Below, piece after piece: positions 1 through 64,000 of a DNA stretch of 64,000 nt. Origin of the DNA: Breznakia pachnodae (GTDB lineage Bacteria > Bacillota_I > Bacilli_A > Erysipelotrichales > Erysipelotrichaceae); the NCBI RefSeq assembly GCF_030814225.1, contig NZ_JAUSUR010000003.1, forward strand, positions 62,001-126,000, written 5' to 3'. A model generated the notes under the pieces. It worked only from the letters and a program-made list of their open reading frames with translations, was not told the DNA's origin and did not search any database. The stretch's first letter is position 1, and every line of letters begins with the position of its first letter. A program made the position numbers and the translations under genes.

Positions 1-1
1 T

Positions 2-526
2 ACTCGTGATATTGATGTATTCAAAAAGATTATGGAACGTCATAACCTGCTTTTAAAAATGACAATTACCTGTGCAGATGATAATCTCAGTCGCAAGATT
101 GAGCCATATGTATCCGTATCAAGTGAGCGCTTTGCAGCGATTAAAGAGTTGAGTGATGCAGGAATCTTTACTGGAGTATTATTTACCCCATGGCTTCCTT
201 TTATTACGGATACAGAAGAAAATGTAAGAGAAGTGGTTAGAAAGTCATATGAAGCAGGTGCTAAGTTTGTCTTTGCCTTTTCTGGGGTTACATTAAGAGA
301 AAATCAGATGGAATACTATTTTGAGAAACTAGATGAATTATTTCCTGGGTTATCAGATAAGTATCGTCAGGTATATCGAGGAAAGTATATGTGTAATACG
401 TTAAATAAAGGATTACATAAATTGTTTGAGAGTGAATGCAGGAAATATGGACTGTTATATCGGATGGGTGATATTATCGCTGCATATAAAAAACCAAGGG
501 GTATTGTGCAGGAAAGCCTGTTTTAA
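2..526 (+). CDS. Radical SAM protein, SplB-like (3' part only)
   Basis: The frame is open from base 2, so the gene starts before the window and only its C-terminal part (about 174 residues) is seen. The visible part (IEPYVS, ERFAAIKELSDAGI, PWLPFITDTEENV) matches the second half of the SPL-type radical SAM family (COG1533), where it follows the CxxxCxxC iron-sulfur motif; that motif would lie upstream of the window. The ATG at 32 is in frame but lacks a Shine-Dalgarno (SD) sequence and lies inside the conserved domain, so it is not the start. Members with this architecture are often of unknown substrate; I do not claim spore photoproduct lyase activity. Confidence 0.75.
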   Translation, partial: TRDIDVFKKIMERHNLLLKMTITCADDNLSRKIEPYVSVSSERFAAIKELSDAGIFTGVLFTPWLPFITDTEENVREVVRKSYEAGAKFVFAFSGVTLRENQMEYYFEKLDELFPGLSDKYRQVYRGKYMCNTLNKGLHKLFESECRKYGLLYRMGDIIAAYKKPRGIVQESLF

Positions 527-625
527 ATGTCATGAAAACATTGGAAAATGTACCATGAATGATGGTAAAAAGACTTGATTTATGATAGTATAAGCAGTAC
601 AAAATAAGATTTTGGAGGACAACTT

Positions 626-1348
626 ATGCAAGACTTAAATATTAAAGGATTAACTATTGGTGAGATGCCATCAAAAATCTGTGTGCCAATTACGGCAAGT
701 ACACAAGATACAATTCTTGAAGAAGCAAAAGAAATTACAAAAACAAAAGCGCAACTAGTAGAGTGGCGCTGTGATTATTATGAAGACTGTAAGGATATCG
801 CAAAGGTAGTGGATACATTAAAGAAACTGTCTGCTATCTTAGTTAAACTTCCATTGATTTTCACATTCCGTACAATCAATGAAGGTGGAAACTGTGATAT
901 TAAAGCAAGTGAATACTTACTGCTTTATAAAACAGCAATGTTGAGTAAAACAGTAGACTTGGTAGATGTAGAGTTTATGCGTGAAGAAGCAACAATCAAC
1001 AATATTATAAAACATGCAAAGACAGCAGGTATTGCTGTGATCCTATCACACCATGATTTTGATTCTACTCCACCGCAAGATAAGATTGTCAGTCGCCTTC
1101 GTATGATGGAGAAGATGGGTGCTCATATCTGTAAGGTGGCATACATGCCTAGAAATGAGAGTGATGTTGAAAATATGAAAGCATCATGTAACTTGGCAAA
1201 AAATGAAGAAATTCGTTTTGTTGCAATCTCAATGGGTGAGTTAGGAAAATCAACAAGACTGGATGCAAGTGAACTTGGAAGTTGTATAACTTTCGCTTCA
1301 TTTGGTAATGAAAGTGCACCTGGGCAAATTCAAATAAACGAACTGTGA
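626..1348 (+). CDS. aroD: 3-dehydroquinate dehydratase, type I
   Basis: Third step of the shikimate pathway: dehydration of 3-dehydroquinate to 3-dehydroshikimate through a Schiff base. At 240 residues it has the usual length of type I enzymes. Visible hallmarks are VEWRCDYYED near residue 48, the catalytic His in ILSHHDFDSTP, the Schiff-base Lys in HICKVAYMP and the closing loop SITFASFG-like segment before SAPGQI. A clear SD (TTGGAGGAC) lies 7-8 bases before the ATG. It stands alone, 11 kb from the other aro genes, which lack an aroD, so it completes that pathway. No terminator is obvious behind it. Confidence 0.95.
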   Translation: MQDLNIKGLTIGEMPSKICVPITASTQDTILEEAKEITKTKAQLVEWRCDYYEDCKDIAKVVDTLKKLSAILVKLPLIFTFRTINEGGNCDIKASEYLLLYKTAMLSKTVDLVDVEFMREEATINNIIKHAKTAGIAVILSHHDFDSTPPQDKIVSRLRMMEKMGAHICKVAYMPRNESDVENMKASCNLAKNEEIRFVAISMGELGKSTRLDASELGSCITFASFGNESAPGQIQINEL

Positions 1349-1388
1349 AAATTATTTCCTTATATTGATATACAAAATCAGATATAAG

Positions 1389-1417
1389 TGAACCTTTTTC
1401 CTCTAAAAAGTGTCTTA
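1389..1417 (+). promoter_or_regulatory. ECF-type promoter, site 1
   Basis: TGAACC at 1389-1394 and GTCTTA at 1412-1417, separated by 17 bases. The AAC-N18-GTC spacing is identical to that before the first sigma operon (2787), the RNA before the second sigma gene (5708) and the surface protein gene at 59940. ECF sigma factors recognise an AAC-type -35 and a CGTC/GTC-type -10. It lies 55 bases before the sigma-4-only gene. Confidence 0.7.
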
Positions 1418-1471
1418 TATATGTAGGGGTTATTTACTAAAAGTAAGATAAAAAGAAGGTAGAGGTTACTA

Positions 1472-1816
1472 ATGGAAATAAGAAGAGACGTTATTCAAGC
1501 GGTAAAAGTTGAAATTGAAAATATGCCAGTAAAATACAAATTCATTGCTTTGCTTTGGTATTTTGAGCAGTTTACAGTGGTGGATATTTCTAATATATTA
1601 AATATACCAGAAGAGATTGTAGAAATACGGATTGATAAGGTAGAAAGTCTGATTCGACCAAAAATTGATACTCAGGTTGAAGAAAGAATATCAAATTCTT
1701 TACAAATGCCTTTCATTGTATCAAGAGCATTTGATCTGATTATTCAAAACTACAAAATGCCATCAGATGCTGAGAACCGTATTTATGGTAATATAATGAA
1801 TAAATGTTTATCTTAG
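1472..1816 (+). CDS. Sigma region 4-only protein, paralogue of neighbouring ECF factors
   Basis: A 114-residue protein that aligns over its whole length with about residues 119-225 of the sigma factor at 2888: VKVEIENMP against IKSEIENMP, LLWYFEQFTVVDISNILNIPEE against LRYFDDFTTREIADIMDIPEG, and IRPKI against IQPKL. The similarity runs past the region 4 helix-turn-helix into the linker (IIQNYKMPSDAENRIYGNIM). Region 2, which binds core polymerase and the -10, is absent, as are the membrane and Ig-like parts. A good SD (AGGTAGAGG) precedes the ATG. It is either a degraded copy or a functional decoy or modulator; the intact frame, SD and ECF-type promoter favour function. It ends at a strong terminator. 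Confidence 0.7.
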   Translation: MEIRRDVIQAVKVEIENMPVKYKFIALLWYFEQFTVVDISNILNIPEEIVEIRIDKVESLIRPKIDTQVEERISNSLQMPFIVSRAFDLIIQNYKMPSDAENRIYGNIMNKCLS

Positions 1817-1842
1817 GGAGCAGAAATTTTCTGTTCCTTTTT
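1817..1842 (+). terminator. Rho-independent terminator
   Basis: Stem GGAGCAGAA / TTCTGTTCC with one G-U pair and a short loop, followed by TTTTT. It closes the sigma-4-only gene one base after its stop codon. Confidence 0.85.
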
Positions 1843-1851
1843 GTATCGTTG

Positions 1852-1907
1852 TTGACGCATAATTTATTCTGTGATATTCTATGTATAAGTTAGCTAAGGC
1901 TAACTTA
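1852..1907 (+). promoter_or_regulatory. Promoter plus DtxR/MntR-like operator for zupT
   Basis: The -35 TTGACG (1852-1857) and -10 TATTCT (1875-1880) have a 17-base spacer. Immediately downstream, over the expected transcription start, is a perfect inverted repeat with 9-base arms TAAGTTAGC and GCTAACTTA separated by TAAG (1886-1907). This resembles the DtxR/IdeR box (TTAGGTTAG/CTAACCTAA). A repressor bound here would block initiation; its identity is inference and no such regulator gene is in the window. Confidence 0.7.
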
Positions 1908-1922
1908 GGAAACGAGGCACAT

Positions 1923-2735
1923 ATGAATGATGTATTATATGCGTTTATGCTGACGGCAATTGCAGGCTTGAGTACTGGTATTGGAAGTTGTATTGCCTTC
2001 TTCGCGAAACGTACAAATAAAAAATTTTTATCAGTTAGTCTTGGATTCTCTGCTGGAGTAATGATTTATGTATCAATGATTGAAATCTTTGTTAAAGCCC
2101 AAGACTCATTAACAAGTGAATTAGGAGAAAGAATGGGAAGTTGGTTAACGGTTATTGGTTTTTTTGGAGGAATGTTAGTTATTGCGATTATTGATAAACT
2201 AATTCCATCAGAAGAAAATCCCCATGAAATAAAAGAAATAGATTATGAGGAGACAGATCAGGAACGCTCTGTAAAAGACAAAAAGAGTCTGCTGAGAATG
2301 GGAATGTTCACTGCACTGGCAATCGGTATTCATAATTTTCCAGAAGGTCTGGCGACCTTTGTATCTGCTTTACAAGATCCAACTCTTGCGATACCAATTG
2401 TAGTTGCTATTGCTATTCACAATATACCAGAAGGGATAGCGGTTTCAGTTCCTATTTATTATGCAACTGGATCAAAAAGAAAAGCATTTGTTTATTCTTT
2501 TCTTTCGGGATTGGCGGAACCTATTGGAGCTTTGGTAGGTTGGTTAATTCTGATGCCGATAATGAATGATGTAGTATTTGGAATGATCTTTGCAGGAGTT
2601 GCAGGTATTATGGTTTTTATATCATTTGATGAATTATTGCTAGCAGCCAGAGAATATGGTGAACATCACCTTTCTATATATGGTTTAATAGCTGGAATGA
2701 TTGTAATGGCAATCAGTTTATTACTGTTTATTTAA
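1923..2735 (+). CDS. zupT: ZIP-family divalent metal transporter, ZupT-like
   Basis: Integral membrane protein of 270 residues with about eight hydrophobic segments. The two ZIP metal-binding helices are clear: HNFPEGLATF and HNIPEGIAVSVPIYYATGSKR, nearly as in E. coli ZupT, which imports Zn(II), Fe(II) and Mn(II). An in-frame ATG at 1881 directly abuts the -10 hexamer and cannot be transcribed as a start, so the ATG at 1923 behind AACGAGGCACAT is chosen. A charged cytoplasmic loop (residues about 90-125) separates the halves. Control by metal is suggested by the palindrome over the transcription start. Confidence 0.85.
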   Translation: MNDVLYAFMLTAIAGLSTGIGSCIAFFAKRTNKKFLSVSLGFSAGVMIYVSMIEIFVKAQDSLTSELGERMGSWLTVIGFFGGMLVIAIIDKLIPSEENPHEIKEIDYEETDQERSVKDKKSLLRMGMFTALAIGIHNFPEGLATFVSALQDPTLAIPIVVAIAIHNIPEGIAVSVPIYYATGSKRKAFVYSFLSGLAEPIGALVGWLILMPIMNDVVFGMIFAGVAGIMVFISFDELLLAAREYGEHHLSIYGLIAGMIVMAISLLLFI

Positions 2736-2786
2736 GGTGTAATTTTTGCTTTTAAACCACAAATATGAAAATTTCTTACGAAAATA

Positions 2787-2815
2787 TGAACGATTTGTCA
2801 ATTTAAATTGTCTAA
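2787..2815 (+). promoter_or_regulatory. ECF-type promoter, site 2
   Basis: TGAACG at 2787-2792, 17 bases, GTCTAA at 2810-2815. It is followed by ATAATGAAG, nearly identical to the ACTATGAAG behind site 3. Transcription would start near 2822, about 65 bases before the sigma gene, which suggests autoregulation. Confidence 0.75.
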
Positions 2816-2887
2816 ATAATGAAGCGTGTTTGTTTGTCTTTTTTCCTTATTTATGTTAATTTTATTATGACATATAGGGAGAATACG

Positions 2888-4207
2888 ATGGCTAGAAAAA
2901 CGATAGATACCAAATATGTAAAATTATTGCAGCAAGGTGACAGTGAGGCATTTGAAGAGATCTTTCGTTTTTACAAAGATTCCATTTTCTATTTTGCACT
3001 CAGTTTCGTAAAAAATAGAGCTGATGCAGAGGAAATTGTTCAGGATACCTTTATTCAGGCATTGAGATATATCAATGACTTGGAGAAGCCTAGTTCCTTT
3101 CATTCTTGGATCCACAAAATTGCTTATAACAAGTCAATGACTTTATATAAGCAAAACAGCAAACATGTTCAAATGGATAATGATTTTGATTTAGAGAATA
3201 TGATTGAAAATAAGGAAGGACCGGAGAATATGTTGGCAAGAAGCGAAATTGTTTCAGTTATTAAAAGTGAAATTGAAAATATGCCTGAAGGTTTAGTTCA
3301 GGTTGCTCAATTACGCTACTTTGACGATTTTACGACTCGTGAGATTGCGGATATTATGGATATCCCTGAAGGAACCGTAAAAACGAGATTGAAAAAAGTA
3401 CGTAAGATAATTCAACCAAAATTATCGGCAAAAGGTTTTACACCTGCAAAATATTTCTCTTTCTTATTTACGCCGATGGTGTTTGAGGCATTCCAACAGA
3501 TTATTTCTTCAAATGGAATATCTAGCGAATCAACATCGCGACTGATTGGTAATATGGCAAGTGTAACATCTGGACTATTGGCTAGTATTGCAGCAGGTGC
3601 TGCAGGAATGGCTGGAGGTGCAGCCAGTGCAAGTGCTGGTGTCAGTACAACAATTGAAACAGCAACTAAGGTTGCAGTAGCAGCGGTATCTGGGGGAGCT
3701 GGATTATATGGAGCATATCAGATTGCTCAACCATTACCAGCACATATTGATTCTATTTCTTACTATGAATCAATGACAAATGAAAATATTGAAATCGAAG
3801 TAGCTCTTAGTAATACGGAGAGTGAAGATGATATACATATATATTTAGACAACACAGAATTAGCATTTAATCTTAATGAGAATACATTGGTATTTGAAGC
3901 AACTCAGAATGGTGACTATATCATTCAGGTCGGCGAAGAAGAACATCAGTTCACAGTTTCAAATATTGATAAGACTTCTCCGGAATTAGCAACTGTAGAA
4001 AAGCAAGGAAGTACTCTAAAAATTGCTTCATCAGATGATTTGGCAGGGATCGATTACACCAAATCATACTTGTTAACAAGTGATGGTCAAAAGGCAATGT
4101 TGAATGAAAGTGGAGTAGTGGAAGGAGACTACGAAGGTGTAGTTCAGATTTATTTATATGATAACGTTGGAAATGAATCTGTATACAGTGTTGACTTAGA
4201 TGCATAA
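2888..4207 (+). CDS. ECF sigma factor fused to a membrane segment and Ig-like domain (first copy)
   Basis: 439 residues. Region 2 spans about 18-86 (FRFYKDSIFYFALSFVKN, ADAEEIVQDTFIQ, WIHKIAYN) and region 4 about 120-175 (LRYFDDFTTREIADIMDIP, EGTVKTRLKKVRK). A linker rich in Ala, Gly and Ser (228-260) leads to a probable membrane segment (about 261-281), then roughly 155 residues predicted outside, ending in an Ig-like region with DKTSPE and GID motifs. ECF factors are usually under 200 residues with a separate anti-sigma; here the sensor appears fused and no anti-sigma gene is adjacent. The ATG at 2819 overlaps the promoter; ATG 2888 has the SD GGGAGAATACG and aligns with the start of the paralogue at 6078. 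It is followed 13 bases later by a surface protein gene in the same transcript. Confidence 0.85.
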   Translation: MARKTIDTKYVKLLQQGDSEAFEEIFRFYKDSIFYFALSFVKNRADAEEIVQDTFIQALRYINDLEKPSSFHSWIHKIAYNKSMTLYKQNSKHVQMDNDFDLENMIENKEGPENMLARSEIVSVIKSEIENMPEGLVQVAQLRYFDDFTTREIADIMDIPEGTVKTRLKKVRKIIQPKLSAKGFTPAKYFSFLFTPMVFEAFQQIISSNGISSESTSRLIGNMASVTSGLLASIAAGAAGMAGGAASASAGVSTTIETATKVAVAAVSGGAGLYGAYQIAQPLPAHIDSISYYESMTNENIEIEVALSNTESEDDIHIYLDNTELAFNLNENTLVFEATQNGDYIIQVGEEEHQFTVSNIDKTSPELATVEKQGSTLKIASSDDLAGIDYTKSYLLTSDGQKAMLNESGVVEGDYEGVVQIYLYDNVGNESVYSVDLDA

Positions 4208-4220
4208 TGGGGGCGACAGT

Positions 4221-5645
4221 ATGAAAAAAATAAAATTAAAACTATTATCGTTGTTGCTTGTACTTGGTGCATTTGTAGTTAGTGGACAAAGTATATCAGC
4301 GCATGAAGATGATGGTATTCAAGATAGTTCTGCAAACGTTAGTGAAAAGTATGGATATTATACATGTCTTCACTGGGATAAAGAAGGCGCGGGAAGAAAC
4401 TGGGTCAATTTACCTCAAAGTGGAAGTGATGAGTGGATACCAAAAGGATCAGATGTGATTCTTCATATTTATTTGAATAATGCAGAAGGTGAAAGTGCAA
4501 ATGTAAGTTTACAATTATTAGAAGGTTTGGAATTCATGGATTACACAGATAATGTGTTATGGATTCACAAGAGTGCTGGTGATTATAGATACGCAACAGA
4601 AGAGGAATATGAGCAATTTAAAAATGGTGGATTACTTACAGATATCAATAAAACATCAACAATGACATTTACTGTAAGGTTGAAGACAACATCTTCTAGT
4701 GCTACTGAAGCAAGAACACAAGTGACAGTAGAAGGTGCAGGAGTGAAGGAAATAAAAGAATATACTCCGTTTTATAGTAATTACCAACAAACATTTCATT
4801 ATATAAACATATATGATGGACAGAATCTTGCAAATACATATAAATATTTAGAAGGTGATGCTTCGGATTTACCAATTCTTGAAAAAGAAGGATATGATTT
4901 TCTAGGTTATAGTTATAGTCCTGATGGTAATGGAGATTATTATCAAGGTGGAGAAGTATATAGTAATATTACTTTATATGCTATCTATCAGAAGAAAACC
5001 TTTAATGTAAATTATTATGTTGATGGAAAGATATATGAAACAATCGTGGTTGAATATGGTGAAGATGCACAGTCACTTCAAGTTGATGGTGGTGACAATA
5101 GAATTTTCAAAGGCTGGGATGGTGATCTTAGTAATGTGACAAGTGATCGTGATGTATATGCGATATTCACAAAGAAACCAACACCACCTGTTATTCCTAA
5201 GCCGGATCCAAAACCGCAACCAGATCCAGATCCGATTGAACCAACACCGGATCCTGAGCCAGAACCAAAGCCAACACCAAAACCTGTGGAGACAGTTAAG
5301 GTGAAGGAAGAGGTAGTGCCAGTAGTTGCAGTGGAGCCAATAGCAATCATTGAAGAAGTTGAAGAACTTGTTGAAAAGAAAGAAAATTCTAAGGCAAAGA
5401 TTCAAAAAACTTCTTCGGTTGATGGAACAACGAAAACAAATAAGAATAAGACGAAGACATTGTATACTGATACAGATAAGAAAACTTCATCATCTGGTGA
5501 AAGTAGTGAAGGAAGTAGTGATACTTTAGTTGCTACAAAAACAACAGATGATAACTGGTTGAATAAAATTCTACCATTTGTGATTAGTGGAGCTGGAATT
5601 CTGGTGTTAGTTGGAATGCAATTAAAGTCGAAATTTAAAAAATAA
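4221..5645 (+). CDS. Secreted, membrane-anchored surface protein with InlB-type repeats
   Basis: 474 residues. A signal peptide (LLSLLLVLGAFVVSGQSISA) is followed by a domain of about 170 residues I do not recognise. Two beta-grasp repeats of the Listeria-Bacteroides/InlB B type follow (FHYINIYDGQNL to LYAIYQKK; FNVNYYVDGKIYE to VYAIFTKK). Then come a proline/acidic stalk of PxP repeats (about residues 325-360), a Lys/Ser/Thr-rich region and a C-terminal membrane helix (ILPFVISGAGILVLVG) with a basic tail. There is no LPXTG, so it is probably anchored by the helix. The in-frame ATG at 4200 overlaps the sigma gene; ATG 4221 has the SD GGGGGCGAC. Co-transcription with the sigma factor marks it as a likely target of that factor. 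Confidence 0.8.
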   Translation: MKKIKLKLLSLLLVLGAFVVSGQSISAHEDDGIQDSSANVSEKYGYYTCLHWDKEGAGRNWVNLPQSGSDEWIPKGSDVILHIYLNNAEGESANVSLQLLEGLEFMDYTDNVLWIHKSAGDYRYATEEEYEQFKNGGLLTDINKTSTMTFTVRLKTTSSSATEARTQVTVEGAGVKEIKEYTPFYSNYQQTFHYINIYDGQNLANTYKYLEGDASDLPILEKEGYDFLGYSYSPDGNGDYYQGGEVYSNITLYAIYQKKTFNVNYYVDGKIYETIVVEYGEDAQSLQVDGGDNRIFKGWDGDLSNVTSDRDVYAIFTKKPTPPVIPKPDPKPQPDPDPIEPTPDPEPEPKPTPKPVETVKVKEEVVPVVAVEPIAIIEEVEELVEKKENSKAKIQKTSSVDGTTKTNKNKTKTLYTDTDKKTSSSGESSEGSSDTLVATKTTDDNWLNKILPFVISGAGILVLVGMQLKSKFKK

Positions 5646-5667
5646 GTCCACAATTGTGGGCTTTTTT
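5646..5667 (+). terminator. Rho-independent terminator
   Basis: Stem GTCCAC / GTGGGC with loop AATT and a run of six T, directly after the surface protein stop codon. Confidence 0.8.
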
Positions 5668-5707
5668 GATGTTTTTAAAAAAAGTTTTAAAAAATTTGAA
5701 AAAAACG

Positions 5708-5736
5708 TGAACGAAATGCAAACCTATACAGTCTAA
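5708..5736 (+). promoter_or_regulatory. ECF-type promoter, site 3
   Basis: TGAACG at 5708-5713, 17 bases, GTCTAA at 5731-5736, followed by ACTATGAAG. Both hexamers and the spacing are identical to site 2 upstream of the first sigma gene. Confidence 0.75.
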
Positions 5737-5742
5737 ACTATG

Positions 5743-5990
5743 AAGAGGGCGCAATGAATGAAAGGAGCGATGTGATTAGTTAGTTGTGAAAGAATAAATA
5801 TTAAGAACCTATAAACCTATGACCTATTATTATATGTAAGAAAATACATTGTCCTTGGAGGGGCGGTATATCTAACAAATGGGAACCTAAGCCCATATAA
5901 TTCAAATGTTAACACCATAATATAGTTAACGCGTATGATGACCTATCGTATATTTGAATATAAAGTTCACAAAATTAGTGAACTTTTTTT
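5743..5990 (+). ncRNA. Candidate ECF-driven RNA of about 250 nt or long sigma leader
   Basis: This fills the 432-base gap between the surface protein and the second sigma gene. It begins just after ECF promoter site 3 and ends at a terminator (5963-5990). No reading frame of useful length with an SD is present. Visible helices are ATGTA/TACAT around 5834-5853, ATGGG/CCCAT around 5879-5895, and ATTCAAAT (5900-5907) with ATTTGAAT (5952-5959), with GTTAAC/GTTAAC (5908-5930) stacked inside. ACCTAT recurs several times. It matches no RNA family I know. It could be a stand-alone RNA, since a weak separate promoter (6028-6056) could serve the sigma gene, or an attenuated leader. Confidence 0.5.
5963..5990 (+). 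terminator. Rho-independent terminator upstream of the second sigma gene
   Basis: Perfect 8-bp stem AAGTTCAC / GTGAACTT with a 7-base loop and a run of T. It lies between the ECF promoter and the sigma gene that begins at 6078, so it either ends a separate RNA or attenuates the sigma gene. Confidence 0.85.
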
Positions 5991-6027
5991 ATATTAAATA
6001 CGACTAATGTATGAATGAGTATTTTAA

Positions 6028-6056
6028 TTGTTTTTTTAGGGGAAGTGTGATAAATT
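6028..6056 (+). promoter_or_regulatory. Possible housekeeping promoter for the second sigma gene
   Basis: TTGTTT (6028-6033), 17-base spacer, TAAATT (6051-6056). The match is modest, but it is downstream of the terminator at 5963-5990 and would give a short leader to the ATG at 6078. Confidence 0.35.
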
Positions 6057-6077
6057 TTGTGAACATAAGGAGTTCTC

Positions 6078-7394
6078 ATGAAAAGAAAAAAATTAGATGT
6101 AAAATATATAGAACGTATGAAGGATGGTGATATGGATGCCTTCAATACTGTGTTTGAATTTTATAAAGATTCAATTTACTATTTTTCTTTATCGTATGTG
6201 AAAAATACAGCCGATGCTGAAGAGATTGTACAAGAAACTTTTATACAGGTATTGAAGAATATTCACAAACTGAGTAAACTCCAAGCGTTTAGTTCATGGA
6301 TCCATAAGATTGCTTATCATATCGCAATGGATTCTTATAGAAGGAAAGGGAATAAACATATACAATTAGATGAGGAATATGATATCGAAGAGTTATCAAT
6401 TCAAAAGAAAGGTCCGAGGGAAATGTTAGACAATAAGGAAATCGTTAACATCGTAGAAACAGAAATTGAAAAAATGCCCCCAAAATTATTGAGGGTAGCT
6501 CAACTACGTTATTTTGACGATTATACAACAAAAGAAATTGCTGATTTGATTGAGATACCTGAGGGAACAGTAAAATCAAGATTAAATCGTATTCGTAAAA
6601 TTATACAACCAGTCCTAGAAGGACATGGAGTAAAACCTAGCCGTCATTTTTCAGTTGCCTTTGCTCCGATTATGGCGCAGGTAATGGCCACTACAATTGC
6701 CGGACATTCATTGCCTGAAGAAGCAAAAGCACCAATGAAAGAAGCAATTCTGGCACAGGCGCAGACTGAGTGGCAGGATAATGTAGGATTAGAAGAAGAA
6801 ACGAAGGTTGGCCTTCCAGCAAAATGGAAAGCAGGGATTGCGTTAGCGACTGGTGGAGCTGCGAGTGTGATAGGAATTCATAGTCTTACTAATACAGATG
6901 ACAGTAGTAGTGATGGTATTAGTCATGTAGAAGAAATACATATACCGGATAAAACCGTAAACCATCCTTTTGAAGTAGAAGTTGTAATGGATCATGATGT
7001 AGAGAATGAAGAAATTCATGTTGTTCATAATAATAAGGAAGAAGAATTTGTAGTAGACCATAATATGGTTGTATTTGAAGCGGAAGAAAATGGTGAGTAT
7101 ACGGTTATAGTTGATGATGTGGAAAGTGTAATTCGTGTCATTGATGTAATTGATATGGAACCACCAGAATTTACTGGGATTTCGCGTGTAGAAAATGGAA
7201 TTATCATTGAAGCAATAGATTACTTATCTGGAATCGATTATGAATTATCTCATATAACATATAATGATAAAACTTATTATATGGATGAAACAGGATTTGT
7301 TGAAGGTGAATTCAGTGAAGGAATTGTTCATATATACTTATATGATAGTTTAGGAAATAATGAAAAGTATACTCATAACTTACAACAAATGTAA
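6078..7394 (+). CDS. ECF sigma factor fused to a membrane segment and Ig-like domain (second copy)
   Basis: 438 residues, colinear with the copy at 2888. Region 2 (FEFYKDSIYYFSLSYVKN, WIHKIAYHIAMDSYRRK) and region 4 (LRYFDDYTTKEIADLIEIP, EGTVKSRLNRIRK) are nearly identical. The linker differs: acidic and Gln/Lys-rich rather than Ala/Gly-rich. One membrane helix is predicted at about 250-270 (WKAGIALATGGAASVIGI). The outer part has an acidic/His-rich stretch (residues about 277-330) and the same Ig-like end (DMEPPEF, GIDYELS, IYLYDSLGNN). The SD AAGGAG precedes the ATG. No anti-sigma gene is near. The two copies would recognise similar promoters but may sense different signals through their divergent outer domains. 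Confidence 0.85.
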   Translation: MKRKKLDVKYIERMKDGDMDAFNTVFEFYKDSIYYFSLSYVKNTADAEEIVQETFIQVLKNIHKLSKLQAFSSWIHKIAYHIAMDSYRRKGNKHIQLDEEYDIEELSIQKKGPREMLDNKEIVNIVETEIEKMPPKLLRVAQLRYFDDYTTKEIADLIEIPEGTVKSRLNRIRKIIQPVLEGHGVKPSRHFSVAFAPIMAQVMATTIAGHSLPEEAKAPMKEAILAQAQTEWQDNVGLEEETKVGLPAKWKAGIALATGGAASVIGIHSLTNTDDSSSDGISHVEEIHIPDKTVNHPFEVEVVMDHDVENEEIHVVHNNKEEEFVVDHNMVVFEAEENGEYTVIVDDVESVIRVIDVIDMEPPEFTGISRVENGIIIEAIDYLSGIDYELSHITYNDKTYYMDETGFVEGEFSEGIVHIYLYDSLGNNEKYTHNLQQM

Positions 7395-7395
7395 A

Positions 7396-7427
7396 ACAGC
7401 GATATCAAATTTATCGCTGTTTTTTTA
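7396..7427. terminator. Terminator between convergent genes
   Basis: Stem ACAGCGATA / TATCGCTGT with seven T on the plus strand. The stop codon of rarA (minus strand) lies at the end of its loop and the start of its 3' arm. Confidence 0.85.
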
Positions 7428-8685
7428 AGTTTGCTAAATCAGAGGTACGTTTCTTCTGTTTTAGTTTTTTTAGATTACTTGCAAGAGCTCGTTCGTACTG
7501 GCTGTTTTCATTAGGTGTATAAAAGGTCTCGTTACGTATTTCATTTGGAAGATATTGAATCTGATCAACAAGATCCAAACGACCATAATCATACTTATCT
7601 TCCTCAGCCATTCCTACAGGAGTATAACGCAAGTAAGGGGGTACAGGATACGCATGCTGTTTAATAATTGCTGTCGCATTACCAATTGCATCAATTGCTG
7701 ATTTGCTCTTTGGTGACAGACATAAATCAATGATTGTATGTGCCAGAGGGATTCTTCCTTCTGGAAAACCAACTCTTTTTGTTGCGTCAATAGCATTGAT
7801 GCATCGAGCAACAGCTGCTGGATTTGCTAATCCAACATCTTCATATGCAGTAACTAGCAGTCTACGTTCAATCGATTCTAAATCACCAATTTCAATTAAA
7901 ATACCTAAATAATAAAGCGCAGCATCTACATCACTACCACGAATTGATTTCTGAAATGCACTTAGTAAATCATAATGGTAATCACCATCACTGTCAGAAC
8001 TAATATTTGGTATAAATGCATATACTTCCACAAGTTCTTCATCAATATGATCACTTGCAACAGCACAGATTTCCAAAATGTTTAAGGCATAACGAATATC
8101 ACCATTGCTTTGTTTTGCGATAAGTTCTAATGCAGCATCAGTTGCAGTTACCTTATTGTCCAATCCATCCGGATGTTCAATTGCTCGTTTCAATGCAAAG
8201 ATAATATCGTTATTCTCTAGTGCCTTGATTTCAAACAAATGAGTTCGGCTGCGGATTGCCGGATTGATTGAGAAGAGTGGGTTTGCTGTAGTAGCTCCAA
8301 TCATAGTAATTGTCCCATTCTCAATATGTGGCAAAAGTAAATCTTGTTTATCTTTATTTAAACGATGTACCTCATCGATAATTACAACCATTCCAGGAAA
8401 GAACTTCGCTTCTTCAAAGATTGTTGTTAGTTCTTTCTTATTTCCAGTTACCGCATTGAATAATCGATAATTGATATTCAACTCATTTGCTAACACCGTA
8501 GCCAATGTTGTTTTCCCAGTGCCTGGAGGCCCATAGAAAATCATAGAAAATAATTTTCCCTGCTCTAGGCATTTTCTAATTATTTTCCCTTCTCCTATGA
8601 GATGTTGCTGTCCAATGACATCATCTAGTTTTTTTGGTCGCAAGCGAAACGCCAGCGGTTTTTTTATCATTTCGTCCATAGACAT
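7411..8685 (-). CDS. rarA: Replication-associated recombination protein A (AAA+ ATPase)
   Basis: 424 residues, the normal length of RarA/MgsA, a clamp-loader-like ATPase acting at stalled replication forks. Walker A is GPPGTGKTT, Walker B is VVIIDEVHRL, sensor 1 is IGATTANP, and the MgsA C-terminal region (YEDVGLANP, PLAHTIIDLCLSPKS, YRYTPVGM-like segment) follows. It starts 14 bases after mntP ends, on the same strand, with no good SD before either nearby ATG, so it is probably translated by coupling to mntP. Why a fork-repair ATPase shares a transcript with a manganese exporter is not clear; it may be chance. Confidence 0.93.
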   Translation of the reverse strand: MSMDEMIKKPLAFRLRPKKLDDVIGQQHLIGEGKIIRKCLEQGKLFSMIFYGPPGTGKTTLATVLANELNINYRLFNAVTGNKKELTTIFEEAKFFPGMVVIIDEVHRLNKDKQDLLLPHIENGTITMIGATTANPLFSINPAIRSRTHLFEIKALENNDIIFALKRAIEHPDGLDNKVTATDAALELIAKQSNGDIRYALNILEICAVASDHIDEELVEVYAFIPNISSDSDGDYHYDLLSAFQKSIRGSDVDAALYYLGILIEIGDLESIERRLLVTAYEDVGLANPAAVARCINAIDATKRVGFPEGRIPLAHTIIDLCLSPKSKSAIDAIGNATAIIKQHAYPVPPYLRYTPVGMAEEDKYDYGRLDLVDQIQYLPNEIRNETFYTPNENSQYERALASNLKKLKQKKRTSDLANLKKQR

Positions 8686-8699
8686 ATTTTATCATATAT

Positions 8700-9260
8700 T
8701 TACATAAATAGATGTTCGATTAAAATTTTCACACCTAATATTATTAGGATGGAACCTCCAAACAATTCAGCATATTTTTGAAATGCACTACCAATTCGTT
8801 TTCCCATATGCACGGCAAGGAAACTTAATACAAAGGTAACAGCACCAATAGTAATACAAGCAGATAAGATATTTACATTTAGAAAGGCAAAGCTGACTCC
8901 TACAGCTAATGCATCAATGCTGGTTGCTATTCCTAATACAATGATATCTTTCATTGTAAGAGATATATCACAATCTACATCTTTTTCTTCAAATGCTTCT
9001 TTTACCATCTTAAGTCCAATAACAAGTAGCAGAATAAATGCTACCCAATGATCAAAATCTTGAATGTAGGTTGCTAGTTCCGCACTGCAGAAATAACCAA
9101 TGAATGGCATAGCTGCCTGAAAGAAACCAAATACCAGTGCAAATACTAATGCATATTTGGTAGCATCTTTCTTACTAAAACACATACCTTTCGCTAGTGA
9201 GACTGCAAAAGCATCCATCGCTAAACCGACACCTGTTAAAATAATTGAAAAAATACTCAT
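8700..9260 (-). CDS. mntP: Manganese efflux pump MntP
   Basis: 186-residue membrane protein with six predicted helices and the two MntP signature repeats, LTGVGLAMDAFAVSLAKGM at the N-terminus and GIATSIDALAVGVSFAF in the middle; the Asp residues in these are the proposed metal sites. It exports Mn(II). SD AAAGGAGCG precedes the ATG. The leader holds a yybP-ykoY aptamer and a terminator, the usual control of this family. Confidence 0.93.
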   Translation of the reverse strand: MSIFSIILTGVGLAMDAFAVSLAKGMCFSKKDATKYALVFALVFGFFQAAMPFIGYFCSAELATYIQDFDHWVAFILLLVIGLKMVKEAFEEKDVDCDISLTMKDIIVLGIATSIDALAVGVSFAFLNVNILSACITIGAVTFVLSFLAVHMGKRIGSAFQKYAELFGGSILIILGVKILIEHLFM

Positions 9261-9280
9261 AATAAAATCGCTCCTTTTAA

Positions 9281-9317
9281 GAAAAAAAGACTTATACGAA
9301 AAGAATCGTATAAGTCT
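9281..9317 (-). terminator. Terminator of the manganese riboswitch
   Basis: Perfect 11-bp stem GACTTATACGA / TCGTATAAGTC followed on the minus strand by seven T. It lies between the aptamer and mntP, as the expression platform that Mn(II) binding would disrupt. Confidence 0.88.
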
Positions 9318-9325
9318 CGTTTTTT

Positions 9326-9400
9326 ACAATAAGCCAGACCGAAAAGGTCAATATGTTGACTTAAATACTTGCTGGGAAGGCAAGATAACTACTCCCTTAT
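9326..9400 (-). promoter_or_regulatory. yybP-ykoY manganese riboswitch
   Basis: On the minus strand the leader reads AAGGGAGTAG, then TTGCC..., GTCAACA, and ends GGTCTGGCTTA. The GGGAGUAG start and the GUCAACA/GGUCUGGCU end are hallmarks of the yybP-ykoY family, which binds Mn(II) and turns on mntP. A terminator follows at once. Confidence 0.85.
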
Positions 9401-9409
9401 GACTAGTAT

Positions 9410-9438
9410 ATTATAACAAGATTGTTTTAAAGATACAA
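9410..9438 (-). promoter_or_regulatory. Promoter of the mntP transcript
   Basis: On the minus strand: -35 TTGTAT (9438-9433), 17-base spacer, -10 TATAAT (9415-9410). It starts transcription just ahead of the riboswitch. Confidence 0.65.
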
Positions 9439-9517
9439 CGTTGAATGTTCAACAATTGCGAATTCATGTTAGTAAGCCTTCATTATTAGTTATGGTATAC
9501 TGGTAACAGGTGATAAT

Positions 9518-10480
9518 ATGAAAAAAATACATTATGGAATTTTAAGTACTGCATCAATTGTTCCTCGCTTTATCAAAGGAGTACAGTTAAGTGCAGATGG
9601 AGAAGTGGTTGCACTTGCTTCTCGAAACTATCAGAAAGCAAGAAATATGGCAGATCAGCATCATATTGAAAAAGCATATGGTGATTATGATGAGTTATTT
9701 CAGGATGAAGATATTGATGTAGTCTATATATCAACACCAAATTATCTTCATTATGAACATTGCATGAGTGCATTAAAAGCATGCAAGCATGTAGTATGTG
9801 AAAAACCATTTATGCTTACAAAGAAAGAAGCACTTGAAGTGTTTGCATTTGCAAAGGAGCAGAATCTTTTTGTGATGGAAGCACAGAAGTCAGTTTTTCT
9901 TCCAATCAGCAAATGGTTGAAGGAATCAATTGAACAGAAACTAGTTGGTGATATTAGTTTTGTTCGTCTATCTTCTTATTATGCAGCTGGTGATGATAAA
10001 GAACACTGGATGTATGATCATAAGAAAGGTGGAGGAGTCTTCTATGGTAGTGGAAGCTATACGATAGAATATATGAAGTATCTGTTTGATAAACCTATTA
10101 TTTCATCACAAGGTAATGCAATCATTGGACCTACAGGTGTAGATGAGATTGGTACTATTAATTTAAATATCAACAATGAACATCTCATTACCACAACCAT
10201 CTCTCGACTGGCACCGATTGAAGCAGAGGCAATTTTCTATGGTGATAAAGGAAAGATTAAGGTCCCTTTTTACTGGCGCCCAAAACAGGCTACAGTTGTA
10301 TACAATGATGAAGTCATTGAAGAAGTACACCTTCCTTTTGAAAGTGAATTTGTTTATGAAGTCGATCATATCAATGAATGTATTAATAAAGGCCTATTAG
10401 AAAGTCCAATTATGAGTAAACAGGTAACCCTTGAATGTATTGAAATTATTGAATCAATCGTCGAAAAAGATTATAAATAA
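9518..10480 (+). CDS. Gfo/Idh/MocA-family oxidoreductase
   Basis: 320 residues. The N-terminal Rossmann domain begins HYGILSTASIVPRF and contains DVVYISTPNYLHYEH and the family signature VVCEKPFMLTKKEA, where the Lys is catalytic. The C-terminal alpha/beta domain (KGGGVFYGSGSYTIEYM) carries the substrate site. The family oxidises or reduces sugars and polyols with NAD(P); the substrate cannot be told from the sequence. A -10 TATACT is about 20 bases before the ATG, and the SD (AGGTGAT) is close. It is transcribed alone. Confidence 0.88.
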   Translation: MKKIHYGILSTASIVPRFIKGVQLSADGEVVALASRNYQKARNMADQHHIEKAYGDYDELFQDEDIDVVYISTPNYLHYEHCMSALKACKHVVCEKPFMLTKKEALEVFAFAKEQNLFVMEAQKSVFLPISKWLKESIEQKLVGDISFVRLSSYYAAGDDKEHWMYDHKKGGGVFYGSGSYTIEYMKYLFDKPIISSQGNAIIGPTGVDEIGTINLNINNEHLITTTISRLAPIEAEAIFYGDKGKIKVPFYWRPKQATVVYNDEVIEEVHLPFESEFVYEVDHINECINKGLLESPIMSKQVTLECIEIIESIVEKDYK

Positions 10481-10485
10481 AAAAA

Positions 10486-10525
10486 TTAGCACTCTAGTTG
10501 ACAAAGTGCTAATTGGTGTTATAAT
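10486..10525 (+). promoter_or_regulatory. CIRCE operator with embedded promoter
   Basis: TTAGCACTC-N9-AAGTGCTAA at 10486-10512 matches the CIRCE element (TTAGCACTC-N9-GAGTGCTAA) with one change, so HrcA repression is expected. The -35 TTGACA (10498-10503) lies inside the element and the -10 TATAAT is at 10520-10525 (16-base spacer). A hairpin (AGTTAGAA / TTCTAACT, about 10534-10559) follows in the leader. Confidence 0.9.
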
Positions 10526-10604
10526 ATAATCGAAGTTAGAAAGAAGTAGTCTTCTAACTGTAAGAATTTTAGGTAATGATAGGAAAAGAAAAGAGGCGAT
10601 GTTT

Positions 10605-11021
10605 ATGAAATTCTTACCAAGTTTTGACGTATTTGATGATGTTTTTGATGATACATTTAGAAAATCTTTTTTCTCAAAACCAATGAATAACATGAAAACA
10701 GACATTAGTGAAAAAGATGGAAATTATTTGTTGAACATGGAATTGGCAGGTTATGATAAAGATGATATCAAAATCTCATTAAAAGATGGTTACTTAAATG
10801 TAACAGCAACAAAAAACCAAAATAAAGAAGAAAAAGATGAAAAAGGAAATGTAATCCGTCAAGAACGTTACAGTGGCACATGCTCACGTAGTTTCTATGT
10901 ATCTGACAATGTGAAGGAAGACGATATTAAAGCTAAATTTGAAAATGGAGAATTAAAGATTGTAGTTCCTAAAGCAGATAAAAAAGAAATAGAAACTGAC
11001 AAATACATAGCAATTGAATAA
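10605..11021 (+). CDS. Small heat shock protein (Hsp20, alpha-crystallin domain)
   Basis: 138 residues. An N-terminal arm (FDVFDDVFDDTFRK) precedes the alpha-crystallin domain (about 32-130), with MKTDISEKDGNYLLNMELAGYDKDDI and the closing ENGELKIVVPK. It is an ATP-independent holdase that forms oligomers. ATG 10605 is preferred to ATG 10599, which sits only 2 bases after the SD AAGAGG. The CIRCE element makes it part of the HrcA heat-shock regulon. A terminator follows. Confidence 0.93.
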   Translation: MKFLPSFDVFDDVFDDTFRKSFFSKPMNNMKTDISEKDGNYLLNMELAGYDKDDIKISLKDGYLNVTATKNQNKEEKDEKGNVIRQERYSGTCSRSFYVSDNVKEDDIKAKFENGELKIVVPKADKKEIETDKYIAIE

Positions 11022-11033
11022 AACTTAATCGAA

Positions 11034-11067
11034 GGACATCTACCCAGAGTGGCAGATGTCTTTTTTT
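11034..11067 (+). terminator. Terminator of hsp20
   Basis: Imperfect stem with GACATC / GATGTC as outer arms and a run of seven T. Confidence 0.8.
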
Positions 11068-11141
11068 GTGACAGAAATATCCAAGTATCCATATTATATA
11101 CATGGTATAATATGGAGGATCAATAATAATGAGGGATTCGT

Positions 11142-11744
11142 ATGAAAGTTTTATTAATTATAGGGTTTGCTGGAATAATATGTTTTTCAATTTTGCTTTA
11201 TTTAATCAAAGTATTAAACAAACAAAAATCTACTACGAATAAGATTAAATATAAATCAACATTTCAGACAAAAGAACCAAATTCAATTTTATTGATGCAT
11301 GCACTACAACTAGTTACTTGCATTTGTTTTATATATATATTATTTCGAATTCATGATTATCGTTTTCAGAATGTGATTAAGACAATAGTGAAACAAGAAC
11401 TAAAAAGTCAAATTATCATGATAGGGTTTTATTTATTCTTATTAATTGGATGTATCTATTCGATAATTCAATGTTTTCTTCATTTTAATTTATACCTAAA
11501 AGTTGATAATGATACCTTAAAGATAAGGAATAAATTTAGAAAGCTTTATACTATTGATAAAAGCCAAATTCATCTTATTCAAATAGGTTCAAACAGAAGA
11601 CCAAGCGATTGTTCATTAAGGATAGAATTTTCAGATAATTCAATTCATCATCGATTTACGATGACAACATCCTGGGAATTTTCTTTATTACTAAATGAGT
11701 GGATAAAACATAATGGAATTAGAGACAAGATGAGGAAAAAATAA
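11142..11744 (+). CDS. Membrane protein of unknown function with a PH-like tail
   Basis: 200 residues. Helices are predicted at about 3-23, 50-68 and 90-112, followed by a soluble C-terminal part (about 120-200). In it, LKVDNDTLKIRNKFRKLYTID and FTMTTSWEFSLLLNEW look like a bacterial PH/YcxB-type beta sandwich. I cannot name a function. A -10 TATAAT stands about 27 bases before the ATG. The stop overlaps the start of the NUDIX gene by one base (TAATG), so the two are probably co-translated. Confidence 0.6.
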   Translation: MKVLLIIGFAGIICFSILLYLIKVLNKQKSTTNKIKYKSTFQTKEPNSILLMHALQLVTCICFIYILFRIHDYRFQNVIKTIVKQELKSQIIMIGFYLFLLIGCIYSIIQCFLHFNLYLKVDNDTLKIRNKFRKLYTIDKSQIHLIQIGSNRRPSDCSLRIEFSDNSIHHRFTMTTSWEFSLLLNEWIKHNGIRDKMRKK

Positions 11745-12376
11745 TGATTAGAGAAACACTATTGAAAGAGCCTTGGTTAAAGTGGGCAATTGAAATACAA
11801 AGTATAGCTCAAAATGGTCTGGCTTATGTTAGAGATGAGTATGACAGAGAGCGTTATGAGCAGTTAAGAGATATTGCTGCAGAGATGTTAAGTTATCAAA
11901 GTGATATTCCCAAAGAAACAGTGAAGTCATTGTTCTGTTGTGATGAAGGATATCAGACGCCAAAAATCGATACAAGAGCAGCGATCTTTCAAGATGGAAA
12001 GATACTACTGGTTCAAGAGAAAAACGGTACATGGTCCCTGCCAGGTGGCTGGGTTGATGTGTTAGAGTCTGTGGAATCTAATACAATCAAAGAAGTGAAA
12101 GAAGAAGCAGGGTTAAATGTAAAACCAGTAAGAATTATTGCCCTTCAGGATCGTAAGAAACATAATGTACCAGTATCAGCATATGGAATATGTAAGGTGT
12201 TTGTGTTGTGTGATTTAATAGATGGAGAGTTTGTACCTAATCTTGAAACAATTGATTCAGGTTATTTTGATTTGAATTCACTACCAAATCTTGCGGTTGA
12301 GAAAACAACCTATGATCAGATTAAGATGTGCTTTGATGCATCTAAGGATGATAACTGGGTAACCCAATTTGATTAG
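11744..12376 (+). CDS. NUDIX hydrolase with N-terminal accessory domain
   Basis: 210 residues. Residues 1-62 form the helical N-terminal domain common to ADP-ribose-type NUDIX proteins of Bacillota. The NUDIX fold follows, with the box GGWVDVLESVESNTIKEVKE then EAGL, fitting Gx5Ex7REUxEExGU except for Lys in place of Arg. It hydrolyses a nucleoside diphosphate linked to another group; ADP-ribose or a related dinucleotide is the family's usual substrate, but that is inference. It is translationally coupled to the membrane protein before it. Confidence 0.85.
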   Translation: MIRETLLKEPWLKWAIEIQSIAQNGLAYVRDEYDRERYEQLRDIAAEMLSYQSDIPKETVKSLFCCDEGYQTPKIDTRAAIFQDGKILLVQEKNGTWSLPGGWVDVLESVESNTIKEVKEEAGLNVKPVRIIALQDRKKHNVPVSAYGICKVFVLCDLIDGEFVPNLETIDSGYFDLNSLPNLAVEKTTYDQIKMCFDASKDDNWVTQFD

Positions 12377-12387
12377 GAAAGAATAAT

Positions 12388-12474
12388 ATGGATGGAGTTT
12401 TGATTATTTTAAATGCAGTTATTTTTGTTACTGCATTAATTCTATTAATATACATTAGAAAGAATAAGAGATAA
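12388..12474 (+). CDS. 28-residue single-helix membrane peptide
   Basis: MDGVLIILNAVIFVTALILL then a basic tail IYIRKNKR: one membrane helix and a positive-inside end. SD GGAAAG lies about 7 bases before the ATG, 12 bases after the NUDIX stop. Short length makes coding status uncertain, but the hydrophobic-basic pattern with an SD in an operon position is typical of small membrane proteins. Function unknown. Confidence 0.5.
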   Translation: MDGVLIILNAVIFVTALILLIYIRKNKR

Positions 12475-12511
12475 GTGATTATAAATGAAAGGATAGGGTG
12501 TATATGTTTCT

Positions 12512-12664
12512 ATGAGAAGGAAAAACAAAGTAAGACTAATTTTTGTATTTATAATGTGTGGAATAGCTGCAGTTTTATCATTATTTACATTTGATATTAT
12601 AATAACTTTATTAATTGTACTATGCATGGGACTGTTTGGATTTTCCTGGTATAGAATGAGATAA
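12512..12664 (+). CDS. 50-residue two-helix membrane protein
   Basis: MRRKNKVRLIFVFIMCGIAA starts a protein with two hydrophobic segments (about 8-24 and 27-45) and a basic end (WYRMR). A weak SD (AGGATAGGG) lies some 13 bases upstream. It directly precedes the long terminator. Unknown function; it may be the last gene of the operon that starts at 11142. Confidence 0.5.
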   Translation: MRRKNKVRLIFVFIMCGIAAVLSLFTFDIIITLLIVLCMGLFGFSWYRMR

Positions 12665-12668
12665 TAAG

Positions 12669-12723
12669 AAAAAACTTGGTTTAGAATCTTATTAAAGTTT
12701 ATAAGATTTCAAACCAAGTTTTT
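12669..12723. terminator. Long bidirectional terminator
   Basis: Near-perfect stem with arms AACTTGGTTT / AAACCAAGTT continued inward by GAATCTTAT / ATAAGATTTC. A/T runs on both flanks serve the operon ending at 12664 and the aro operon on the minus strand. Confidence 0.9.
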
Positions 12724-13567
12724 ATTTATCAAATTTCTTTCTGCGACTAGTAGATTGAATAAATAATTCTTTCATTTTATTAGTATCTTCATTTTCTAAA
12801 GTATCCTTAAAATCCTGAAGTGATTCCTGAAAAGATGTAATTTCCTCTAATAAGATTTCTTTATTGAAGAGAAATAACTCACTCCACATATTTTCATTAA
12901 TCTTTGCAATTCTTGTCAGATCACGAAATGAGTCACCAGTATAATCTACCAGTTTTTCATCATCATGAGTATTCATTAAACTAACAGCAATAACGTGCGT
13001 CAGTTGCGATAAGAAACCAATCATACGATCATGTTCCTGGATACTTAGAATACTTATATGGTGGAACTTTAGAATCTCCGCAACTTCCCACATGACATCA
13101 ATTGCATGTTGAGTATTTTCCTCAGTAGGAACAATAATAAAGTTGGCAGTTAGAAACATTTCCGTGTTTGCATATTCAATCCCACTAGACTCTTTTCCAG
13201 CCATTGGGTGAGTCGAAATGAATTCATTGTTCTGTCCTTCCAAGATATCTTGAATTGGCTTCACAACACTCGCTTTGACCCCGCTGATGTCACTTACGAT
13301 AGCTCCATCCTTTAAATATTGTTTATTTGCTTCTAACCAGTCAATCATAATGGAAGGATATAAACATAGAATTACAACATCAGCTTTTTCTACTAATTTT
13401 GTATCTGTGGAACCTTCATCTATATAACTATGTTCTAATGCATAATCAATTGTTTCCTGACGTCTTGCAATCCCATATACTTTGTATCCAGCTTCTTTTA
13501 ATCCTTTGGCATAACTACCACCAAGCAATCCTAAACCAACGATTGCAAAAGTTTTATCCTTATTCAT
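12722..13567 (-). CDS. tyrA: Prephenate dehydrogenase
   Basis: 281 residues, the size of a monofunctional TyrA without chorismate mutase or ACT domains. The N-terminal Rossmann motif is IVGLGLLGGSYAKGLKEAGY; STHPMAGKESSGI carries the substrate-binding and catalytic His, and the C-terminal helical dimer domain has SQLTHVIAVSLM. It makes 4-hydroxyphenylpyruvate from prephenate with NAD. It overlaps aroA by 8 bases and is the last gene of the aro operon. With no ACT domain, feedback by tyrosine is not evident at the protein level. Confidence 0.93.
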   Translation of the reverse strand: MNKDKTFAIVGLGLLGGSYAKGLKEAGYKVYGIARRQETIDYALEHSYIDEGSTDTKLVEKADVVILCLYPSIMIDWLEANKQYLKDGAIVSDISGVKASVVKPIQDILEGQNNEFISTHPMAGKESSGIEYANTEMFLTANFIIVPTEENTQHAIDVMWEVAEILKFHHISILSIQEHDRMIGFLSQLTHVIAVSLMNTHDDEKLVDYTGDSFRDLTRIAKINENMWSELFLFNKEILLEEITSFQESLQDFKDTLENEDTNKMKELFIQSTSRRKKFDK

Positions 13568-14825
13568 AGTTCACCTCAATACCTACAGAAGCAAGATCTT
13601 CAAAGAAGGTTGGATAAGATTTATTGATAAAGTGTGCCTCATTAATGGTTACTGGTTGTTTGAATAACGTAGCTGCAACTGCCAGACTCATAACGATACG
13701 ATGATCCTTATGTCCACTTAATTCTTCATTACATTCATATGGTGGATTACCTACTACTTTAATTTCACCTTCTGTAGAATGGATTTCAACTCCACATTTC
13801 TTTAGTTCAGTTTCCATTGCAGCGATACGGTCACTTTCTTTATAACGAAGCCTTATCGCATTATAGATTTCTGATTCACCTTTTGTGTAAGCCATTAGAA
13901 CCGTAAGAATTGGACCCAAGTCAGGACAATCCTGTAAATCTATTTTACCAGGTGTTAATTCACCTTTTTTAATGCTATAACCATCAGCGTTCTCTTTTAC
14001 TTCAATACCAAAGTCTTTGATAATATCAATAATTTGCTTATCACCTTGTTTACTTTGTGGATTTAATCCAGTTAATGTAAGATCATTGCTGATACTTGCA
14101 AGAACTGCAAAAAATCCAGTTTGAGAAAAGTCACCTTCTACAGTATAATCGTTCGCTTTATAAGCCTGTCCACCTTTGATAAACAATGTATTTGAATCAC
14201 TATAAGTTGCTTCAATACCAAATAATTCCAGAATTTCTAAGGTAAGATCCACATAACTGCGAGATTCATATGGTTCTTTGATATGGATTGTTGAATCTTC
14301 GCTTAATAAAGGAAGAGCAAACAATAATCCTGAGATAAACTGAGAAGATACATTACCATCTAACTCATAATTTCCACTTTTTAAAGAACCACCGATTTCA
14401 ATTTTTTCATCATCTTGAATATACGGAATATTCTGTGACTTAAAGATATCCTCATATATCTTTTGTGGTCGTTTTAATAATCGATTTTCTCCAGTAAAAG
14501 CAATTGTCTGATTACATAAAGAGAAGATAGGAATAAAGAAGCGTAATGTAGATCCACTTTCCTTACAAAACACGGTTGGATCTTTTAAGTGTTTAAAGTC
14601 TTTGATTCCTTCTACTTCAATAGAATCATCAAAGCATGTAATTTTCGCTCCTAAATTCTTCATTCCTTCAATTGTTGTTGTTATATCTTCACTAAATGCT
14701 AAATTTGAAATGGTGCTCTTTCCATCTGCTAGCGATGCAGCGATGATGGCACGATGTGACATACTTTTTGAAGGTGGTATCTTTACAGTTCCACTACAGG
14801 TAGAAGGAAAGATGGTAGCCTTCAT
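13560..14825 (-). CDS. aroA: 3-phosphoshikimate 1-carboxyvinyltransferase (EPSP synthase)
   Basis: 421 residues, two-domain inside-out barrel. Motifs seen: PPSKSMSHRAIIAASLA (Lys and Ser for phosphoshikimate), ESGSTLRFFIPI, SSQFISGLLFALPLL, RYKESDRIAAM and GHKDHRIVMSLAVAA. It transfers enolpyruvate from PEP to shikimate 3-phosphate. Start and aroF stop share one base (TAATG). SD AGAGAT is modest, fitting translational coupling. Confidence 0.95.
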   Translation of the reverse strand: MKATIFPSTCSGTVKIPPSKSMSHRAIIAASLADGKSTISNLAFSEDITTTIEGMKNLGAKITCFDDSIEVEGIKDFKHLKDPTVFCKESGSTLRFFIPIFSLCNQTIAFTGENRLLKRPQKIYEDIFKSQNIPYIQDDEKIEIGGSLKSGNYELDGNVSSQFISGLLFALPLLSEDSTIHIKEPYESRSYVDLTLEILELFGIEATYSDSNTLFIKGGQAYKANDYTVEGDFSQTGFFAVLASISNDLTLTGLNPQSKQGDKQIIDIIKDFGIEVKENADGYSIKKGELTPGKIDLQDCPDLGPILTVLMAYTKGESEIYNAIRLRYKESDRIAAMETELKKCGVEIHSTEGEIKVVGNPPYECNEELSGHKDHRIVMSLAVAATLFKQPVTINEAHFINKSYPTFFEDLASVGIEVNYE

Positions 14826-15844
14826 TAGATATCTCTCCCAATTACCTGAGCAATCTTTCTAGCTTTATCGATAAGTGATTTGAATTTCTTTGGTTTCAGA
14901 CATTGAGCACCATCTGAGAATGCACATTCTGGGTTATCATGCACTTCAATAATCAAACCATCACATCCAGCAGCTACTGCTGCCAATGATGCCGATTCCA
15001 CAAGTTTCCAATCTCCTGTTGCATGAGATGGGTCAATAATAATTGGTAAGTGTGTTTTCTCTTTAATGATAGGAATTACACTTAAATCTAATGTATTTCT
15101 AGTTTCTGTTTCAAATGTACGAATTCCACGTTCACATAAGATTACTTTTTCATTTCCACTCGCCATAATGTACTCAGCACTCATAATCCATTCATCAATG
15201 GTATTAGAGAATCCACGTTTTAATAGAATTGGTTTTGTTGTGCGTTTTCCAAGTTCTTTTAATAATTCAAAGTTTTGCATATTACGAGCACCAATTTGAA
15301 TAATGTCCACATGTTCCTCAAATTCTTCAATTTTATCACTGCTCATAAGTTCAGAAACAATTGGCAATCCTGTTTTATTACGTGCTTCCACCATTGCCAG
15401 AATTCCTTGCGTTTGCATTCCTTGGAATGCGTAAGGACTTGTTCTAGGTTTGTAAGCACCACCACGTAGCATTACTCCACCAGCATCTTTTACTTCTTGC
15501 GCTAGTTTGATTACCATCTCTTGGTTTTCTACCGAACAAGGTCCACCAATAACAACAATGTTTTCCTGTCCACCTATCTTAATTCCATTGACATCAATAA
15601 CGGTGTCTTCCGGATGCATCAAACGGTTTGCCAGTTTGTATTTTGCTGCAATTCTCGTAACATTCTCAACACAGTCATGTGCCTGAATCGCTTTTTCATC
15701 AATTGCTGATGTATCACCAGTTAATCCATAAACGTCAAAATTAGACCCTTGAATTTCAAAAGCTGTAACTCCTTGCCTTTCTAAACCTTTTATTAACTTC
15801 TTGACCTCTTCGCTATTTGCGTTCTTCTTAATTGTAATAATCAT
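14825..15844 (-). CDS. aroF: DAHP synthase, type I beta, with N-terminal ferredoxin-like domain
   Basis: First step of the pathway: PEP plus erythrose 4-phosphate to DAHP. 339 residues. Residues 1-70 form the ferredoxin-like regulatory domain (IITIKKNANSEEVKKLIKGL) seen in Thermotoga-type enzymes, where Tyr and Phe inhibit. The barrel follows with GGPCSVEN, GGAYKPRTSPYAFQG, LLKRGFSNTI, IIDPSHATG and IIEVHDNPECAFSDG (metal ligands Cys, His, Glu, Asp of the family). A longer in-frame start at 15946 overlaps aroEK; ATG 15844 has the SD AGGGGG and begins the conserved domain. Confidence 0.93.
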   Translation of the reverse strand: MIITIKKNANSEEVKKLIKGLERQGVTAFEIQGSNFDVYGLTGDTSAIDEKAIQAHDCVENVTRIAAKYKLANRLMHPEDTVIDVNGIKIGGQENIVVIGGPCSVENQEMVIKLAQEVKDAGGVMLRGGAYKPRTSPYAFQGMQTQGILAMVEARNKTGLPIVSELMSSDKIEEFEEHVDIIQIGARNMQNFELLKELGKRTTKPILLKRGFSNTIDEWIMSAEYIMASGNEKVILCERGIRTFETETRNTLDLSVIPIIKEKTHLPIIIDPSHATGDWKLVESASLAAVAAGCDGLIIEVHDNPECAFSDGAQCLKPKKFKSLIDKARKIAQVIGRDI

Positions 15845-15857
15845 ATCTGTTTTCCCC

Positions 15858-17120
15858 CTATCGATTGATTTCTGTGATATGTTCTTTGTATTCTTTACGT
15901 ATGCTTTGTACTGTGGATTCAATTGATCCGTTATTATCGACAACAAGTTCTCTTGAGCTGCGATAAAGAGGATCCCTCTCTTTCCATAATGTGGCCACAG
16001 CTTCTTTGCTGGAGCTTAGTGGTCGTGAATCATCACTAATTAACTTTTCGATGTCACGATCCAAATATACAATCAACCCATTGTGCTTTAAGTAAAAGAC
16101 GTTCATTTCGTTTTTTACGATTCCACCACCACAAGAGATGACGCAATTTGCTTTCATGCTTACTTCTTTACATATTCTTGATTCTATTTCGCGAAATGCT
16201 GGTTCTCCGTTTTCCGCAAAGAACTCAGAAATCGGCATCTTTATTTCATCAACAATTCTAGTATCAATATCAATAAATTCTTTATTTAGTTTTTTTGCCA
16301 ATCTTCTGCCAACGGTTGTTTTTCCACAACTTGGCATACCAATTAATACAACATTACTTGTTTCTAATAAAATTTCTTTGTAGATTCGATCAATTTCACT
16401 ATCATCAATCTTAATATCTTTAAAGAATTCCAGTGCGTATTTTGCCTGTGCAACCAACATCTCCAAACCATTGATTCCTTTGATACCAAGTGCTTGAGCA
16501 GTTAATACGAAATCGGTACGTAATGGATTGTAGACCGCATCAATACAAGCAACACAGTTTTTAAATCTTGCGATATCAACGCTGGTACCATCGGTATTTG
16601 GATACATTCCAATTGGTGTTGTATTCACAATCACTTCACAGTCCAGATGATCTGCATATACTTCTTCGATACTTAGAATTCCATTTGTCTTTACGATATC
16701 CACAATCACCACCTGTTTTGGTTCTTGATTATGAATAACAGCTTGAATTGCTTTACTGGCACCACCGTTTCCCATGATTAATACTTTTTTATCTTTGATT
16801 TGAATTTCATGTTTTTGCAGTGTGTATTGAAATCCTAGGTAATCAGTATTATATCCAATCAGTTTTCCATCTTTATTTATGACTGTATTGACTGCGCCAA
16901 TCTGTTTTGCGGCATCACTCATTTCATCTAAGTATGGGATAACTGTTTGTTTATAAGGAATCGTTACATTGATGGCAGAAAATGTTTTTTCCTTCATAAA
17001 TGTATCTACTTCATTTTTTTCTAATGGGTGTAATTCATACTCGTAGTTATCAATTAACTGTTCATGTATGATTTTTGAGTAACTATGTCCTAGTTTCTCC
17101 CCAATTAATCCGTATTTCAT
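15858..17120 (-). CDS. Fused shikimate dehydrogenase-shikimate kinase
   Basis: 420 residues. AroE occupies about 1-250: LIGEKLGHSYSKIIHE, NVTIPYKQTVIPYL, the NADP loop MGNGGASKA and VNTTPIGMYPN. AroK occupies about 255-420: Walker A GMPSCGKTTVGRRLAKKL, FIDIDTRIV, EPAFREIES and CGGGIV. The product of the first half, shikimate, is the substrate of the second. There is no stop or SD at the joint. No separate aroE or aroK is seen in the window, so this gene supplies both steps. Two bases separate it from aroC. Confidence 0.93.
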   Translation of the reverse strand: MKYGLIGEKLGHSYSKIIHEQLIDNYEYELHPLEKNEVDTFMKEKTFSAINVTIPYKQTVIPYLDEMSDAAKQIGAVNTVINKDGKLIGYNTDYLGFQYTLQKHEIQIKDKKVLIMGNGGASKAIQAVIHNQEPKQVVIVDIVKTNGILSIEEVYADHLDCEVIVNTTPIGMYPNTDGTSVDIARFKNCVACIDAVYNPLRTDFVLTAQALGIKGINGLEMLVAQAKYALEFFKDIKIDDSEIDRIYKEILLETSNVVLIGMPSCGKTTVGRRLAKKLNKEFIDIDTRIVDEIKMPISEFFAENGEPAFREIESRICKEVSMKANCVISCGGGIVKNEMNVFYLKHNGLIVYLDRDIEKLISDDSRPLSSSKEAVATLWKERDPLYRSSRELVVDNNGSIESTVQSIRKEYKEHITEINR

Positions 17121-17121
17121 A

Positions 17122-18228
17122 TTATTCTTCTCCCATCCATAAGTAACCGTATCGCTGTGTCAGTAAATCCAATAATCCAATTGCGATTACACTATCAATT
17201 ACAACACGTGCACGGTGTACGATTGCTGGATCATGTCGTCCTTCAATCTGTAAGACTGTATCTTCTTTTGATTTGAAATTAATGGTATCCTGTTTTTTAT
17301 AAATAGAAGCAGTTGGTTTCAATACCGTTTTTAATGTTATTGGCATTCCATTACTGATTCCACCATTGATTCCACCATTGTTGTTTGTTTTTGTTTTTAC
17401 TTCTTCTTTATCCATATAGAAGGTATCATTCACTTCACTTCCTGTGTGATTCACAAAATCGAATCCTAAACCAAACTCAATTCCCTTTACTCCAGGAATA
17501 CTGAAAATTAATTGTGATAACACACTTTCAATGGAATGAAAGAATGGTTCTCCTACTCCAGCAGGAAGGTTGATAATCGTACTTTCAATAATTCCACCAA
17601 CACTGTCACCATCGTTTGCATGTTGCTCAATCAGTTGAATCATTTCTTCCTGTTTCTTGTTGTTTAATACAGGGAAGTAAGCATGATTCATTTCGTGAAT
17701 CTGTTGGATTAGTTCTTTTTCATCTTGTGAGAAACTATCATCTACTAAGTTATTAATTTGCTTCAAATGTGAACCAATCAAGATTCCTTTCTTTTTAAGA
17801 ATCTGATTACAGATGCTACCAGCAGCTACAAGAGGAGCAGTTAATCTTCCTGAGAAGTGTCCACCACCACGGTAATCCTGAAATCCAAGATACTTCATAT
17901 TCGCTGTATAATCCGCATGAGAAGGTCTCATCAAATCTTTCGTTTTTGAGTAATCCTTGCTTCTTGTATTACTGTTTTCCATTAAGATACATAATGGAGT
18001 ACCAGTAGTATGATCATCAAAGTATCCACTTACAATATTCATCTCATCACTTTCTTTACGTGCTGTAGAAATTCTACCTTTAGGTTTACGTAAAGTAAGC
18101 TGATGATTAATGTAATCCATATCTAAGGTAATACCAGGACATAATCCATCAATTAATACCCCAATACCATTTCCATGTGATTCCCCAAATAAGGTAATCG
18201 ATATTGCTTCTCCTATTGTACTTTTCAT
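17122..18228 (-). CDS. aroC: Chorismate synthase
   Basis: 368 residues. Needs reduced FMN; converts EPSP to chorismate. Signatures: FGESHGNGIGVLIDG, RKPKGRISTARKESDE, RPSHADYTANMKY with YRGGGHFSGRLTA, and GGISNGMPITLK. It overlaps aroB by 4 bases (ATGA), so translation is coupled. Confidence 0.96.
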   Translation of the reverse strand: MKSTIGEAISITLFGESHGNGIGVLIDGLCPGITLDMDYINHQLTLRKPKGRISTARKESDEMNIVSGYFDDHTTGTPLCILMENSNTRSKDYSKTKDLMRPSHADYTANMKYLGFQDYRGGGHFSGRLTAPLVAAGSICNQILKKKGILIGSHLKQINNLVDDSFSQDEKELIQQIHEMNHAYFPVLNNKKQEEMIQLIEQHANDGDSVGGIIESTIINLPAGVGEPFFHSIESVLSQLIFSIPGVKGIEFGLGFDFVNHTGSEVNDTFYMDKEEVKTKTNNNGGINGGISNGMPITLKTVLKPTASIYKKQDTINFKSKEDTVLQIEGRHDPAIVHRARVVIDSVIAIGLLDLLTQRYGYLWMGEE

Positions 18229-19238
18229 AAAGGATTCCTTTCTAATATAGCTTTCACTTCACTCAGTGACATTTCTTCTATATATGATTTACCAGGTTCA
18301 CGAACTTTCACAATACTAATTGTATCTGCATGTGCTTTCTTATCCATAGTAATATAATCAAATACTTTATCTATATCTAAATCAGCATGCGTTGGTAACC
18401 CCATCTTTTCCAAAATTTTAATTACTTCTTTTTTTACTTCATCATCATCTAAGAAGTACAACATTCCCATACCGACACACTCACCATGATAATAGGTTTC
18501 TAAATTATAATATGCCTCAATCCCATGTCCAATTGAATGGCCAAAGTTTAAGGTCTTTCTTAATCCTACTTCTTTTTCATCTTCTTCCACTACCCACTTC
18601 TTCATACACAATGCTTTGTATACGATTTCATCTAAATGATCTTCATAATCATCTTGCTTAAAGATTTCATAGATTGACTTATCGTGAATCAATCCAGCTT
18701 TTAATGCTTCTACCAACCCACTTTGAATATGGCGTTTTGGCAGAGTAGCAAGAGTATCAAAATCTATTAATACTAAATCAGGGTGATAGAAACTACCAAT
18801 GATGTTTTTTACTTTTCCAAGATTAATTGCCGTCTTTCCACCAATACTGCTGTCAATTTGCGAAAGTGTAGTAGTTGGAATACTAATAAATGGAATTCCA
18901 CGCATATAACTTGCAGCCACAAATCCACCTAAGTCTCCAATTACACCACCACCCAAAGCAATTAGTGTATCTTTACGACTCATATGGAAGTCCAGACAAG
19001 CCTGACAGACATCTTCAAATGTTTGTATACTTTTGCTTTGTTCTCCTGGTGCTACCTTATATACGGTGCTGTTAGGACACTGTGCAACGACCTCATCAAT
19101 CAGCGACTGTGGGATATTTGTATCAGTTAAGATAAAATATCGTTTTGTTGTATCAATATAGGTATCGAGTGTTTTAAGACATCCTCGCTCTAAGATAATG
19201 TCATAGGTTTTGTGTTTTACATCTACTGTTAATTTCAT
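18225..19238 (-). CDS. aroB: 3-dehydroquinate synthase
   Basis: 337 residues. NAD- and divalent-metal-dependent cyclisation of DAHP. Motifs: GGGVIGDLGGFVAASYMRGI, PTTTLSQIDSSIGGKTAINL, and the metal-binding LNFGHSIGHGIEAYY and HGECVGMGM. An upstream in-frame start at 19271 lies in the terminator stem, so ATG 19238 with SD GGGGGAG is used. First gene of the operon, behind the leader with a terminator. Confidence 0.95.
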   Translation of the reverse strand: MKLTVDVKHKTYDIILERGCLKTLDTYIDTTKRYFILTDTNIPQSLIDEVVAQCPNSTVYKVAPGEQSKSIQTFEDVCQACLDFHMSRKDTLIALGGGVIGDLGGFVAASYMRGIPFISIPTTTLSQIDSSIGGKTAINLGKVKNIIGSFYHPDLVLIDFDTLATLPKRHIQSGLVEALKAGLIHDKSIYEIFKQDDYEDHLDEIVYKALCMKKWVVEEDEKEVGLRKTLNFGHSIGHGIEAYYNLETYYHGECVGMGMLYFLDDDEVKKEVIKILEKMGLPTHADLDIDKVFDYITMDKKAHADTISIVKVREPGKSYIEEMSLSEVKAILERNPL

Positions 19239-19256
19239 GGTAACTCCCCCTTTTAA

Positions 19257-19286
19257 TAAAAAAAGCACCAACTAGAAGTTTGTGCT
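19257..19286 (-). terminator. Attenuator-type terminator in the aro operon leader
   Basis: On the minus strand AGCACAAACT / AGTTGGTGCT (one mismatch) with loop TCT and a run of T, about 20 bases before aroB. A terminator between promoter and first gene implies conditional read-through. CAACTA of the upstream hairpin could pair with TAGTTG of this stem, giving a possible antiterminator. Confidence 0.75.
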
Positions 19287-19295
19287 GTATGTAAA

Positions 19296-19345
19296 TCCCA
19301 AATCAATATGAAATAACTAATAACTTTGTATTAGTTGATCTGGGA
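19296..19345 (-). promoter_or_regulatory. Structured leader RNA of the aro operon
   Basis: Directly after the leader-peptide stop codon the minus strand folds as an outer stem TCCCAGATC / GATTTGGGA (one G-U pair) with an inner perfect stem AACTAATA / TATTAGTT stacked on it. Together with the following terminator this looks like a transcription attenuation leader. Confidence 0.6.
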
Positions 19346-19384
19346 CTATTCAAAATAAAAATAAAATGTTGTACTTAATATCAT
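19346..19384 (-). CDS. Putative Phe/Tyr leader peptide of the aro operon
   Basis: Twelve codons, MILSTTFYFYFE, then TAG. Five consecutive aromatic codons (TTT TAT TTT TAT TTT) sit just before the hairpins and terminator, as in pheL-type attenuators where ribosome stalling at scarce Phe-tRNA or Tyr-tRNA prevents termination. Against it: no SD is present. The best promoter would begin transcription at or next to the ATG, so translation would be leaderless; and T/A-rich DNA readily gives such codons by chance. Confidence 0.45.
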   Translation of the reverse strand: MILSTTFYFYFE

Positions 19385-19390
19385 GTATAC

Positions 19391-19419
19391 ATAATAATAT
19401 AAAATAAAACGAGATGCAA
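19391..19419 (-). promoter_or_regulatory. Probable promoter of the aro operon
   Basis: Minus strand -35 TTGCAT (19419-19414), 17-base spacer, -10 TATTAT (19396-19391). The expected transcription start is about 19384, at the ATG of the leader peptide. Confidence 0.5.
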
Positions 19420-19481
19420 GAAGTTTATGAAATTTTTTCATAAACTTTGAAAACTGTTACATTTCGTTTTGTCTTAATATA

Positions 19482-19928
19482 CTATTGATTTTGATTCATT
19501 TCTGATAATTTACTTTCTAGTCTTTCTCTTTTTGCTTCATCAAATGAATATCCAATTTCTGCATTTGCAACTAAATAAATTAAAAGCGCTCCTTCTAAAA
19601 TAGATACAATGAATGAAAATCCAATTAGCATGTCTGCACTAGAATCATAACCTAAATAATCAAACATTTGAAATGCTTGAAGAAAGCCAATAACCCAAAA
19701 TACCAACATAGTAACAGCTGCCCAGCGACGACCACTGCAAATACATCCGATAAAAATCCAGTTAATAACCAAACCAAAGAATGTACTGCTATCTAATGAA
19801 AGTCCTAATGAACTTGCATAAGAAGCAAGACCAAAGACACCAACAAGCTGCAGACAGACAAATGCAATTGCTACCTTATTACGTTTTGAAATTGCCTTTT
19901 CAAGATTAAATGTGTTTGTGTTTTCCAT
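19482..19928 (-). CDS. Four-helix membrane protein, tandem paralogue B
   Basis: 148 residues with four hydrophobic segments. It shares with its upstream neighbour (20008-20448) the GRRW motif (CSGRRWAAVTMLVFW against YTGRRWGAIAQLFVW), a YLGY motif and the ending AEIGYSFDEAKRERLESKLSEM against PEISYSFEITKIDIVRRKLAEM. SD TAGGAGGAT lies 7 bases before ATG 19928; the longer in-frame start at 20024 overlaps the neighbour and lacks support. Function unknown. No terminator is clear in the 90 bases behind it. Confidence 0.65.
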   Translation of the reverse strand: MENTNTFNLEKAISKRNKVAIAFVCLQLVGVFGLASYASSLGLSLDSSTFFGLVINWIFIGCICSGRRWAAVTMLVFWVIGFLQAFQMFDYLGYDSSADMLIGFSFIVSILEGALLIYLVANAEIGYSFDEAKRERLESKLSEMNQNQ

Positions 19929-20007
19929 AAAATAAAATCCTCCTAAATTAACACCTATACATCTGTAATACATCAACAGATGGCAGAAAGTTTCAAATTC
20001 TTTTGTA

Positions 20008-20448
20008 TTACTCCATTTCAGCAAGTTTTCTTCTCACAATATCAATTTTCGTAATTTCAAAAGAATAACTGATTTCAGGATTTAAAATTAAATAAAAATA
20101 CAAAACACCTTTTACGATAATGAGTATGGTTGTAATTACAACTATATGATCCCAGTGAGAATTATAACCAAGGTATCCATATAATAAAATTAACTCAAAG
20201 ATAGAGAAGAACCATACAAACAGTTGTGCTATTGCTCCCCATCGTCGACCAGTGTATGCACATATAACTAAATAAATGGTAAAAAGAAATACCCAGAAAC
20301 TGCGAATTGGGATTGTTGCAGACATGTTGCTGGCTATACTTGATACAATCAGATACTCTACAATTTCAATACCCAACAATCCTCCAGCAAGTCGTTTTCT
20401 TTTCTTATTTGCTTGATCAATATCAAATTCTTTTTTATCTTCCATCAT
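20008..20448 (-). CDS. Four-helix membrane protein, tandem paralogue A
   Basis: About 146 residues; a GTG at 20457 is in frame, but ATG 20448 (or 20445) is better placed behind AGGAAGGTG. Four hydrophobic segments with the GRRWGAIAQL motif between helices 2 and 3, and a cytoplasmic C-terminal tail with SFEITKIDIVRRKLAEME. First of a pair with 19482-19928; both are probably transcribed from the ECF-like promoter at 20475-20501. Unknown function. Confidence 0.6.
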   Translation of the reverse strand: MMEDKKEFDIDQANKKRKRLAGGLLGIEIVEYLIVSSIASNMSATIPIRSFWVFLFTIYLVICAYTGRRWGAIAQLFVWFFSIFELILLYGYLGYNSHWDHIVVITTILIIVKGVLYFYLILNPEISYSFEITKIDIVRRKLAEME

Positions 20449-20471
20449 CAGATTCACCTTCCTACGTAATT

Positions 20472-20501
20472 AAAGACGAACAAACAAGTAAAAAAGTTTC
20501 A
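20472..20501 (-). promoter_or_regulatory. ECF-like promoter, site 5 (weaker)
   Basis: Minus strand TGAAAC (20501-20496), then CGTCTTTAA; the AAC and GTC (20477-20475) are 18 bases apart, the same spacing as in the four better sites. TGAAAC/CGTC is the classical ECF form. It would give a leader of about 20 bases to paralogue A. Confidence 0.45.
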
Positions 20502-20560
20502 TAAAGAAACAGATAAAAATGATAAATATAAGATTTCTTTGTATAATTAATAAAAAGGGC

Positions 20561-20591
20561 TTGACCTTGTCACGATGTCAAGGAATAGAAT
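20561..20591 (+). promoter_or_regulatory. MerR-type promoter/operator with 19-base spacer
   Basis: TTGACC (20561-20566), 19-base spacer, TAGAAT (20586-20591). The spacer holds an imperfect dyad CCTTGTCA-CGA-TGTCAAGG. The overlong spacer with internal dyad is diagnostic for MerR activators. It lies just before the MerR gene at 20615, so autoregulation is expected. Confidence 0.8.
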
Positions 20592-20614
20592 AAAGATGAG
20601 CTCAGGAGGAACCC

Positions 20615-21430
20615 ATGTTTAAAATAGGAGAATTCTCAAAATTAACACAGATCAGTGGAAGAATGCTTCGTCATTTTGATAAGTTAGAATTACTGACACC
20701 ACAACAGATTGATGATAATGGTTATCGTTTATATGCATCTAACCAGTTACAAGATGCCTTAAAGATAACTTCATTACAGCGAGCAGGTTTTCAACTGCAG
20801 GAAATCAAACGAATGATGTCAGATGATATTGTAAATGATGAATTGCAGCAAATTATAATAACATGCAGGCAGAGAAAAGAAATGGAATATAAAAAAGTAA
20901 AAAAAGAATTATCAATGTTGGATGATATTGATGAAATCTTAAGCAGAGGAACAAATATTCATACATATACATTGGAATTAAAACATATTCCTGGACATAT
21001 TGTTGCTTCTTTAAGACAAAGAATTCCAAAATACTCAGATGAAGGTAGGTTATGGGGAATGATGATGTCAGAAATCATGCCTCAACAACCAAAGTTTTCA
21101 AACTCAATGCGTAAGTTGGCAATTTACCATGATGAAGAATATATGGAAGAAGATCCAGATGTGGAAATCAGAATCAGTGTCGATAATATATATAAGGATA
21201 CAAAACATGTAACCTTTAAAGAAGTAGATGAAGAAGAAGTGCTGACAATTACATTCCATGGAAGTTATGAACAGATTGGAAATGTAAATGCCGAGGCAAT
21301 CAGGTGGATGGAACAGAATGGCTATAAATTAGATGGTAAGTTCTATTGCGTCTATCTAAGTGGCCCAGAAAAAACAGAAGAAAGTGAGAAGTGGACAACC
21401 GAGTGTTGTTTCCCAGTGAAGAAACTATGA
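20615..21430 (+). CDS. MerR-family regulator with GyrI-like effector domain
   Basis: 271 residues. The N-terminal MerR helix-turn-helix (FKIGEFSKLTQISGRMLRHF, DKLELLTPQQID, GYRLY) is followed by a coiled coil (about 75-120) and a GyrI/BmrR-like small-molecule domain (about 125-271) with HIPGHIVASLRQRIP and ITFHGSYEQIG. This is the multidrug-binding architecture of BmrR and BltR; the ligand is unknown. The stop overlaps the next ATG (ATGA). SD AGGAGG. Confidence 0.9.
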   Translation: MFKIGEFSKLTQISGRMLRHFDKLELLTPQQIDDNGYRLYASNQLQDALKITSLQRAGFQLQEIKRMMSDDIVNDELQQIIITCRQRKEMEYKKVKKELSMLDDIDEILSRGTNIHTYTLELKHIPGHIVASLRQRIPKYSDEGRLWGMMMSEIMPQQPKFSNSMRKLAIYHDEEYMEEDPDVEIRISVDNIYKDTKHVTFKEVDEEEVLTITFHGSYEQIGNVNAEAIRWMEQNGYKLDGKFYCVYLSGPEKTEESEKWTTECCFPVKKL

Positions 21431-22041
21431 AATATGATTGGCGAAAAGAAGAAAAAGAACTATATGCACCAAAGACAAAACCACAAGTGCAATTAGTACC
21501 AAAACAAAAATATATAACAATTAAAGGTGAAGGGAATCCAAATGAACAAGAGTTTGCGGACCGAGTAGAAGTTCTGTATGCACTTGCCTATGGAATTCGT
21601 ATGGCTCCAAGAAATGGTGTTGATATTGAAGGTTATTATGATTATGGAGTATATCCATTAGAAGGAATTTGGAGTACGAAGAATCCAGACGATGTTTATG
21701 ATAAGAGTAAATACACATATACTATTATGATAAGACAACCAGATTTTGTGAATCAGAAAGACTTTGATACAGTACTGAAAAAAGTAAAACTAAAAAAGAA
21801 TTTACCATTATTAGATAATATTAAGTTTGAAGAATTAGAAGATGGTAAGATTATTCAAATCTTACATAATGGAACTTATGATAATGAAACTGCTAGTTTT
21901 AATATCATGAAAGAGTATATGAAAGAACATGGTTTGAAACAACGTTGTTTTGAACATCGTGAAATCTATTTGAACGATAGCAGAAAAACTGCACCAGACA
22001 AATTAAAGACAATACTTCGTTATTTTTTAGAGGAAGAATAA
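21427..22041 (+). CDS. GyrI-like small-molecule-binding protein
   Basis: 204 residues, single GyrI-like (SOUL/AraC effector-binding type) domain without DNA-binding part: KYITIKGEGNPNEQEF, VEVLYALAYGIRM, YYDYGVYPLEGIW, IIQILHNGTYDNE, HREIYLNDSRKT. This matches the YdhN/DUF-type GyrI-like family that has been linked to hydrolysis or sequestration of small compounds. Start is ATG 21427 in a 4-base overlap with the regulator; an earlier in-frame start lies inside that gene. Shares its ligand fold with the regulator before it, so both may see the same compound. Confidence 0.8.
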   Translation: MKYDWRKEEKELYAPKTKPQVQLVPKQKYITIKGEGNPNEQEFADRVEVLYALAYGIRMAPRNGVDIEGYYDYGVYPLEGIWSTKNPDDVYDKSKYTYTIMIRQPDFVNQKDFDTVLKKVKLKKNLPLLDNIKFEELEDGKIIQILHNGTYDNETASFNIMKEYMKEHGLKQRCFEHREIYLNDSRKTAPDKLKTILRYFLEEE

Positions 22042-23093
22042 TGAAACATATAATTAAGGGATTTCCTGCAACTGGTGGAAGGCATTGTATTACTAGTGCT
22101 TTAAAGCAAGTATTTGCATATTATAAAATTGATATTAGTGAAGCAATGCTGCTTGGATTAGGAGCGGGATTATCATTTATGTATTTAAATGGAAAAGATT
22201 CACCAATGGTTTCAGGAAGAACCAAAGTATTTGAATTGGAAGAAAAACTAGCTCAGCGTTTGAATGTAGAACTTGTGTGTAAGAAACCAAAGAACTATGA
22301 AGTGGCTGAGGCAAAAGCACATCAGCTATTAGATGAGGATAAACCACTACTAATTTATGTAGATATGCCATACCTATCTTACTTGCAGATGAATGAGGAC
22401 AGTCACTTTGGTGGTCATGCGATTGCTTTGTTTGGTTATGATGATGAAATGAGTGAATACTATATTAGTGATCGTGATAGTGAGTTGCAACCGATTCGTA
22501 CCCCTCAGGGTAGTGTAGGAAAAGATTATCACACGATAAGTTATGAAGAAATGAAACTTGCCAGAAACAGTTCTCATCGACCATTCCCTGCCAAGAATAA
22601 ATATCTTGAGTTTGATTTAAGTACTTATACATTTCCTTCGGATGAGGTTGCTAAGGAAGCAATACTGGAAGTCTGTAATCAGATGTTACGACCAGCAACA
22701 AAAATGCTGGGAATTACTGGAGTTGAAAAATTCTCAAAAGAAATTTTGAAGTGGAAAAAATTCACTCCAGAAAAACTGGAACATTCTGCAGTAACAAACT
22801 ACTTTCAAATCAGTCATGATGGTGGAACTGGTGGAGGAATCTTTCGTAAATTATATGGAGAGTTTCTGCTTGAAATTAATGAACAGCTGAAGATAAAAGA
22901 ATTAGATATGGTTGGTAATGGTTATCTTGAACTATCAGTTCTGTGGGATGATATCGCTGATGAATTATGGAAGTTATTCCAAAGTAAAGCTGCAACATCT
23001 CTGATATCAATAAGCAAACAGATTGATGCTTGTTATCAGAAAGAATATAAATTATTAACAACATTAGAATCAAAAATCAGACGTGAAGTGTAA
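22041..23093 (+). CDS. BtrH-like protein (BtrH N-terminal domain plus DUF4872)
   Basis: 350 residues. Residues 1-140 resemble the BtrH N-terminal domain, a papain-like acyltransferase fold: GRHCITSALKQVF with Cys16 as the likely nucleophile and HFGGHAIALFGYDDE with the likely catalytic His. The rest fits DUF4872 (YHTISYEEMKLAR, SHDGGTGGGIFRKLYGEFL). BtrH transfers an acyl side chain to an aminoglycoside in butirosin synthesis; relatives outside gene clusters have no known substrate. TAATG overlap with the GyrI-like gene puts it in the MerR operon. A terminator overlaps its stop. Confidence 0.75.
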   Translation: MKHIIKGFPATGGRHCITSALKQVFAYYKIDISEAMLLGLGAGLSFMYLNGKDSPMVSGRTKVFELEEKLAQRLNVELVCKKPKNYEVAEAKAHQLLDEDKPLLIYVDMPYLSYLQMNEDSHFGGHAIALFGYDDEMSEYYISDRDSELQPIRTPQGSVGKDYHTISYEEMKLARNSSHRPFPAKNKYLEFDLSTYTFPSDEVAKEAILEVCNQMLRPATKMLGITGVEKFSKEILKWKKFTPEKLEHSAVTNYFQISHDGGTGGGIFRKLYGEFLLEINEQLKIKELDMVGNGYLELSVLWDDIADELWKLFQSKAATSLISISKQIDACYQKEYKLLTTLESKIRREV

Positions 23094-23107
23094 GAACTTC
23101 ACGTTTT
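23081..23107 (+). terminator. Terminator of the MerR/BtrH-like operon
   Basis: Stem ACGTGAAG / CTTCACGT with TTTT; the stop codon of the BtrH-like gene lies in the loop. Confidence 0.75.
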
Positions 23108-23227
23108 GGATATTTGAAGGATGTAATCGCTTTAATTAAATAAAATTGCAGGGAAAGCAAAATAATGCTAGAAATAATAATAAAAAGCAGTGAAAATGAT
23201 GTATAATAATGGTCAAAGAGGTATGCT

Positions 23228-24295
23228 ATGAATAAACTGGAAAATGCACGTAAACAAATCAATCATATTGATAAAGAGATGGCAGAATTGTTTGAGAAGA
23301 GAATGCAGGCAGTAGAAGATGTTGTTGATTATAAACTCAGCAATCAGATGCCAGTCTTAGATAGTTCAAGAGAACGTGAACTAATTGATAAGAATTTGAA
23401 GTACATCAATGACTGTAAGTATCGAGATTCATATTTATCATTTCTACATCATATGCTTGAAGTTTCAAAAGACTATCAGAAACAGATTATTAATCGTGAT
23501 GTAATTGCTTATCAGGGGACATATGGAGCATTTTCTTACATTGCCTCAACCAAGATATTTGAAAATCATAAATATCGCTCCTATCCAACCTTTGAAGATG
23601 TCTTCAAAGCAGTTGAAAGTCAGGAAGTATCTTATGGAGTTATTCCATTCGAAAATTCTTTTACAGGAGAAGTTGGAGAGGTTAGTGATTTATTAAGAGA
23701 ATATAACGTTTACATTATTGATACCTATGATTTAAAAGTAGATCAAAACTTATTAGGAAAAAAAGGTGCAAGCGCACAAACGATAAAAAAGGTGTATTCA
23801 CACCCACAGGCAATTTCACAGAGTTCACAGTTTTTAAAAGGAAGAGGCTATGAAATTATGCCTTATCCAAATACTGCACTTGCAGCGAAGTTTGTAAGTG
23901 AACAGGACCGTGATGATCTTGCAGCAATTGCATCCAAAGAAACAGCAGAGTTGTTTGGATTGGAAATTCTGGAATCTAACATTCATACAAGTGGTGATAA
24001 TACCACAAGATTTATTGTAATCAGTAAGCAGTTAAAACCACAGGGAACCAATTTCCAGATGTTGTTTACAACAAAGAATGAAACTGGTGCCTTAGCAGAA
24101 GCAATCAATCTGATTGCATCCTATGGATTTAATATGGAAAGCATCAAATCCCGAGCAATTCCAAATGAACCATGGTCGTATTATTTCCATGTGGAACTGG
24201 AAGGTGAACTGGAAAGTAAACAGACCAAAGAGATGTTGAAGAAACTTGAAGATATTTGTACAGATATAAAGATCCTGGGATCTTATACGAAATAG
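23228..24295 (+). CDS. pheA: Bifunctional chorismate mutase/prephenate dehydratase
   Basis: 355 residues in three parts. AroQ-type chorismate mutase (1-85: ARKQINHIDKEMAELFEKRM), prephenate dehydratase (about 92-270: YQGTYGAFSYIAS, VIPFENSFTGEV, YSHPQAISQSSQFL, and the catalytic TTRFIVI) and an ACT domain (about 280-355: TTKNETGALAEAINLIASYG) that binds Phe for feedback; its SIKSRAIP segment stands in for the usual ESRP. It makes phenylpyruvate from chorismate and complements tyrA of the aro operon. SD AAAGAGG; a -10 TATAAT lies upstream. Eleven bases separate it from the aminotransferase. Confidence 0.94.
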   Translation: MNKLENARKQINHIDKEMAELFEKRMQAVEDVVDYKLSNQMPVLDSSRERELIDKNLKYINDCKYRDSYLSFLHHMLEVSKDYQKQIINRDVIAYQGTYGAFSYIASTKIFENHKYRSYPTFEDVFKAVESQEVSYGVIPFENSFTGEVGEVSDLLREYNVYIIDTYDLKVDQNLLGKKGASAQTIKKVYSHPQAISQSSQFLKGRGYEIMPYPNTALAAKFVSEQDRDDLAAIASKETAELFGLEILESNIHTSGDNTTRFIVISKQLKPQGTNFQMLFTTKNETGALAEAINLIASYGFNMESIKSRAIPNEPWSYYFHVELEGELESKQTKEMLKKLEDICTDIKILGSYTK

Positions 24296-24306
24296 GGAGA
24301 AAACTT

Positions 24307-25545
24307 ATGACAAGATTTATTCGTAACCATGTAGACGATACACCAATCGTCGATAACGTATTTGCAGTAGTAGACCTGGCAAAAAAAGCCAAAGCACAAT
24401 TAGGAGAAGCCGCAGTTGTGGATGCAACAATCGGAGCTCTCTATGATGAAAGTGGACAATTAGTTGCTTTTCGTTCGGTATATCGACCATATAACGAAAT
24501 TGAAAGTAAGATCAAAGCAAATTATGCAGAGAGTTTTAGTGGCAACCCTGACTTCCGTAAACAGGTATATAACTGGGTAGTACAACAGGCTGATATGCGT
24601 TTGGCACATAGTACAATTGCGACACCAGGAGGAAGTGGTGCAGTAAGTACAACCATAAACAATATATTAGATCAGGGAGAAACTCTGATTATTCCTGATA
24701 TTGCATGGGGTTCTTATCGTTTAATGGCAACAATGAACAACATGGATGTGGAAACCTATAACTTATTTGAAGGTGACCACTTTAATATTGCTTCCTTTAA
24801 AGAAGTATGTAAAAGCGTAATGGATAAGCAAAAGAAAGTTCTTGTAATCATTAATGATCCATGTCATAATCCAACTGGTTATTCCTTATCACAGGAAGAA
24901 TGGGAAGAAGTTGTTATGTTCCTAAATGAAATTGGTGAACAGGGACCAGTTGTAATGTTGAATGACATTGCTTATATTGATTATTCTTATGACTTTAAAA
25001 ACAGTCGTAATTATTTAGAAACATTCAATGCAATTAGTGACAATGTAGCAATCGTCGTTGCCTTCTCTTCTAGTAAGACATTAACGGCATATGGGCTACG
25101 TTGTGGTGCTGCAGTTATTATGGCACAAAGTGACGAAAGTGTACGTCAGATTGAAATCGTTATGGAAAAGAGTGCCAGAGCAATCTGGAGTAATATTCCA
25201 AATGCAGCGATGGAAAACCTTGTGTATGTAACTACTGAAGGATTGAATGATTACTTGGAGGAAAAAGATTACTTTGTTTCTTTATTGGAAGAGCGTAGTA
25301 AGATTTTCCTAAAGGAAGCAAAAGAAGTTGGATTAAAACACTATCCATATAAAGAAGGGTTCTTTGTAACATTAAAGATTGAAGATAAAGATTTATGTAC
25401 AAAACTTCATGAAGCTTGCATGAAAGAACATATTTATACAGTACAAGTGAATAAAGGGATTCGTATCGCTTTATGTTCATTAAGTATAGAAAAGACAAAA
25501 GGACTGGCGAAAAGAATCAAGGAAATCTTTGATACACTATCGTAA
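24307..25545 (+). CDS. Class I/II aminotransferase, probably aromatic
   Basis: 412 residues, PLP enzyme of fold type I. NDPCHNPTGYSLS binds the carboxylate, NDIAYIDYSYDF binds the pyridine ring, and the Schiff-base Lys is in FSSSKTLTAYGLRCG. ATG 24307 has the SD AGGGAG; an earlier in-frame start lies in pheA. Directly behind pheA in one operon, it most likely makes Phe and Tyr from phenylpyruvate and hydroxyphenylpyruvate; aspartate as a second substrate is possible. The substrate is inferred from context. Confidence 0.85.
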   Translation: MTRFIRNHVDDTPIVDNVFAVVDLAKKAKAQLGEAAVVDATIGALYDESGQLVAFRSVYRPYNEIESKIKANYAESFSGNPDFRKQVYNWVVQQADMRLAHSTIATPGGSGAVSTTINNILDQGETLIIPDIAWGSYRLMATMNNMDVETYNLFEGDHFNIASFKEVCKSVMDKQKKVLVIINDPCHNPTGYSLSQEEWEEVVMFLNEIGEQGPVVMLNDIAYIDYSYDFKNSRNYLETFNAISDNVAIVVAFSSSKTLTAYGLRCGAAVIMAQSDESVRQIEIVMEKSARAIWSNIPNAAMENLVYVTTEGLNDYLEEKDYFVSLLEERSKIFLKEAKEVGLKHYPYKEGFFVTLKIEDKDLCTKLHEACMKEHIYTVQVNKGIRIALCSLSIEKTKGLAKRIKEIFDTLS

Positions 25546-25550
25546 ATGTC

Positions 25551-25579
25551 TGTCTGTATTTATTTGATACAGACATTTT
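25551..25579 (+). terminator. Terminator of the pheA operon
   Basis: Perfect stem TGTCTGTAT / ATACAGACA with a 7-base loop and four T. Confidence 0.75.
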
Positions 25580-25588
25580 GAGGTGAAG

Positions 25589-26458
25589 ATGAAAAGAAAA
25601 GTAATAATGATAGCAGCAGTGCTGTCAGTTATTCTTTGTCTAGTATTTTTAGGATCAATAGCATTATCAAATTCAGATGGAGCATATGGAGAGATGAGTT
25701 TGATGATACCCAATATACCTTCTTATGGTATTGTAATTTATGCTGTTGTAATTACAGCTTACATTATTGTATCAATGGTAAGAAGACGAAGAGCAGACGA
25801 AGAAGGAAGAAATCCAAGAAGAATATTATTACCAATTGTTATCTTAACGGTAGTGCTTGGTGTCTTGATTGCGTCTGGAAATAGAGAACCACAGCGATCA
25901 GGTTACGATACTTTGGCTGATATCAAAGATGGTGATTATCTTGAAATGGATGACTTACCGCCAATTAATATTGTTGGTGATATATCCGAAGATAAGATTG
26001 ATTATATTATTCGTGAATGTATTGAGAACCAGCCAGAAATATTATTGAAGGAAACAAAACTGATTCATTTGTGTACGCATGATGAATTTGAATCGCTTAA
26101 AGAGCGAATGAATGTAAAACAAGCAATTGCCTTTGCAACATCCATTGATAATAATATATATGTTGATTCCTCTATTTATGGATTACAGAGAGTAATAACT
26201 CATGAACTGGCACATAACTATGATTTTCGAAATGGATATATTAGTGGACAGTCATGGTTTAAAGCAAAATATGAAAGTATGATTAAAGATGATCGATTTA
26301 ATTCGTTACATGGTGTAATTGATATTATGTATGCAAGAAGTGATGCCAGTGAGTTTTTTGCTGAAGTAAGTGATGCATACTTCAATCGACCACACCATTT
26401 AAAGAAAGATTTCCCTGAATTATATGAGTTATTTAATGGGATATATAAAGAGGAGTAA
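25589..26458 (+). CDS. Membrane-anchored putative zinc metallopeptidase
   Basis: 289 residues (ATG 25589 behind GAGGTGAAG; a GTG six bases earlier is part of the SD). Three hydrophobic segments near the N-terminus (about 3-25, 45-62, 80-97) precede a soluble domain. That domain carries VITHELAHNYDF, an HExxH zinc motif with His205, Glu206 and His209, and a downstream ASEFFAEVSDAYF that could give the third ligand Glu. The pattern recalls gluzincin-like peptidases of lethal-factor type. Substrate unknown. It starts soon after the pheA terminator and leads into dtd, 8 bases on. Confidence 0.65.
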   Translation: MKRKVIMIAAVLSVILCLVFLGSIALSNSDGAYGEMSLMIPNIPSYGIVIYAVVITAYIIVSMVRRRRADEEGRNPRRILLPIVILTVVLGVLIASGNREPQRSGYDTLADIKDGDYLEMDDLPPINIVGDISEDKIDYIIRECIENQPEILLKETKLIHLCTHDEFESLKERMNVKQAIAFATSIDNNIYVDSSIYGLQRVITHELAHNYDFRNGYISGQSWFKAKYESMIKDDRFNSLHGVIDIMYARSDASEFFAEVSDAYFNRPHHLKKDFPELYELFNGIYKEE

Positions 26459-26466
26459 AGATAGGT

Positions 26467-26913
26467 ATGAAAGTTGTTATTCAAAGAGTAAGTTTCGCTT
26501 CTGTAAAGGTTGATGGCAACATAATTGGAGCTATTGATAAAGGATTCTTACTGCTTGTGGGAATCACCCATAGTGATGATGAAAGAATAGTAGAAAAAGT
26601 TGCGAATAAGATTATTAATATGCGAATTTTTGAAGATGAAAATCAGAAGATGAATAAAAGTCTTTTAGATGTAGATGGTGCGATTCTTAGTATTTCACAG
26701 TTTACATTATATGCAGATTGTAAGAAGGGAAACCGTCCTGGATTCACCAATGCTGCAAAACCAGATGCAGCAAATGCATTGTATGAATATTTTAATGAAC
26801 TGTTATCAAAACAGATAACAAAAGTAGAATGTGGTGAGTTTGGTACCGATATGAAGGTAGAACTTCTAAATGATGGACCAGTAACAATCGTATTAGATAG
26901 TGAGGAGTTATAA
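26467..26913 (+). CDS. dtd: D-aminoacyl-tRNA deacylase
   Basis: 148 residues. Hallmarks: MKVVIQRVSFASVKVDG, the catalytic SQFTLYADCKKGNRPGF and the cross-dimer motif DGPVTIVLDS. It hydrolyses D-amino acids from mischarged tRNA. SD is weak. The stop is directly followed by the folD ATG (TAAATG). Confidence 0.95.
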   Translation: MKVVIQRVSFASVKVDGNIIGAIDKGFLLLVGITHSDDERIVEKVANKIINMRIFEDENQKMNKSLLDVDGAILSISQFTLYADCKKGNRPGFTNAAKPDAANALYEYFNELLSKQITKVECGEFGTDMKVELLNDGPVTIVLDSEEL

Positions 26914-27771
26914 ATGGATAAAATAGTATATGGGAATGTGATTGCACAAAAAGTAAAAGATCAAATTAAAGTAGAAATCGATCAGCTGAAAGAAGAAGGC
27001 AAACGACTTCCTCATTTAGTTGTTATATTAGTAGGAGATGATGTAGGAAGTAAATCCTATGTTGCAGGAAAAGAAAAAGCGAGTATCGCTGTTGGGATGC
27101 AGAACAGTACTCTTCGCTATGAAGATACAATTAGTGAAAATGAACTGATTCAGGTAATTCAGGAATTGAACTATGATGACAATGTAGATGGTATCCTGGT
27201 TCAACTTCCACTACCAAAACACATAGATACCAACCGTGTACTATTTAGTATCAATCCTGATAAAGATGTGGATGGATTCCATCCATACAATATTGGAAAG
27301 ATGCTGATTGGTGAGGAAACAGTATTACCTTGTACACCAAAAGGAATTATGAAGATGCTGGAAGAAATTGGATATGATGACTTAAGTGGTAAAAAAGCAG
27401 TTGTAATTGGACGTAGTAATATTGTTGGAAAACCAATTGCTCAATTGCTTTTAAATAAAAATGCTACCGTTACCATTACTCATTCAAGAACAGAAGATAT
27501 TGAGAAAACAACAAGTCAGGCAGATATTGTAATTGCTGCAGTTGGAGTTGCTAAGTTGGTAAAAGGTGACTGGATTAAAGAAGGTGCTGTTGTAATTGAT
27601 GTTGGAGTAAATCGTGGTGAAGATGGAAAACTTTGTGGGGATGTAGACTTTGATGACTGTATTGATAAAGTAAAATACATAACTCCAGTTCCAAAAGGTG
27701 TCGGTCCAATGACGATTGCGATGTTACTTGAAAACACATTAGAAGCTTATCGACAAAGGGAGGATAAATAA
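26914..27771 (+). CDS. folD: Methylenetetrahydrofolate dehydrogenase/cyclohydrolase
   Basis: 285 residues. Active-site Lys in KSYVAGKEKAS, DGILVQLPLPKHI, DVDGFHPYNIGKM, NADP-binding GRSNIVGKPIAQLL and TPVPKGVGPMTIAMLLENT. Interconverts methylene-, methenyl- and formyl-tetrahydrofolate in the cytoplasm. SD GTGAGGAG lies at the end of dtd. Confidence 0.96.
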   Translation: MDKIVYGNVIAQKVKDQIKVEIDQLKEEGKRLPHLVVILVGDDVGSKSYVAGKEKASIAVGMQNSTLRYEDTISENELIQVIQELNYDDNVDGILVQLPLPKHIDTNRVLFSINPDKDVDGFHPYNIGKMLIGEETVLPCTPKGIMKMLEEIGYDDLSGKKAVVIGRSNIVGKPIAQLLLNKNATVTITHSRTEDIEKTTSQADIVIAAVGVAKLVKGDWIKEGAVVIDVGVNRGEDGKLCGDVDFDDCIDKVKYITPVPKGVGPMTIAMLLENTLEAYRQREDK

Positions 27772-27773
27772 TC

Positions 27774-27974
27774 ATGGAATACGATTTAAATGATATTGTA
27801 GAGATGAAGAAACCACATCCTTGTAAGAAAAGTAATTATTGGAAAATCATTCGTATGGGAGCAGATATTCGAATCAAATGTGAAGGTTGTGGATCATCAG
27901 TCATGTTTCCACGTAGAGAATTTGAAAAGAAACTAAAGAAAGTTGTAAAGAGAGCAGGTGAAGGTGATGAGTAA
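27774..27974 (+). CDS. DUF951 protein
   Basis: 66 residues, fully matching the DUF951 pattern of Bacillota: VEMKKPHPCKKSNYWKIIRM, GADIRIKCEGCGSSVMFPR, EFEKKLKK. Three Cys (PCK, CEGC) suggest metal or redox binding. Function unknown; the family is very often near ychF, folD or parB, as here. Its end overlaps the next lipoprotein gene by 8 bases. Confidence 0.9.
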   Translation: MEYDLNDIVEMKKPHPCKKSNYWKIIRMGADIRIKCEGCGSSVMFPRREFEKKLKKVVKRAGEGDE

Positions 27975-28467
27975 ACGATTATTGATTGCATCACTTTTGT
28001 TCTTGGCAGTAGGTTGTTCCCAAGAAGAACCAGAGAAGAGTACAACTGTATGTACCTTCAATGATGCAGATTCAGGAATTACCATTGACCAGAAGATTAA
28101 ATTAACAGCTGGTGATGATGAACTGTATACAATAGAAGACTCTGAATCATTTACGTTTGAAAGCGTAGAACGTTATCAAAGTGATATCGATGCAAGAGTA
28201 GAAGATTATAAAGAGAAAAAGAAATGTGGCGAAAAAGTTGGAGACAAGTGCAGTGAAAGTGTTAGCTTTGACTGGGAATTAAAAGATAATGTTCTTTCAT
28301 CAACAACGACAATTGATATAACCAAAGCAATTGAGAATGAAGAAAAGATTAGTGTCTTTGATGAAATGCCAAAAGATGATGAGTATATTTCTTTAAAACA
28401 GACAATCAAATCGTTAAAAGATCAAGGATATACTTGCGAGGATACAAAGAAAGAAAAAGCTAAGTAA
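27967..28467 (+). CDS. Lipoprotein of unknown function
   Basis: 166 residues. Signal peptide with lipobox LAVGC, then a polar acidic domain with VCTFNDADSGITIDQKIKLT, which looks like the DUF1307-type small lipoprotein pattern of Bacillota. Four Cys beyond the lipobox (CTF, KKCG, DKCSES, YTCED) could form disulfides outside the membrane. ATG 27967 with SD AGGTGAAGG; a GTG 9 bases earlier is in frame. Confidence 0.7.
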   Translation: MSKRLLIASLLFLAVGCSQEEPEKSTTVCTFNDADSGITIDQKIKLTAGDDELYTIEDSESFTFESVERYQSDIDARVEDYKEKKKCGEKVGDKCSESVSFDWELKDNVLSSTTTIDITKAIENEEKISVFDEMPKDDEYISLKQTIKSLKDQGYTCEDTKKEKAK

Positions 28468-28490
28468 AAACGTTCAGGAAAGAGGGGACC

Positions 28491-29087
28491 ATGAAAAGAT
28501 TATTAAGTGTAATGCTAATATTGGGAATCGTATTGGCAGGATGTAGTGAAGATAAAAAAGAAACTTCAGAAGATAGCGCAAATACTACTATATATAGCAA
28601 CTTTGAAGACAATGGGTTTAAAACTTTATATCGCTTTGATTATGGGAATAATGCATATTCAAAAGATGTAGTTTGTGAGAACTTTGAAACAGGTGATGAA
28701 TGTAGTGATGAAGAAGTATTGTTTGAAACAATACTAATTACAATTACAGCAGAAGATGGACACTTCTATCATGCTTATTTAAATGAAGATGGTGAAGTGG
28801 AACTTGTGACAATTGGAAAACGTACAAGTGATTCTTCACTCTATTATGTAAATAACCTCAAAGAAGATACAAAAGAGATTACTGCATTTCTTGGTGATGA
28901 ATACTGTATCGCTATTGTTGGTGAAAATGATACCTGTAGTGGTGAATTAGGTGAACTAATAAACAACTTTGAAGGCGAAGCGCAAGAACTTATGGAAAAA
29001 GATAAGGTATCTGTAGACAGCTTAAAGGAGTACTTTAGCTGGCTTTATGACACGGAAGGAAAAGCAGTTGAAAACGATTTAAAATAA
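28491..29087 (+). CDS. Lipoprotein of unknown function
   Basis: 198 residues. Lipobox LAGCSEDK at about residue 18, then an acidic soluble domain (TLYRFDYGNNAYSKDVVCEN, ECSDEE, DEYCIAIVGENDTCSGELGE) with paired Cys. Same type and operon as the lipoprotein before it, 23 bases downstream, though sequence similarity between them is slight. SD GAGGGGACC. Ends at a strong terminator. Confidence 0.7.
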   Translation: MKRLLSVMLILGIVLAGCSEDKKETSEDSANTTIYSNFEDNGFKTLYRFDYGNNAYSKDVVCENFETGDECSDEEVLFETILITITAEDGHFYHAYLNEDGEVELVTIGKRTSDSSLYYVNNLKEDTKEITAFLGDEYCIAIVGENDTCSGELGELINNFEGEAQELMEKDKVSVDSLKEYFSWLYDTEGKAVENDLK

Positions 29088-29096
29088 AACAATATT

Positions 29097-29128
29097 GATA
29101 ATTACATAAACCTGTAATTATCTTTTTT
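29097..29128 (+). terminator. Terminator after the lipoprotein genes
   Basis: Perfect 10-bp stem GATAATTACA / TGTAATTATC with six T. Confidence 0.9.
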
Positions 29129-29167
29129 AGGTAAGAAGTAGAATGAGGCATAAAGTCGCTTATTATC

Positions 29168-29196
29168 TTGCTTATTTAAGGAAAAGATTGTAAACT
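29168..29196 (+). promoter_or_regulatory. Promoter of ychF
   Basis: TTGCTT (29168-29173), 17-base spacer, TAAACT (29191-29196), about 27 bases before the ychF start. Confidence 0.55.
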
Positions 29197-29222
29197 ATAA
29201 AAGTTGAGAGGATGATGAAATA

Positions 29223-30323
29223 ATGGCTTTAACAGCAGGAATTGTAGGATTACCAAATGTAGGAAAATCGACATTATTTAATGCGATTACAAAGTCACAG
29301 GTGGAAGCAGCAAACTATCCATTTGCGACAATAGAACCAAATGTAGGAGTAGTGGAAGTACCAGACTATCGTGTGGATCGTTTAGTTGAAATTGTAGTAC
29401 CAAAGAAAACAATTTATACAACTTTTGAATTTACAGATATTGCAGGTCTTGTGAAAGGTGCAAGTAAAGGAGAAGGACTAGGAAATCAGTTCTTATCAAA
29501 TATTCGTTTAACTGATGCTATCTGTCATGTAGTACGTTGTTTTGAAGACAATGATGTTACCCATGTAGAAGGTAGTGTAGATCCGATTCGTGATATTGAG
29601 ATTATTAACTTAGAGTTAATCTTGGCAGACTTACAGACAATTGAAAATCGTCTGTCGAAAGTAGAACGTAAGGCAAAAGCAAAAGATGCAGAAGGTATTG
29701 CAGAGAAAGCAGTGCTTGAAAAAGTAAAGGCAGCACTGGAAGCAGAAAAACCAGCTCGTAGTGTAGAACTAAATAAAGAAGAATCAGCAGTAGTAAAAGG
29801 ATTTCAATTGCTTACATTAAAACCAATGATTTATGTAGCAAACATTGGTGAAGATGAAATCAATAACCCAGATAAAAATGAACACTATTGTAAAGTAAAA
29901 GAATTAGCTGCAAGTGAAAACAATGATGTAGTTTCTATCTCGGCTAAAATCGAAGAAGAACTATCAGTATTGGATAAAGAAGAAAAAGAGATGTTCCTGG
30001 CAGAATTAGGAATTGAAGAAAGTGGTTTGGATAAAGTAATTAGAGCAAGCTATCATATGCTCGATTTATGTACTTACTTTACTGCTGGTGAAGTAGAAGT
30101 ACGTGCATGGACATTTAGAAAAGGTATGACTGCTCCTCAATGTGCTGGTATTATCCATACTGACTTTCAAAGAGGGTTTATCCGTGCGGAAACAATCTCG
30201 TTTGAAGATATGGATACATATGGAAGTGAACAGGCTGCAAAGGATGCAGGTAAACTTCGTTCTGAAGGAAAAGAATATATTGTACAGGATGGAGACATCA
30301 TGCACTTTAGATTTAATGTGTAA
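29223..30323 (+). CDS. ychF: Redox-regulated ATPase/GTPase YchF
   Basis: 366 residues, Obg superfamily. G1 is [16 protein letters not shown]3 is [20 protein letters not shown], and the NxxE motif in YVANIGEDE replaces NKxD, which explains the family's preference for ATP. C-terminal TGS domain with [18 protein letters not shown] and [15 protein letters not shown]. It associates with ribosomes and acts in stress responses. Confidence 0.96.
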
Positions 30324-30381
30324 AATCACTACACAACATTAAAAAATCGATAATTTCATGTTATCATAATAGTATAAAGCG

Positions 30382-30408
30382 AAGGTAGTCACAGAGATTA
30401 CCTTTTTT
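30382..30408 (+). terminator. Terminator of ychF
   Basis: Stem AAGGTAGTC / GATTACCTT (one G-U pair) and six T. Confidence 0.75.
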
Positions 30409-30478
30409 AATTCGGTAATTTCTCCTATGGAGATAATAGAAGTACAAACATATAATGAAAGTGGATAGAGGTAATACG

Positions 30479-32392
30479 ATGAGTAAACGATGGATCGATA
30501 TTATGGATTACTTGGATGAACATACGGTCGCAACAAGCGAAGCCATGGCAGAAGCACTATATGTCAGTCCTAAAACAATTCGAACAGAGCTAAAGAAACT
30601 TGGTGCAGTTTTGAATCATCATGGTGCAGAGATTATTTCAAAGCAAAGAATAGGATATTCTCTGATTGTGAATGATGAAAAGAAACTTCGTGATTTTAAG
30701 GTGGAATTAAATCAGGAAATCATCAATCATCCAATGACAAAGGAAGATCGCATTCAGTTTCAATTGGAATTACTTTTACTAAATAATGACAAGTACATAA
30801 AGATTGATGATATAGCTGATCAACTATACATTTCTAAATCTAGTGTATCGCAGGATTTAAAAGAAGTAAGAACAATTCTGGAAGAATTCAATTTAACGTT
30901 AGTTACCCGTCCAAATTATGGCATCAAAGTAGAAGGAAAAGAATTTGATTTTCGACTTTGTACTGCCTCGCATACAATTAAGAGATTAGATTTTAACTAT
31001 CATGAAGATACCAACGAACAAGTTCGTAAGATTAATTATTGTGTATCAAAACACCTGAATGAATCCAACATCAAAATTAGTGATGTTACTTATCACAACT
31101 TACTGATTCATATTTATATTGCAATGATTCGTATTAAAGAAGGACATTATGTTCCAATGAATGTAGATCAATTAAAAGATATGAAGAAAAGTGATGAGTA
31201 TCGCTTAGCGATGAAGGTAGTTGCAGAGTTAGAAGAAATCTTTGATATTGAAATACCAGAATCAGAAATTGGTTATCTGGCAATACACTTCTCTGGAAAA
31301 CAGTTTATTGAAATCAAACCAGAGGAAGAGAACTTTGTAGTTACTACAGAAATTGATAAGATTGTAAAACATATGTTATCAGAAATAAAGAGTAGCTATA
31401 ACATTGATTTGACCAATGATTTTGAACTGAGGATGAGTCTGGCATTACATCTGGTACCAATGGATATTCGTCTAAAATATGATATGTATTTAAGGAATCC
31501 ACTGTTAAGTGAAATCAAGCAACGATATACATTAGCCTATATGCTGGCAACATCAGCCTGCGGGGTTTTAAGAAAACATTATCAAAAGGATATTTATGAA
31601 GATGAGATAAGTTATATTGCTTTGCATTTTAATCTGGCATTAGAAAGAAATAAAAGTACGATTTCAAAAAAGAATATTGTGATTGTCTGTGCAACAGGAA
31701 GAGGTAGTTCTTCACTGTTAGTATACAAATTTGAAACCGAAGTAGGTGCGTATCTGAATACGATTGAAACCTGTGATGTAGGACAGTTAAAGTTTTTTGA
31801 TTTTGACACTGTTGATTATGTAATCACAACGGTGCCAATTCCATTTAGTGTACCCAAACCAATCTTAGAAGTACAGTTCTTTCTTGATGATGGTGATGTA
31901 AAAGCGTTAAAGAATTTCTTAAGTGGAAAAACATCATTTTCATTTAGCGAGAACTTTGATCCACGTCTGTTTATCAGTAGTTTATCTGCAAAGACCAAAG
32001 AAGAAGTAATTCAAAAAATGGTTGATAGAATTAAAGAAGTAAAAACAATACCAGATAATTTTTATGATTTGGTAATGAAGAGAGAAAGTATGGCAGTAAC
32101 AGCGTTTGGAAACCTAGTTGCTATTCCACATCCTAGTGAAGTGCTTGGTGATGAAACGTTTGTCTGTATTGCTATTTTAGATGAGCCAATAAGGTGGGAA
32201 GCAGTAGAGGTACAATTTATCTTTATGATGTCGATGAAAAAAGAACGTGATGAAGATATGGAATCTTTTTCAACAATGATTTCACGATTGTTACTAAACC
32301 CAGCTTATATAAATGAGATGATACGAACAAGAGACTATCAGACATTGGCAAATTGTTTTAATCAGATAGAGAAGGAAATGAGGAGTGAATAA
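30479..32392 (+). CDS. PRD-containing transcriptional regulator (BglG/MtlR/LicR type)
   Basis: 637 residues. Two N-terminal helix-turn-helix units (SEAMAEALYVSPKTIRTELKKL; IDDIADQLYISKSSVSQDLKEV), two PTS regulation domains with conserved His (HNLLIHIYIAMIRIKEGHY, IGYLAIHFSG; RMSLALHL, ISYIALHF), an EIIB-like domain with the phosphorylatable Cys in VCATGRGSSSLLVYKFE, and an EIIA-like domain (AIPHPSEVLG). Phosphate flow through the PTS sets its activity. ATG 30479 has SD AGAGG; the earlier in-frame ATG at 30455 has none. It leads the PTS operon it presumably controls. Confidence 0.9.
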   Translation: MSKRWIDIMDYLDEHTVATSEAMAEALYVSPKTIRTELKKLGAVLNHHGAEIISKQRIGYSLIVNDEKKLRDFKVELNQEIINHPMTKEDRIQFQLELLLLNNDKYIKIDDIADQLYISKSSVSQDLKEVRTILEEFNLTLVTRPNYGIKVEGKEFDFRLCTASHTIKRLDFNYHEDTNEQVRKINYCVSKHLNESNIKISDVTYHNLLIHIYIAMIRIKEGHYVPMNVDQLKDMKKSDEYRLAMKVVAELEEIFDIEIPESEIGYLAIHFSGKQFIEIKPEEENFVVTTEIDKIVKHMLSEIKSSYNIDLTNDFELRMSLALHLVPMDIRLKYDMYLRNPLLSEIKQRYTLAYMLATSACGVLRKHYQKDIYEDEISYIALHFNLALERNKSTISKKNIVIVCATGRGSSSLLVYKFETEVGAYLNTIETCDVGQLKFFDFDTVDYVITTVPIPFSVPKPILEVQFFLDDGDVKALKNFLSGKTSFSFSENFDPRLFISSLSAKTKEEVIQKMVDRIKEVKTIPDNFYDLVMKRESMAVTAFGNLVAIPHPSEVLGDETFVCIAILDEPIRWEAVEVQFIFMMSMKKERDEDMESFSTMISRLLLNPAYINEMIRTRDYQTLANCFNQIEKEMRSE

Positions 32393-32393
32393 T

Positions 32394-32714
32394 ATGGATG
32401 AGACTTATGAGGTGTCTTTTCAACTAATCTTGGCTGCCGGAAATTCTAAGTCGGAATCAATGGTAGCAATTCGAAAGGCACGTGAAGGCGATTTTGAAGA
32501 GGCACAACAGCATGTGAATAATGCACAAGATTCCCTGACTGAAGCGCATCAGATACAAACGAATCTGATACAGGGAGAAGCAAGAGGAGAAAAACCTGAG
32601 GTTACCTTAATTATGGTACATGCACAAGACCATTTAAATATGGCATTACTTACAATGGATCAGGCGAAAGAAATGATACATTTGTATAGAGAAATATATA
32701 ACTTAAAGAGATAA
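32394..32714 (+). CDS. PTS lactose/cellobiose-type EIIA
   Basis: 106 residues, three-helix bundle. SFQLILAAGNSKSESMVAIRKA and the phospho-accepting His in MVHAQDHLNMALLT. Start at ATG 32394 (SD GAGGAG); it begins one base after the regulator stop. Takes phosphate from HPr and passes it to the EIIB at 35079. Confidence 0.92.
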   Translation: MDETYEVSFQLILAAGNSKSESMVAIRKAREGDFEEAQQHVNNAQDSLTEAHQIQTNLIQGEARGEKPEVTLIMVHAQDHLNMALLTMDQAKEMIHLYREIYNLKR

Positions 32715-32759
32715 AGGGAGAAAGTAAGGGAATATCAAGGAAAAAAATAGGAGAAAAAT

Positions 32760-34055
32760 ATGAATAAATTTGTTACAGCATTACAAAAGGTTTTAATGCC
32801 TATTGCAAACAAAATGAACAAAAACAATTATATTAAGGCAATGCGTGATGGATTCATGTTGGCATTACCATTTACTATGACTGGTTCTATTTTAACTGCA
32901 TTGGCTTCGATGCCGTTTTTGGCAGATATCTTTTCAGAATCTACATTACAGATGATCAATACATTTGTGGCACCATCTTCGGTATATTCAAATAGTATAT
33001 ATTCATTATTTGTAGTAGTTGGAATATCTTATAGTTTAGCTAAGACTTATGGTATTAATAAAATTCACTGTGCTATGACCGCATTAGTTAGTATGTTGAT
33101 TACTATTCCAACATCAATCATTACGGAAAGTGGAGAAGTTGTTGAAGGCGCCTTGTCACATTCTCAACTTGGTTCATCAGCCATCTTCACTGCGATGATT
33201 ATGGCATTTGTAATAACAGAACTATATCGCTGGGCAGTAAATCATAAATTAACAATTAACTTACCAAGCAGTGTTCCAGCATCAATTCAAGATTCATTTA
33301 CATCATTTATACCATCAACATTATGTATGGTATTTGCATTGATTATTTGTGCAGCATTCAAACAAACATCATATGGAACGATTGGCGCATTCTTATTCAC
33401 AATGCTTCAACAACCACTGTCAGTATTAGGAAACAGTCCAATTGCGGCAATTGTTGCAGGTGTACTTAATAATATTTTCTGGTTCTTTGGATTGCATGGA
33501 CAAACATTGGTTAGTAGTATATTCTCACCATTCTGGAAACCGGCAGCAGCTGAAAATATTGCAGCTTTAGCAGCAGGAAAAGCATTGCCAAATCTGATTT
33601 CATCAGGATTTGTAAACACATGGATCTGGTTTGGAGGATGGATTTCAATTCCACTTCTAATTGCATTATGGTTATACAGAAAGAAACGTAAAGACTGGAA
33701 AGAAGTTTTGAAGATTTCTGCAGTACCTGGATTCTTTAATATCTATGAACCATTAATGTTTGGTTTACCACTCGTACTAAACCCATTTATGTTAATTCCA
33801 ATGATTCTTACTCCACTAATTAGTGGTACTGTTGGTTATCTGGTAACAGTGGCTGGAATTGTACCATTTAGTACAGGGATTGATTTACCAATTACCATTC
33901 CACTAGGATTAAATGGAATACTTGGGTCCAATGATATCTTGACTGGAGTAATCCAATTGTTATGTGTTCCAGTTCTGGTGGCCATCTGGTATTTCTTCTT
34001 AAGTGTACAAGATAAATCAGAACGAGAATCTGGTGTTTATACAGATGAAGCATAA
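32760..34055 (+). CDS. PTS cellobiose-type EIIC permease
   Basis: 431 residues, about ten membrane segments. Typical CelB-like features: GFMLALPFTMTGSI near the N-terminus, IFWFFGLHGQTLVSSIFSPFW, and the sugar-phosphorylation region FNIYEPLMFGLPLVLNPFMLIP with the conserved Glu. The sugar is a beta-glucoside or chitobiose-like disaccharide by family; not determinable here. Ends 11 bases inside the next gene. Confidence 0.92.
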   Translation: MNKFVTALQKVLMPIANKMNKNNYIKAMRDGFMLALPFTMTGSILTALASMPFLADIFSESTLQMINTFVAPSSVYSNSIYSLFVVVGISYSLAKTYGINKIHCAMTALVSMLITIPTSIITESGEVVEGALSHSQLGSSAIFTAMIMAFVITELYRWAVNHKLTINLPSSVPASIQDSFTSFIPSTLCMVFALIICAAFKQTSYGTIGAFLFTMLQQPLSVLGNSPIAAIVAGVLNNIFWFFGLHGQTLVSSIFSPFWKPAAAENIAALAAGKALPNLISSGFVNTWIWFGGWISIPLLIALWLYRKKRKDWKEVLKISAVPGFFNIYEPLMFGLPLVLNPFMLIPMILTPLISGTVGYLVTVAGIVPFSTGIDLPITIPLGLNGILGSNDILTGVIQLLCVPVLVAIWYFFLSVQDKSERESGVYTDEA

Positions 34056-35082
34056 TAAAGTCTTAGGTGCATTATATGGAGCTGCTTATGGTGATTCCTT
34101 AGGTGCAGTAACAGAATTTTGTACCTATGAAGAAATAAAGAAGAAATTTCCTGAGGGAGTACATGAGTATACAGATTCAATAAGTGTAATTACAAACAGC
34201 ATCGATCCTGGAAGTGTTACTGATGATTTTGGATCCAGCTGTTATGTGATGCAGGAAATTATAAAAAATAAAGGAAGCTTTAATCGTGATATTGCGATTA
34301 AAGCAATCCTTACTTGGTCAAAGGACGAAGAAGTATTTGTGAAGTATGCTGGTTCAAATACCAAAGCTGCAATAGAGCGTCTAAGACAAGGAAGTATTGT
34401 TGAAGAAAGAGATAAACTATTCCATTTTCAAGGAAAAAACACCAATGGTGGTGCCATGAAAATCTCTCCAATTGCTCTTCTTGGAGGTAATGATAATTCA
34501 AAGGTAATCCAATATACAAAAGATTTATGCTGGCCAACCCATTACAATGCATCTGCTGTATCAGCAGCATCTGCAATTGCTTGTGCAATAAGTGAGGCAC
34601 AACGTGAGACAGCAACGATTAATAGTATAATTGAGCAAGCACTAGCAGGTGCAAGGATTACGTGGGAAGAAGTCAGTAATGAAGGATATGCAACTTTTGG
34701 CCCAAGAATTGAAAATCGTATTCAATATGCAGTAAACCTTGGATCTAAATGTACAAATCAAGAAGAACTGTTCGCTGCATTGAATAACGATATTGGTACA
34801 GGAATTCAGGTGGCTGAATCCATACCGGCAGTATTTGCAATTCTGGCATATACAAAAGGAGACTTAAAGGAATCTATTTATTGCGCAGTTAATGCAGGAG
34901 GAGACAGCGATACAATTGCCTCTATGCTTGGTGCAATTGTTGGTGGATATCAGGGAGTAGATGCTATTCCAATTGATATCAGAAATAGAATAGAAGAGAA
35001 AAATGAGAATATCAGATTAAAAGAGACAATTGAAGAATTTACTCAAATAGTTTTATGTAATGATAAGGAGGACATCGTATGA
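34045..35082 (+). CDS. ADP-ribosylglycohydrolase-family protein
   Basis: 345 residues. GAAYGDSLGAVTEF begins the fold; VTDDF and NAGGDSDTIASMLGAIVGG are the dinuclear metal motifs of the DraG/ARH family, so catalysis looks intact. The family removes ADP-ribose from proteins or small molecules and some members cleave other N- or O-glycosides. The ATG at 34045 lies inside the EIIC gene and its stop overlaps the EIIB ATG by 4 bases, so it is tightly integrated in the PTS operon. A hydrolase for an imported ribosyl or nucleoside-like sugar phosphate is an attractive but untested idea. Confidence 0.88.
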   Translation: MKHNKVLGALYGAAYGDSLGAVTEFCTYEEIKKKFPEGVHEYTDSISVITNSIDPGSVTDDFGSSCYVMQEIIKNKGSFNRDIAIKAILTWSKDEEVFVKYAGSNTKAAIERLRQGSIVEERDKLFHFQGKNTNGGAMKISPIALLGGNDNSKVIQYTKDLCWPTHYNASAVSAASAIACAISEAQRETATINSIIEQALAGARITWEEVSNEGYATFGPRIENRIQYAVNLGSKCTNQEELFAALNNDIGTGIQVAESIPAVFAILAYTKGDLKESIYCAVNAGGDSDTIASMLGAIVGGYQGVDAIPIDIRNRIEEKNENIRLKETIEEFTQIVLCNDKEDIV

Positions 35083-35387
35083 GAATTATGTTGGCATGTG
35101 CCTTGGGAATGTCTACTGGAATGCTAGTAGAGAGAATGCGTGAAGAAGCAGCAAAACAAGGTAAAGAGTACAAAATCTGGGCAGTGGATACATCTTCTGT
35201 AGACAAGTATGTTGGTGAGTTTGATATATTATTGTTAGGCCCACAAGTAGCATTTGCATTTGATGAAATCAAAGAGAAGTATGATGCGAAAACACCAGTA
35301 GCAATGATCAAGCCAGTAGATTATGGAAGAATGAATGGAGCTTCAGTTTTGAAAGAAGCTGAGGAATTGTACAATTCCAGAAAATGA
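35079..35387 (+). CDS. PTS lactose/cellobiose-type EIIB
   Basis: 102 residues. Phospho-accepting Cys7 in LACALGMSTGMLVERM, then the Rossmann-like fold (FDILLLGPQVAFAFDEI, VDYGRMNGASV). SD AAGGAGG. Last gene of the operon; the order A-C-hydrolase-B is unusual, as EIIA, EIIB and EIIC are most often adjacent. Confidence 0.93.
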   Translation: MRIMLACALGMSTGMLVERMREEAAKQGKEYKIWAVDTSSVDKYVGEFDILLLGPQVAFAFDEIKEKYDAKTPVAMIKPVDYGRMNGASVLKEAEELYNSRK

Positions 35388-35389
35388 TA

Positions 35390-35416
35390 GAAAAAGGAAC
35401 ACTTCCTTTTTCTTTT
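35390..35416 (+). terminator. Terminator of the first PTS operon
   Basis: Stem GAAAAAGGAA / TTCCTTTTTC with a 3-base loop and four T. Confidence 0.75.
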
Positions 35417-35426
35417 CATATCTAAA

Positions 35427-36275
35427 ATGAAAAAGAAATTAATAAACATTCTTTGGATCATTGTTGGTAATTTCATTCTTGCGGTAGGTGTCTCAGCTTT
35501 TATTCTTCCTTATGGAATTTTATCTGGAGGAATTGCAGGGTTTGCAGTGGCAACGGAATCAATCTTTCATATCGAAAAAGAGTTCATCATTAATGGCTTT
35601 ATTCTAACCGCATTTCTACTGGGTGTTCTTATATTAGGAAAACAATTTGCGGCAAAAACCATCGTATCTTCCATTGCTTATCCCATCTTACTAACAATAG
35701 TTAAAGCACATATGCCATTGATTGTTGTAGATGAAGCAATTGCCTCTTTTTATGGTGGAGCAATCTGTGGAGTTGGTTTAGGGATTGTAATGCGTTGTGG
35801 AGCCAGCACAGGAGGTATGGATGTAATATTGCTCATTCTAAATAAACTGTTCCATTTAAAAGTAAGTAGTGCAGTTTTACTTCTTGATACCTGTATCGCA
35901 GTATTAGGTTTCTTTACTTGTGGTATAGCATCGGTTTTAATTGGATATATTGCAATCATCGCAACATCATTTATGGTGAATAAAGTATTGAGTTTTGATA
36001 GTGACGGCAATAAAGCGGTAAAAATATTCTCTGATAAATACGAGGAAATTAATACAAGAATTCATCAGGAAATCAATCGCGGAACAACAATAGAACAGGT
36101 TCATGGTGGATATACCAAAGAATCTAAGATGATGATTTATTGTGTTGTGAAGTCAGAACAATATATGAAACTAATTCAACTAATTGATGAGATTGACTCT
36201 AGCGCATTTGTGATTACTACAAATGCAGTAGAAGCTAAAGGTGAAGGTTTTGATTATGTATTCTCTAAAACATAA
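35427..36275 (+). CDS. YitT-family membrane protein
   Basis: 282 residues. Five to six helices in the YitT/DUF161 region (NILWIIVGNFILAVGVSAFI, YGILSGGIAG, GAICGVGLGIVMRCGASTGG), then a C-terminal DUF2179 domain (KAVKIFSDKYEEIN, GGYTKESKMMIYCVV, DSSAFVITTNAVEAKGEGF). Function of the family is unknown. It begins right behind a terminator and has no good SD, so expression may be low or may depend on read-through. Confidence 0.85.
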   Translation: MKKKLINILWIIVGNFILAVGVSAFILPYGILSGGIAGFAVATESIFHIEKEFIINGFILTAFLLGVLILGKQFAAKTIVSSIAYPILLTIVKAHMPLIVVDEAIASFYGGAICGVGLGIVMRCGASTGGMDVILLILNKLFHLKVSSAVLLLDTCIAVLGFFTCGIASVLIGYIAIIATSFMVNKVLSFDSDGNKAVKIFSDKYEEINTRIHQEINRGTTIEQVHGGYTKESKMMIYCVVKSEQYMKLIQLIDEIDSSAFVITTNAVEAKGEGFDYVFSKT

Positions 36276-36278
36276 AAC

Positions 36279-36330
36279 AAAAAGACTGAAGACAATCAGT
36301 AAGTTACTGTTTCATCTTCAGTCTTTTTTT
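36279..36330. terminator. Bidirectional terminator
   Basis: Perfect 12-bp stem AAAGACTGAAGA / TCTTCAGTCTTT with flanking A and T runs. It serves the YitT gene and, on the other strand, overlaps the end of the HxlR gene. Confidence 0.85.
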
Positions 36331-36685
36331 CTATAAAGCTTGTCTCATAGTTTTCAGGAATATGATCATGTCCCCAGTTACACATTGCGTCTAACACAGG
36401 TAACAATGACTGACCTTTATCCGAAAGACTATATTCAACCTTTGGTGGAATTTGTGGATATTCTACTCTAGTCACAAGTCCATCCGCTTCCAGTTCTTTT
36501 AACTGAACACTAAGCGTTTTATAAGTAATCTTTCCAATCTTACGCTGCAACTCATTATAACGAATTGGCTGATGATCTGAAATAATATATAGAATCAACA
36601 TTTTCCATTTACCACCAATAATCGATAATGTATATCGAAAGGGAAAACTTTGTACATCCAAATTGGAATATTTATTATCACTCAT
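36296..36685 (-). CDS. HxlR-family transcriptional regulator
   Basis: 129 residues. Winged helix with the family pattern FPFRYTLSIIGGKWKMLILY, IRYNELQRKIGKITYKTLSVQLKELEADGLV and VEYSLSDKGQSLLPVLDAM. ATG 36685 is preferred (SD GGAGGAAAG); a longer in-frame start exists 30 bases earlier. Divergent from the flavoprotein gene at 36789, which it probably controls; HxlR proteins often respond to electrophiles or redox state. Confidence 0.9.
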   Translation of the reverse strand: MSDNKYSNLDVQSFPFRYTLSIIGGKWKMLILYIISDHQPIRYNELQRKIGKITYKTLSVQLKELEADGLVTRVEYPQIPPKVEYSLSDKGQSLLPVLDAMCNWGHDHIPENYETSFIEKKTEDETVTY

Positions 36686-36702
36686 AGTACTTTCCTCCAA
36701 GA

Positions 36703-36729
36703 TAGTATATGTCAAAAAAGTGCATACTA
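36703..36729. promoter_or_regulatory. Possible HxlR operator
   Basis: Inverted repeat TAGTAT-N15-ATACTA in the gap between the divergent hxlR and flavoprotein genes. The arms are short. A -10 TATAAT for the flavoprotein gene follows about 20 bases later with a poor -35 (TAGTTA), as expected if expression is regulated. Confidence 0.35.
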
Positions 36730-36788
36730 GTTATCTTTATAGCAACATTATATAATGACATCGTACATAAAGCAAAGGAGATTGTCAT

Positions 36789-37328
36789 ATGAGAAAAATA
36801 GTAGTACTTAGCGGAAGTCCAAGAAGGAATGGGAACAGTGAAAAATTAGCTGATGCGTTCATTAGAGGGGCAGAGTCTGCAGGACATCAGGTAAAGAAGA
36901 TGTCAGTGATTGATTATCCAGTAAAAGGATGTTTGGGTTGTGATTACTGTATGCGTAATAATGGAGAATGTATTCAAAAGGATGGAATGCAAGCGATTTT
37001 TGAAGAATTATATCAGGCAGATATGGTTGTGTTTGCGACACCAGTTTATTACTGGAATATGACTTCACAGTTAAAAGCAGTAGTTGATCGTTTATATGCA
37101 TCAATTGCAAAACCATTACCAATTACTTCTTCAGCATTGCTAGCTTCTTTAGGTGGAAATGTGCAAGAGGATGGAAAACTAACTGTGGATAACTATAATA
37201 TCATCACAAACTATATGAAGTTAAAAGATGAAGGAGTTATTATAGCTGATAAAGTAATGAATAAAAATGAAATTGATGGAAACCCAATTCTTGAAGAAGC
37301 AGAAATGCTGGGAAGAAGTTTGAAATAA
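36789..37328 (+). CDS. Flavodoxin-fold NADPH-dependent FMN reductase family protein
   Basis: 179 residues. FMN-binding VVLSGSPRRNGNSEKLADAF, then a Cys-containing region KGCLGCDYCMRNNGECIQKDGM and ATPVYYWNMTSQLKAVVDRLY. The CxxC pattern marks the iron-sulfur-flavoprotein-like or azoreductase-like members that reduce quinones, nitro compounds or aldehydes; the substrate is unknown. SD AAAGGAG. Divergent from HxlR, as in many inducible electrophile-defence pairs. Confidence 0.88.
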   Translation: MRKIVVLSGSPRRNGNSEKLADAFIRGAESAGHQVKKMSVIDYPVKGCLGCDYCMRNNGECIQKDGMQAIFEELYQADMVVFATPVYYWNMTSQLKAVVDRLYASIAKPLPITSSALLASLGGNVQEDGKLTVDNYNIITNYMKLKDEGVIIADKVMNKNEIDGNPILEEAEMLGRSLK

Positions 37329-37333
37329 TATAA

Positions 37334-37363
37334 AAATGGATATCTCAAAAGGGATATCCATTT
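37334..37363. terminator. Bidirectional terminator
   Basis: Perfect 11-bp stem AAATGGATATC / GATATCCATTT between the convergent flavoprotein and AEC transporter genes. Confidence 0.8.
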
Positions 37364-37371
37364 ATTACTTT

Positions 37372-38307
37372 TTATGAATAAGCAATTGTAACTATAGCAA
37401 ACACAAGCAAAGTGACAACCATATACAAGGATAAGAATGTTGAGAGATAACTTTCATCAACATCATCTTTGTACAAAGGAATTAGTTGTAATGGTGTTGC
37501 AAAACCAGTAGGACACATAAAATAAACAATTACACCAATAGCATAAATTTTACTAGTCATTAATTCTGGAAATAAAACAAAGAAACCCAAGATAATTGCT
37601 ATACTAGTTAGTATTCTAAGTAAAGTTAACTTCAATAAAGGTTTTATAGTTATTGTAGATAACTTAAAATCATATCCAATTGTAAATAAAATTAATCCTG
37701 AAATTGAACCAGTCGCTGTTGTAATGGTATTCGAGTAAGTATCAAATAGTGAAGACGCCCTTAATGATTCATATATACCTAGAATGTTTAACAAGATACC
37801 AAATAAAACAGCTAAAACAAATGAATTTGTAAAAATTTTAATTATTAGTTCTTTTATACCGACTTCTGATGAAGTCATTTTGGCGACCATAATTGGAATA
37901 ATTATAAAACCGATTATAACACCAGCTATATCAAATGTAACTGTATTAACAGCATATGCTGAACCAACAATTGAAGTGTAAAGTGGTAGTGCAACACTTC
38001 CACCTTCACAAGTCATCATCATGAAAGGTGACAGTTTTTCAAATCTTTCACCTGTCCACTTTCTGAGTACTAAACCAATTATATATGCAATGATAAATGC
38101 AATAAGCACATAAATCACAATATATATAGTGGATGAACTTATACTTGATGAAAATAAAATATTGAATATAAGAATTGGAAAAAAGATATTGAATACAACT
38201 TTTTTGGTACCATCTTTTTGCTCAGGAGTTACCCAGCCTTTAATCCGGCAGATAATACCTATAATAATCATAAAAAATACAGGGAATAACAAATTAATTG
38301 CGCTCAT
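37372..38307 (-). CDS. AEC-family transporter
   Basis: 311 residues with about ten membrane segments in two five-helix halves, as in auxin efflux carrier/malate permease proteins. Characteristic pieces are FFMIIIGIICRIKGW at the N-terminus, FMMMTCEGGSVALPLYTSIVG in the first half and VYFMCPTGFATPLQLIPLY in the second. The substrate is probably a carboxylate, by family. SD AGGAGG precedes the ATG. It lies downstream of the PRD regulator on the same strand, 67 bases apart. Confidence 0.85.
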   Translation of the reverse strand: MSAINLLFPVFFMIIIGIICRIKGWVTPEQKDGTKKVVFNIFFPILIFNILFSSSISSSTIYIVIYVLIAFIIAYIIGLVLRKWTGERFEKLSPFMMMTCEGGSVALPLYTSIVGSAYAVNTVTFDIAGVIIGFIIIPIMVAKMTSSEVGIKELIIKIFTNSFVLAVLFGILLNILGIYESLRASSLFDTYSNTITTATGSISGLILFTIGYDFKLSTITIKPLLKLTLLRILTSIAIILGFFVLFPELMTSKIYAIGVIVYFMCPTGFATPLQLIPLYKDDVDESYLSTFLSLYMVVTLLVFAIVTIAYS

Positions 38308-38374
38308 TATAATATACCTCCTAAATCAAATGGTCGCAGTTCTTTTTAATTGAAATAATGAGTATGCAAGTAAA

Positions 38375-40318
38375 TTACATAATATTAATAATTTCATAAT
38401 TTGATAAAATCAATTCAATAAAATCATCATAGTTTATGCAATCTAATATCTTTTCTGAGGTCTTCTTATCATTAAGAACAGAAACTACAATATTAAATAC
38501 ATCAGGAAACAAAGGGATATCTTTTGGAAGTAACGCAAGCATAAATACAAAATTTACTTTATTGTTGATCCAGGTAACAGGATTACGATTAATATACACA
38601 GCAATTGCTGAAGACTTAATATGACTTCCATCACTTAATAAAGGATGGGGAATTGCCACATTATTATACTCAGTCGGTGTAATCTTCTCATGTTCTAAAA
38701 TATCATTTATAAATTCTTTGTCCACATAATTCATATCCACAAGTTTTTCACATAGAAAACTTATAATTTCATTGCTTTCTGAAAATGGAATATCTGTAAA
38801 GAATAAATCTTTTTCAAATAATTGTATGAAAATTTGTCGTATTTTTTCTTTCTCTCGTTTGTTGCGAATGAACTCAACTTTCTCTGCTACATTACGAATA
38901 TCTTGTTTTGTTAAAAGTTGACTAATTTGTACTTGAGAAACGTCAACTGATGGATTCACACTAAGTGTTGAAAGAATTAAATCAACTTCCTCAATATTTT
39001 TAATATCCTCGTATGAAGATACAATATCAGTAAGGTGCAAGTAATTGATTTGAGATGAAATTTGTTCAAAAATTCGATTTCCAAGATTTAAATAATCATA
39101 CATAACTAGAACACATGAAATGTTCTCAATACTATTTTTTTCATCTGCTAAGAGTGCCCCTAGATGCAACGTTAGATACATTGTTTCATTATCTGGAACC
39201 TTACAGTCTATTCCTGTAGAAATCAGTGATGATATATGATTTGCAATCATATATAGAAAAGGGTAATCATCTTTAATTTCTGTTATTGGGTTCAAAGGAA
39301 TCATAATTTTATCTCTAACTCTAAGAATTAAATTCTTCAAGTGAAAAGCAAAGCGAACAATAAAATCCTCGTTGTTTACATTTATTCCAAAATTATCATA
39401 TAAGGAACGTATAATAACAGACATTAAATCATTGACCTCACTACCAACATAATTTTCTAAATTTTGTAAGTCAGCCCATTGCTTGTCAGCAGGCATAACT
39501 CTAGTAGACATCAACAAAGATGCTTCAGCAATTTGCTCCTGAGTAAAATTACAATCAGGATATACTTCTTTTAATCTTTCATAGGTAGTAACAATAAAGC
39601 GATAGAAGTGTGTAGAGAATTCATAATCACTTTTCTCAAAAATATGTTCTGCAGATTGTGGATTCTTAAAACTAGTTTCAATCAGAATTGAAAGATGTAG
39701 AACATAATTCAACAGTGAGAAATCATCCAAATCAAAATTTTCTTCCTCTAATATTATTTTTATGATTGTATTAATTTCATTAATATTTGCTATTTTGAAA
39801 AAATGTTGAATTGAAGATACATTAAATTGTGAAACTTGCCACTCCTCACTTAACAGGTCCATTAAGAACTTTTGTCTGTCTTTTTCTTTTCCAACAATAA
39901 AAATTTGTTCGTTTTTTGTTCGAATAAACAACTTCCTCTGTTTTAATTCATTGCGTAATTTTGCTAAATCTTTTGTAATGGTTAACTCCGAAACATATAA
40001 TTCATCTGCTAAATCTTGTGCACTTAATAATTCCTTATCCAATAATAATCTTGATAAAATGATTCTCTTTCTTTTTTCATATCCATAATGTGAAAACTGT
40101 TTGGAAGCTTGTTCAATTAATATGACAGCATCTTCTCTCTTAGCAATTTCATAACCTCGAGATGTTGAAAGAATAAGATTAGGAGACTCATTATTAAGTT
40201 GACTAATATAGTTAATAATACTTCTTCGACTCACTTTAAAAGTATCCTGTAATATAGTGCTCGTTACAGGAAGAGTTTTCGAGTATAGAAACTGTAAAAT
40301 CTCGTATCTTACATCCAT
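38375..40318 (-). CDS. PRD-containing PTS-responsive transcriptional regulator
   Basis: 647 residues. N-terminal helix-turn-helix domains (LQDTFKVSRRSIINYISQL; AQDLADELYVSELTITKDLAKL), two PRDs (LNYVLHLSILIE; VRFAFHLKNLILRVRD and MYLTLHLGALLAD), a degenerate EIIB-like region (VLVMYDYLNLGNRIFEQI) that has no Cys at the usual site, and an EIIA-like domain with AIPHPLLSDGSHIKSSAIA. ATG 40318 has SD GGAGG; a longer in-frame start exists upstream. It is divergent from the beta-glucoside PTS operon at 40764 and probably acts on the operators in the shared gap. Confidence 0.9.
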   Translation of the reverse strand: MDVRYEILQFLYSKTLPVTSTILQDTFKVSRRSIINYISQLNNESPNLILSTSRGYEIAKREDAVILIEQASKQFSHYGYEKRKRIILSRLLLDKELLSAQDLADELYVSELTITKDLAKLRNELKQRKLFIRTKNEQIFIVGKEKDRQKFLMDLLSEEWQVSQFNVSSIQHFFKIANINEINTIIKIILEEENFDLDDFSLLNYVLHLSILIETSFKNPQSAEHIFEKSDYEFSTHFYRFIVTTYERLKEVYPDCNFTQEQIAEASLLMSTRVMPADKQWADLQNLENYVGSEVNDLMSVIIRSLYDNFGINVNNEDFIVRFAFHLKNLILRVRDKIMIPLNPITEIKDDYPFLYMIANHISSLISTGIDCKVPDNETMYLTLHLGALLADEKNSIENISCVLVMYDYLNLGNRIFEQISSQINYLHLTDIVSSYEDIKNIEEVDLILSTLSVNPSVDVSQVQISQLLTKQDIRNVAEKVEFIRNKREKEKIRQIFIQLFEKDLFFTDIPFSESNEIISFLCEKLVDMNYVDKEFINDILEHEKITPTEYNNVAIPHPLLSDGSHIKSSAIAVYINRNPVTWINNKVNFVFMLALLPKDIPLFPDVFNIVVSVLNDKKTSEKILDCINYDDFIELILSNYEIINIM

Positions 40319-40450
40319 GATTTTTCCTCCGTTTTTGTTAATTGGATTTCGCCATAATTCATTCAAATTAAAAAGAACTTTCAAAATTTTGTAATATCTA
40401 AATTACACTTTAATAGTACTGAACGTTATTAAAAATTTCTCTACCATGAT

Positions 40451-40469
40451 TTGCACATCCTGTGTGCAA
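40451..40469. promoter_or_regulatory. Palindromic operator O1
   Basis: TTGCACA-TCCTG-TGTGCAA, a perfect 7+7 palindrome, preceded by TACCATGAT. The same element recurs in inverted orientation at 40644. It lies in the 445-base gap between the PRD regulator and the PTS operon, nearer the regulator. Confidence 0.75.
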
Positions 40470-40643
40470 GTTAAGAATTAATACATACTATAAATCTATT
40501 ATAAGTTGATTTTGTATGACTGTCGCTTATAGATAGATAATTCGTATTATTTTTAGTGATTATAATAACACTTTTTATAAACTTTTCATTGTATATTATG
40601 TCATTTGTTTAAAATGGTAATTATATAAGAATACAATCATTGC

Positions 40644-40662
40644 TTGCACATCCACTGTGCAA
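40644..40662. promoter_or_regulatory. Palindromic operator O2
   Basis: TTGCACA-TCCAC-TGTGCAA, followed by ATCATGGTA, which is the reverse complement of the TACCATGAT flanking O1. Centres of O1 and O2 are 193 bases apart. O2 is about 100 bases before the EIIA gene. The rest of the 40319-40763 gap is AT-rich, and I see no clear terminator or aptamer in it. Confidence 0.75.
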
Positions 40663-40763
40663 ATCATGGTAAAGACAAACTGTAAAAGATTAAGTACTAT
40701 GAGATTGTAGTTAGCTAACACATTGGATATTACTACAGAAAGGATAGGTAGAAAGATAATTAT

Positions 40764-41072
40764 ATGGACTTAATTCAAACAGTTGTCTCAATCATCGCAT
40801 TTGCTGGGGACAGTCAAAGTGCTTCAAGACAAGCAATAGAATTTGCAAGAGAAGGTAAGTTTGATGAATGTGATGAATATATGCAAAAAGCTAAGGATAG
40901 TGCATTGGAGTCTCATAAAACGCATACAAAGTTATTAGCGGAGTGTGCTGGGGAAGAACATGATGTAAATTTCCTTATGGTACATGCATCAAATCACTTA
41001 TCTGTAGCTGAAATGATGATTTTAACGGCAGAATTATTTATTGAAGTAAAAAAAGAGAAAGTTGGTGAATAG
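40764..41072 (+). CDS. PTS lactose/cellobiose-type EIIA
   Basis: 102 residues. IIAFAGDSQSASRQAIEFARE and the phospho-accepting His in MVHASNHLSVAEMMI. First gene of the second PTS operon; SD AAAGGAT or AGGTAG upstream is only fair. Two bases separate it from EIIB. Confidence 0.92.
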   Translation: MDLIQTVVSIIAFAGDSQSASRQAIEFAREGKFDECDEYMQKAKDSALESHKTHTKLLAECAGEEHDVNFLMVHASNHLSVAEMMILTAELFIEVKKEKVGE

Positions 41073-41074
41073 AA

Positions 41075-41404
41075 ATGTTGAATATTGTGTTACTCTGTCA
41101 ATTTGGCGCAAGTACAGGAATGTTGGCAAAAAGAATAGAAGAAGCTGCGTTAGCTGAAAACGTTGATGTAACAATTAATGCTTACGGAGTGACCGAAATC
41201 GGAAGAGTTATTAATGGGGCAGATATTATTCTTCTCGGACCTCAGATGAGGTTCCAATTAAAAGAGTTTGAGGAATCATATGCTGAAAAAAATGTACCTT
41301 TTATGGTCATTGATACATTAGATTATGGGATGATGGATGGTAAAAAGGTGTTTCATTGTGTTGTGGAAAAAATTAAGGAATTTGAAGGAGGAAATGTAAA
41401 GTGA
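41075..41404 (+). CDS. PTS lactose/cellobiose-type EIIB
   Basis: 109 residues. Phospho-accepting Cys8 in LLCQFGASTGMLAKRIEEA; ADIILLGPQMRFQLKEFEE and DTLDYGMMDGKKV complete the fold. Its TGA overlaps the GTG start of EIIC (GTGA). Confidence 0.92.
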   Translation: MLNIVLLCQFGASTGMLAKRIEEAALAENVDVTINAYGVTEIGRVINGADIILLGPQMRFQLKEFEESYAEKNVPFMVIDTLDYGMMDGKKVFHCVVEKIKEFEGGNVK

Positions 41405-42696
41405 ATAAATTGTTAGATCGTTTAGAAAAATTATTAACTCCTGTTGGAGAAAAACTACAAAAGATTAAAGCGATGTCAGCTATTGCGGAAGCAATGCAGG
41501 CAGGAATGCCAATTTTGATTATTGGATCATTTTGTACATTGTTTTTATACTTGGATATTGGACCATGGCAATCAATTGTACAATCAATTCCAGGATTTGT
41601 AGATGTATGTAGTAAGATTTCGGCATTTACATCGGATACGTTTGGGTTGTTCATATTAATTCTTTTAACGTATATGTATGGACGTAGGATTGGTCTTAAA
41701 GAAAATCTTACATGTATCCCTTTTGCTATTGCTGTAATGTTTATTTTAGCTCCAGTAGCTGAAGATGGAAGCATTCTAAAAAATACAGTTGGTATGCAGG
41801 CATTAATATCAGCAATGCTTGTTGGGATCGCTGTGCCTAGAGCAGTTCAATTTTTAATAAACAAAGGGATTGTAATTCGTATGCCTTCAAGTGTACCAAA
41901 GTTTGTTGAAGAAGGATTCAAATTATTAATTCCAGGGTTTATAGTTTGTATTCTTGCGGGAATTATTAATACTGCTTTTGTATCTACAGAATTTGGAAGT
42001 TTCCAAGGGTTTATATATACAGTGATTCAAACTCCATTGCTTAGTATCGGACTATCATTTGGAGGGTTTGCGCTAATTATTACCTTAGCTTCTGCAATTC
42101 TTTGGCCAGGTTTACATGCGAATACAATAATGGGAGTAATTACGCCGCTAACACTTGCTGCATCTGCTGCTAATCAAGCTGCAATTGCTGCTGGAGAAAC
42201 AATTCCCCATATAATTGATTTTCAGTTTATGATGATTTGTGATCCAGGAGGTCAGGCAGCGTTATTGCTTCCATGTCTAATTGGATTATTTATGAGTAAA
42301 TCTAAGCAAATTAAACAGGTATCTAAAGTAGGAATTGTACCAGCAATATTTGGTATTGGAGAACCAATTTTATTTGGGTTCCCATGTATGTTTAATGTGT
42401 ATATGTTCTTACCAATGGTGTTAAGTACATTTGTGAATGTATGTATTTGGTACTTTGCGATTGACTTCGGATTAGTAGGTTATTTTTCAGGAGTGGTACT
42501 TCCATGGACAACACCACCAATACTAAATGCATTTTTAGCAAGTACAACTCCAGTTGCAGCTGTCATATGTCAAATTTTCATGTTAGTAGTTGATGGACTT
42601 ATCTGGTTACCATTTGTTCGCTTATATGACAAAAAATTAATGGAACAAGAACAAGAAGCTTTATCAGACGGTGAAGCAGTAATGCAAACGGAATAG
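41401..42696 (+). CDS. PTS cellobiose-type EIIC permease
   Basis: 431 residues, about ten membrane helices, GTG start with SD GGAGGAAATG. Family features: EAMQAGMPILIIGSF, ILWPGLHANTIMGVITPL and FGIGEPILFGFPCMFNVYMFLP with the conserved Glu. Together with the adjacent 6-phospho-beta-glucosidase this indicates uptake of a beta-glucoside such as cellobiose or an aryl glucoside. Confidence 0.92.
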   Translation: MNKLLDRLEKLLTPVGEKLQKIKAMSAIAEAMQAGMPILIIGSFCTLFLYLDIGPWQSIVQSIPGFVDVCSKISAFTSDTFGLFILILLTYMYGRRIGLKENLTCIPFAIAVMFILAPVAEDGSILKNTVGMQALISAMLVGIAVPRAVQFLINKGIVIRMPSSVPKFVEEGFKLLIPGFIVCILAGIINTAFVSTEFGSFQGFIYTVIQTPLLSIGLSFGGFALIITLASAILWPGLHANTIMGVITPLTLAASAANQAAIAAGETIPHIIDFQFMMICDPGGQAALLLPCLIGLFMSKSKQIKQVSKVGIVPAIFGIGEPILFGFPCMFNVYMFLPMVLSTFVNVCIWYFAIDFGLVGYFSGVVLPWTTPPILNAFLASTTPVAAVICQIFMLVVDGLIWLPFVRLYDKKLMEQEQEALSDGEAVMQTE

Positions 42697-42706
42697 AGGT
42701 AGAAAG

Positions 42707-44195
<1,489 letters not shown>

Positions 44196-44206
44196 ACAAC
44201 TTTAAG

Positions 44207-44262
44207 AAAGGAGAAACATCGTCCTCATCATTTATAAGTGATGAGGACGATGTAATATACAC
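44207..44262 (+). promoter_or_regulatory. Ribosome binding site split from its AUG by a hairpin (44263 gene)
   Basis: SD AAAGGAG (44207-44213) is followed by a perfect 15-bp stem ACATCGTCCTCATCA / TGATGAGGACGATGT (44216-44253) without a U-tract, then 9 bases and the ATG. With the hairpin folded the SD is 11 bases from the AUG. Same layout as in front of the preceding gene. Confidence 0.55.
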
Positions 44263-45321
44263 ATGATTAAATCAGTTGAATTTAAAAATAAAACAGGAAA
44301 AATGCCAAGCGTTGAATTCAGAAAATATGAAACAAATTTTCTAGTTGCTGGAACTCCAGATATTTTTTCTAATGAAGAAGATGATAATGCAGTAATAACT
44401 GTTATAAGTACGTATGGAGAAATGTTTCCAAATGGGAATACAGATGAAAAACCATATTACTTTTTTCGCCATACCAATGGTCTTACTTGGGATACTCGTT
44501 TCGTAGGATTTATTGAACTGGGTGATACCCCTTTAGAATATCAAAAGGGAGGGCATATAGATAATTTATCAGTAGATAATGCAAAAAATCCGTATTATAA
44601 AAAGATTTCAGATTATCCTAATGAATATTATTCACTAGGTACTGAAGAACCATATTTTGAATATCAGTTTACAGATACCTATGCAATTTTAAAAGAAGGA
44701 GATTTTTTTGATGTAAAAGCTGAGTACTTTCCATTTGCAGTTGTTGATCATTCATCGATTTGGAACAATGTTTGTCCAATTTATCAGACTGCATTGTTAA
44801 CTGGGACATATGAAGGAAAACCAGTGCTAGGACTAGCTCATATTGATCGATCATTCAAACAGCATGGTAATGATAAGTACGAGTTATTAGGTTATATAGA
44901 TAACGAATTTGATGGAATTAGAGAAGATGGAAGAAGAGAAACAGCAATTATCCATATTGATACAACTACAGAAAAAGTATTTGCATATTATTGGTTGGAA
45001 GGGGAAGAGCCAATTGTTTCTGATACAGTCATTATGGAGGCGGAATGGGTAAGACTTCCTTATTGTAATGATGGTACATGTATTTATAAGGAAGCAGTAT
45101 ATCGCTTTGCAGGTAAAGAGATTCATTTTACTGCTAAGTGGGGGACAAAAGGTTTTACAGCACATCCACGTCTAGATAAATATGGACAATCGCAAGTTAT
45201 GGGTACATGGTATGAGGGTAAAACACCATATAAACATAAATTGTATATGACATTCAATGAAAACCAGGAAGCGTTTGATAATCATATTGAACAACTTGGT
45301 TTTGATGTTGTTGATGAGTAA
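44263..45321 (+). CDS. Unrecognised 352-residue protein of the beta-glucoside operon
   Basis: I do not recognise the family. It has no signal peptide or membrane segment and is rich in aromatic residues and beta-prone strands: YYFFRHTNGLTWDTRFVGFI, YFPFAVVDHSSIWNNVCPIY, KPVLGLAHIDRSF, KVFAYYWLEGE, GKEIHFTAKWGTKGFTAHPR. The alternation suggests a two-part beta-barrel or lipocalin-like fold, perhaps like AttH/CrtC proteins, or a sugar-binding or isomerase fold. As the last gene of a PTS/GH1 operon it may process a modified beta-glucoside. Translation starts after the long hairpin. Confidence 0.75.
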   Translation: MIKSVEFKNKTGKMPSVEFRKYETNFLVAGTPDIFSNEEDDNAVITVISTYGEMFPNGNTDEKPYYFFRHTNGLTWDTRFVGFIELGDTPLEYQKGGHIDNLSVDNAKNPYYKKISDYPNEYYSLGTEEPYFEYQFTDTYAILKEGDFFDVKAEYFPFAVVDHSSIWNNVCPIYQTALLTGTYEGKPVLGLAHIDRSFKQHGNDKYELLGYIDNEFDGIREDGRRETAIIHIDTTTEKVFAYYWLEGEEPIVSDTVIMEAEWVRLPYCNDGTCIYKEAVYRFAGKEIHFTAKWGTKGFTAHPRLDKYGQSQVMGTWYEGKTPYKHKLYMTFNENQEAFDNHIEQLGFDVVDE

Positions 45322-45328
45322 TAAAAAA

Positions 45329-45365
45329 ATGAGTAGCTCCTTCTAAAGAGTTACTCATCTTTTTA
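45329..45365. terminator. Terminator between convergent genes
   Basis: Stem ATGAGTAGCTC / GAGTTACTCAT (one G-U pair) with five T; A run on the other flank serves the MerR gene on the minus strand. Confidence 0.85.
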
Positions 45366-45368
45366 TTA

Positions 45369-45824
45369 CTATTCTGGTTTAACTATACTATGTGTATCTT
45401 CGTATAATTTTTGAATATGATTCGGCATTTCGCTAGCAGAGATTGTTTTTACAACTTCTTCACTTCCTGCCTTAGTTGCTGTTTCATAATACCAGCATTT
45501 GAATTTAATCATATCCAACGCTTTTTCTAATTCTTGAATTTCATTTTCCATTGTCTCTTTTTGTCTTAAAAACATCTCTTTCCTTTGCTCAAGCGTTTGG
45601 TCACCTAGAGTACACCAGTGCATGAATTCCTTTATTTCTTTTATTTGCAAACCTGATTTCTTAAGACAGTCAATAACTTTTAAAGCTTCCAATGATTTAT
45701 CATTGAATTTTCTGATACCCGCTTCATTTCTTTCAAGATCAATTAGTAAGCCTTCCTTATCATAGAATCTCAATGTTGGGATTGGTAAATTAAACATTTT
45801 TGATACTTCACCAATTGTATACAT
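45369..45824 (-). CDS. MerR-family regulator
   Basis: 151 residues. Helix-turn-helix YTIGEVSKMFNLPIPTLRFYDKEGLL, then NEAGIRKFNDKSLEAL and a coiled coil (about 80-120). A single C-terminal Cys (KFKCWYYETATKAG) could sense electrophiles or redox state, as in AdhR-like MerR proteins; this is inference. Divergent from the operon at 45932. Confidence 0.9.
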   Translation of the reverse strand: MYTIGEVSKMFNLPIPTLRFYDKEGLLIDLERNEAGIRKFNDKSLEALKVIDCLKKSGLQIKEIKEFMHWCTLGDQTLEQRKEMFLRQKETMENEIQELEKALDMIKFKCWYYETATKAGSEEVVKTISASEMPNHIQKLYEDTHSIVKPE

Positions 45825-45853
45825 TACTTCACATCCTTTTTTTAAATAAACCC

Positions 45854-45884
45854 TTGACCTAAAGTTAGGTTTAGGTATTACAAT
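45854..45884 (+). promoter_or_regulatory. MerR-type promoter/operator with 19-base spacer
   Basis: TTGACC (45854-45859), 19-base spacer, TACAAT (45879-45884). The spacer holds a perfect dyad ACCTAAA-GTTAGG-TTTAGGT (45857-45876). It drives the operon at 45932 and is the evident target of the divergent MerR. Confidence 0.88.
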
Positions 45885-45931
45885 TATGTTAGCACATATA
45901 ATTACATGGTGTCAAGAAGGAGGAAATAGTT

Positions 45932-46876
45932 ATGAGTAAAGGATATATTCAAGAACTTAGTAATAATGTAGAAAGGATTCATGTCCGTTACAATAATCGA
46001 TATGGAATCGCAATAGCAGGTGATTTATATATGATAAAAGATATCGATAAGAATAAAAAGTATCCTGCAATTATTGTAGGAGCACCTTATGGTGGAGTAA
46101 AAGAACAAGGCCCAAGTGTATATGCAAATGAATTGGCCCAAAGAGGATTTGTAGTATTAACATTTGATCAAGTATTTATGGGAGAATCAGGTGGTGAACC
46201 AAGAAATGTTTCAAGCCCGGATATTTTCAGCGAAAGTTTTAGTGCAGCTGTAGATTATTTAGGAGTTAAAATACCTTATGTAGATAGAGAAAGAATAGGT
46301 GTTATTGGAATCTGTGGTTCTGCAGGATTTGCTTTATCAGCTGCCCAAGTGGATACAAGAATAAAAGCAATTGCAACCGCAAGCATGTATGATATGAGTG
46401 TTGCAGCAAGATTAGGGCAAAATGCAGAACAGATTCAGAACATGAAAGAGGCATTATCACTCAAACGATGGGAAGATGCCCAAAACGGATGTCCAGAATA
46501 TCTGCCAGGATTTCCTGAAGAACCATTTGATGAAGTTCCTGCTGGAACTCCAGAGCCAGGTGCAGAATGGATGCGATTCTATGCAGTTAAAAGAGGTCAC
46601 CATTCAAGTGCTAGAGGTGGATTTACAACAACATCAAGCATGGCGATGATGAATTATGATTTATTAACACATATCGATGAAATTACACCAAGACCAATAT
46701 TATTTGTAATTGGTAATCGTGCTCATTCAAAATTCTTTAGTGAAAGTGCATATGAAAAAGCAAATAATCCAAAAGAAATCTATACAGTTGAAGATGCAGA
46801 ACATATTGATTTATATGATCGAACAGATCGAATTCCATTTGATAAGTTTGAATCATTTTTTAAGAAGAATATGTAA
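45932..46876 (+). CDS. Alpha/beta hydrolase
   Basis: 314 residues. Alpha/beta hydrolase fold of the dienelactone hydrolase-like COG1073 type: PAIIVGAPYGGVKEQGPSVYA, nucleophile elbow region RIGVIGICGSAGFALSAA, FVVLTFDQVFMGESGGEPR, and a late His in VEDAEHIDLYD. Substrate unknown. SD AGGAGG. First gene of the MerR-controlled operon. Confidence 0.85.
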   Translation: MSKGYIQELSNNVERIHVRYNNRYGIAIAGDLYMIKDIDKNKKYPAIIVGAPYGGVKEQGPSVYANELAQRGFVVLTFDQVFMGESGGEPRNVSSPDIFSESFSAAVDYLGVKIPYVDRERIGVIGICGSAGFALSAAQVDTRIKAIATASMYDMSVAARLGQNAEQIQNMKEALSLKRWEDAQNGCPEYLPGFPEEPFDEVPAGTPEPGAEWMRFYAVKRGHHSSARGGFTTTSSMAMMNYDLLTHIDEITPRPILFVIGNRAHSKFFSESAYEKANNPKEIYTVEDAEHIDLYDRTDRIPFDKFESFFKKNM

Positions 46877-46916
46877 TTTTACCATAAATTGATTAATCTA
46901 TAAAGTGAGGGAAAAT

Positions 46917-47276
46917 ATGATTCGTATAAAGATAAATGACCAAATATTTACAGCGGACTTTAATGATGTTCCTGCAGCAAATGAGTTAATAGAAAAAATG
47001 CCATTTACTATTCATATGAGTGACTTAAACAATAAAGAGAAATATTATTATTTAGATTGTTCGCTTTCATCTGCAACTGCATATTGTCCTTCTACCATAT
47101 ATGAAGGAGAGATTATGTGTTGGTCTAGAGATACTTTAGTAATCTTTTATAGGACCTTTTCTAATTCATATGGAGGATATGTTAAGTTAGGGAGAATTAA
47201 AGAACTTGATGAGTTAACTTCCTTATTAAAAAAGAATCAATCAATTGAAGCTACATTTAGTTTGTTAGAAGAATAG
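46917..47276 (+). CDS. Cyclophilin-like fold protein
   Basis: 119 residues. The pattern IRIKINDQIFTADFNDVPAANELIEKMPFTIHM, EGEIMCWSRDTLVIFY and GYVKLGRI matches the cyclophilin_like2 family of Bacillota, which shares the barrel but not the known peptidyl-prolyl isomerase active site. ATG 46917 with SD GAGGGAAA; a GTG 12 bases earlier is part of the SD region. Families like this often sit beside flavodoxins and alpha/beta hydrolases, as here. Confidence 0.8.
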   Translation: MIRIKINDQIFTADFNDVPAANELIEKMPFTIHMSDLNNKEKYYYLDCSLSSATAYCPSTIYEGEIMCWSRDTLVIFYRTFSNSYGGYVKLGRIKELDELTSLLKKNQSIEATFSLLEE

Positions 47277-47295
47277 TATAAATAAAGGAGATGTA

Positions 47296-48141
47296 ATGAA
47301 ATTAATCAGACAGGAATTATTATCTGGTGAAAGAGCACTATTTAATAGTAATGATTTAGAGATTGTAGATACAACTTTTGAAGAGGGAGAATCTCCTCTT
47401 AAGGAAAGCACTAATATTATATTGAAGGACAGTGTCTTTAAATGGAAGTATCCATTGTGGTATTGTGATGTAATAAAAGTAAGTAATACAGCATTACTTG
47501 AAACCGCCAGATCAGGTATTTGGTATACAAACAAAATAGAGATTAATGACAGTATTATTGATGCACCAAAAACATTTCGACGTTCTAATGATATTGTTTT
47601 AAATAATGTACTACTTACAAATGCTGATGAAACACTATGGAATTGTAAAGATATAAAACTAAACAAAGTAAATGCTAAAGGTAATTATTTTGGTATGAAC
47701 AGCAAAGATGTTTATGTTGATAATCTTCAATTATCAGGTGACTATGCATTTGATGGTGTAAGTAATATTGAAGTACACAATTCAAAGTTACTATCAAAAG
47801 ATGCATTTTGGAATTGTGAGAATGTTAAGGTATATAATTCAGTAATTATAGGTGAATACTTAGGGTGGAATTCTAAGAATGTAACATTTGTGAATTGTAC
47901 AATTGAAAGCTTACAAGGGCTTTGTTATATTGAAAATTTAGTATTAGAAAACTGTAAGATACTAAATTCAGAACTACTTTTTGAATACACTACTGCGAAT
48001 GCTGAAGTTATCACTGTTATTGATAGTGTTAAAAATCCATCAGGTGGGATAATACAAGCAAAAGGTATTGATGAATTAATTTTAGACGATACTAAAATAG
48101 ATGTAAGCAAAACTACATTTGTATTGGAGGAAACAGCATGA
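47296..48141 (+). CDS. DUF3737 protein, right-handed beta-helix
   Basis: 281 residues made of repeated short strands with N/D/S turns (DIVLNNVLLTNADETLWNCKDIKLNKV; NVKVYNSVIIGEYLGWNSKNV), as in DUF3737. The coil repeats WNCK/WNSK with W at regular spacing suggest a parallel beta-helix. Opening MKLIRQELLSGERALFNSND is the family signature. Function unknown. SD AAGGAGATG. Overlaps the next gene by 4 bases (ATGA). Confidence 0.88.
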   Translation: MKLIRQELLSGERALFNSNDLEIVDTTFEEGESPLKESTNIILKDSVFKWKYPLWYCDVIKVSNTALLETARSGIWYTNKIEINDSIIDAPKTFRRSNDIVLNNVLLTNADETLWNCKDIKLNKVNAKGNYFGMNSKDVYVDNLQLSGDYAFDGVSNIEVHNSKLLSKDAFWNCENVKVYNSVIIGEYLGWNSKNVTFVNCTIESLQGLCYIENLVLENCKILNSELLFEYTTANAEVITVIDSVKNPSGGIIQAKGIDELILDDTKIDVSKTTFVLEETA

Positions 48142-49301
48142 TTTATGACTTTGATAAATTAATCAATCGTCATCATACCAACTCAATGAAATGGGATGTA
48201 GATGATATGACATTATCAATGGATATAGCAGATATGGATTTCAAAACTGCTCCAGTAATAATTGAAGCAATAAAAAATAAAGCAGAATTTGGTGTTCTTG
48301 GATATCATGATATTCCTAAGGCATATTATGAAGGATATTGTAACTGGTGGAGAAAACACCATAACTTTATAATGAATGGTGATTGGATGATATTTAGTAC
48401 GGGTGTAGTTCCTGCAATTTCATCGATTGTTCGTAAAATAACAACTGTTGGTGAAAATGTATTAGTGCAAGCGCCTGTCTATAATATTTTCTATAATTCC
48501 ATTATTAATAATGGAAGAAAAGTCTTAACTTCTGATCTTGTCTATAAAGATTACAAGTATACAGTAGACTTTGATGATTTAGAAAGTAAATTATCAGATT
48601 CGCAGACTACATTAATGATTTTATGCAATCCTCATAATCCAATTGGAAAAGTGTGGGAAAAAGAAACTTTAGAAAAGATTGGTGATTTATGTCATAAGTA
48701 TAATGTTGTGGTTTTAAGTGATGAAATTCATTGTGATATAACACAAAATAATAATTATACACCATTTGCATCTATTAATGATTATTGTAGAGATAACAGT
48801 ATCACTTGTTTATCAGTAAGCAAAGCTTTTAATTTAGCTGGTTTACAGTCTGCTTGTATTGTTGTACCAAATGAGAATCTTAGAAATAAAGTGAATCGTG
48901 GTTTGAATACAGATGAAGTAGCTGAGCCAAATGCTTTTGTTGTAGATGCTACTTTGGCAGCATTTAGAGGTGGAGAAGAATGGTTAAAACAATTGAAATC
49001 ATACATTGAAAAAAATAAAGCAGTTGCTGAAGAATATATTTTAAATAACATTTCTAATTTAAAATTAGTAAAGTCGGATGCTACATATCTACTTTGGATT
49101 GATTGTGAACAAATTACTAACTCCACAGCTTTATTTTGTGATTTCCTAGTGTCGAAAATAGGCCTTAAAATTTCAGAAGGTTCAATGTTTGGTGATTGTG
49201 GAAAACAATTTATTCGAATGAATATTGCTTGTCCAACGAAACGAATGTTAGAAGGTCTAGAAAAATTAAAAAGAGGAGTAGAAGAATTTCAAAAGATTTA
49301 G
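48138..49301 (+). CDS. MalY/PatB-family PLP-dependent C-S lyase or aminotransferase
   Basis: 387 residues. DDMTLSMDIADMDFKTAPVI, LMILCNPHNPIGKVW, VVLSDEIHCDI and the Schiff-base Lys in LSVSKAFNLAGLQSA match the MalY/PatB group, which usually cleaves cystathionine or cysteine conjugates. Translationally coupled to the DUF3737 gene. Confidence 0.9.
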   Translation: MIYDFDKLINRHHTNSMKWDVDDMTLSMDIADMDFKTAPVIIEAIKNKAEFGVLGYHDIPKAYYEGYCNWWRKHHNFIMNGDWMIFSTGVVPAISSIVRKITTVGENVLVQAPVYNIFYNSIINNGRKVLTSDLVYKDYKYTVDFDDLESKLSDSQTTLMILCNPHNPIGKVWEKETLEKIGDLCHKYNVVVLSDEIHCDITQNNNYTPFASINDYCRDNSITCLSVSKAFNLAGLQSACIVVPNENLRNKVNRGLNTDEVAEPNAFVVDATLAAFRGGEEWLKQLKSYIEKNKAVAEEYILNNISNLKLVKSDATYLLWIDCEQITNSTALFCDFLVSKIGLKISEGSMFGDCGKQFIRMNIACPTKRMLEGLEKLKRGVEEFQKI

Positions 49302-49314
49302 ATGGGAGCAAATT

Positions 49315-49860
49315 ATGAAAAAAGTTTTAATAATGTCTTCAAGTTTACGTAATAATAGTAATTCAAGTAGTCTGGCAAACGAATTTATGAAAGGTGTACA
49401 AGAAGCTGGGCATGAAGTGAAGATGATTCAATTACAAGATAAAGAGATTAAATATTGTATAGGATGTTTATCCTGTCAAAAAACACATCGATGTGTAATA
49501 AGGGATGATATGAAAGAAATCAATGATTTAATAAAGGAATCAGATGTAGTTGCTTTTGCGACACCTATTTATTTTTACGAAGTATCAGGGCAACTAAAAA
49601 CTTTACTTGATCGGACGAATCCGCTATTTCCAATTGAATATAAATTTCGCGATGTATATGTATTAGCTACTGCAGCTGATGAAGAAAATGAATGGATTAA
49701 AAGATCATTGAATGCAATTGATGGTTGGGTTGAATGTTTTGATAAAGCAAAGATAAAAGAGAAAATAATTGGTGTGAATGCAGGGATTACTGATTCTGAT
49801 AATATAACTAATAATATGGAAACATTGAAGAAGGTGTTTGAAACTGGTAAATTGGTTTAA
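49315..49860 (+). CDS. Flavodoxin-fold NADPH-dependent FMN reductase family protein
   Basis: 181 residues. VLIMSSSLRNNSNSSSLANEFM binds FMN; KYCIGCLSCQKTHRCVIRDDM has the CxxC and following Cys; ATPIYFYEVSGQLKTLLDRTN. It resembles the reductase at 36789 in layout but is clearly diverged. Last gene of the MerR operon; its presence supports a redox or electrophile response. Confidence 0.88.
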   Translation: MKKVLIMSSSLRNNSNSSSLANEFMKGVQEAGHEVKMIQLQDKEIKYCIGCLSCQKTHRCVIRDDMKEINDLIKESDVVAFATPIYFYEVSGQLKTLLDRTNPLFPIEYKFRDVYVLATAADEENEWIKRSLNAIDGWVECFDKAKIKEKIIGVNAGITDSDNITNNMETLKKVFETGKLV

Positions 49861-49945
49861 TAGATAAAGAAATCTTTCATTTTTAATTCTTGTTGTTTTT
49901 TAGGTTGCATTATATACTAAAACTATAAGAGAAAGGAGTCTTATT

Positions 49946-50200
49946 ATGTCTTGTTATTATATTATAGGATTGCGTTTAAGTTATCGTCAGCATAATGCTG
50001 TATTATTACAGGAGGAACTGACTAAGTTTGGATGTAATATAAAAATGAGATTAGGTCTTCATGAAACAGATGAAAAATATTGTTCAAATGATGGTCTAAT
50101 CATCTTGCAGGCATGTGGCGAAAAGGAAGAAGTTGAAAAAATGTTAGATGCATTCAATAATCTTGATGGTGTGTCTGCAAAATTAATGGATTTGAACTAA
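49946..50200 (+). CDS. Small ACT/ferredoxin-like protein, TM1266-type
   Basis: 84 residues. Strand-helix pattern YYIIGLRLSYRQHNAVLLQEELTKFG, IKMRLGLHETDEKY, GLIILQACGEKEEVEKMLDAFNNLDGVSAKLM resembles the putative iron-only hydrogenase system regulator family (TM1266), an ACT-like fold. No hydrogenase genes are in the window, so the role is open. SD AAAGGAG. Confidence 0.6.
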   Translation: MSCYYIIGLRLSYRQHNAVLLQEELTKFGCNIKMRLGLHETDEKYCSNDGLIILQACGEKEEVEKMLDAFNNLDGVSAKLMDLN

Positions 50201-50222
50201 GGAGCGAAAGCTTCTTTTTTCT
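50200..50222 (+). terminator. Terminator after the TM1266-type gene
   Basis: AAGGAGC-GAAA-GCTTCTT (one G-U pair) followed by T run. Confidence 0.7.
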
Positions 50223-50272
50223 TAATAATATTCATCATAGAATTATTTAATTAAGGTAAATTAAGTTTATTA

Positions 50273-50301
50273 TTGACAGTCATATTTTAGTGATATAAAA
50301 T
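50273..50301 (+). promoter_or_regulatory. Strong promoter of the small RNA candidate
   Basis: Consensus -35 TTGACA (50273-50278), 17-base spacer, -10 TAAAAT (50296-50301). Confidence 0.75.
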
Positions 50302-50307
50302 AATAAC

Positions 50308-50383
50308 AAGTTAGCAGTAGAGAATTCTAAGTGAACCTGCTTGCGGACAAACATCTTCATTTAAATGAAGATGTTTGTTTTTA
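50308..50383 (+). ncRNA. Candidate small RNA of about 75 nt
   Basis: Lies alone in the 369-base gap 50201-50569. A consensus promoter is followed by AGCAG / CTGCT enclosing TAGA-GAAT-TCTA, then a perfect 16-bp terminator stem (50347-50378) with loop-free palindrome centre TTTAAA and a T run. No reading frame fits. The region 50384-50523 behind it is AT-rich with no feature I can support. I know no matching RNA family. Confidence 0.6.
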
Positions 50384-50523
50384 TATTGTTAAGGGATTTA
50401 AAATAATAAAAATATTAATGGTATATTAGGAAGAAAGATAAAACTTGTTAATATATTATTAACCCTGCTTATGTAAAAAGTTAACTGTTTAAACTGATTC
50501 AAGTAGAAAAAATGATTCTGAGT

Positions 50524-50552
50524 TTGATGCATGCATTAATGAATAGTATAAT
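50524..50552 (+). promoter_or_regulatory. Promoter of the toxin-antitoxin-like pair
   Basis: TTGATG (50524-50529), 17-base spacer, TATAAT (50547-50552), 18 bases before the antitoxin-like gene. Confidence 0.65.
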
Positions 50553-50569
50553 AAAGAAAGAGGTGTTTT

Positions 50570-50752
50570 ATGGATAAATTTACAAAAGACATTGATATAG
50601 CAAATGCTGAAAAAAAATACTTCGCTAAAAAGAAATTAGAAATTTTGCAAAAAAGGCAGATGGAAGAGATTTTAGAAAGTCATGAAGATATAAAACAAGG
50701 TAGGGTTATGAGTGAAGAAGAGTTTTGGAGAAGATTAGATAAAAAACTATGA
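50570..50752 (+). CDS. Small antitoxin-like protein
   Basis: 60 residues, highly charged and helical: IDIANAEKKYFAKKKLEILQ, ESHEDIKQGRVMSEEEFW. The ending VMSEEEFWRRLDKKL resembles the toxin-binding tails of RelB/ParD-like antitoxins, which come just before a RelE/ParE toxin as here. No clear DNA-binding domain is visible. SD AAAGAGG. Confidence 0.6.
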   Translation: MDKFTKDIDIANAEKKYFAKKKLEILQKRQMEEILESHEDIKQGRVMSEEEFWRRLDKKL

Positions 50753-51053
50753 TGTAATAATTACTTATTCATTTTGGAAAGATGCAGATAAAATAACTGA
50801 TTATTACATTGATAATTTTAAGAATGATAGGTTATTTGAACAACTTTATTATGAAATTAAAGAATGTGTGAAAACACTTAGTGCTTTTCCTAATTTGAAA
50901 TTAATAATGAATATATTAGAAGATGGTTCAGAAATTAGAAGGTATACTTTAAAAAATCATGTAATAATCTATGAAGTTGATGAGCGAAATGAAATAGTTT
51001 ATTTAAATCGTATTTATCATCAATTGGAAGATTATTTATCTCATTACAGTTAA
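50739..51053 (+). pseudogene. RelE/ParE-like toxin without a normal start codon
   Basis: The frame is open from 50739 for 104 codons and reads YDVIITYSFWKDADKITDYY ... SAFPNLKLIMNILEDG ... IRRYTLKNHVIIYEVDERNEIVYLNRIYHQ, a full-length RelE/ParE toxin fold. No ATG, GTG or TTG lies before residue 40. The two ATGs at 50749 and 50752 are in another frame and stop at once. An ATG-GAT with one G lost (ATGATGTA for ATGGATGTA at 50749) would restore a normal start overlapping the antitoxin stop. An AUA start at 50739 behind GGAG is the alternative. Confidence 0.6.
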
Positions 51054-51093
51054 AACAAGGTGTGGATTTCCACACTTTTTATTTTGTCAGGTG

Positions 51094-51124
51094 TTGACAT
51101 TAAAGTTTGGTTTAATGTTAGTAT
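51094..51124 (+). promoter_or_regulatory. MerR-type promoter/operator with 19-base spacer
   Basis: TTGACA (51094-51099), 19-base spacer, TAGTAT (51119-51124), with a perfect dyad ACATTAAA-GTTTGG-TTTAATGT (51097-51118). It precedes the MerR gene at 51144, so the operon is autoregulated. Confidence 0.88.
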
Positions 51125-51143
51125 AGTTGCGAGAGGTACAAAT

Positions 51144-51602
51144 ATGTGGACAATTAAAGAAATTTCAAAGCTGACAGGATTAGCTCCTGCAACATTAAGA
51201 TATTATGACAAGATGGAAATTCTTCCATCAAAAAGATTAGAAAATGGTTATCGTGTATATGATGAATTAGATTTGTTAATTATTCAAAACCTTGTTGTAT
51301 TAAAGTATGCCGGTTTTCCCTTGGATGATATAAAAGTACTCACTTCTTTATATTATAAGGAAGAAGGGGATGAATGTAATGAAATGGGACGTGAAGTATT
51401 TGATCGCCAACTAAAAACAATGAAGCAGAAAATTGATATGCTTCAGGAAGTAATCAAGATTATTGAATCAATTCAGCCATTATTTGAAACCCATGAATTA
51501 TATAAAATAAATCAGGAAGATTTATATCAAAGAATTCAAGGGTTGTTTCAACGAATTCAAGAAAAGGATTTTGATTTTTTGAAAGTTGAGGAAGACAAGT
51601 AA
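51144..51602 (+). CDS. MerR-family regulator of the redox operon
   Basis: 152 residues. WTIKEISKLTGLAPATLRYYDKMEILPSKRLENGYRVYDE is the DNA-binding part; a coiled coil follows and a short C-terminal region (residues about 110-152). A Cys in EEGDECNEMGREVF may sense redox state. ATG 51144 lies behind GAGAGG; the longer in-frame start at 51060 precedes the promoter. Overlaps the next ATG by one base. Confidence 0.9.
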   Translation: MWTIKEISKLTGLAPATLRYYDKMEILPSKRLENGYRVYDELDLLIIQNLVVLKYAGFPLDDIKVLTSLYYKEEGDECNEMGREVFDRQLKTMKQKIDMLQEVIKIIESIQPLFETHELYKINQEDLYQRIQGLFQRIQEKDFDFLKVEEDK

Positions 51603-52000
51603 TGAGAAAGAAAGTAAAAGTTATGATAATAATTACATCAATTGTTTTAGTGATTGGAGTTGGTTTTGGACTATCTTATCTAAAACGATATAACGATTAT
51701 AAAAGTGAAGTTGCTGATATAAAAATCAAAGAAGTGAATCTTAATGAAATTGAAGATGGAGTTTATGTTGGTGAATACGATGTAGATTTTATTAGTGCCA
51801 AAGTTCAGGTTGAAGTAAAGGATAATCAAATTAAAGTTATTGAATTTATTGAATATCATCATGATCGTGGAGAAAAAGCGAAAAGTATTCTTCAGGATAT
51901 GGTAGATGAGCAACGAATTGATGTGGACACAATTTCTGGTGCAACGAATTCCAGCAAGGTGATTCAAAAAGCAGTGGAAAATGCACTGAGTGGCAGTTAG
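51602..52000 (+). CDS. Membrane-anchored FMN-binding domain protein
   Basis: 132 residues. One N-terminal membrane helix (VMIIITSIVLVIGVGFGLSYL) places the rest outside. The FMN-bind domain has DGVYVGEYD, VQVEVKDNQIKVIEFIEYHH and the flavinylation motif SGATNSS, where the Thr takes covalent FMN from ApbE. Followed at once by a bis-heme-type membrane protein and apbE. Confidence 0.9.
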   Translation: MRKKVKVMIIITSIVLVIGVGFGLSYLKRYNDYKSEVADIKIKEVNLNEIEDGVYVGEYDVDFISAKVQVEVKDNQIKVIEFIEYHHDRGEKAKSILQDMVDEQRIDVDTISGATNSSKVIQKAVENALSGS

Positions 52001-52336
52001 ATGAAATTTCCTGCTTTGTTGGGATGGTTGAGTCTATTGTGTTGTATTCCATTGTTTCTGGTATCAATAAAGAGTAATAATAAAATAATAAGGTTATGTA
52101 GAGAGTATCATTTTGCATTTGGATGGCTAATGCTTCTATTTGCACTATTACATGCTTTATTTTCTATTAGAAGTATAATGGATGTTCCCTTTGGTGTTTT
52201 ATCACTCTTAGGAGTAATGTGTTTAAATGCAATGTTCTTTATTAAGAAAAAGAAATCGATTCATATAAAATTACATAAATGGATTGCGGTAGGGTTATTA
52301 ATCACTTTAATACTTCATATCTGGATGAAATTATAA
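52001..52336 (+). CDS. Small bis-heme-type membrane protein
   Basis: 111 residues, four hydrophobic segments. Two His pairs, His37/His51 and His92/His106, are each 14 residues apart in helices 2 and 4, the spacing used to bind two b-type hemes across the membrane in ferric-reductase-like (MsrQ/YedZ, FRE) proteins. It could pass electrons from inside to the flavinylated protein outside. The annotation rests on the His spacing and the context. No SD is evident; it starts directly after the previous stop. Confidence 0.65.
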   Translation: MKFPALLGWLSLLCCIPLFLVSIKSNNKIIRLCREYHFAFGWLMLLFALLHALFSIRSIMDVPFGVLSLLGVMCLNAMFFIKKKKSIHIKLHKWIAVGLLITLILHIWMKL

Positions 52337-53257
52337 ATGGATAGTTATAAGCTAGTAATTTCTGCTCTGGGTACAGAGAACGAACTACATATCTGGGGAG
52401 AAGATGCAAAAACGATTGTATATTGTTTGGAAGAGAAGATACATGAGTTGGAAGCAATGTTCTCTTATTATAAAGAAGAAAGTGATATTGGTAGAATTAA
52501 TAGGAATACTTCCAAAGAGTATATAAACGTCTCTGATGAGGTATTTGAAGTGATAAGGAAAGCAGTAGCCACCTATGAAGAATGCCCTTGTTTTAACGTT
52601 TTAATGCGTCCTATGCTGAATTTATGGTATGAAAACCAAAATAACTTGAGTTTTTACCAAAAAATGAAGATAAAGAAGCTTATTGATATGAATGGCATTG
52701 AAACGAAAGCACCTAATTATATACGACTTGGATTACATCAGCAGCTGGATTTAGGAGGAATAGCGAAAGGATATATTGCAGATCGATTGATGGATGAAGC
52801 AAAACGTTTAGGTGCATGGAAAGCAATTATTAATCTTGGTGGAGATATTGGGTTAATAGATACAAATAATAATTTATTTACTGTTGGAATAAGAAATCCA
52901 TTTGATAAAGAAGAAGTATTGCTTTCATTATCACTATCAAATAAAGCAATTTCTACTTCGGGGATTTATGAACGTTACAATCCAAACCTAGGAATAGATG
53001 CACATCATATTGTGGATACAAGAAAAGTAGCACCAGTAAGTAACAATCTTATGAGTGTCAGTGTGATTGCGAATACAGTAATGGATGCAGATATTTATGC
53101 AACTATCTTTCTGATTCTTGGTATCAAACAAAGTATGACATTTATTAAGAAACATCATTTAGAAGTAATCTTTATCACAAAAGATCATGAGGTGATTGCA
53201 ACCTCTACACTAGAAAAGAAAATAACAGAAACAAAAATAGCAATTCACTTCATTTAA
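52337..53257 (+). CDS. apbE: FAD:protein FMN transferase
   Basis: 306 residues. DLGGIAKGYIADRLMDEAK and IINLGGDIG with Mg-binding NTVMDADIYATIFLILG are ApbE hallmarks; the enzyme attaches FMN to Thr in motifs like that of the protein at 51602. No signal peptide or lipobox is visible, unusual for ApbE, whose targets are mostly outside; it may act in the cytoplasm before export or be attached otherwise. Directly follows the heme protein gene. Confidence 0.92.
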   Translation: MDSYKLVISALGTENELHIWGEDAKTIVYCLEEKIHELEAMFSYYKEESDIGRINRNTSKEYINVSDEVFEVIRKAVATYEECPCFNVLMRPMLNLWYENQNNLSFYQKMKIKKLIDMNGIETKAPNYIRLGLHQQLDLGGIAKGYIADRLMDEAKRLGAWKAIINLGGDIGLIDTNNNLFTVGIRNPFDKEEVLLSLSLSNKAISTSGIYERYNPNLGIDAHHIVDTRKVAPVSNNLMSVSVIANTVMDADIYATIFLILGIKQSMTFIKKHHLEVIFITKDHEVIATSTLEKKITETKIAIHFI

Positions 53258-53276
53258 AAGTGGATTGCTATTTCTT
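53239..53276 (+). terminator. Terminator of the redox operon
   Basis: Stem AGCAATTCACTT / AAGTGGATTGCT (one G-U pair) overlapping the apbE stop, followed by a T-rich run. Confidence 0.7.
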
Positions 53277-53315
53277 TAGAAATTAAAAGAGAACAATAAA
53301 AATATTGTCCTCAAC

Positions 53316-54047
53316 TTATGTGTAACTTTCAATTTTAACTATATTCCCACTAAACTGACTAAGAGAGTTAAAGTCACCACTCAATGTAACTTGTGGATAA
53401 CTAGCACTCACCTTTGGTATATCGATGACAAATTCGACCATTGCACCGCTTGAATCTTGGCATCCATTCACGGTATGTGCATCTGATTTTTCATCAACCT
53501 TGATTACTTTGAATACTTGTCCTGTATCAGTAGTAATACGATATTTTGTACCTAGGCTACCATATGTCGAACCAAGAGCTACTGCAATGAATCCATCACT
53601 TGTAGTTAATAGTCCATCTTCATTTACGGTTGTTGAAGAATTGATGATTGCCATCTGTGTTGAATTTGAGTTGATCGCTCGATAGTCCATGTATGTCTTT
53701 TTGTAAGAACCTACTGTACATACTCCAGCATCAGAATAACGTGCTTCTTCACGTGCGATTTCAGCTAAACGCTCAGCTTCTTTTTGCTTTGCAAGTTCTT
53801 CCTGGCGTAGCAATTCTTGTTGACGTTCTTGCGCACCTATGCTGACTTCCTGCTCAAGTTCAATTGTTGATATCTCGTTCATATCAATGCTTAAATTATT
53901 AAATGTTCCAACTGGATCTTCATTTACTCTTTGTGGATGACTTTCACTTGCATAAATTGTGTCATAGCTCATCCAAAGAATTAAACATATCAAAATAAAT
54001 GAGATAATCCAACTGGAGGTGGGAGTTTCAATTTTACTTGCTTTCAT
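53316..54047 (-). CDS. Membrane-anchored secreted protein with coiled coil and beta-barrel domain
   Basis: 243 residues. N-terminal helix (WIISFILICLILWMSYDTIY), an acidic linker, a charged coiled coil (QERQQELLRQEELAKQKEAE, about 70-105), then a C-terminal domain with CTVGSYKKTYMDYRAI, GFIAVALGSTYGSLGTKYRI and KVIKVDEKSDAHTVNGCQDS. The last part resembles the 3D/RlpA double-psi barrel of cell-wall enzymes, but I see no certain catalytic Asp set. A cell-wall role is inference. SD AAGGAG. The 54048-54277 region upstream is very A-rich, without a supported feature. Confidence 0.6.
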   Translation of the reverse strand: MKASKIETPTSSWIISFILICLILWMSYDTIYASESHPQRVNEDPVGTFNNLSIDMNEISTIELEQEVSIGAQERQQELLRQEELAKQKEAERLAEIAREEARYSDAGVCTVGSYKKTYMDYRAINSNSTQMAIINSSTTVNEDGLLTTSDGFIAVALGSTYGSLGTKYRITTDTGQVFKVIKVDEKSDAHTVNGCQDSSGAMVEFVIDIPKVSASYPQVTLSGDFNSLSQFSGNIVKIESYT

Positions 54048-54277
54048 AATAGTTTCTTCTCCTTCTACGCAGCATCTGCGGCTAATGATTAGTATCTATT
54101 CTTAAGCATACTTTTTCGTTGTGTAAAAAATACACAACCATTGCATTATATACAAAAACAAATAAAAAAGCAAAAAAAATGCTAAAAAAATGTCAAAAAT
54201 AGCCTTATATGCCTTAAATTATGGTTTTTTTGAGCTTTCGTGTATAATAATCTCATGTGAAAAATGGAGGTAATCAT

Positions 54278-55894
54278 ATGAATCAGTATTTATTAATCGT
54301 GGCAATTATTACAATTATCTGTATTGTTTCAAGTAAGATATCTGCAAAGATAGGGTTACCTTCTCTGCTCTTATTTATTCTTATTGGGATGTTATTTGGC
54401 AGTGATGGAATCTTTAAAATACAGTTTGATGATTTTGTATTAAGTGAGCAATTATGTACCATAGCTTTAATCTTTATCATCTTTTATGGTGGATTTGGTA
54501 TGAATCTTAAAAGTGCAAAACCAATCATGGGAAAAGCACTTCTGTTATCAACTGTAGGAACTTTTATGACCGCAATGATCACAGGATTTCTTGTACATTT
54601 TATATTTAAAGTGTCACTTGCAGAAGGAATTCTAATAGGTTCCGTTATTGGATCTACTGATGCTGCATCTGTATTCTCTATTTTAAGAGGCAAGAAGTTA
54701 AATCTAAAAAAAGGATTGGCACCACTTTTGGAAATGGAAAGTGGAAGTAATGATCCAATCTCGTATATGATGACAACTCTAACATTAGGATACATGACAA
54801 CAAATAGTCTGTCGACCTTACCACAACTACTGATATCACAGATTGGTTTGGGTGTCCTTTGTGGATTTGCAATTGGACAATTGTTCAAGGTTATCCTAGA
54901 ACATGTAAAGTTTAAAAACGATGGGCTAAAGTCAATATTGTTTGTGGCAATTGCCCTTCTTGCGTTTGCACTTCCAACGATGTGGGAAGGAAATGGATTT
55001 CTAAGTGTATATATTGTAGGTGTGATGTTAGGTAATGCTAAGTTAAAACACAAAGTATCACTTGTACATTTCTTTGATGGTGTAACCCAAATGATGCAGA
55101 TTTTATTATTCTTCACATTAGGCTTATTAGCATTCCCATCACAAATTCCTAGTGTATTGTTACCAGCCCTTGGTGTAATGGTAATTATAACGTTTATCGC
55201 AAGACCAATTACAGTTGCTATTCTATTAACACCATTAAAGGTAAAGTGGAATGAGCAATTATTTATATCGTGGAGTGGACTTCGAGGAGCGGCATCTATT
55301 GTATTTGCAATTTTGACTGTAGTAAGTCCAGCATATACAAGTAAAGATATCTTTCATGTTGTCTTTGTAGTAGCTCTTTTATCGGTTGCTTTCCAAGGAA
55401 CCTTATTGCCATATATGGCTAAGAAACTGAAAGTAGAAGATCCAACAAATGATATTATGAAAACATTCAATGATTACGAAGGAATTCGTCAACTTAGTAT
55501 GATTCAGGTAAGTTTACCAGAGTATCATGGATGGATTGGAAAAACTTTAGCTGATATTGCAATGCCAAATGATATGTTGATAGCGCTTATTGTAAGAGAT
55601 GGCGAGAATATCTTTCCAAAGGGATCTACAGTTGTTGAAGAACAGGATAGCCTAGTCTTGTGTGCTCCAAGTTTCCACGATGAAAGTGGAATTATATTGA
55701 AAGAGGTTATAGTTGATGAAGATAATGATTGGTTAAATAAGACATTAGATGATATTGATAAGGAAAATCGTCTGTTGATTATTTCAATCAAACGAAATAA
55801 AAATATCATTATTCCAAATGGAGAAACGATATTAGAGTTACACGATAGTATTGTATATATGGATGTAGGTAATAATGTAATTAAGAGGGCGTAA
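54278..55894 (+). CDS. CPA1-type cation/proton antiporter with two TrkA-C domains
   Basis: 538 residues. About 12 membrane helices with GSVIGSTDAASVFSILRG (the Asp pair region), EMESGSNDPISYMMT and WSGLRGAASIVFAI, as in NhaP2/CvrA-type K(+)/H(+) antiporters. Two RCK-C (TrkA-C) domains follow (about 405-465 and 475-538), which gate by nucleotide or c-di-AMP in relatives. ATG 54278 has SD GGAGG; an earlier in-frame GTG has none. Confidence 0.9.
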   Translation: MNQYLLIVAIITIICIVSSKISAKIGLPSLLLFILIGMLFGSDGIFKIQFDDFVLSEQLCTIALIFIIFYGGFGMNLKSAKPIMGKALLLSTVGTFMTAMITGFLVHFIFKVSLAEGILIGSVIGSTDAASVFSILRGKKLNLKKGLAPLLEMESGSNDPISYMMTTLTLGYMTTNSLSTLPQLLISQIGLGVLCGFAIGQLFKVILEHVKFKNDGLKSILFVAIALLAFALPTMWEGNGFLSVYIVGVMLGNAKLKHKVSLVHFFDGVTQMMQILLFFTLGLLAFPSQIPSVLLPALGVMVIITFIARPITVAILLTPLKVKWNEQLFISWSGLRGAASIVFAILTVVSPAYTSKDIFHVVFVVALLSVAFQGTLLPYMAKKLKVEDPTNDIMKTFNDYEGIRQLSMIQVSLPEYHGWIGKTLADIAMPNDMLIALIVRDGENIFPKGSTVVEEQDSLVLCAPSFHDESGIILKEVIVDEDNDWLNKTLDDIDKENRLLIISIKRNKNIIIPNGETILELHDSIVYMDVGNNVIKRA

Positions 55895-55908
55895 TTATAG
55901 CCCTCTTT
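55883..55908. terminator. Bidirectional terminator holding both stop codons
   Basis: Perfect 8-bp stem AAGAGGGC / GCCCTCTT, loop GTAATTATA. The antiporter stop (55892-55894) and the stop of the minus-strand gene (55895-55897) are adjacent in the loop. Confidence 0.8.
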
Positions 55909-56305
55909 GCTTTCTGACGATTTTGAAGATATCATATATACAAATAATCAGAAGGAAATAAAAAGCAACCAACCATAAATCAATATTCATATATACGATT
56001 AACAAGTAGTTTGAAATTGATTCATTCCAAATATTGAAGAAAAATAAATGAGTAGAAACTCCAAGAAATAATAGATGTGGAAGTAACCAGACCATATCTT
56101 TTATATGTGTAGGCTTTGGACGCAATAAAGCAACAACAAATAAATAAATGCAAAGACCAAAATCTCTTAACGAACTGTAAATAATTAATGGTGTAACTTC
56201 ATAAGTGGAATAAACTAAATTATTAGCATCTACATATAATGTACATAGTATATAGAATACTAATAAGAATCCTGAAGATATCAAAAAATAAGTTGTCTTT
56301 TTCAT
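55895..56305 (-). CDS. Four-helix membrane protein of unknown function
   Basis: 136 residues with four hydrophobic segments (about 5-25, 38-60, 70-90, 103-125) and a short basic C-terminus (FKIVRKQRGL). SD GGAAGG or GGAAGCG about 8 bases before the ATG. I recognise no family. Tail to tail with the antiporter. Confidence 0.65.
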   Translation of the reverse strand: MKKTTYFLISSGFLLVFYILCTLYVDANNLVYSTYEVTPLIIYSSLRDFGLCIYLFVVALLRPKPTHIKDMVWLLPHLLFLGVSTHLFFFNIWNESISNYLLIVYMNIDLWLVAFYFLLIICIYDIFKIVRKQRGL

Positions 56306-56490
56306 ATTCGCTTCCTTCCTTAAACAGAGTGTTTGTTAATTTTATTATAATTCATAAAAACTGCTCATCAAGAGTTTAGTAGTAATTGGTTGTTGTATGG
56401 GAATAAATAGCATACATAGGTATAAACTTTATTCAATTTTTGTTTGATATTTGAATTATTATAGTATAATAAGTAGTCAGAGGTGATTTC

Positions 56491-58338
56491 ATGGTAGATA
56501 TAATCGTAGTGGGTGGTGGACATGCTGGTGTTGAAGCAGCACTTGCCAGTGCTCGTAAAGGAAAAAAAACAATTTTATATTCACTAAGCATTGAGAACAT
56601 TGCGAAGATGCCGTGTAATCCGTCCGTAGGTGGACCAGCAAAAGGTATCGTGGTAAGAGAAATTGATGCTCTTGGTGGAGAAATGGGGAAAGCAGCAGAT
56701 GCAACTGCAATCCAATTCAAAATGCTGAACACAAACAAGGGACCAGGAGTTCGTTGTTTGCGTGTGCAAAGCGATAAGTTGGAATATGCTAAATATATGC
56801 AACAGACATTACTGAATACACCTAACTTAGAAATACGTGAACAGATGGTTGAACAACTTGTTGTAGAGGATGAAAAAGTAAAAGGTGTTATTGCTGATAA
56901 TGAAATGGTAGAAGCCCATGCTGTTATTCTTACAACAGGAACTTATATGAGTGGAAAGATATTGATAGGACATACATCAACTGAGAGTGGACCTGACAAT
57001 GAGCCTACCACAAAAAATCTTTCTGCATCCTTACACGAATTGGGAATTAAAACATTTCGTCTAAAGACAGGAACACCTGCTCGTGTAAAAACAGAAACAA
57101 TCGATTTTACAAAAACTGAAATACAACCAGGAACGGATGCGTTTGTATCTTTCAGTTATGATACAAAAGAAATTATGCCATTCGATGAGCAAGTGGTTTG
57201 TTATCTGACATACACAAGTCCTAAAACTCATGAGATTATTAATACAAATCTTAAAAAGAGTGCAATGTACTCGGGTTTAGTAGAAGGAGTTGGACCAAGG
57301 TACTGTCCTTCTATTGAAGACAAATTAGTTCGTTTTAAAGATAAAGAACGTCATCAGATATTTTTAGAACCAGAGAGTTTATCTCTAGATACAACCTATG
57401 TGCAGGGATTCTCTACATCAATGCCATATGATGTTCAAGAAGAAATGATTCATTCCCTTCCAGGGCTTGAAAATGCTGTTATTGATAAATATGGATATGC
57501 AATAGAATATGATGCAGTAGATCCATTACAATGTAAACCAACATTGGAAAACAAATTAGTGGAGAACTTATATACTGCTGGCCAGATCAATGGAACAAGT
57601 GGTTATGAAGAAGCAGCTGGTCAAGGTTTGATGGCAGCAATTAATGCATGTTTAAAAATGGATGGAAAAGCACCATTTATATTGCATCGTGATGAAGCGT
57701 ACTTAGGTGTGTTGATTGATGATTTAGTGAATAAAGGAACAAAGGAACCCTATCGATTATTAACTAGTCGTGCGGAATATCGTCTGTTATTAAGACATGA
57801 TAATGCTGACCAAAGACTGAGTCAATATGGATATGAAATAGGATTACTATCAAAAGATCGATACAATAGATTTGAAGAAAAACAACAACAGATTCATGAT
57901 TTGATGGAGTATCTACGTGAACAGCGATTTACCCCGAAATCAGAGATTAATAAGTATCTTCAAGAAGTTGAAGATGATACGTTGACTGATGGAATATCTG
58001 CATATGATTTATTAAAACGGCCAAAAATGAAACTAAAAAATATGCTGGAATATTTAGAAGTTGGTGCAACTGATGAAGTGATTCAGGGTGCTGAAATTGA
58101 AATCAAATATGAAGGATATATAGTAAAGGCAAAGAAGGAAGCTGAAAAGTTATTGAATATGGATACAATGAAAATTCCAGAGACAATTAACTATGATGAT
58201 GTTGACAACCTGTCTTTGGAGGGAAAACAAAAGTTACAACAAGTTCGCCCTTTAACAGTTGGTCAGGCATCTAGAATTAGCGGAGTAAGTCCAGCTGATA
58301 TAGCGGTGTTGTTAATTGCTTTAAAATCAAAAAACTAA
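56491..58338 (+). CDS. mnmG: tRNA uridine-5-carboxymethylaminomethyl modification enzyme
   Basis: 615 residues. FAD-binding VVGGGHAGVEAALASARKG, MPCNPSVGGPAKGIVVREID with the catalytic Cys, KTGTPARV, GTSGYEEAAGQGLMAAINA and the C-terminal helical domain ending VRPLTVGQASRISGVSPADI. With MnmE it modifies U34 of several tRNAs. SD AGAGGTG; a -10 TATAAT lies about 20 bases upstream. The 56306-56450 stretch before it holds only AT-rich DNA. Confidence 0.97.
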   Translation: MVDIIVVGGGHAGVEAALASARKGKKTILYSLSIENIAKMPCNPSVGGPAKGIVVREIDALGGEMGKAADATAIQFKMLNTNKGPGVRCLRVQSDKLEYAKYMQQTLLNTPNLEIREQMVEQLVVEDEKVKGVIADNEMVEAHAVILTTGTYMSGKILIGHTSTESGPDNEPTTKNLSASLHELGIKTFRLKTGTPARVKTETIDFTKTEIQPGTDAFVSFSYDTKEIMPFDEQVVCYLTYTSPKTHEIINTNLKKSAMYSGLVEGVGPRYCPSIEDKLVRFKDKERHQIFLEPESLSLDTTYVQGFSTSMPYDVQEEMIHSLPGLENAVIDKYGYAIEYDAVDPLQCKPTLENKLVENLYTAGQINGTSGYEEAAGQGLMAAINACLKMDGKAPFILHRDEAYLGVLIDDLVNKGTKEPYRLLTSRAEYRLLLRHDNADQRLSQYGYEIGLLSKDRYNRFEEKQQQIHDLMEYLREQRFTPKSEINKYLQEVEDDTLTDGISAYDLLKRPKMKLKNMLEYLEVGATDEVIQGAEIEIKYEGYIVKAKKEAEKLLNMDTMKIPETINYDDVDNLSLEGKQKLQQVRPLTVGQASRISGVSPADIAVLLIALKSKN

Positions 58339-58371
58339 AGTGAGATAGAAATAATTTGCTTTAGTTTTTTT
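58332..58371 (+). terminator. Terminator of mnmG
   Basis: Stem AAACTAAAG / CTTTAGTTT overlapping the stop codon, with seven T. Confidence 0.8.
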
Positions 58372-58387
58372 ATTTATAAATCAAATA

Positions 58388-58442
58388 TTGACTTACATAT
58401 AGAATAAGATTACAATAATAATAAATGAATGAATATCATTCA
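58388..58442 (+). promoter_or_regulatory. Promoter and TetR-type operator
   Basis: -35 TTGACT (58388-58393), 17-base spacer, -10 TACAAT (58411-58416). The perfect inverted repeat TGAATGA-ATA-TCATTCA (58426-58442) lies just downstream, over or after the transcription start, as an operator for the following TetR gene. Confidence 0.8.
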
Positions 58443-58471
58443 CTCATAACCAAATTAAGGAGGTGATCCTA

Positions 58472-59050
58472 ATTTCAAGAATCACAAAAGAGCCAGATAT
58501 TAGAAAGCAAGAAATTCTTGATACAGCTATGAAGTTGTTTTCGCAAAAGGGATTTGAGCAAACAACAATTAGAGATATAGCTAAAAATCTTGGTGTTTCA
58601 CAGGGACTTTGCTATCGTTATTTTAAATCCAAGCATGAGTTATTTGATATTGGATTAGAACAGTATGCAAATTATTTTGTTATGGCGACTAAACAGGGAT
58701 TTAGCGATAAGGCTATACCATTAAAAGATAGGTTACTTGCATCTCCAAATTTTTTCGAACTTGAAAAAAAACTAGACAATTCTTATCTACAATTCTTTTA
58801 CAAACCTGAAAATAAACAGTATCAGATTTTGTTATCTCATAGAATTTGCAAAAAAATGTGTCCGATTCTATCAGATATGCTCAAAGAAGCAACAGAACAA
58901 GGTGAATATAGTTTCAATCAACCAGACACAATTGCTTCCTTTTTACTTTTTGGACAATTAGCTATTTTACTTGATGAATCACGATCTGAAAGTGAACGCG
59001 TAAAAGAACTCACAGAATTTATATCTTCCATAATCGATAAATATTTATGA
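58472..59050 (+). CDS. TetR-family regulator, probably AUU start
   Basis: 192 residues. ISRITKEPDIRKQEILDTAM, GFEQTTIRDIAKNLGVSQGL and YRYFKSKHELFDIGLEQY form the DNA-binding domain; the rest is an unspecific ligand domain. The best-placed start is ATT at 58472, 8 bases after AAGGAGG. That SD is part of AAGGAGGTGATCC, a complete match to the 3' end of 16S rRNA. The GTG at 58463 overlaps the SD, and the first ATG would remove the helix-turn-helix. Relatives I recall begin MSRITKEP, so ATT stands exactly where ATG is expected. Confidence 0.8.
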   Translation: MSRITKEPDIRKQEILDTAMKLFSQKGFEQTTIRDIAKNLGVSQGLCYRYFKSKHELFDIGLEQYANYFVMATKQGFSDKAIPLKDRLLASPNFFELEKKLDNSYLQFFYKPENKQYQILLSHRICKKMCPILSDMLKEATEQGEYSFNQPDTIASFLLFGQLAILLDESRSESERVKELTEFISSIIDKYL

Positions 59051-59082
59051 TTACTATTTAATAAAGGAAGGAGTATTAAATA

Positions 59083-59265
59083 ATGATAAAACTAATAGCA
59101 TTTTTTGATTTTTTAGGTAGTTGGTTTGAAGAACTTAGTACATGGCAGACAGTACTAATTATTTTTGGAGGGCTTCTCCTTGTATTGTTTTGGTTAGTTG
59201 TAATCACAGGTGCATCAAAATGGCCATGGAGAGAGTGGGCGGAGCATGTCAAGCGATTTCATTGA
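59083..59265 (+). CDS. 60-residue single-helix membrane protein
   Basis: One membrane helix (WQTVLIIFGGLLLVLFWLVVI) flanked by an amphipathic N-terminus (FFDFLGSWFEELS) and a Trp/Arg-rich tail (KWPWREWAEHVKRFH). SD AAGGAAGGAG. 32 bases behind the TetR gene, so probably its target. Function unknown; size and layout fit small regulatory or stress-related membrane proteins. Confidence 0.65.
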   Translation: MIKLIAFFDFLGSWFEELSTWQTVLIIFGGLLLVLFWLVVITGASKWPWREWAEHVKRFH

Positions 59266-59368
59266 TTATATCCCCCTTCATTCGTAGATAAATAAATTAA
59301 TTATTTCTAAAGGAAACCTAATTATTGTTTAAGTTTCCTTTAAAATTGTAAACAAAAGGAATGATAAT

Positions 59369-59776
59369 ATGAATGTTCAATTTAATAAACTAAATGAGAT
59401 AATAGATGAAGCTTTAATTTATGCAGTTATCATAGCGAAATACAAAAATCGTTGGATACTTTGCAAACATAAAGAGAGAACAACTTGGGAAATACCAGGA
59501 GGTCGCCGCGAACCAGGTGAACCAATCTTGGATACTGCAAAAAGAGAATTATATGAGGAAACGGGAGCAATAGAATTTGATATTAAGCCTATTTGTATTT
59601 ATACAGCAAACGGAACATCAGGTCTTTTGTGCTTTGCATCTGTTGATGTGTTAGGCGAATTGCCTGATAGTGAGATTGAAAAAGTAGATCTATTTGACGA
59701 ACTTAATGTTGAGTGGACATATCCTAACATTCAACCTAAATTGCTTGATTATTTCAAAAAAAACTATGATTTCTAA
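59369..59776 (+). CDS. NUDIX hydrolase
   Basis: 135 residues. NUDIX box GGRREPGEPILDTAKRELYE followed by ETGA is a complete Gx5Ex7REUxEExGU match. The start is IDEALIYAVIIAKYKNRWILCKHKERTTWEIPG, as in MutT/8-oxo-dGTP-type or YtkD-like proteins. Substrate unknown. The ATG is behind AAAGGAATGAT. Confidence 0.88.
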   Translation: MNVQFNKLNEIIDEALIYAVIIAKYKNRWILCKHKERTTWEIPGGRREPGEPILDTAKRELYEETGAIEFDIKPICIYTANGTSGLLCFASVDVLGELPDSEIEKVDLFDELNVEWTYPNIQPKLLDYFKKNYDF

Positions 59777-59861
59777 ACCGTTTTTCTAATTTAACTATTG
59801 TGATTAATTAAAAATTATAAATTTTGTAAGACAAAAAGTTTCCCTAAATTGCCAAAAACAG

Positions 59862-59890
59862 CGAACCATTTTGCCCTGGAATGAGTCTTA
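59862..59890 (+). promoter_or_regulatory. ECF-type promoter, site 4
   Basis: CGAACC (59862-59867), 17 bases, GTCTTA (59885-59890): AAC-N18-GTC exactly as in sites 1-3, which lie 54 kb away. About 50 bases before the surface protein gene. Confidence 0.65.
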
Positions 59891-59939
59891 ATTATAGAGA
59901 GAGTCTTTTAATTAAAAGTAAAAATTCATAGGAGGGAAA

Positions 59940-60827
59940 ATGAAAAGAATTAAATTATTATTCGGAAGCGCTTTAGCACTTGTTTTGGCACTTTCTTTAT
60001 TTGTGCCTGCAACTGTAAGTGCAGAAGAAACAGATATTACACCTACTGATACGCCAGTTGCAACTGCAGCATACACAATGGATCAAGCAGCGTTTGATGC
60101 TGATTACCCAGACGGTGTTAAACAAGGTGAAATTTTTGATATTTCAGATTATTATGATGGAGATATCTCAGAACTATATTTATACGATTATACTGGAGAA
60201 GGTTTTGCTTTCTGGGAAATCGATGAAACAACAGGAGCATTCTTAGCTAGTGATATTTGGGTACTTAGTGTAGGTGATGTTAACCTTGAGTTTGTGGATG
60301 TTGATGGAAATCTATATGCTTTAGATTTTGATGTAATTGCAAACCCAGTTGATATCGTATTAGATCCAACAACAGTAACTCTTGCACCAGGTGAATCTAA
60401 AACTATCTTAATTGATACAGTTCCTGAAGATGCATGGTGGTTCTGGGCAGAATTAGCTTTAGAAGGATCAGATGGTGTAATGGTTAACACAAAGATTTCT
60501 GATACTACTGTAATTAAAGTGGAAGAAGCTTATGATGAAAACGATGAATGGATTGGATATACTGTAACTGGTTTAAAAGCAGGAACAGCAACTATTTCTA
60601 TCGAAACAGAATTAGGACATACTTCAGTAGCAACAATTACTGTTAAAAGTCCTGAAAAACCAATCTCTCAACCACCAGCAACAACTACAACAACTAAACC
60701 AGCTGTTGCAGCTAACAATGGTGGACCAGTTACTGGTGATACAACAAACACAACAATGTATATGCTAATGATGCTTGCAGCTCTTGCATCAGTGAGTGGA
60801 TATGCATTCTTGAAAAAACAAAAATAA
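59940..60827 (+). CDS. Secreted surface protein with Ig-like domain and sortase-like tail
   Basis: 295 residues. Signal peptide (LLFGSALALVLALSLFVPATVSA, cleaved before EETD), a unique domain (about 40-135), a Big_2-like Ig domain (about 138-240: VDIVLDPTTVTLAPGESKTI, GLKAGTATISIET), a Thr/Pro linker (TTTTTKP) and a tail GGPVTGDTTNTTMYMLMMLA ... KKQK. The PVTGD before a helix and basic end is a variant sortase signal. SD AGGAGGG. The ECF promoter in front links it to the sigma factors at 2888 and 6078. Confidence 0.8.
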   Translation: MKRIKLLFGSALALVLALSLFVPATVSAEETDITPTDTPVATAAYTMDQAAFDADYPDGVKQGEIFDISDYYDGDISELYLYDYTGEGFAFWEIDETTGAFLASDIWVLSVGDVNLEFVDVDGNLYALDFDVIANPVDIVLDPTTVTLAPGESKTILIDTVPEDAWWFWAELALEGSDGVMVNTKISDTTVIKVEEAYDENDEWIGYTVTGLKAGTATISIETELGHTSVATITVKSPEKPISQPPATTTTTKPAVAANNGGPVTGDTTNTTMYMLMMLAALASVSGYAFLKKQK

Positions 60828-60848
60828 TTAAATAAATTAATTAATATA

Positions 60849-60888
60849 AAAAAATCGATGCCACTCTCTCATTAGCATCGATTTTTTC
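60849..60888. terminator. Bidirectional terminator
   Basis: Stem AAAAATCGATGC / GCATCGATTTTT with flanking A and T runs between the convergent surface protein and threonine ammonia-lyase genes. Confidence 0.85.
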
Positions 60889-62094
60889 TTATGTTCTTTC
60901 TTTTACTATTTTGAAGTCATTTTTCTCTAATTCTTTAATAATTGCTTCAATATGCTCGTGGTTTTTTGTCTCCATTGTTATTTTTAAGAAGCAACTGTTG
61001 ATATCCATATCCGGATCACCATTGTCATAATCAACGGCAACAACGTTACCACCACATTCACTTATGATTCTACTAACTCCAAGTAATTGTCCTGGTTTAT
61101 CAACTAAGGCAATCGTTAATGAAGTCTTTCTTCCGCTCATCAGCAATCCACGAGTAATTACACGAGCCAGTATATTAACATCAATGTTACCACCGCTGAC
61201 GATACAAACAACATTCTTATCTTTGATTGGCAGTTTATTGAACATGGCAGCAGCAACTGAAACAGCACCTGCCCCTTCCGCTACCATCTTTTGCTTTTCC
61301 ATCAGCATAAGTATTGCTGCAGCAATTTCGTCATCAGTAACTGTAATAATTTCATCTACATATTTTTTGGTTAATTCATATGTTAAATCACCAGCACGTT
61401 TTACTGCAATTCCATCAGCAAATGTATTTACTTCATCAAGACTGACAATCTTATCACATTTGCGTGCTTCACTCATACTGGCAGCACCAGCAGCCTGTAC
61501 ACCGTATACTTTACATTCTGGTTTTAACGTCTTTACAGCAAACGCAACACCACTGATTAATCCACCACCACCAATTGGTACTACTACTGCATCTATATTT
61601 TCTAACTGATCAAGGATTTCAAATCCAATTGTCCCTTGTCCAGCAATTACATCTTCATCATTAAATGGATGAATAAAGGTATAACCTTTTTCCTTTTGTA
61701 ATCGAAGTGCATCATCATAAGCATCATCATAAGAACCTTGAGCCAGATGAATATCTGCACCATAACTTTTTGTTGCTTCTATCTTACTGATAGGAGCACT
61801 GTCAGGCATACAGATCAAACAAGGGATATTGTTCTTCTGTGCTGCTAATGCAACTCCCTGAGCATGGTTACCAGCGCTACACGCAATAATACCTTTTGCC
61901 TTCTCCTCATCGCTTAACTGGCTAATTTTAAAGTACGAGCCTCTAATTTTGAAGCTACCAGTAATCTGAAGATTTTCAGCTTTCAAGAAAATGTTATTTT
62001 CGCTGTCAATGTTTGGCGCTGCCATTAATTCTGTTGGACGAATTACATCTTTCAAAACATAGCTAGCTTGGTATATTTTATCTAATGTAAGCAT
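60889..62094 (-). CDS. ilvA: Threonine ammonia-lyase with one ACT domain
   Basis: 401 residues. PLP Lys in ITGSFKIRGSYF, CSAGNHAQGVALAAQ, PIGGGGLISGVA and CIVSGGNID; the C-terminal ACT domain (about 325-400: LTIALVDKPGQLLGVSRII). It deaminates Thr to 2-oxobutyrate. This medium form occurs in both isoleucine synthesis and Thr catabolism; no other ilv gene is nearby, so the role is open. SD AAAGGAG. Confidence 0.93.
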   Translation of the reverse strand: MLTLDKIYQASYVLKDVIRPTELMAAPNIDSENNIFLKAENLQITGSFKIRGSYFKISQLSDEEKAKGIIACSAGNHAQGVALAAQKNNIPCLICMPDSAPISKIEATKSYGADIHLAQGSYDDAYDDALRLQKEKGYTFIHPFNDEDVIAGQGTIGFEILDQLENIDAVVVPIGGGGLISGVAFAVKTLKPECKVYGVQAAGAASMSEARKCDKIVSLDEVNTFADGIAVKRAGDLTYELTKKYVDEIITVTDDEIAAAILMLMEKQKMVAEGAGAVSVAAAMFNKLPIKDKNVVCIVSGGNIDVNILARVITRGLLMSGRKTSLTIALVDKPGQLLGVSRIISECGGNVVAVDYDNGDPDMDINSCFLKITMETKNHEHIEAIIKELEKNDFKIVKERT

Positions 62095-62149
62095 AGTAAA
62101 CTCCTTTATTTAATGATACAATTATACCATAATTAAGGTGGTGGAAAAG

Positions 62150-63343
62150 ATGAAGTTTAAAGAAATGCAGAAGAAGTTAAATTCTTTAACAATCTTTCGA
62201 AGTTTGTTGGATGAAGAGGTTGTAATTAAGCTTAGAAAGCTGTTGGATTGTGATACTCAAGACGTAACAAACTTTATAAATATTTACTGTGATTTCACAG
62301 CAGAACTATATCAATATGATACAAATTTAAGTCGTTATTTTTATCGTTATGTTATGAATAGCGAAAACATATTTATTCAAAAAGTAGCTGAAGGAAAACG
62401 AATAGATCAAGTTTTGGAACAGGCACTTTTATATGAGTTATCAATTATTCAGGATGTAAGTAAGATTACATCCAAAGAAATTCGTTTTGATGTTCCTTAT
62501 CATGGGTTTCTGCCAAAGTGGAAAAATAAAAACTATCGTTTTCGCAAAGAATATCTGGAGAAACTGGAAAAACTTCCAGTTGAAGGATATGGAGTATTTG
62601 CGAAATACCATGTTTTCACAATGATGGATCAGGGATTAGTACCAGTGAAACATCCAGACCCTCAACAGTTAACTGATTTAATTGGGTATGAACGTGAACG
62701 TGAGATGGTAGTTAAGAATACAGAAGCATTCTTAAATGGAATGAAAGCAAGCAATGCCCTTTTATATGGGGATGCAGGAACTGGAAAAAGTTCTACTGTA
62801 AAAGCAATTGCAAACAAATATAAAGACCAAGGTTTACGATTAGTAGAAATAAAAAAACATCAACTATTTCATTTGCCTGAATTAATTGATGAGTTAGCTC
62901 GTAATCCGTTAAAATTTATTATCTTTATTGATGACTTAAGTTTTAGTGGTAATGATGATAACTTTGTTGCTCTTAAAACAATTCTTGAAGGTGGTGTAAG
63001 TGGTAATACCAAAAATATTATTATTTATGCAACAACCAACCGCCGTCACTTTGTGAAGGAAAGTATGAAAGATCGTAATAGTGATGAACTATTTACGAAT
63101 GATTCAATACAGGAAACAATGAGTCTAGCTGCCAGATTTGGTTTAACAATTACCTTTCAAAAACCAGGGAAAGATTTGTTCTTGGAAATCGTAGAGTCAT
63201 TAGCGAAAGAACAAGATTTATCACTTCAAGGTGATGAGTTAATCAAACAGGCAGAAGCGTTTGCACTTCGCAACAATGGAAGAAGTCCAAGAACAGCCAA
63301 ACAGTTTGTAGAATTAGAGAAAATCAAAGAAACAGTAGAATAA
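62150..63343 (+). CDS. DUF815-family AAA ATPase
   Basis: 397 residues. N-terminal helical region (1-170), then an AAA core: LLYGDAGTGKSSTVKAIANK (Walker A), LKFIIFIDDLSFSGND (Walker B), IIIYATTNRRHFVKES (sensor 1) and NNGRSPRTAKQFVE at the end. The family is widespread and of unknown function. ATG 62150 sits behind AAGGTGG; an in-frame GTG at 62138 is part of that SD. Confidence 0.9.
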   Translation: MKFKEMQKKLNSLTIFRSLLDEEVVIKLRKLLDCDTQDVTNFINIYCDFTAELYQYDTNLSRYFYRYVMNSENIFIQKVAEGKRIDQVLEQALLYELSIIQDVSKITSKEIRFDVPYHGFLPKWKNKNYRFRKEYLEKLEKLPVEGYGVFAKYHVFTMMDQGLVPVKHPDPQQLTDLIGYEREREMVVKNTEAFLNGMKASNALLYGDAGTGKSSTVKAIANKYKDQGLRLVEIKKHQLFHLPELIDELARNPLKFIIFIDDLSFSGNDDNFVALKTILEGGVSGNTKNIIIYATTNRRHFVKESMKDRNSDELFTNDSIQETMSLAARFGLTITFQKPGKDLFLEIVESLAKEQDLSLQGDELIKQAEAFALRNNGRSPRTAKQFVELEKIKETVE

Positions 63344-63380
63344 ACATTAGATACATGGAAACGTGTATCTTTTTCTATCT

Positions 63381-64000
63381 TTATATTAATTCAGTTAGGT
63401 TTTCTTTTGCAGTATCATTGACTTCAATACTGATGGTTTGTTTTGTTAAATGATATAATTCACTGTTGAATTCTTTTAATGGCAAACCAGTACTTACAGA
63501 CCATCTTTTCATTGCTCGAGCCGCCATGTTTCGATGCGATACAACAGGAGATTGTAAAGCAGCCTTTATAAGGTTTACCCCTTTGTTTGGGTAAGCTCCT
63601 AACTCTTGGATAATAGACGTTAAAGACATATATAAAGAATGATTGTCACCAAAGCCTAATGAGTCCCCCATCCCTGTAGCAATTAATGTGAGATCAATAC
63701 TGTTCTCATATAAATCGAGGATTTCATCAATCAAAATTTTATGTTTAAAGAAGTACCATGTATATGAAGAATATTTTAGATAGTTACTTTTAAGTAGTTT
63801 GAATAATTCATCAGCAATATCAATATTCATCTTATTAGCAATATAAACAGCAATCCAAATATGATAATTATCATTTTCATTTAAACTGTTTATTACGATT
63901 CTCTCTAGAGGGAGTTGTTCAATTTGGGTTTTGATTGAGTTTATTATAGTAATGGCAATCTCATTTTCTTCATGATTTTCAACAAGATATTCTTCAACAT
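63381..64000 (-). CDS. Unrecognised protein, C-terminal part only
   Basis: The minus-strand frame is open from the window end to the stop at 63381, at least 206 residues. The in-frame ATG at 63830 is therefore internal. The visible part is helical, with a repeat-like pattern (YHIWIAVYIANKMNIDIADE; VNLIKAALQSPVVSHRNMAARAMKRW) reminiscent of HEAT-type repeats. No catalytic motif is seen. Convergent with the DUF815 gene; a short hairpin around 63350-63372 (GATACA/TGTATC) may end that transcript. Confidence 0.65.
   Translation of the reverse strand, partial: VEEYLVENHEENEIAITIINSIKTQIEQLPLERIVINSLNENDNYHIWIAVYIANKMNIDIADELFKLLKSNYLKYSSYTWYFFKHKILIDEILDLYENSIDLTLIATGMGDSLGFGDNHSLYMSLTSIIQELGAYPNKGVNLIKAALQSPVVSHRNMAARAMKRWSVSTGLPLKEFNSELYHLTKQTISIEVNDTAKENLTELI

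Follow-up and report, generated by a model that had tools for sequence, protein, structure and literature searches.

Predicted membrane-tethered ECF sigma factors with Ig-like ectodomains, mostly encoded beside surface-protein genes, in the genome of Breznakia pachnodae

Two neighbouring genes of Breznakia pachnodae encode sigma factors that continue, within the same polypeptide, into a membrane segment and an Ig-like part. This layout raises the question of how a sigma factor might be governed by its own membrane tether, and of which promoters and genes such a protein would serve. Both genes are located in the window, a stretch of 64,000 nucleotides (contig NZ_JAUSUR010000003.1, positions 62,001 to 126,000) of a genome of 4.3 Mb in 22 contigs. 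An earlier note, made from the letters of the window, had described two proteins with complete sigma regions 2 and 4, a linker, a membrane segment and an Ig-like part, without an adjoining anti-sigma gene. Both descriptions were confirmed (Table 1). Missing from that account was a gene for an exported protein, which overlaps the first sigma gene at its end.

Table 1. Coordinates of the fused sigma factors and associated features in the window
Feature	Coordinates	Strand	Description
Sigma4-only ORF, 114 aa	1472..1816	+	Related to the fusions at 52 bits; without sigma2, membrane or Ig part
Promoter element, sigma 1	2787..2816	+	ECF-type: TGAAC (2787-2791), N17, TGTCTAAA (2809-2816)
Fused sigma 1, 439 aa	2888..4207	+	Profile matches, AlphaFold model; residues: sigma2 ~5-96, sigma4 112-181, linker/membrane ~186-280, Ig-like 1 285-360, Ig-like 2 361-439
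Exported partner protein	4200..5645	+	Signal peptide, InlB-like repeats, C-terminal membrane anchor
NNTCTAA-type promoter-like element	5708..5737	+	TGAAC (5708-5712), N17, AGTCTAAA (5730-5737); distal to sigma 2; read directly
P1 element, sigma 2	5979..6007	+	TGAAC-N17-CGACTAA
Fused sigma 2, 438 aa	6078..7394	+	Layout as fused sigma 1

Both window proteins are ECF (group IV) sigma factors, with sigma2 and sigma4 and without sigma3. They matched Sigma70_r2 (PF04542) and Sigma70_r4_2 (PF08281) above the gathering cut-off and scored 96.6 and 102.8 bits against TIGR02937 (cut-off 42.9), and their sigma domains aligned with the SigW and SigE structures in a PDB comparison. Since the predicted -10 extends to 2816, sigma 1 is unlikely to start at the more distant ATG (2819). 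The sigma4-only ORF upstream is probably a decayed paralogue of the fused sigmas.

In the full-length AlphaFold model, which was built with 20 family members, sigma2, sigma4 and the all-beta C-terminal part are confident, and the helical linker/membrane stretch (residues ~186-280, of which 191 onwards to 281 is uncertain in the family model) is of low confidence. Folded alone, the C-terminal 150 residues (pLDDT 97) give two tandem Ig-like sandwiches of ~75 aa each; the Ig fold of the outer part therefore stands, but not the single domain of 130-150 residues that had been suggested. Two-domain Ig fragments (titin I9-I11, KIT D4-D5) matched the modelled pair over its whole length with Z 7-9, values that are to be read as the same fold and not as kinship. 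The Ig folds of the ectodomain are general ones, and no ligand-binding family was recognised in the structure comparison. Between the window copies, identity is 56% in the sigma halves, 14% in the linker and 33% in the Ig part, so that the linkers and outer domains differ as first described but the sigma halves are not nearly alike.

The two proteins are members of a far larger set. The genome has 72 Sigma70_r2 matches, and 61 ORFs of more than 400 aa have the layout sigma2-sigma4-linker-membrane-ectodomain, 60 of them with an Ig-like ectodomain and one with another; one additional copy (L047) is split into two ORFs. Sixty copies of one architecture are far beyond chance. The median pairwise identity among the fusions is ~30% in the sigma part and 27% in the ectodomain, and the linker and membrane segments also vary widely between copies. 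An assembly or contamination artefact is ruled out by the spread of these 61 divergent ORFs over nine contigs and by the median sigma identity of 30%; by their sequence divergence, the fusions are diverged paralogues and not assembly duplicates. A divergent fusion at L042:6460-7908 keeps the sigma-membrane plan with a non-Ig ectodomain, and no exported gene follows it. Sigma-only proteins of 186-191 aa (L013:2962-3537, L042:11579-12154 and L014:8450-9010), which are close kin of the fusions without linker, membrane or Ig parts, would be either truncated paralogues or free sigmas.

A hydrophobic segment is found at about residues 230-270 in all 60 Ig-type fusions. Its Kyte-Doolittle mean is at least 1.6 in 52 of the 60 and reaches a maximum of 3.15, while the segments of the window copies are Ala/Gly-rich and weakly hydrophobic (1.42 and 1.43). 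The mean net charge is +1.4 before the segment and -1.5 after it, and the charge before exceeds that after in 55/60 fusions. Because of this positive-inside bias, and because the sigma part is necessarily cytoplasmic, the Ig-like part is predicted to lie outside. The extracellular location of the C-terminal part put forward in the earlier note is thus upheld as far as sequence allows, as are the lack of an adjoining anti-sigma gene and the one-protein sigma/sensor layout, which has a two-gene version in a relative. Neither a FecR match at E 0.01 nor a zinc-finger family match was present in the 20 fusions scanned, and the HxxxCxxC motif was absent from the 61 proteins scanned. No known anti-sigma domain was recognisable in the fusion linkers, where AlphaFold2 is not confident.

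At 52 of the 61 loci, a same-strand ORF of more than 200 aa begins within 60 nt of the end of the sigma gene. These partner ORFs mostly begin with a signal-like segment and end in a membrane segment and a charged tail, and in many of them the C-terminal membrane segment is preceded by an xTGDxTN-like motif, which resembles a sortase signal; six sortase matches are found in the genome. Domains in the eight partner proteins scanned include LRR with Endotoxin_C2-type repeats, MucBP with a legume-type (L-type) lectin, FctA/SpaA pilin-like domains, InlB-type repeats and dockerin. From these features, the partners appear to be mostly an exported, adhesin-like surface repertoire. The partner of window-type sigmas is a conserved smaller exported protein with 17 members, including the one in the window, and in several loci it precedes a larger surface protein. 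A related protein also adjoins the window-type orthologue of the congener G001. In a few loci (e.g., L074/L016) the surface gene is located upstream of the sigma gene, and sigma 2 of the window has no same-strand gene after it, its downstream neighbour (7411-8685) being convergent. An exported protein with a TGDTTN-membrane-KKQK tail is encoded at window 59940-60827 with no adjoining sigma gene. In more than one genus, genes resembling signal peptidase I are repeatedly neighbours of P1 sites or of fused or split sigmas (L121:6977-7597, L119:1964-2521, L064:1125-1664 and, in L012 and L009, the gene that precedes the sigma).

The upstream regions of the fusions share ECF-type promoter elements with a spacer fixed at 17 nt. 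One of these, P1 (TGAAC-N17-CGACTAA), has 43 exact matches genome-wide versus none in a reversed control. Thirty-five of the 43 exact sites are within 800 nt before a fused-sigma gene, and the remaining eight are mostly located ahead of surface-protein genes; with variants allowed, P1 is found in 43 of the 61 upstream regions. The P1 sites at L066:757 and L069:5978 are followed by a sugar-nucleotide transferase-like gene and a recombinase-like ORF, respectively, and by no surface protein. In the second element, P2, which is nearer the gene, TGAAC or CGAACC is combined with a locus-dependent -10 (NNNNTAA). A -10 of the NNTCTAA type with 17-nt spacing is found upstream of 10 loci and is common to window-type copies. 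In the congener, exact P1 occurs once in 2.5 Mb, before a window-type fused-sigma operon, and it is absent from four other family members. Among the eight short sigmas examined as possible free ECF readers of P1, none has P1 before its own gene. Because the P1-bearing operon of the congener holds a window-type fused sigma, the closest relative of which in B. pachnodae is L038 (47% identity), this type is the first candidate for the P1 reader.

The bases of the proximal -10 covary with residues of sigma2. This comparison covers one subfamily, named LTQIV after its N-terminal residues, in which 20 of 23 loci were usable; P2 was called without regard to -10 bases 1-4, L025:2412 was set aside as it needs a 16-nt spacer, and in many loci of other subfamilies P2 was not callable. 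The fourth -10 base is, by its position, the base that is flipped out by ECF sigmas. It covaries with the residue aligned to A69 of E. coli SigE (permutation p 5e-5), with alanine pairing with C in 3/4 cases, threonine with A in 5/5, tyrosine with G in 3/3 and asparagine with T in 2/2. The best columns for -10 bases 2, 3 and 4 align with SigE R76, A60 and F64/A69, respectively, all within SigE 60-76 as counted from the aligned SigE sequence, and the family-wise p values over all columns are 0.21, 0.010 and 0.023. In a leave-one-out prediction from these residues, the own promoter was placed at a mean rank of 4.3 of 20, with a p of 0.005 that is somewhat optimistic since the residue-base pairs were picked from the same data; the family-wise p values correct for this picking, the leave-one-out value only in part. 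Shared ancestry should explain little of the covariation because the tree of the LTQIV group is star-like, but independent-pairs tests had little power, with 1-2 pairs on supported branches. In the established L3-loop/-10 specificity code of ECF sigmas, residues of the L3 loop determine which base is recognised in the -10 (Campagne 2014; Todor 2020; reviewed in PMC8103513); the positions that covary here align with SigE 60-76. The code here seems to be naturally diversified among paralogues of one genome.

Since the -10 bases covary with sigma2 residues of the segment that reads the -10, each sigma probably reads its own promoter and would serve mainly its own operon. Alternatively, all copies could use one promoter class, the private promoters being illusory and the surface proteins forming a single co-regulated regulon in which the sensors alone differ. 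A nearly invariant P1 before most operons and the NNTCTAA -10 shared by window-type copies are what this alternative would predict, but we regard it as unlikely, since the proximal -10 changes together with the sigma2 residues that would read it (p 0.01-0.02 family-wise for two of the bases, and 0.005 in the leave-one-out prediction). The earlier suggestion of different inputs to a shared promoter was accordingly at most half right: P1 is common, but the proximal -10 differs between copies and, in the one subfamily, follows sigma2.

The same domain order was also found in related genomes, as the earlier note had proposed to check. An Ig profile search detected three fusions in the congener G001, and one fusion (L109) is present in G358, from another genus of the family. 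In G186, from a third genus, the gene for a 191-aa sigma overlaps the next ORF, which encodes the linker, membrane and Ig parts in 252 aa (L108:684-1259 and 1225-1983). Because the sigma and the membrane-Ig protein are adjacent genes in this genome, the fused protein looks like a joined sigma/membrane-regulator pair. Other fusions were not found among 392 sampled genomes of the phylum, in a search that would miss distant ones. Ig-profile matches at the order level (L077-L079, E 3e-4 to 8e-4) are not sigmas, a family search with alignment A3 returned nothing beyond an ordinary ECF sigma accompanied by a separate membrane protein (Hungatella MAG, L105), and two proteins with sigma4 matches from other genera (L117 and L118; 418 and 358 aa) have at a glance no Ig-type C-terminus. 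With 60 copies here versus three in the one congener compared, the fusion looks greatly expanded in this lineage.

We consider it fairly likely that each fusion is a sigma factor and its regulator in one polypeptide, which is inhibited by its tether, released by proteolysis and switches its own surface-protein operon. A linker and a single membrane helix would connect the cytoplasmic ECF sigma with the two Ig-like domains outside, and at rest the tether and linker would keep the sigma off core RNA polymerase. The Ig domains would read a signal, perhaps the state of their own surface protein or its ligand. Cleavage, probably by an outside cut and then by an RseP-type M50 protease, would free the sigma; two M50 protease matches are found in the genome. 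The freed sigma would transcribe itself and the adjacent surface-protein gene from the private P2, a loop that would act as a positive-feedback switch for one surface protein, while the common P1 before most operons would raise the whole set together. We infer the inhibition at rest, the proteolysis, the signal and the identity of the P1 reader; tether inhibition and proteolytic release are expected by analogy with IutY and with what has been proposed for ECF52. Points that weigh against this scheme are the weak hydrophobicity of the membrane segment in both window copies, a linker in which no anti-sigma domain is recognisable, the many loci of other subfamilies in which P2 was not callable, and the missing partner gene of window sigma 2.

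Few fused membrane ECF sigmas have been described, and detailed characterisation exists for IutY alone (PMC8999054). IutY of Pseudomonas putida (ECF243) is a sigma/anti-sigma fusion that is activated when Prc and RseP free its sigma by proteolysis (PMC5411451; PMC8999054). Like IutY, the fusions unite in one polypeptide an ECF sigma on the cytoplasmic side, a membrane segment and a regulatory domain on the outside. IutY, however, is a single system: it serves siderophore cell-surface signalling, works with an outer-membrane receptor and has a CSS (FecR-like) anti-sigma part. The present fusions, 60 in number, have tandem Ig domains, gave no FecR match and go with sortase-type surface proteins. 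The actinobacterial groups ECF52, ECF48 and ECF53 likewise have a long C-terminal extension with one or more membrane helices, the outer part being an extracytoplasmic binding domain in ECF52 and Ig-like here, and proteolytic activation has been proposed for ECF52 (SCO4117; PMC5826349; PMC8999054). In these groups the membrane helix is preceded by a zinc-finger anti-sigma domain, for which the fusions scanned gave no match, and SCO4117 acts pleiotropically, unlike the own-operon action proposed here. In recognisable domain content, the fusions are thus neither ECF52-like (no zinc finger) nor IutY-like (no FecR match). The SigI/RsgI system of Clostridium thermocellum, which consists of paralogous sigma/regulator pairs (PMC10575876), resembles the fusions in its multiple paralogues, extracellular sensor, distinct promoter specificities and control of a surface system. 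There, the regulator is a protein of its own, SigI has no standard sigma4 and specificity resides mainly in the -35, whereas the fusions are single polypeptides with a standard sigma4.

A tethered sigma could also work uncut, with a ligand-induced change of conformation or clustering allowing it to engage RNA polymerase at the membrane, in the manner of one-component regulators of the ToxR/CadC type. The predicted topology would suit such a protein, AlphaFold2 gives no clear cytoplasmic inhibitory domain, and the linker and membrane segments are highly variable between copies. Nevertheless, IutY, the fused membrane ECF sigma that has been tested in detail, requires Prc and RseP (PMC5411451), and the M50 protease matches also argue for cleavage, so that we hold an uncut mode of action to be improbable. 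More doubtful still is a C-terminal part that is a passive anchor holding the sigma off, with Ig domains that do something else, such as organising the surface protein at the wall: the diversity of the ectodomains (median identity 27%) and their Ig folds, which are general and belong to no recognised ligand-binding family, would allow it, but the ectodomain is kept in 60/61 copies and in two further genomes, and a third encodes it separately beside a sigma, a retention that points to a regulatory role.

Single-polypeptide membrane sigmas are already known (IutY, ECF52); new here are the scale, the linkage of one sigma to one surface protein and the putative private promoters. The genome offers a natural series of 60 fusions, each beside its likely target and with a readable promoter. 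This opens three problems to experiment: by what means a membrane tether can keep the sigma that carries it inactive, what prevents crosstalk between paralogous sigmas, and how a bacterium can choose among dozens of adhesin-like proteins. The fusions would also provide candidate orthogonal sigma/promoter pairs. We more tentatively suggest that coordinated divergence of sigma2 and the -10 may have produced ~60 switches, each insulated, self-reading and dedicated to a single surface protein, with the common promoter as an overriding input and with feedback that would let single cells switch individual adhesins independently. If true, the result would be a variegated surface without DNA rearrangement.

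Two features of the 5' regions were also observed. In most group-C loci (e.g., 5' of L025:10533-11870), the predicted mRNA start GGGUAAG(U) can pair with CUUACCC early in the ORF, and the pairing encloses the ribosome-binding site. A 5' hairpin is not claimed for this group: the pairing forms in most of six folds, but these are only mildly better than shuffled sequences, with z of -0.3 to -2.4. In the window, a palindrome with a T-run (AAGTTCAC-aaaatta-GTGAACTT, 5963-5987) overlaps the -35 of the P1 element of sigma 2, such that a terminator-like hairpin and a promoter share bases.
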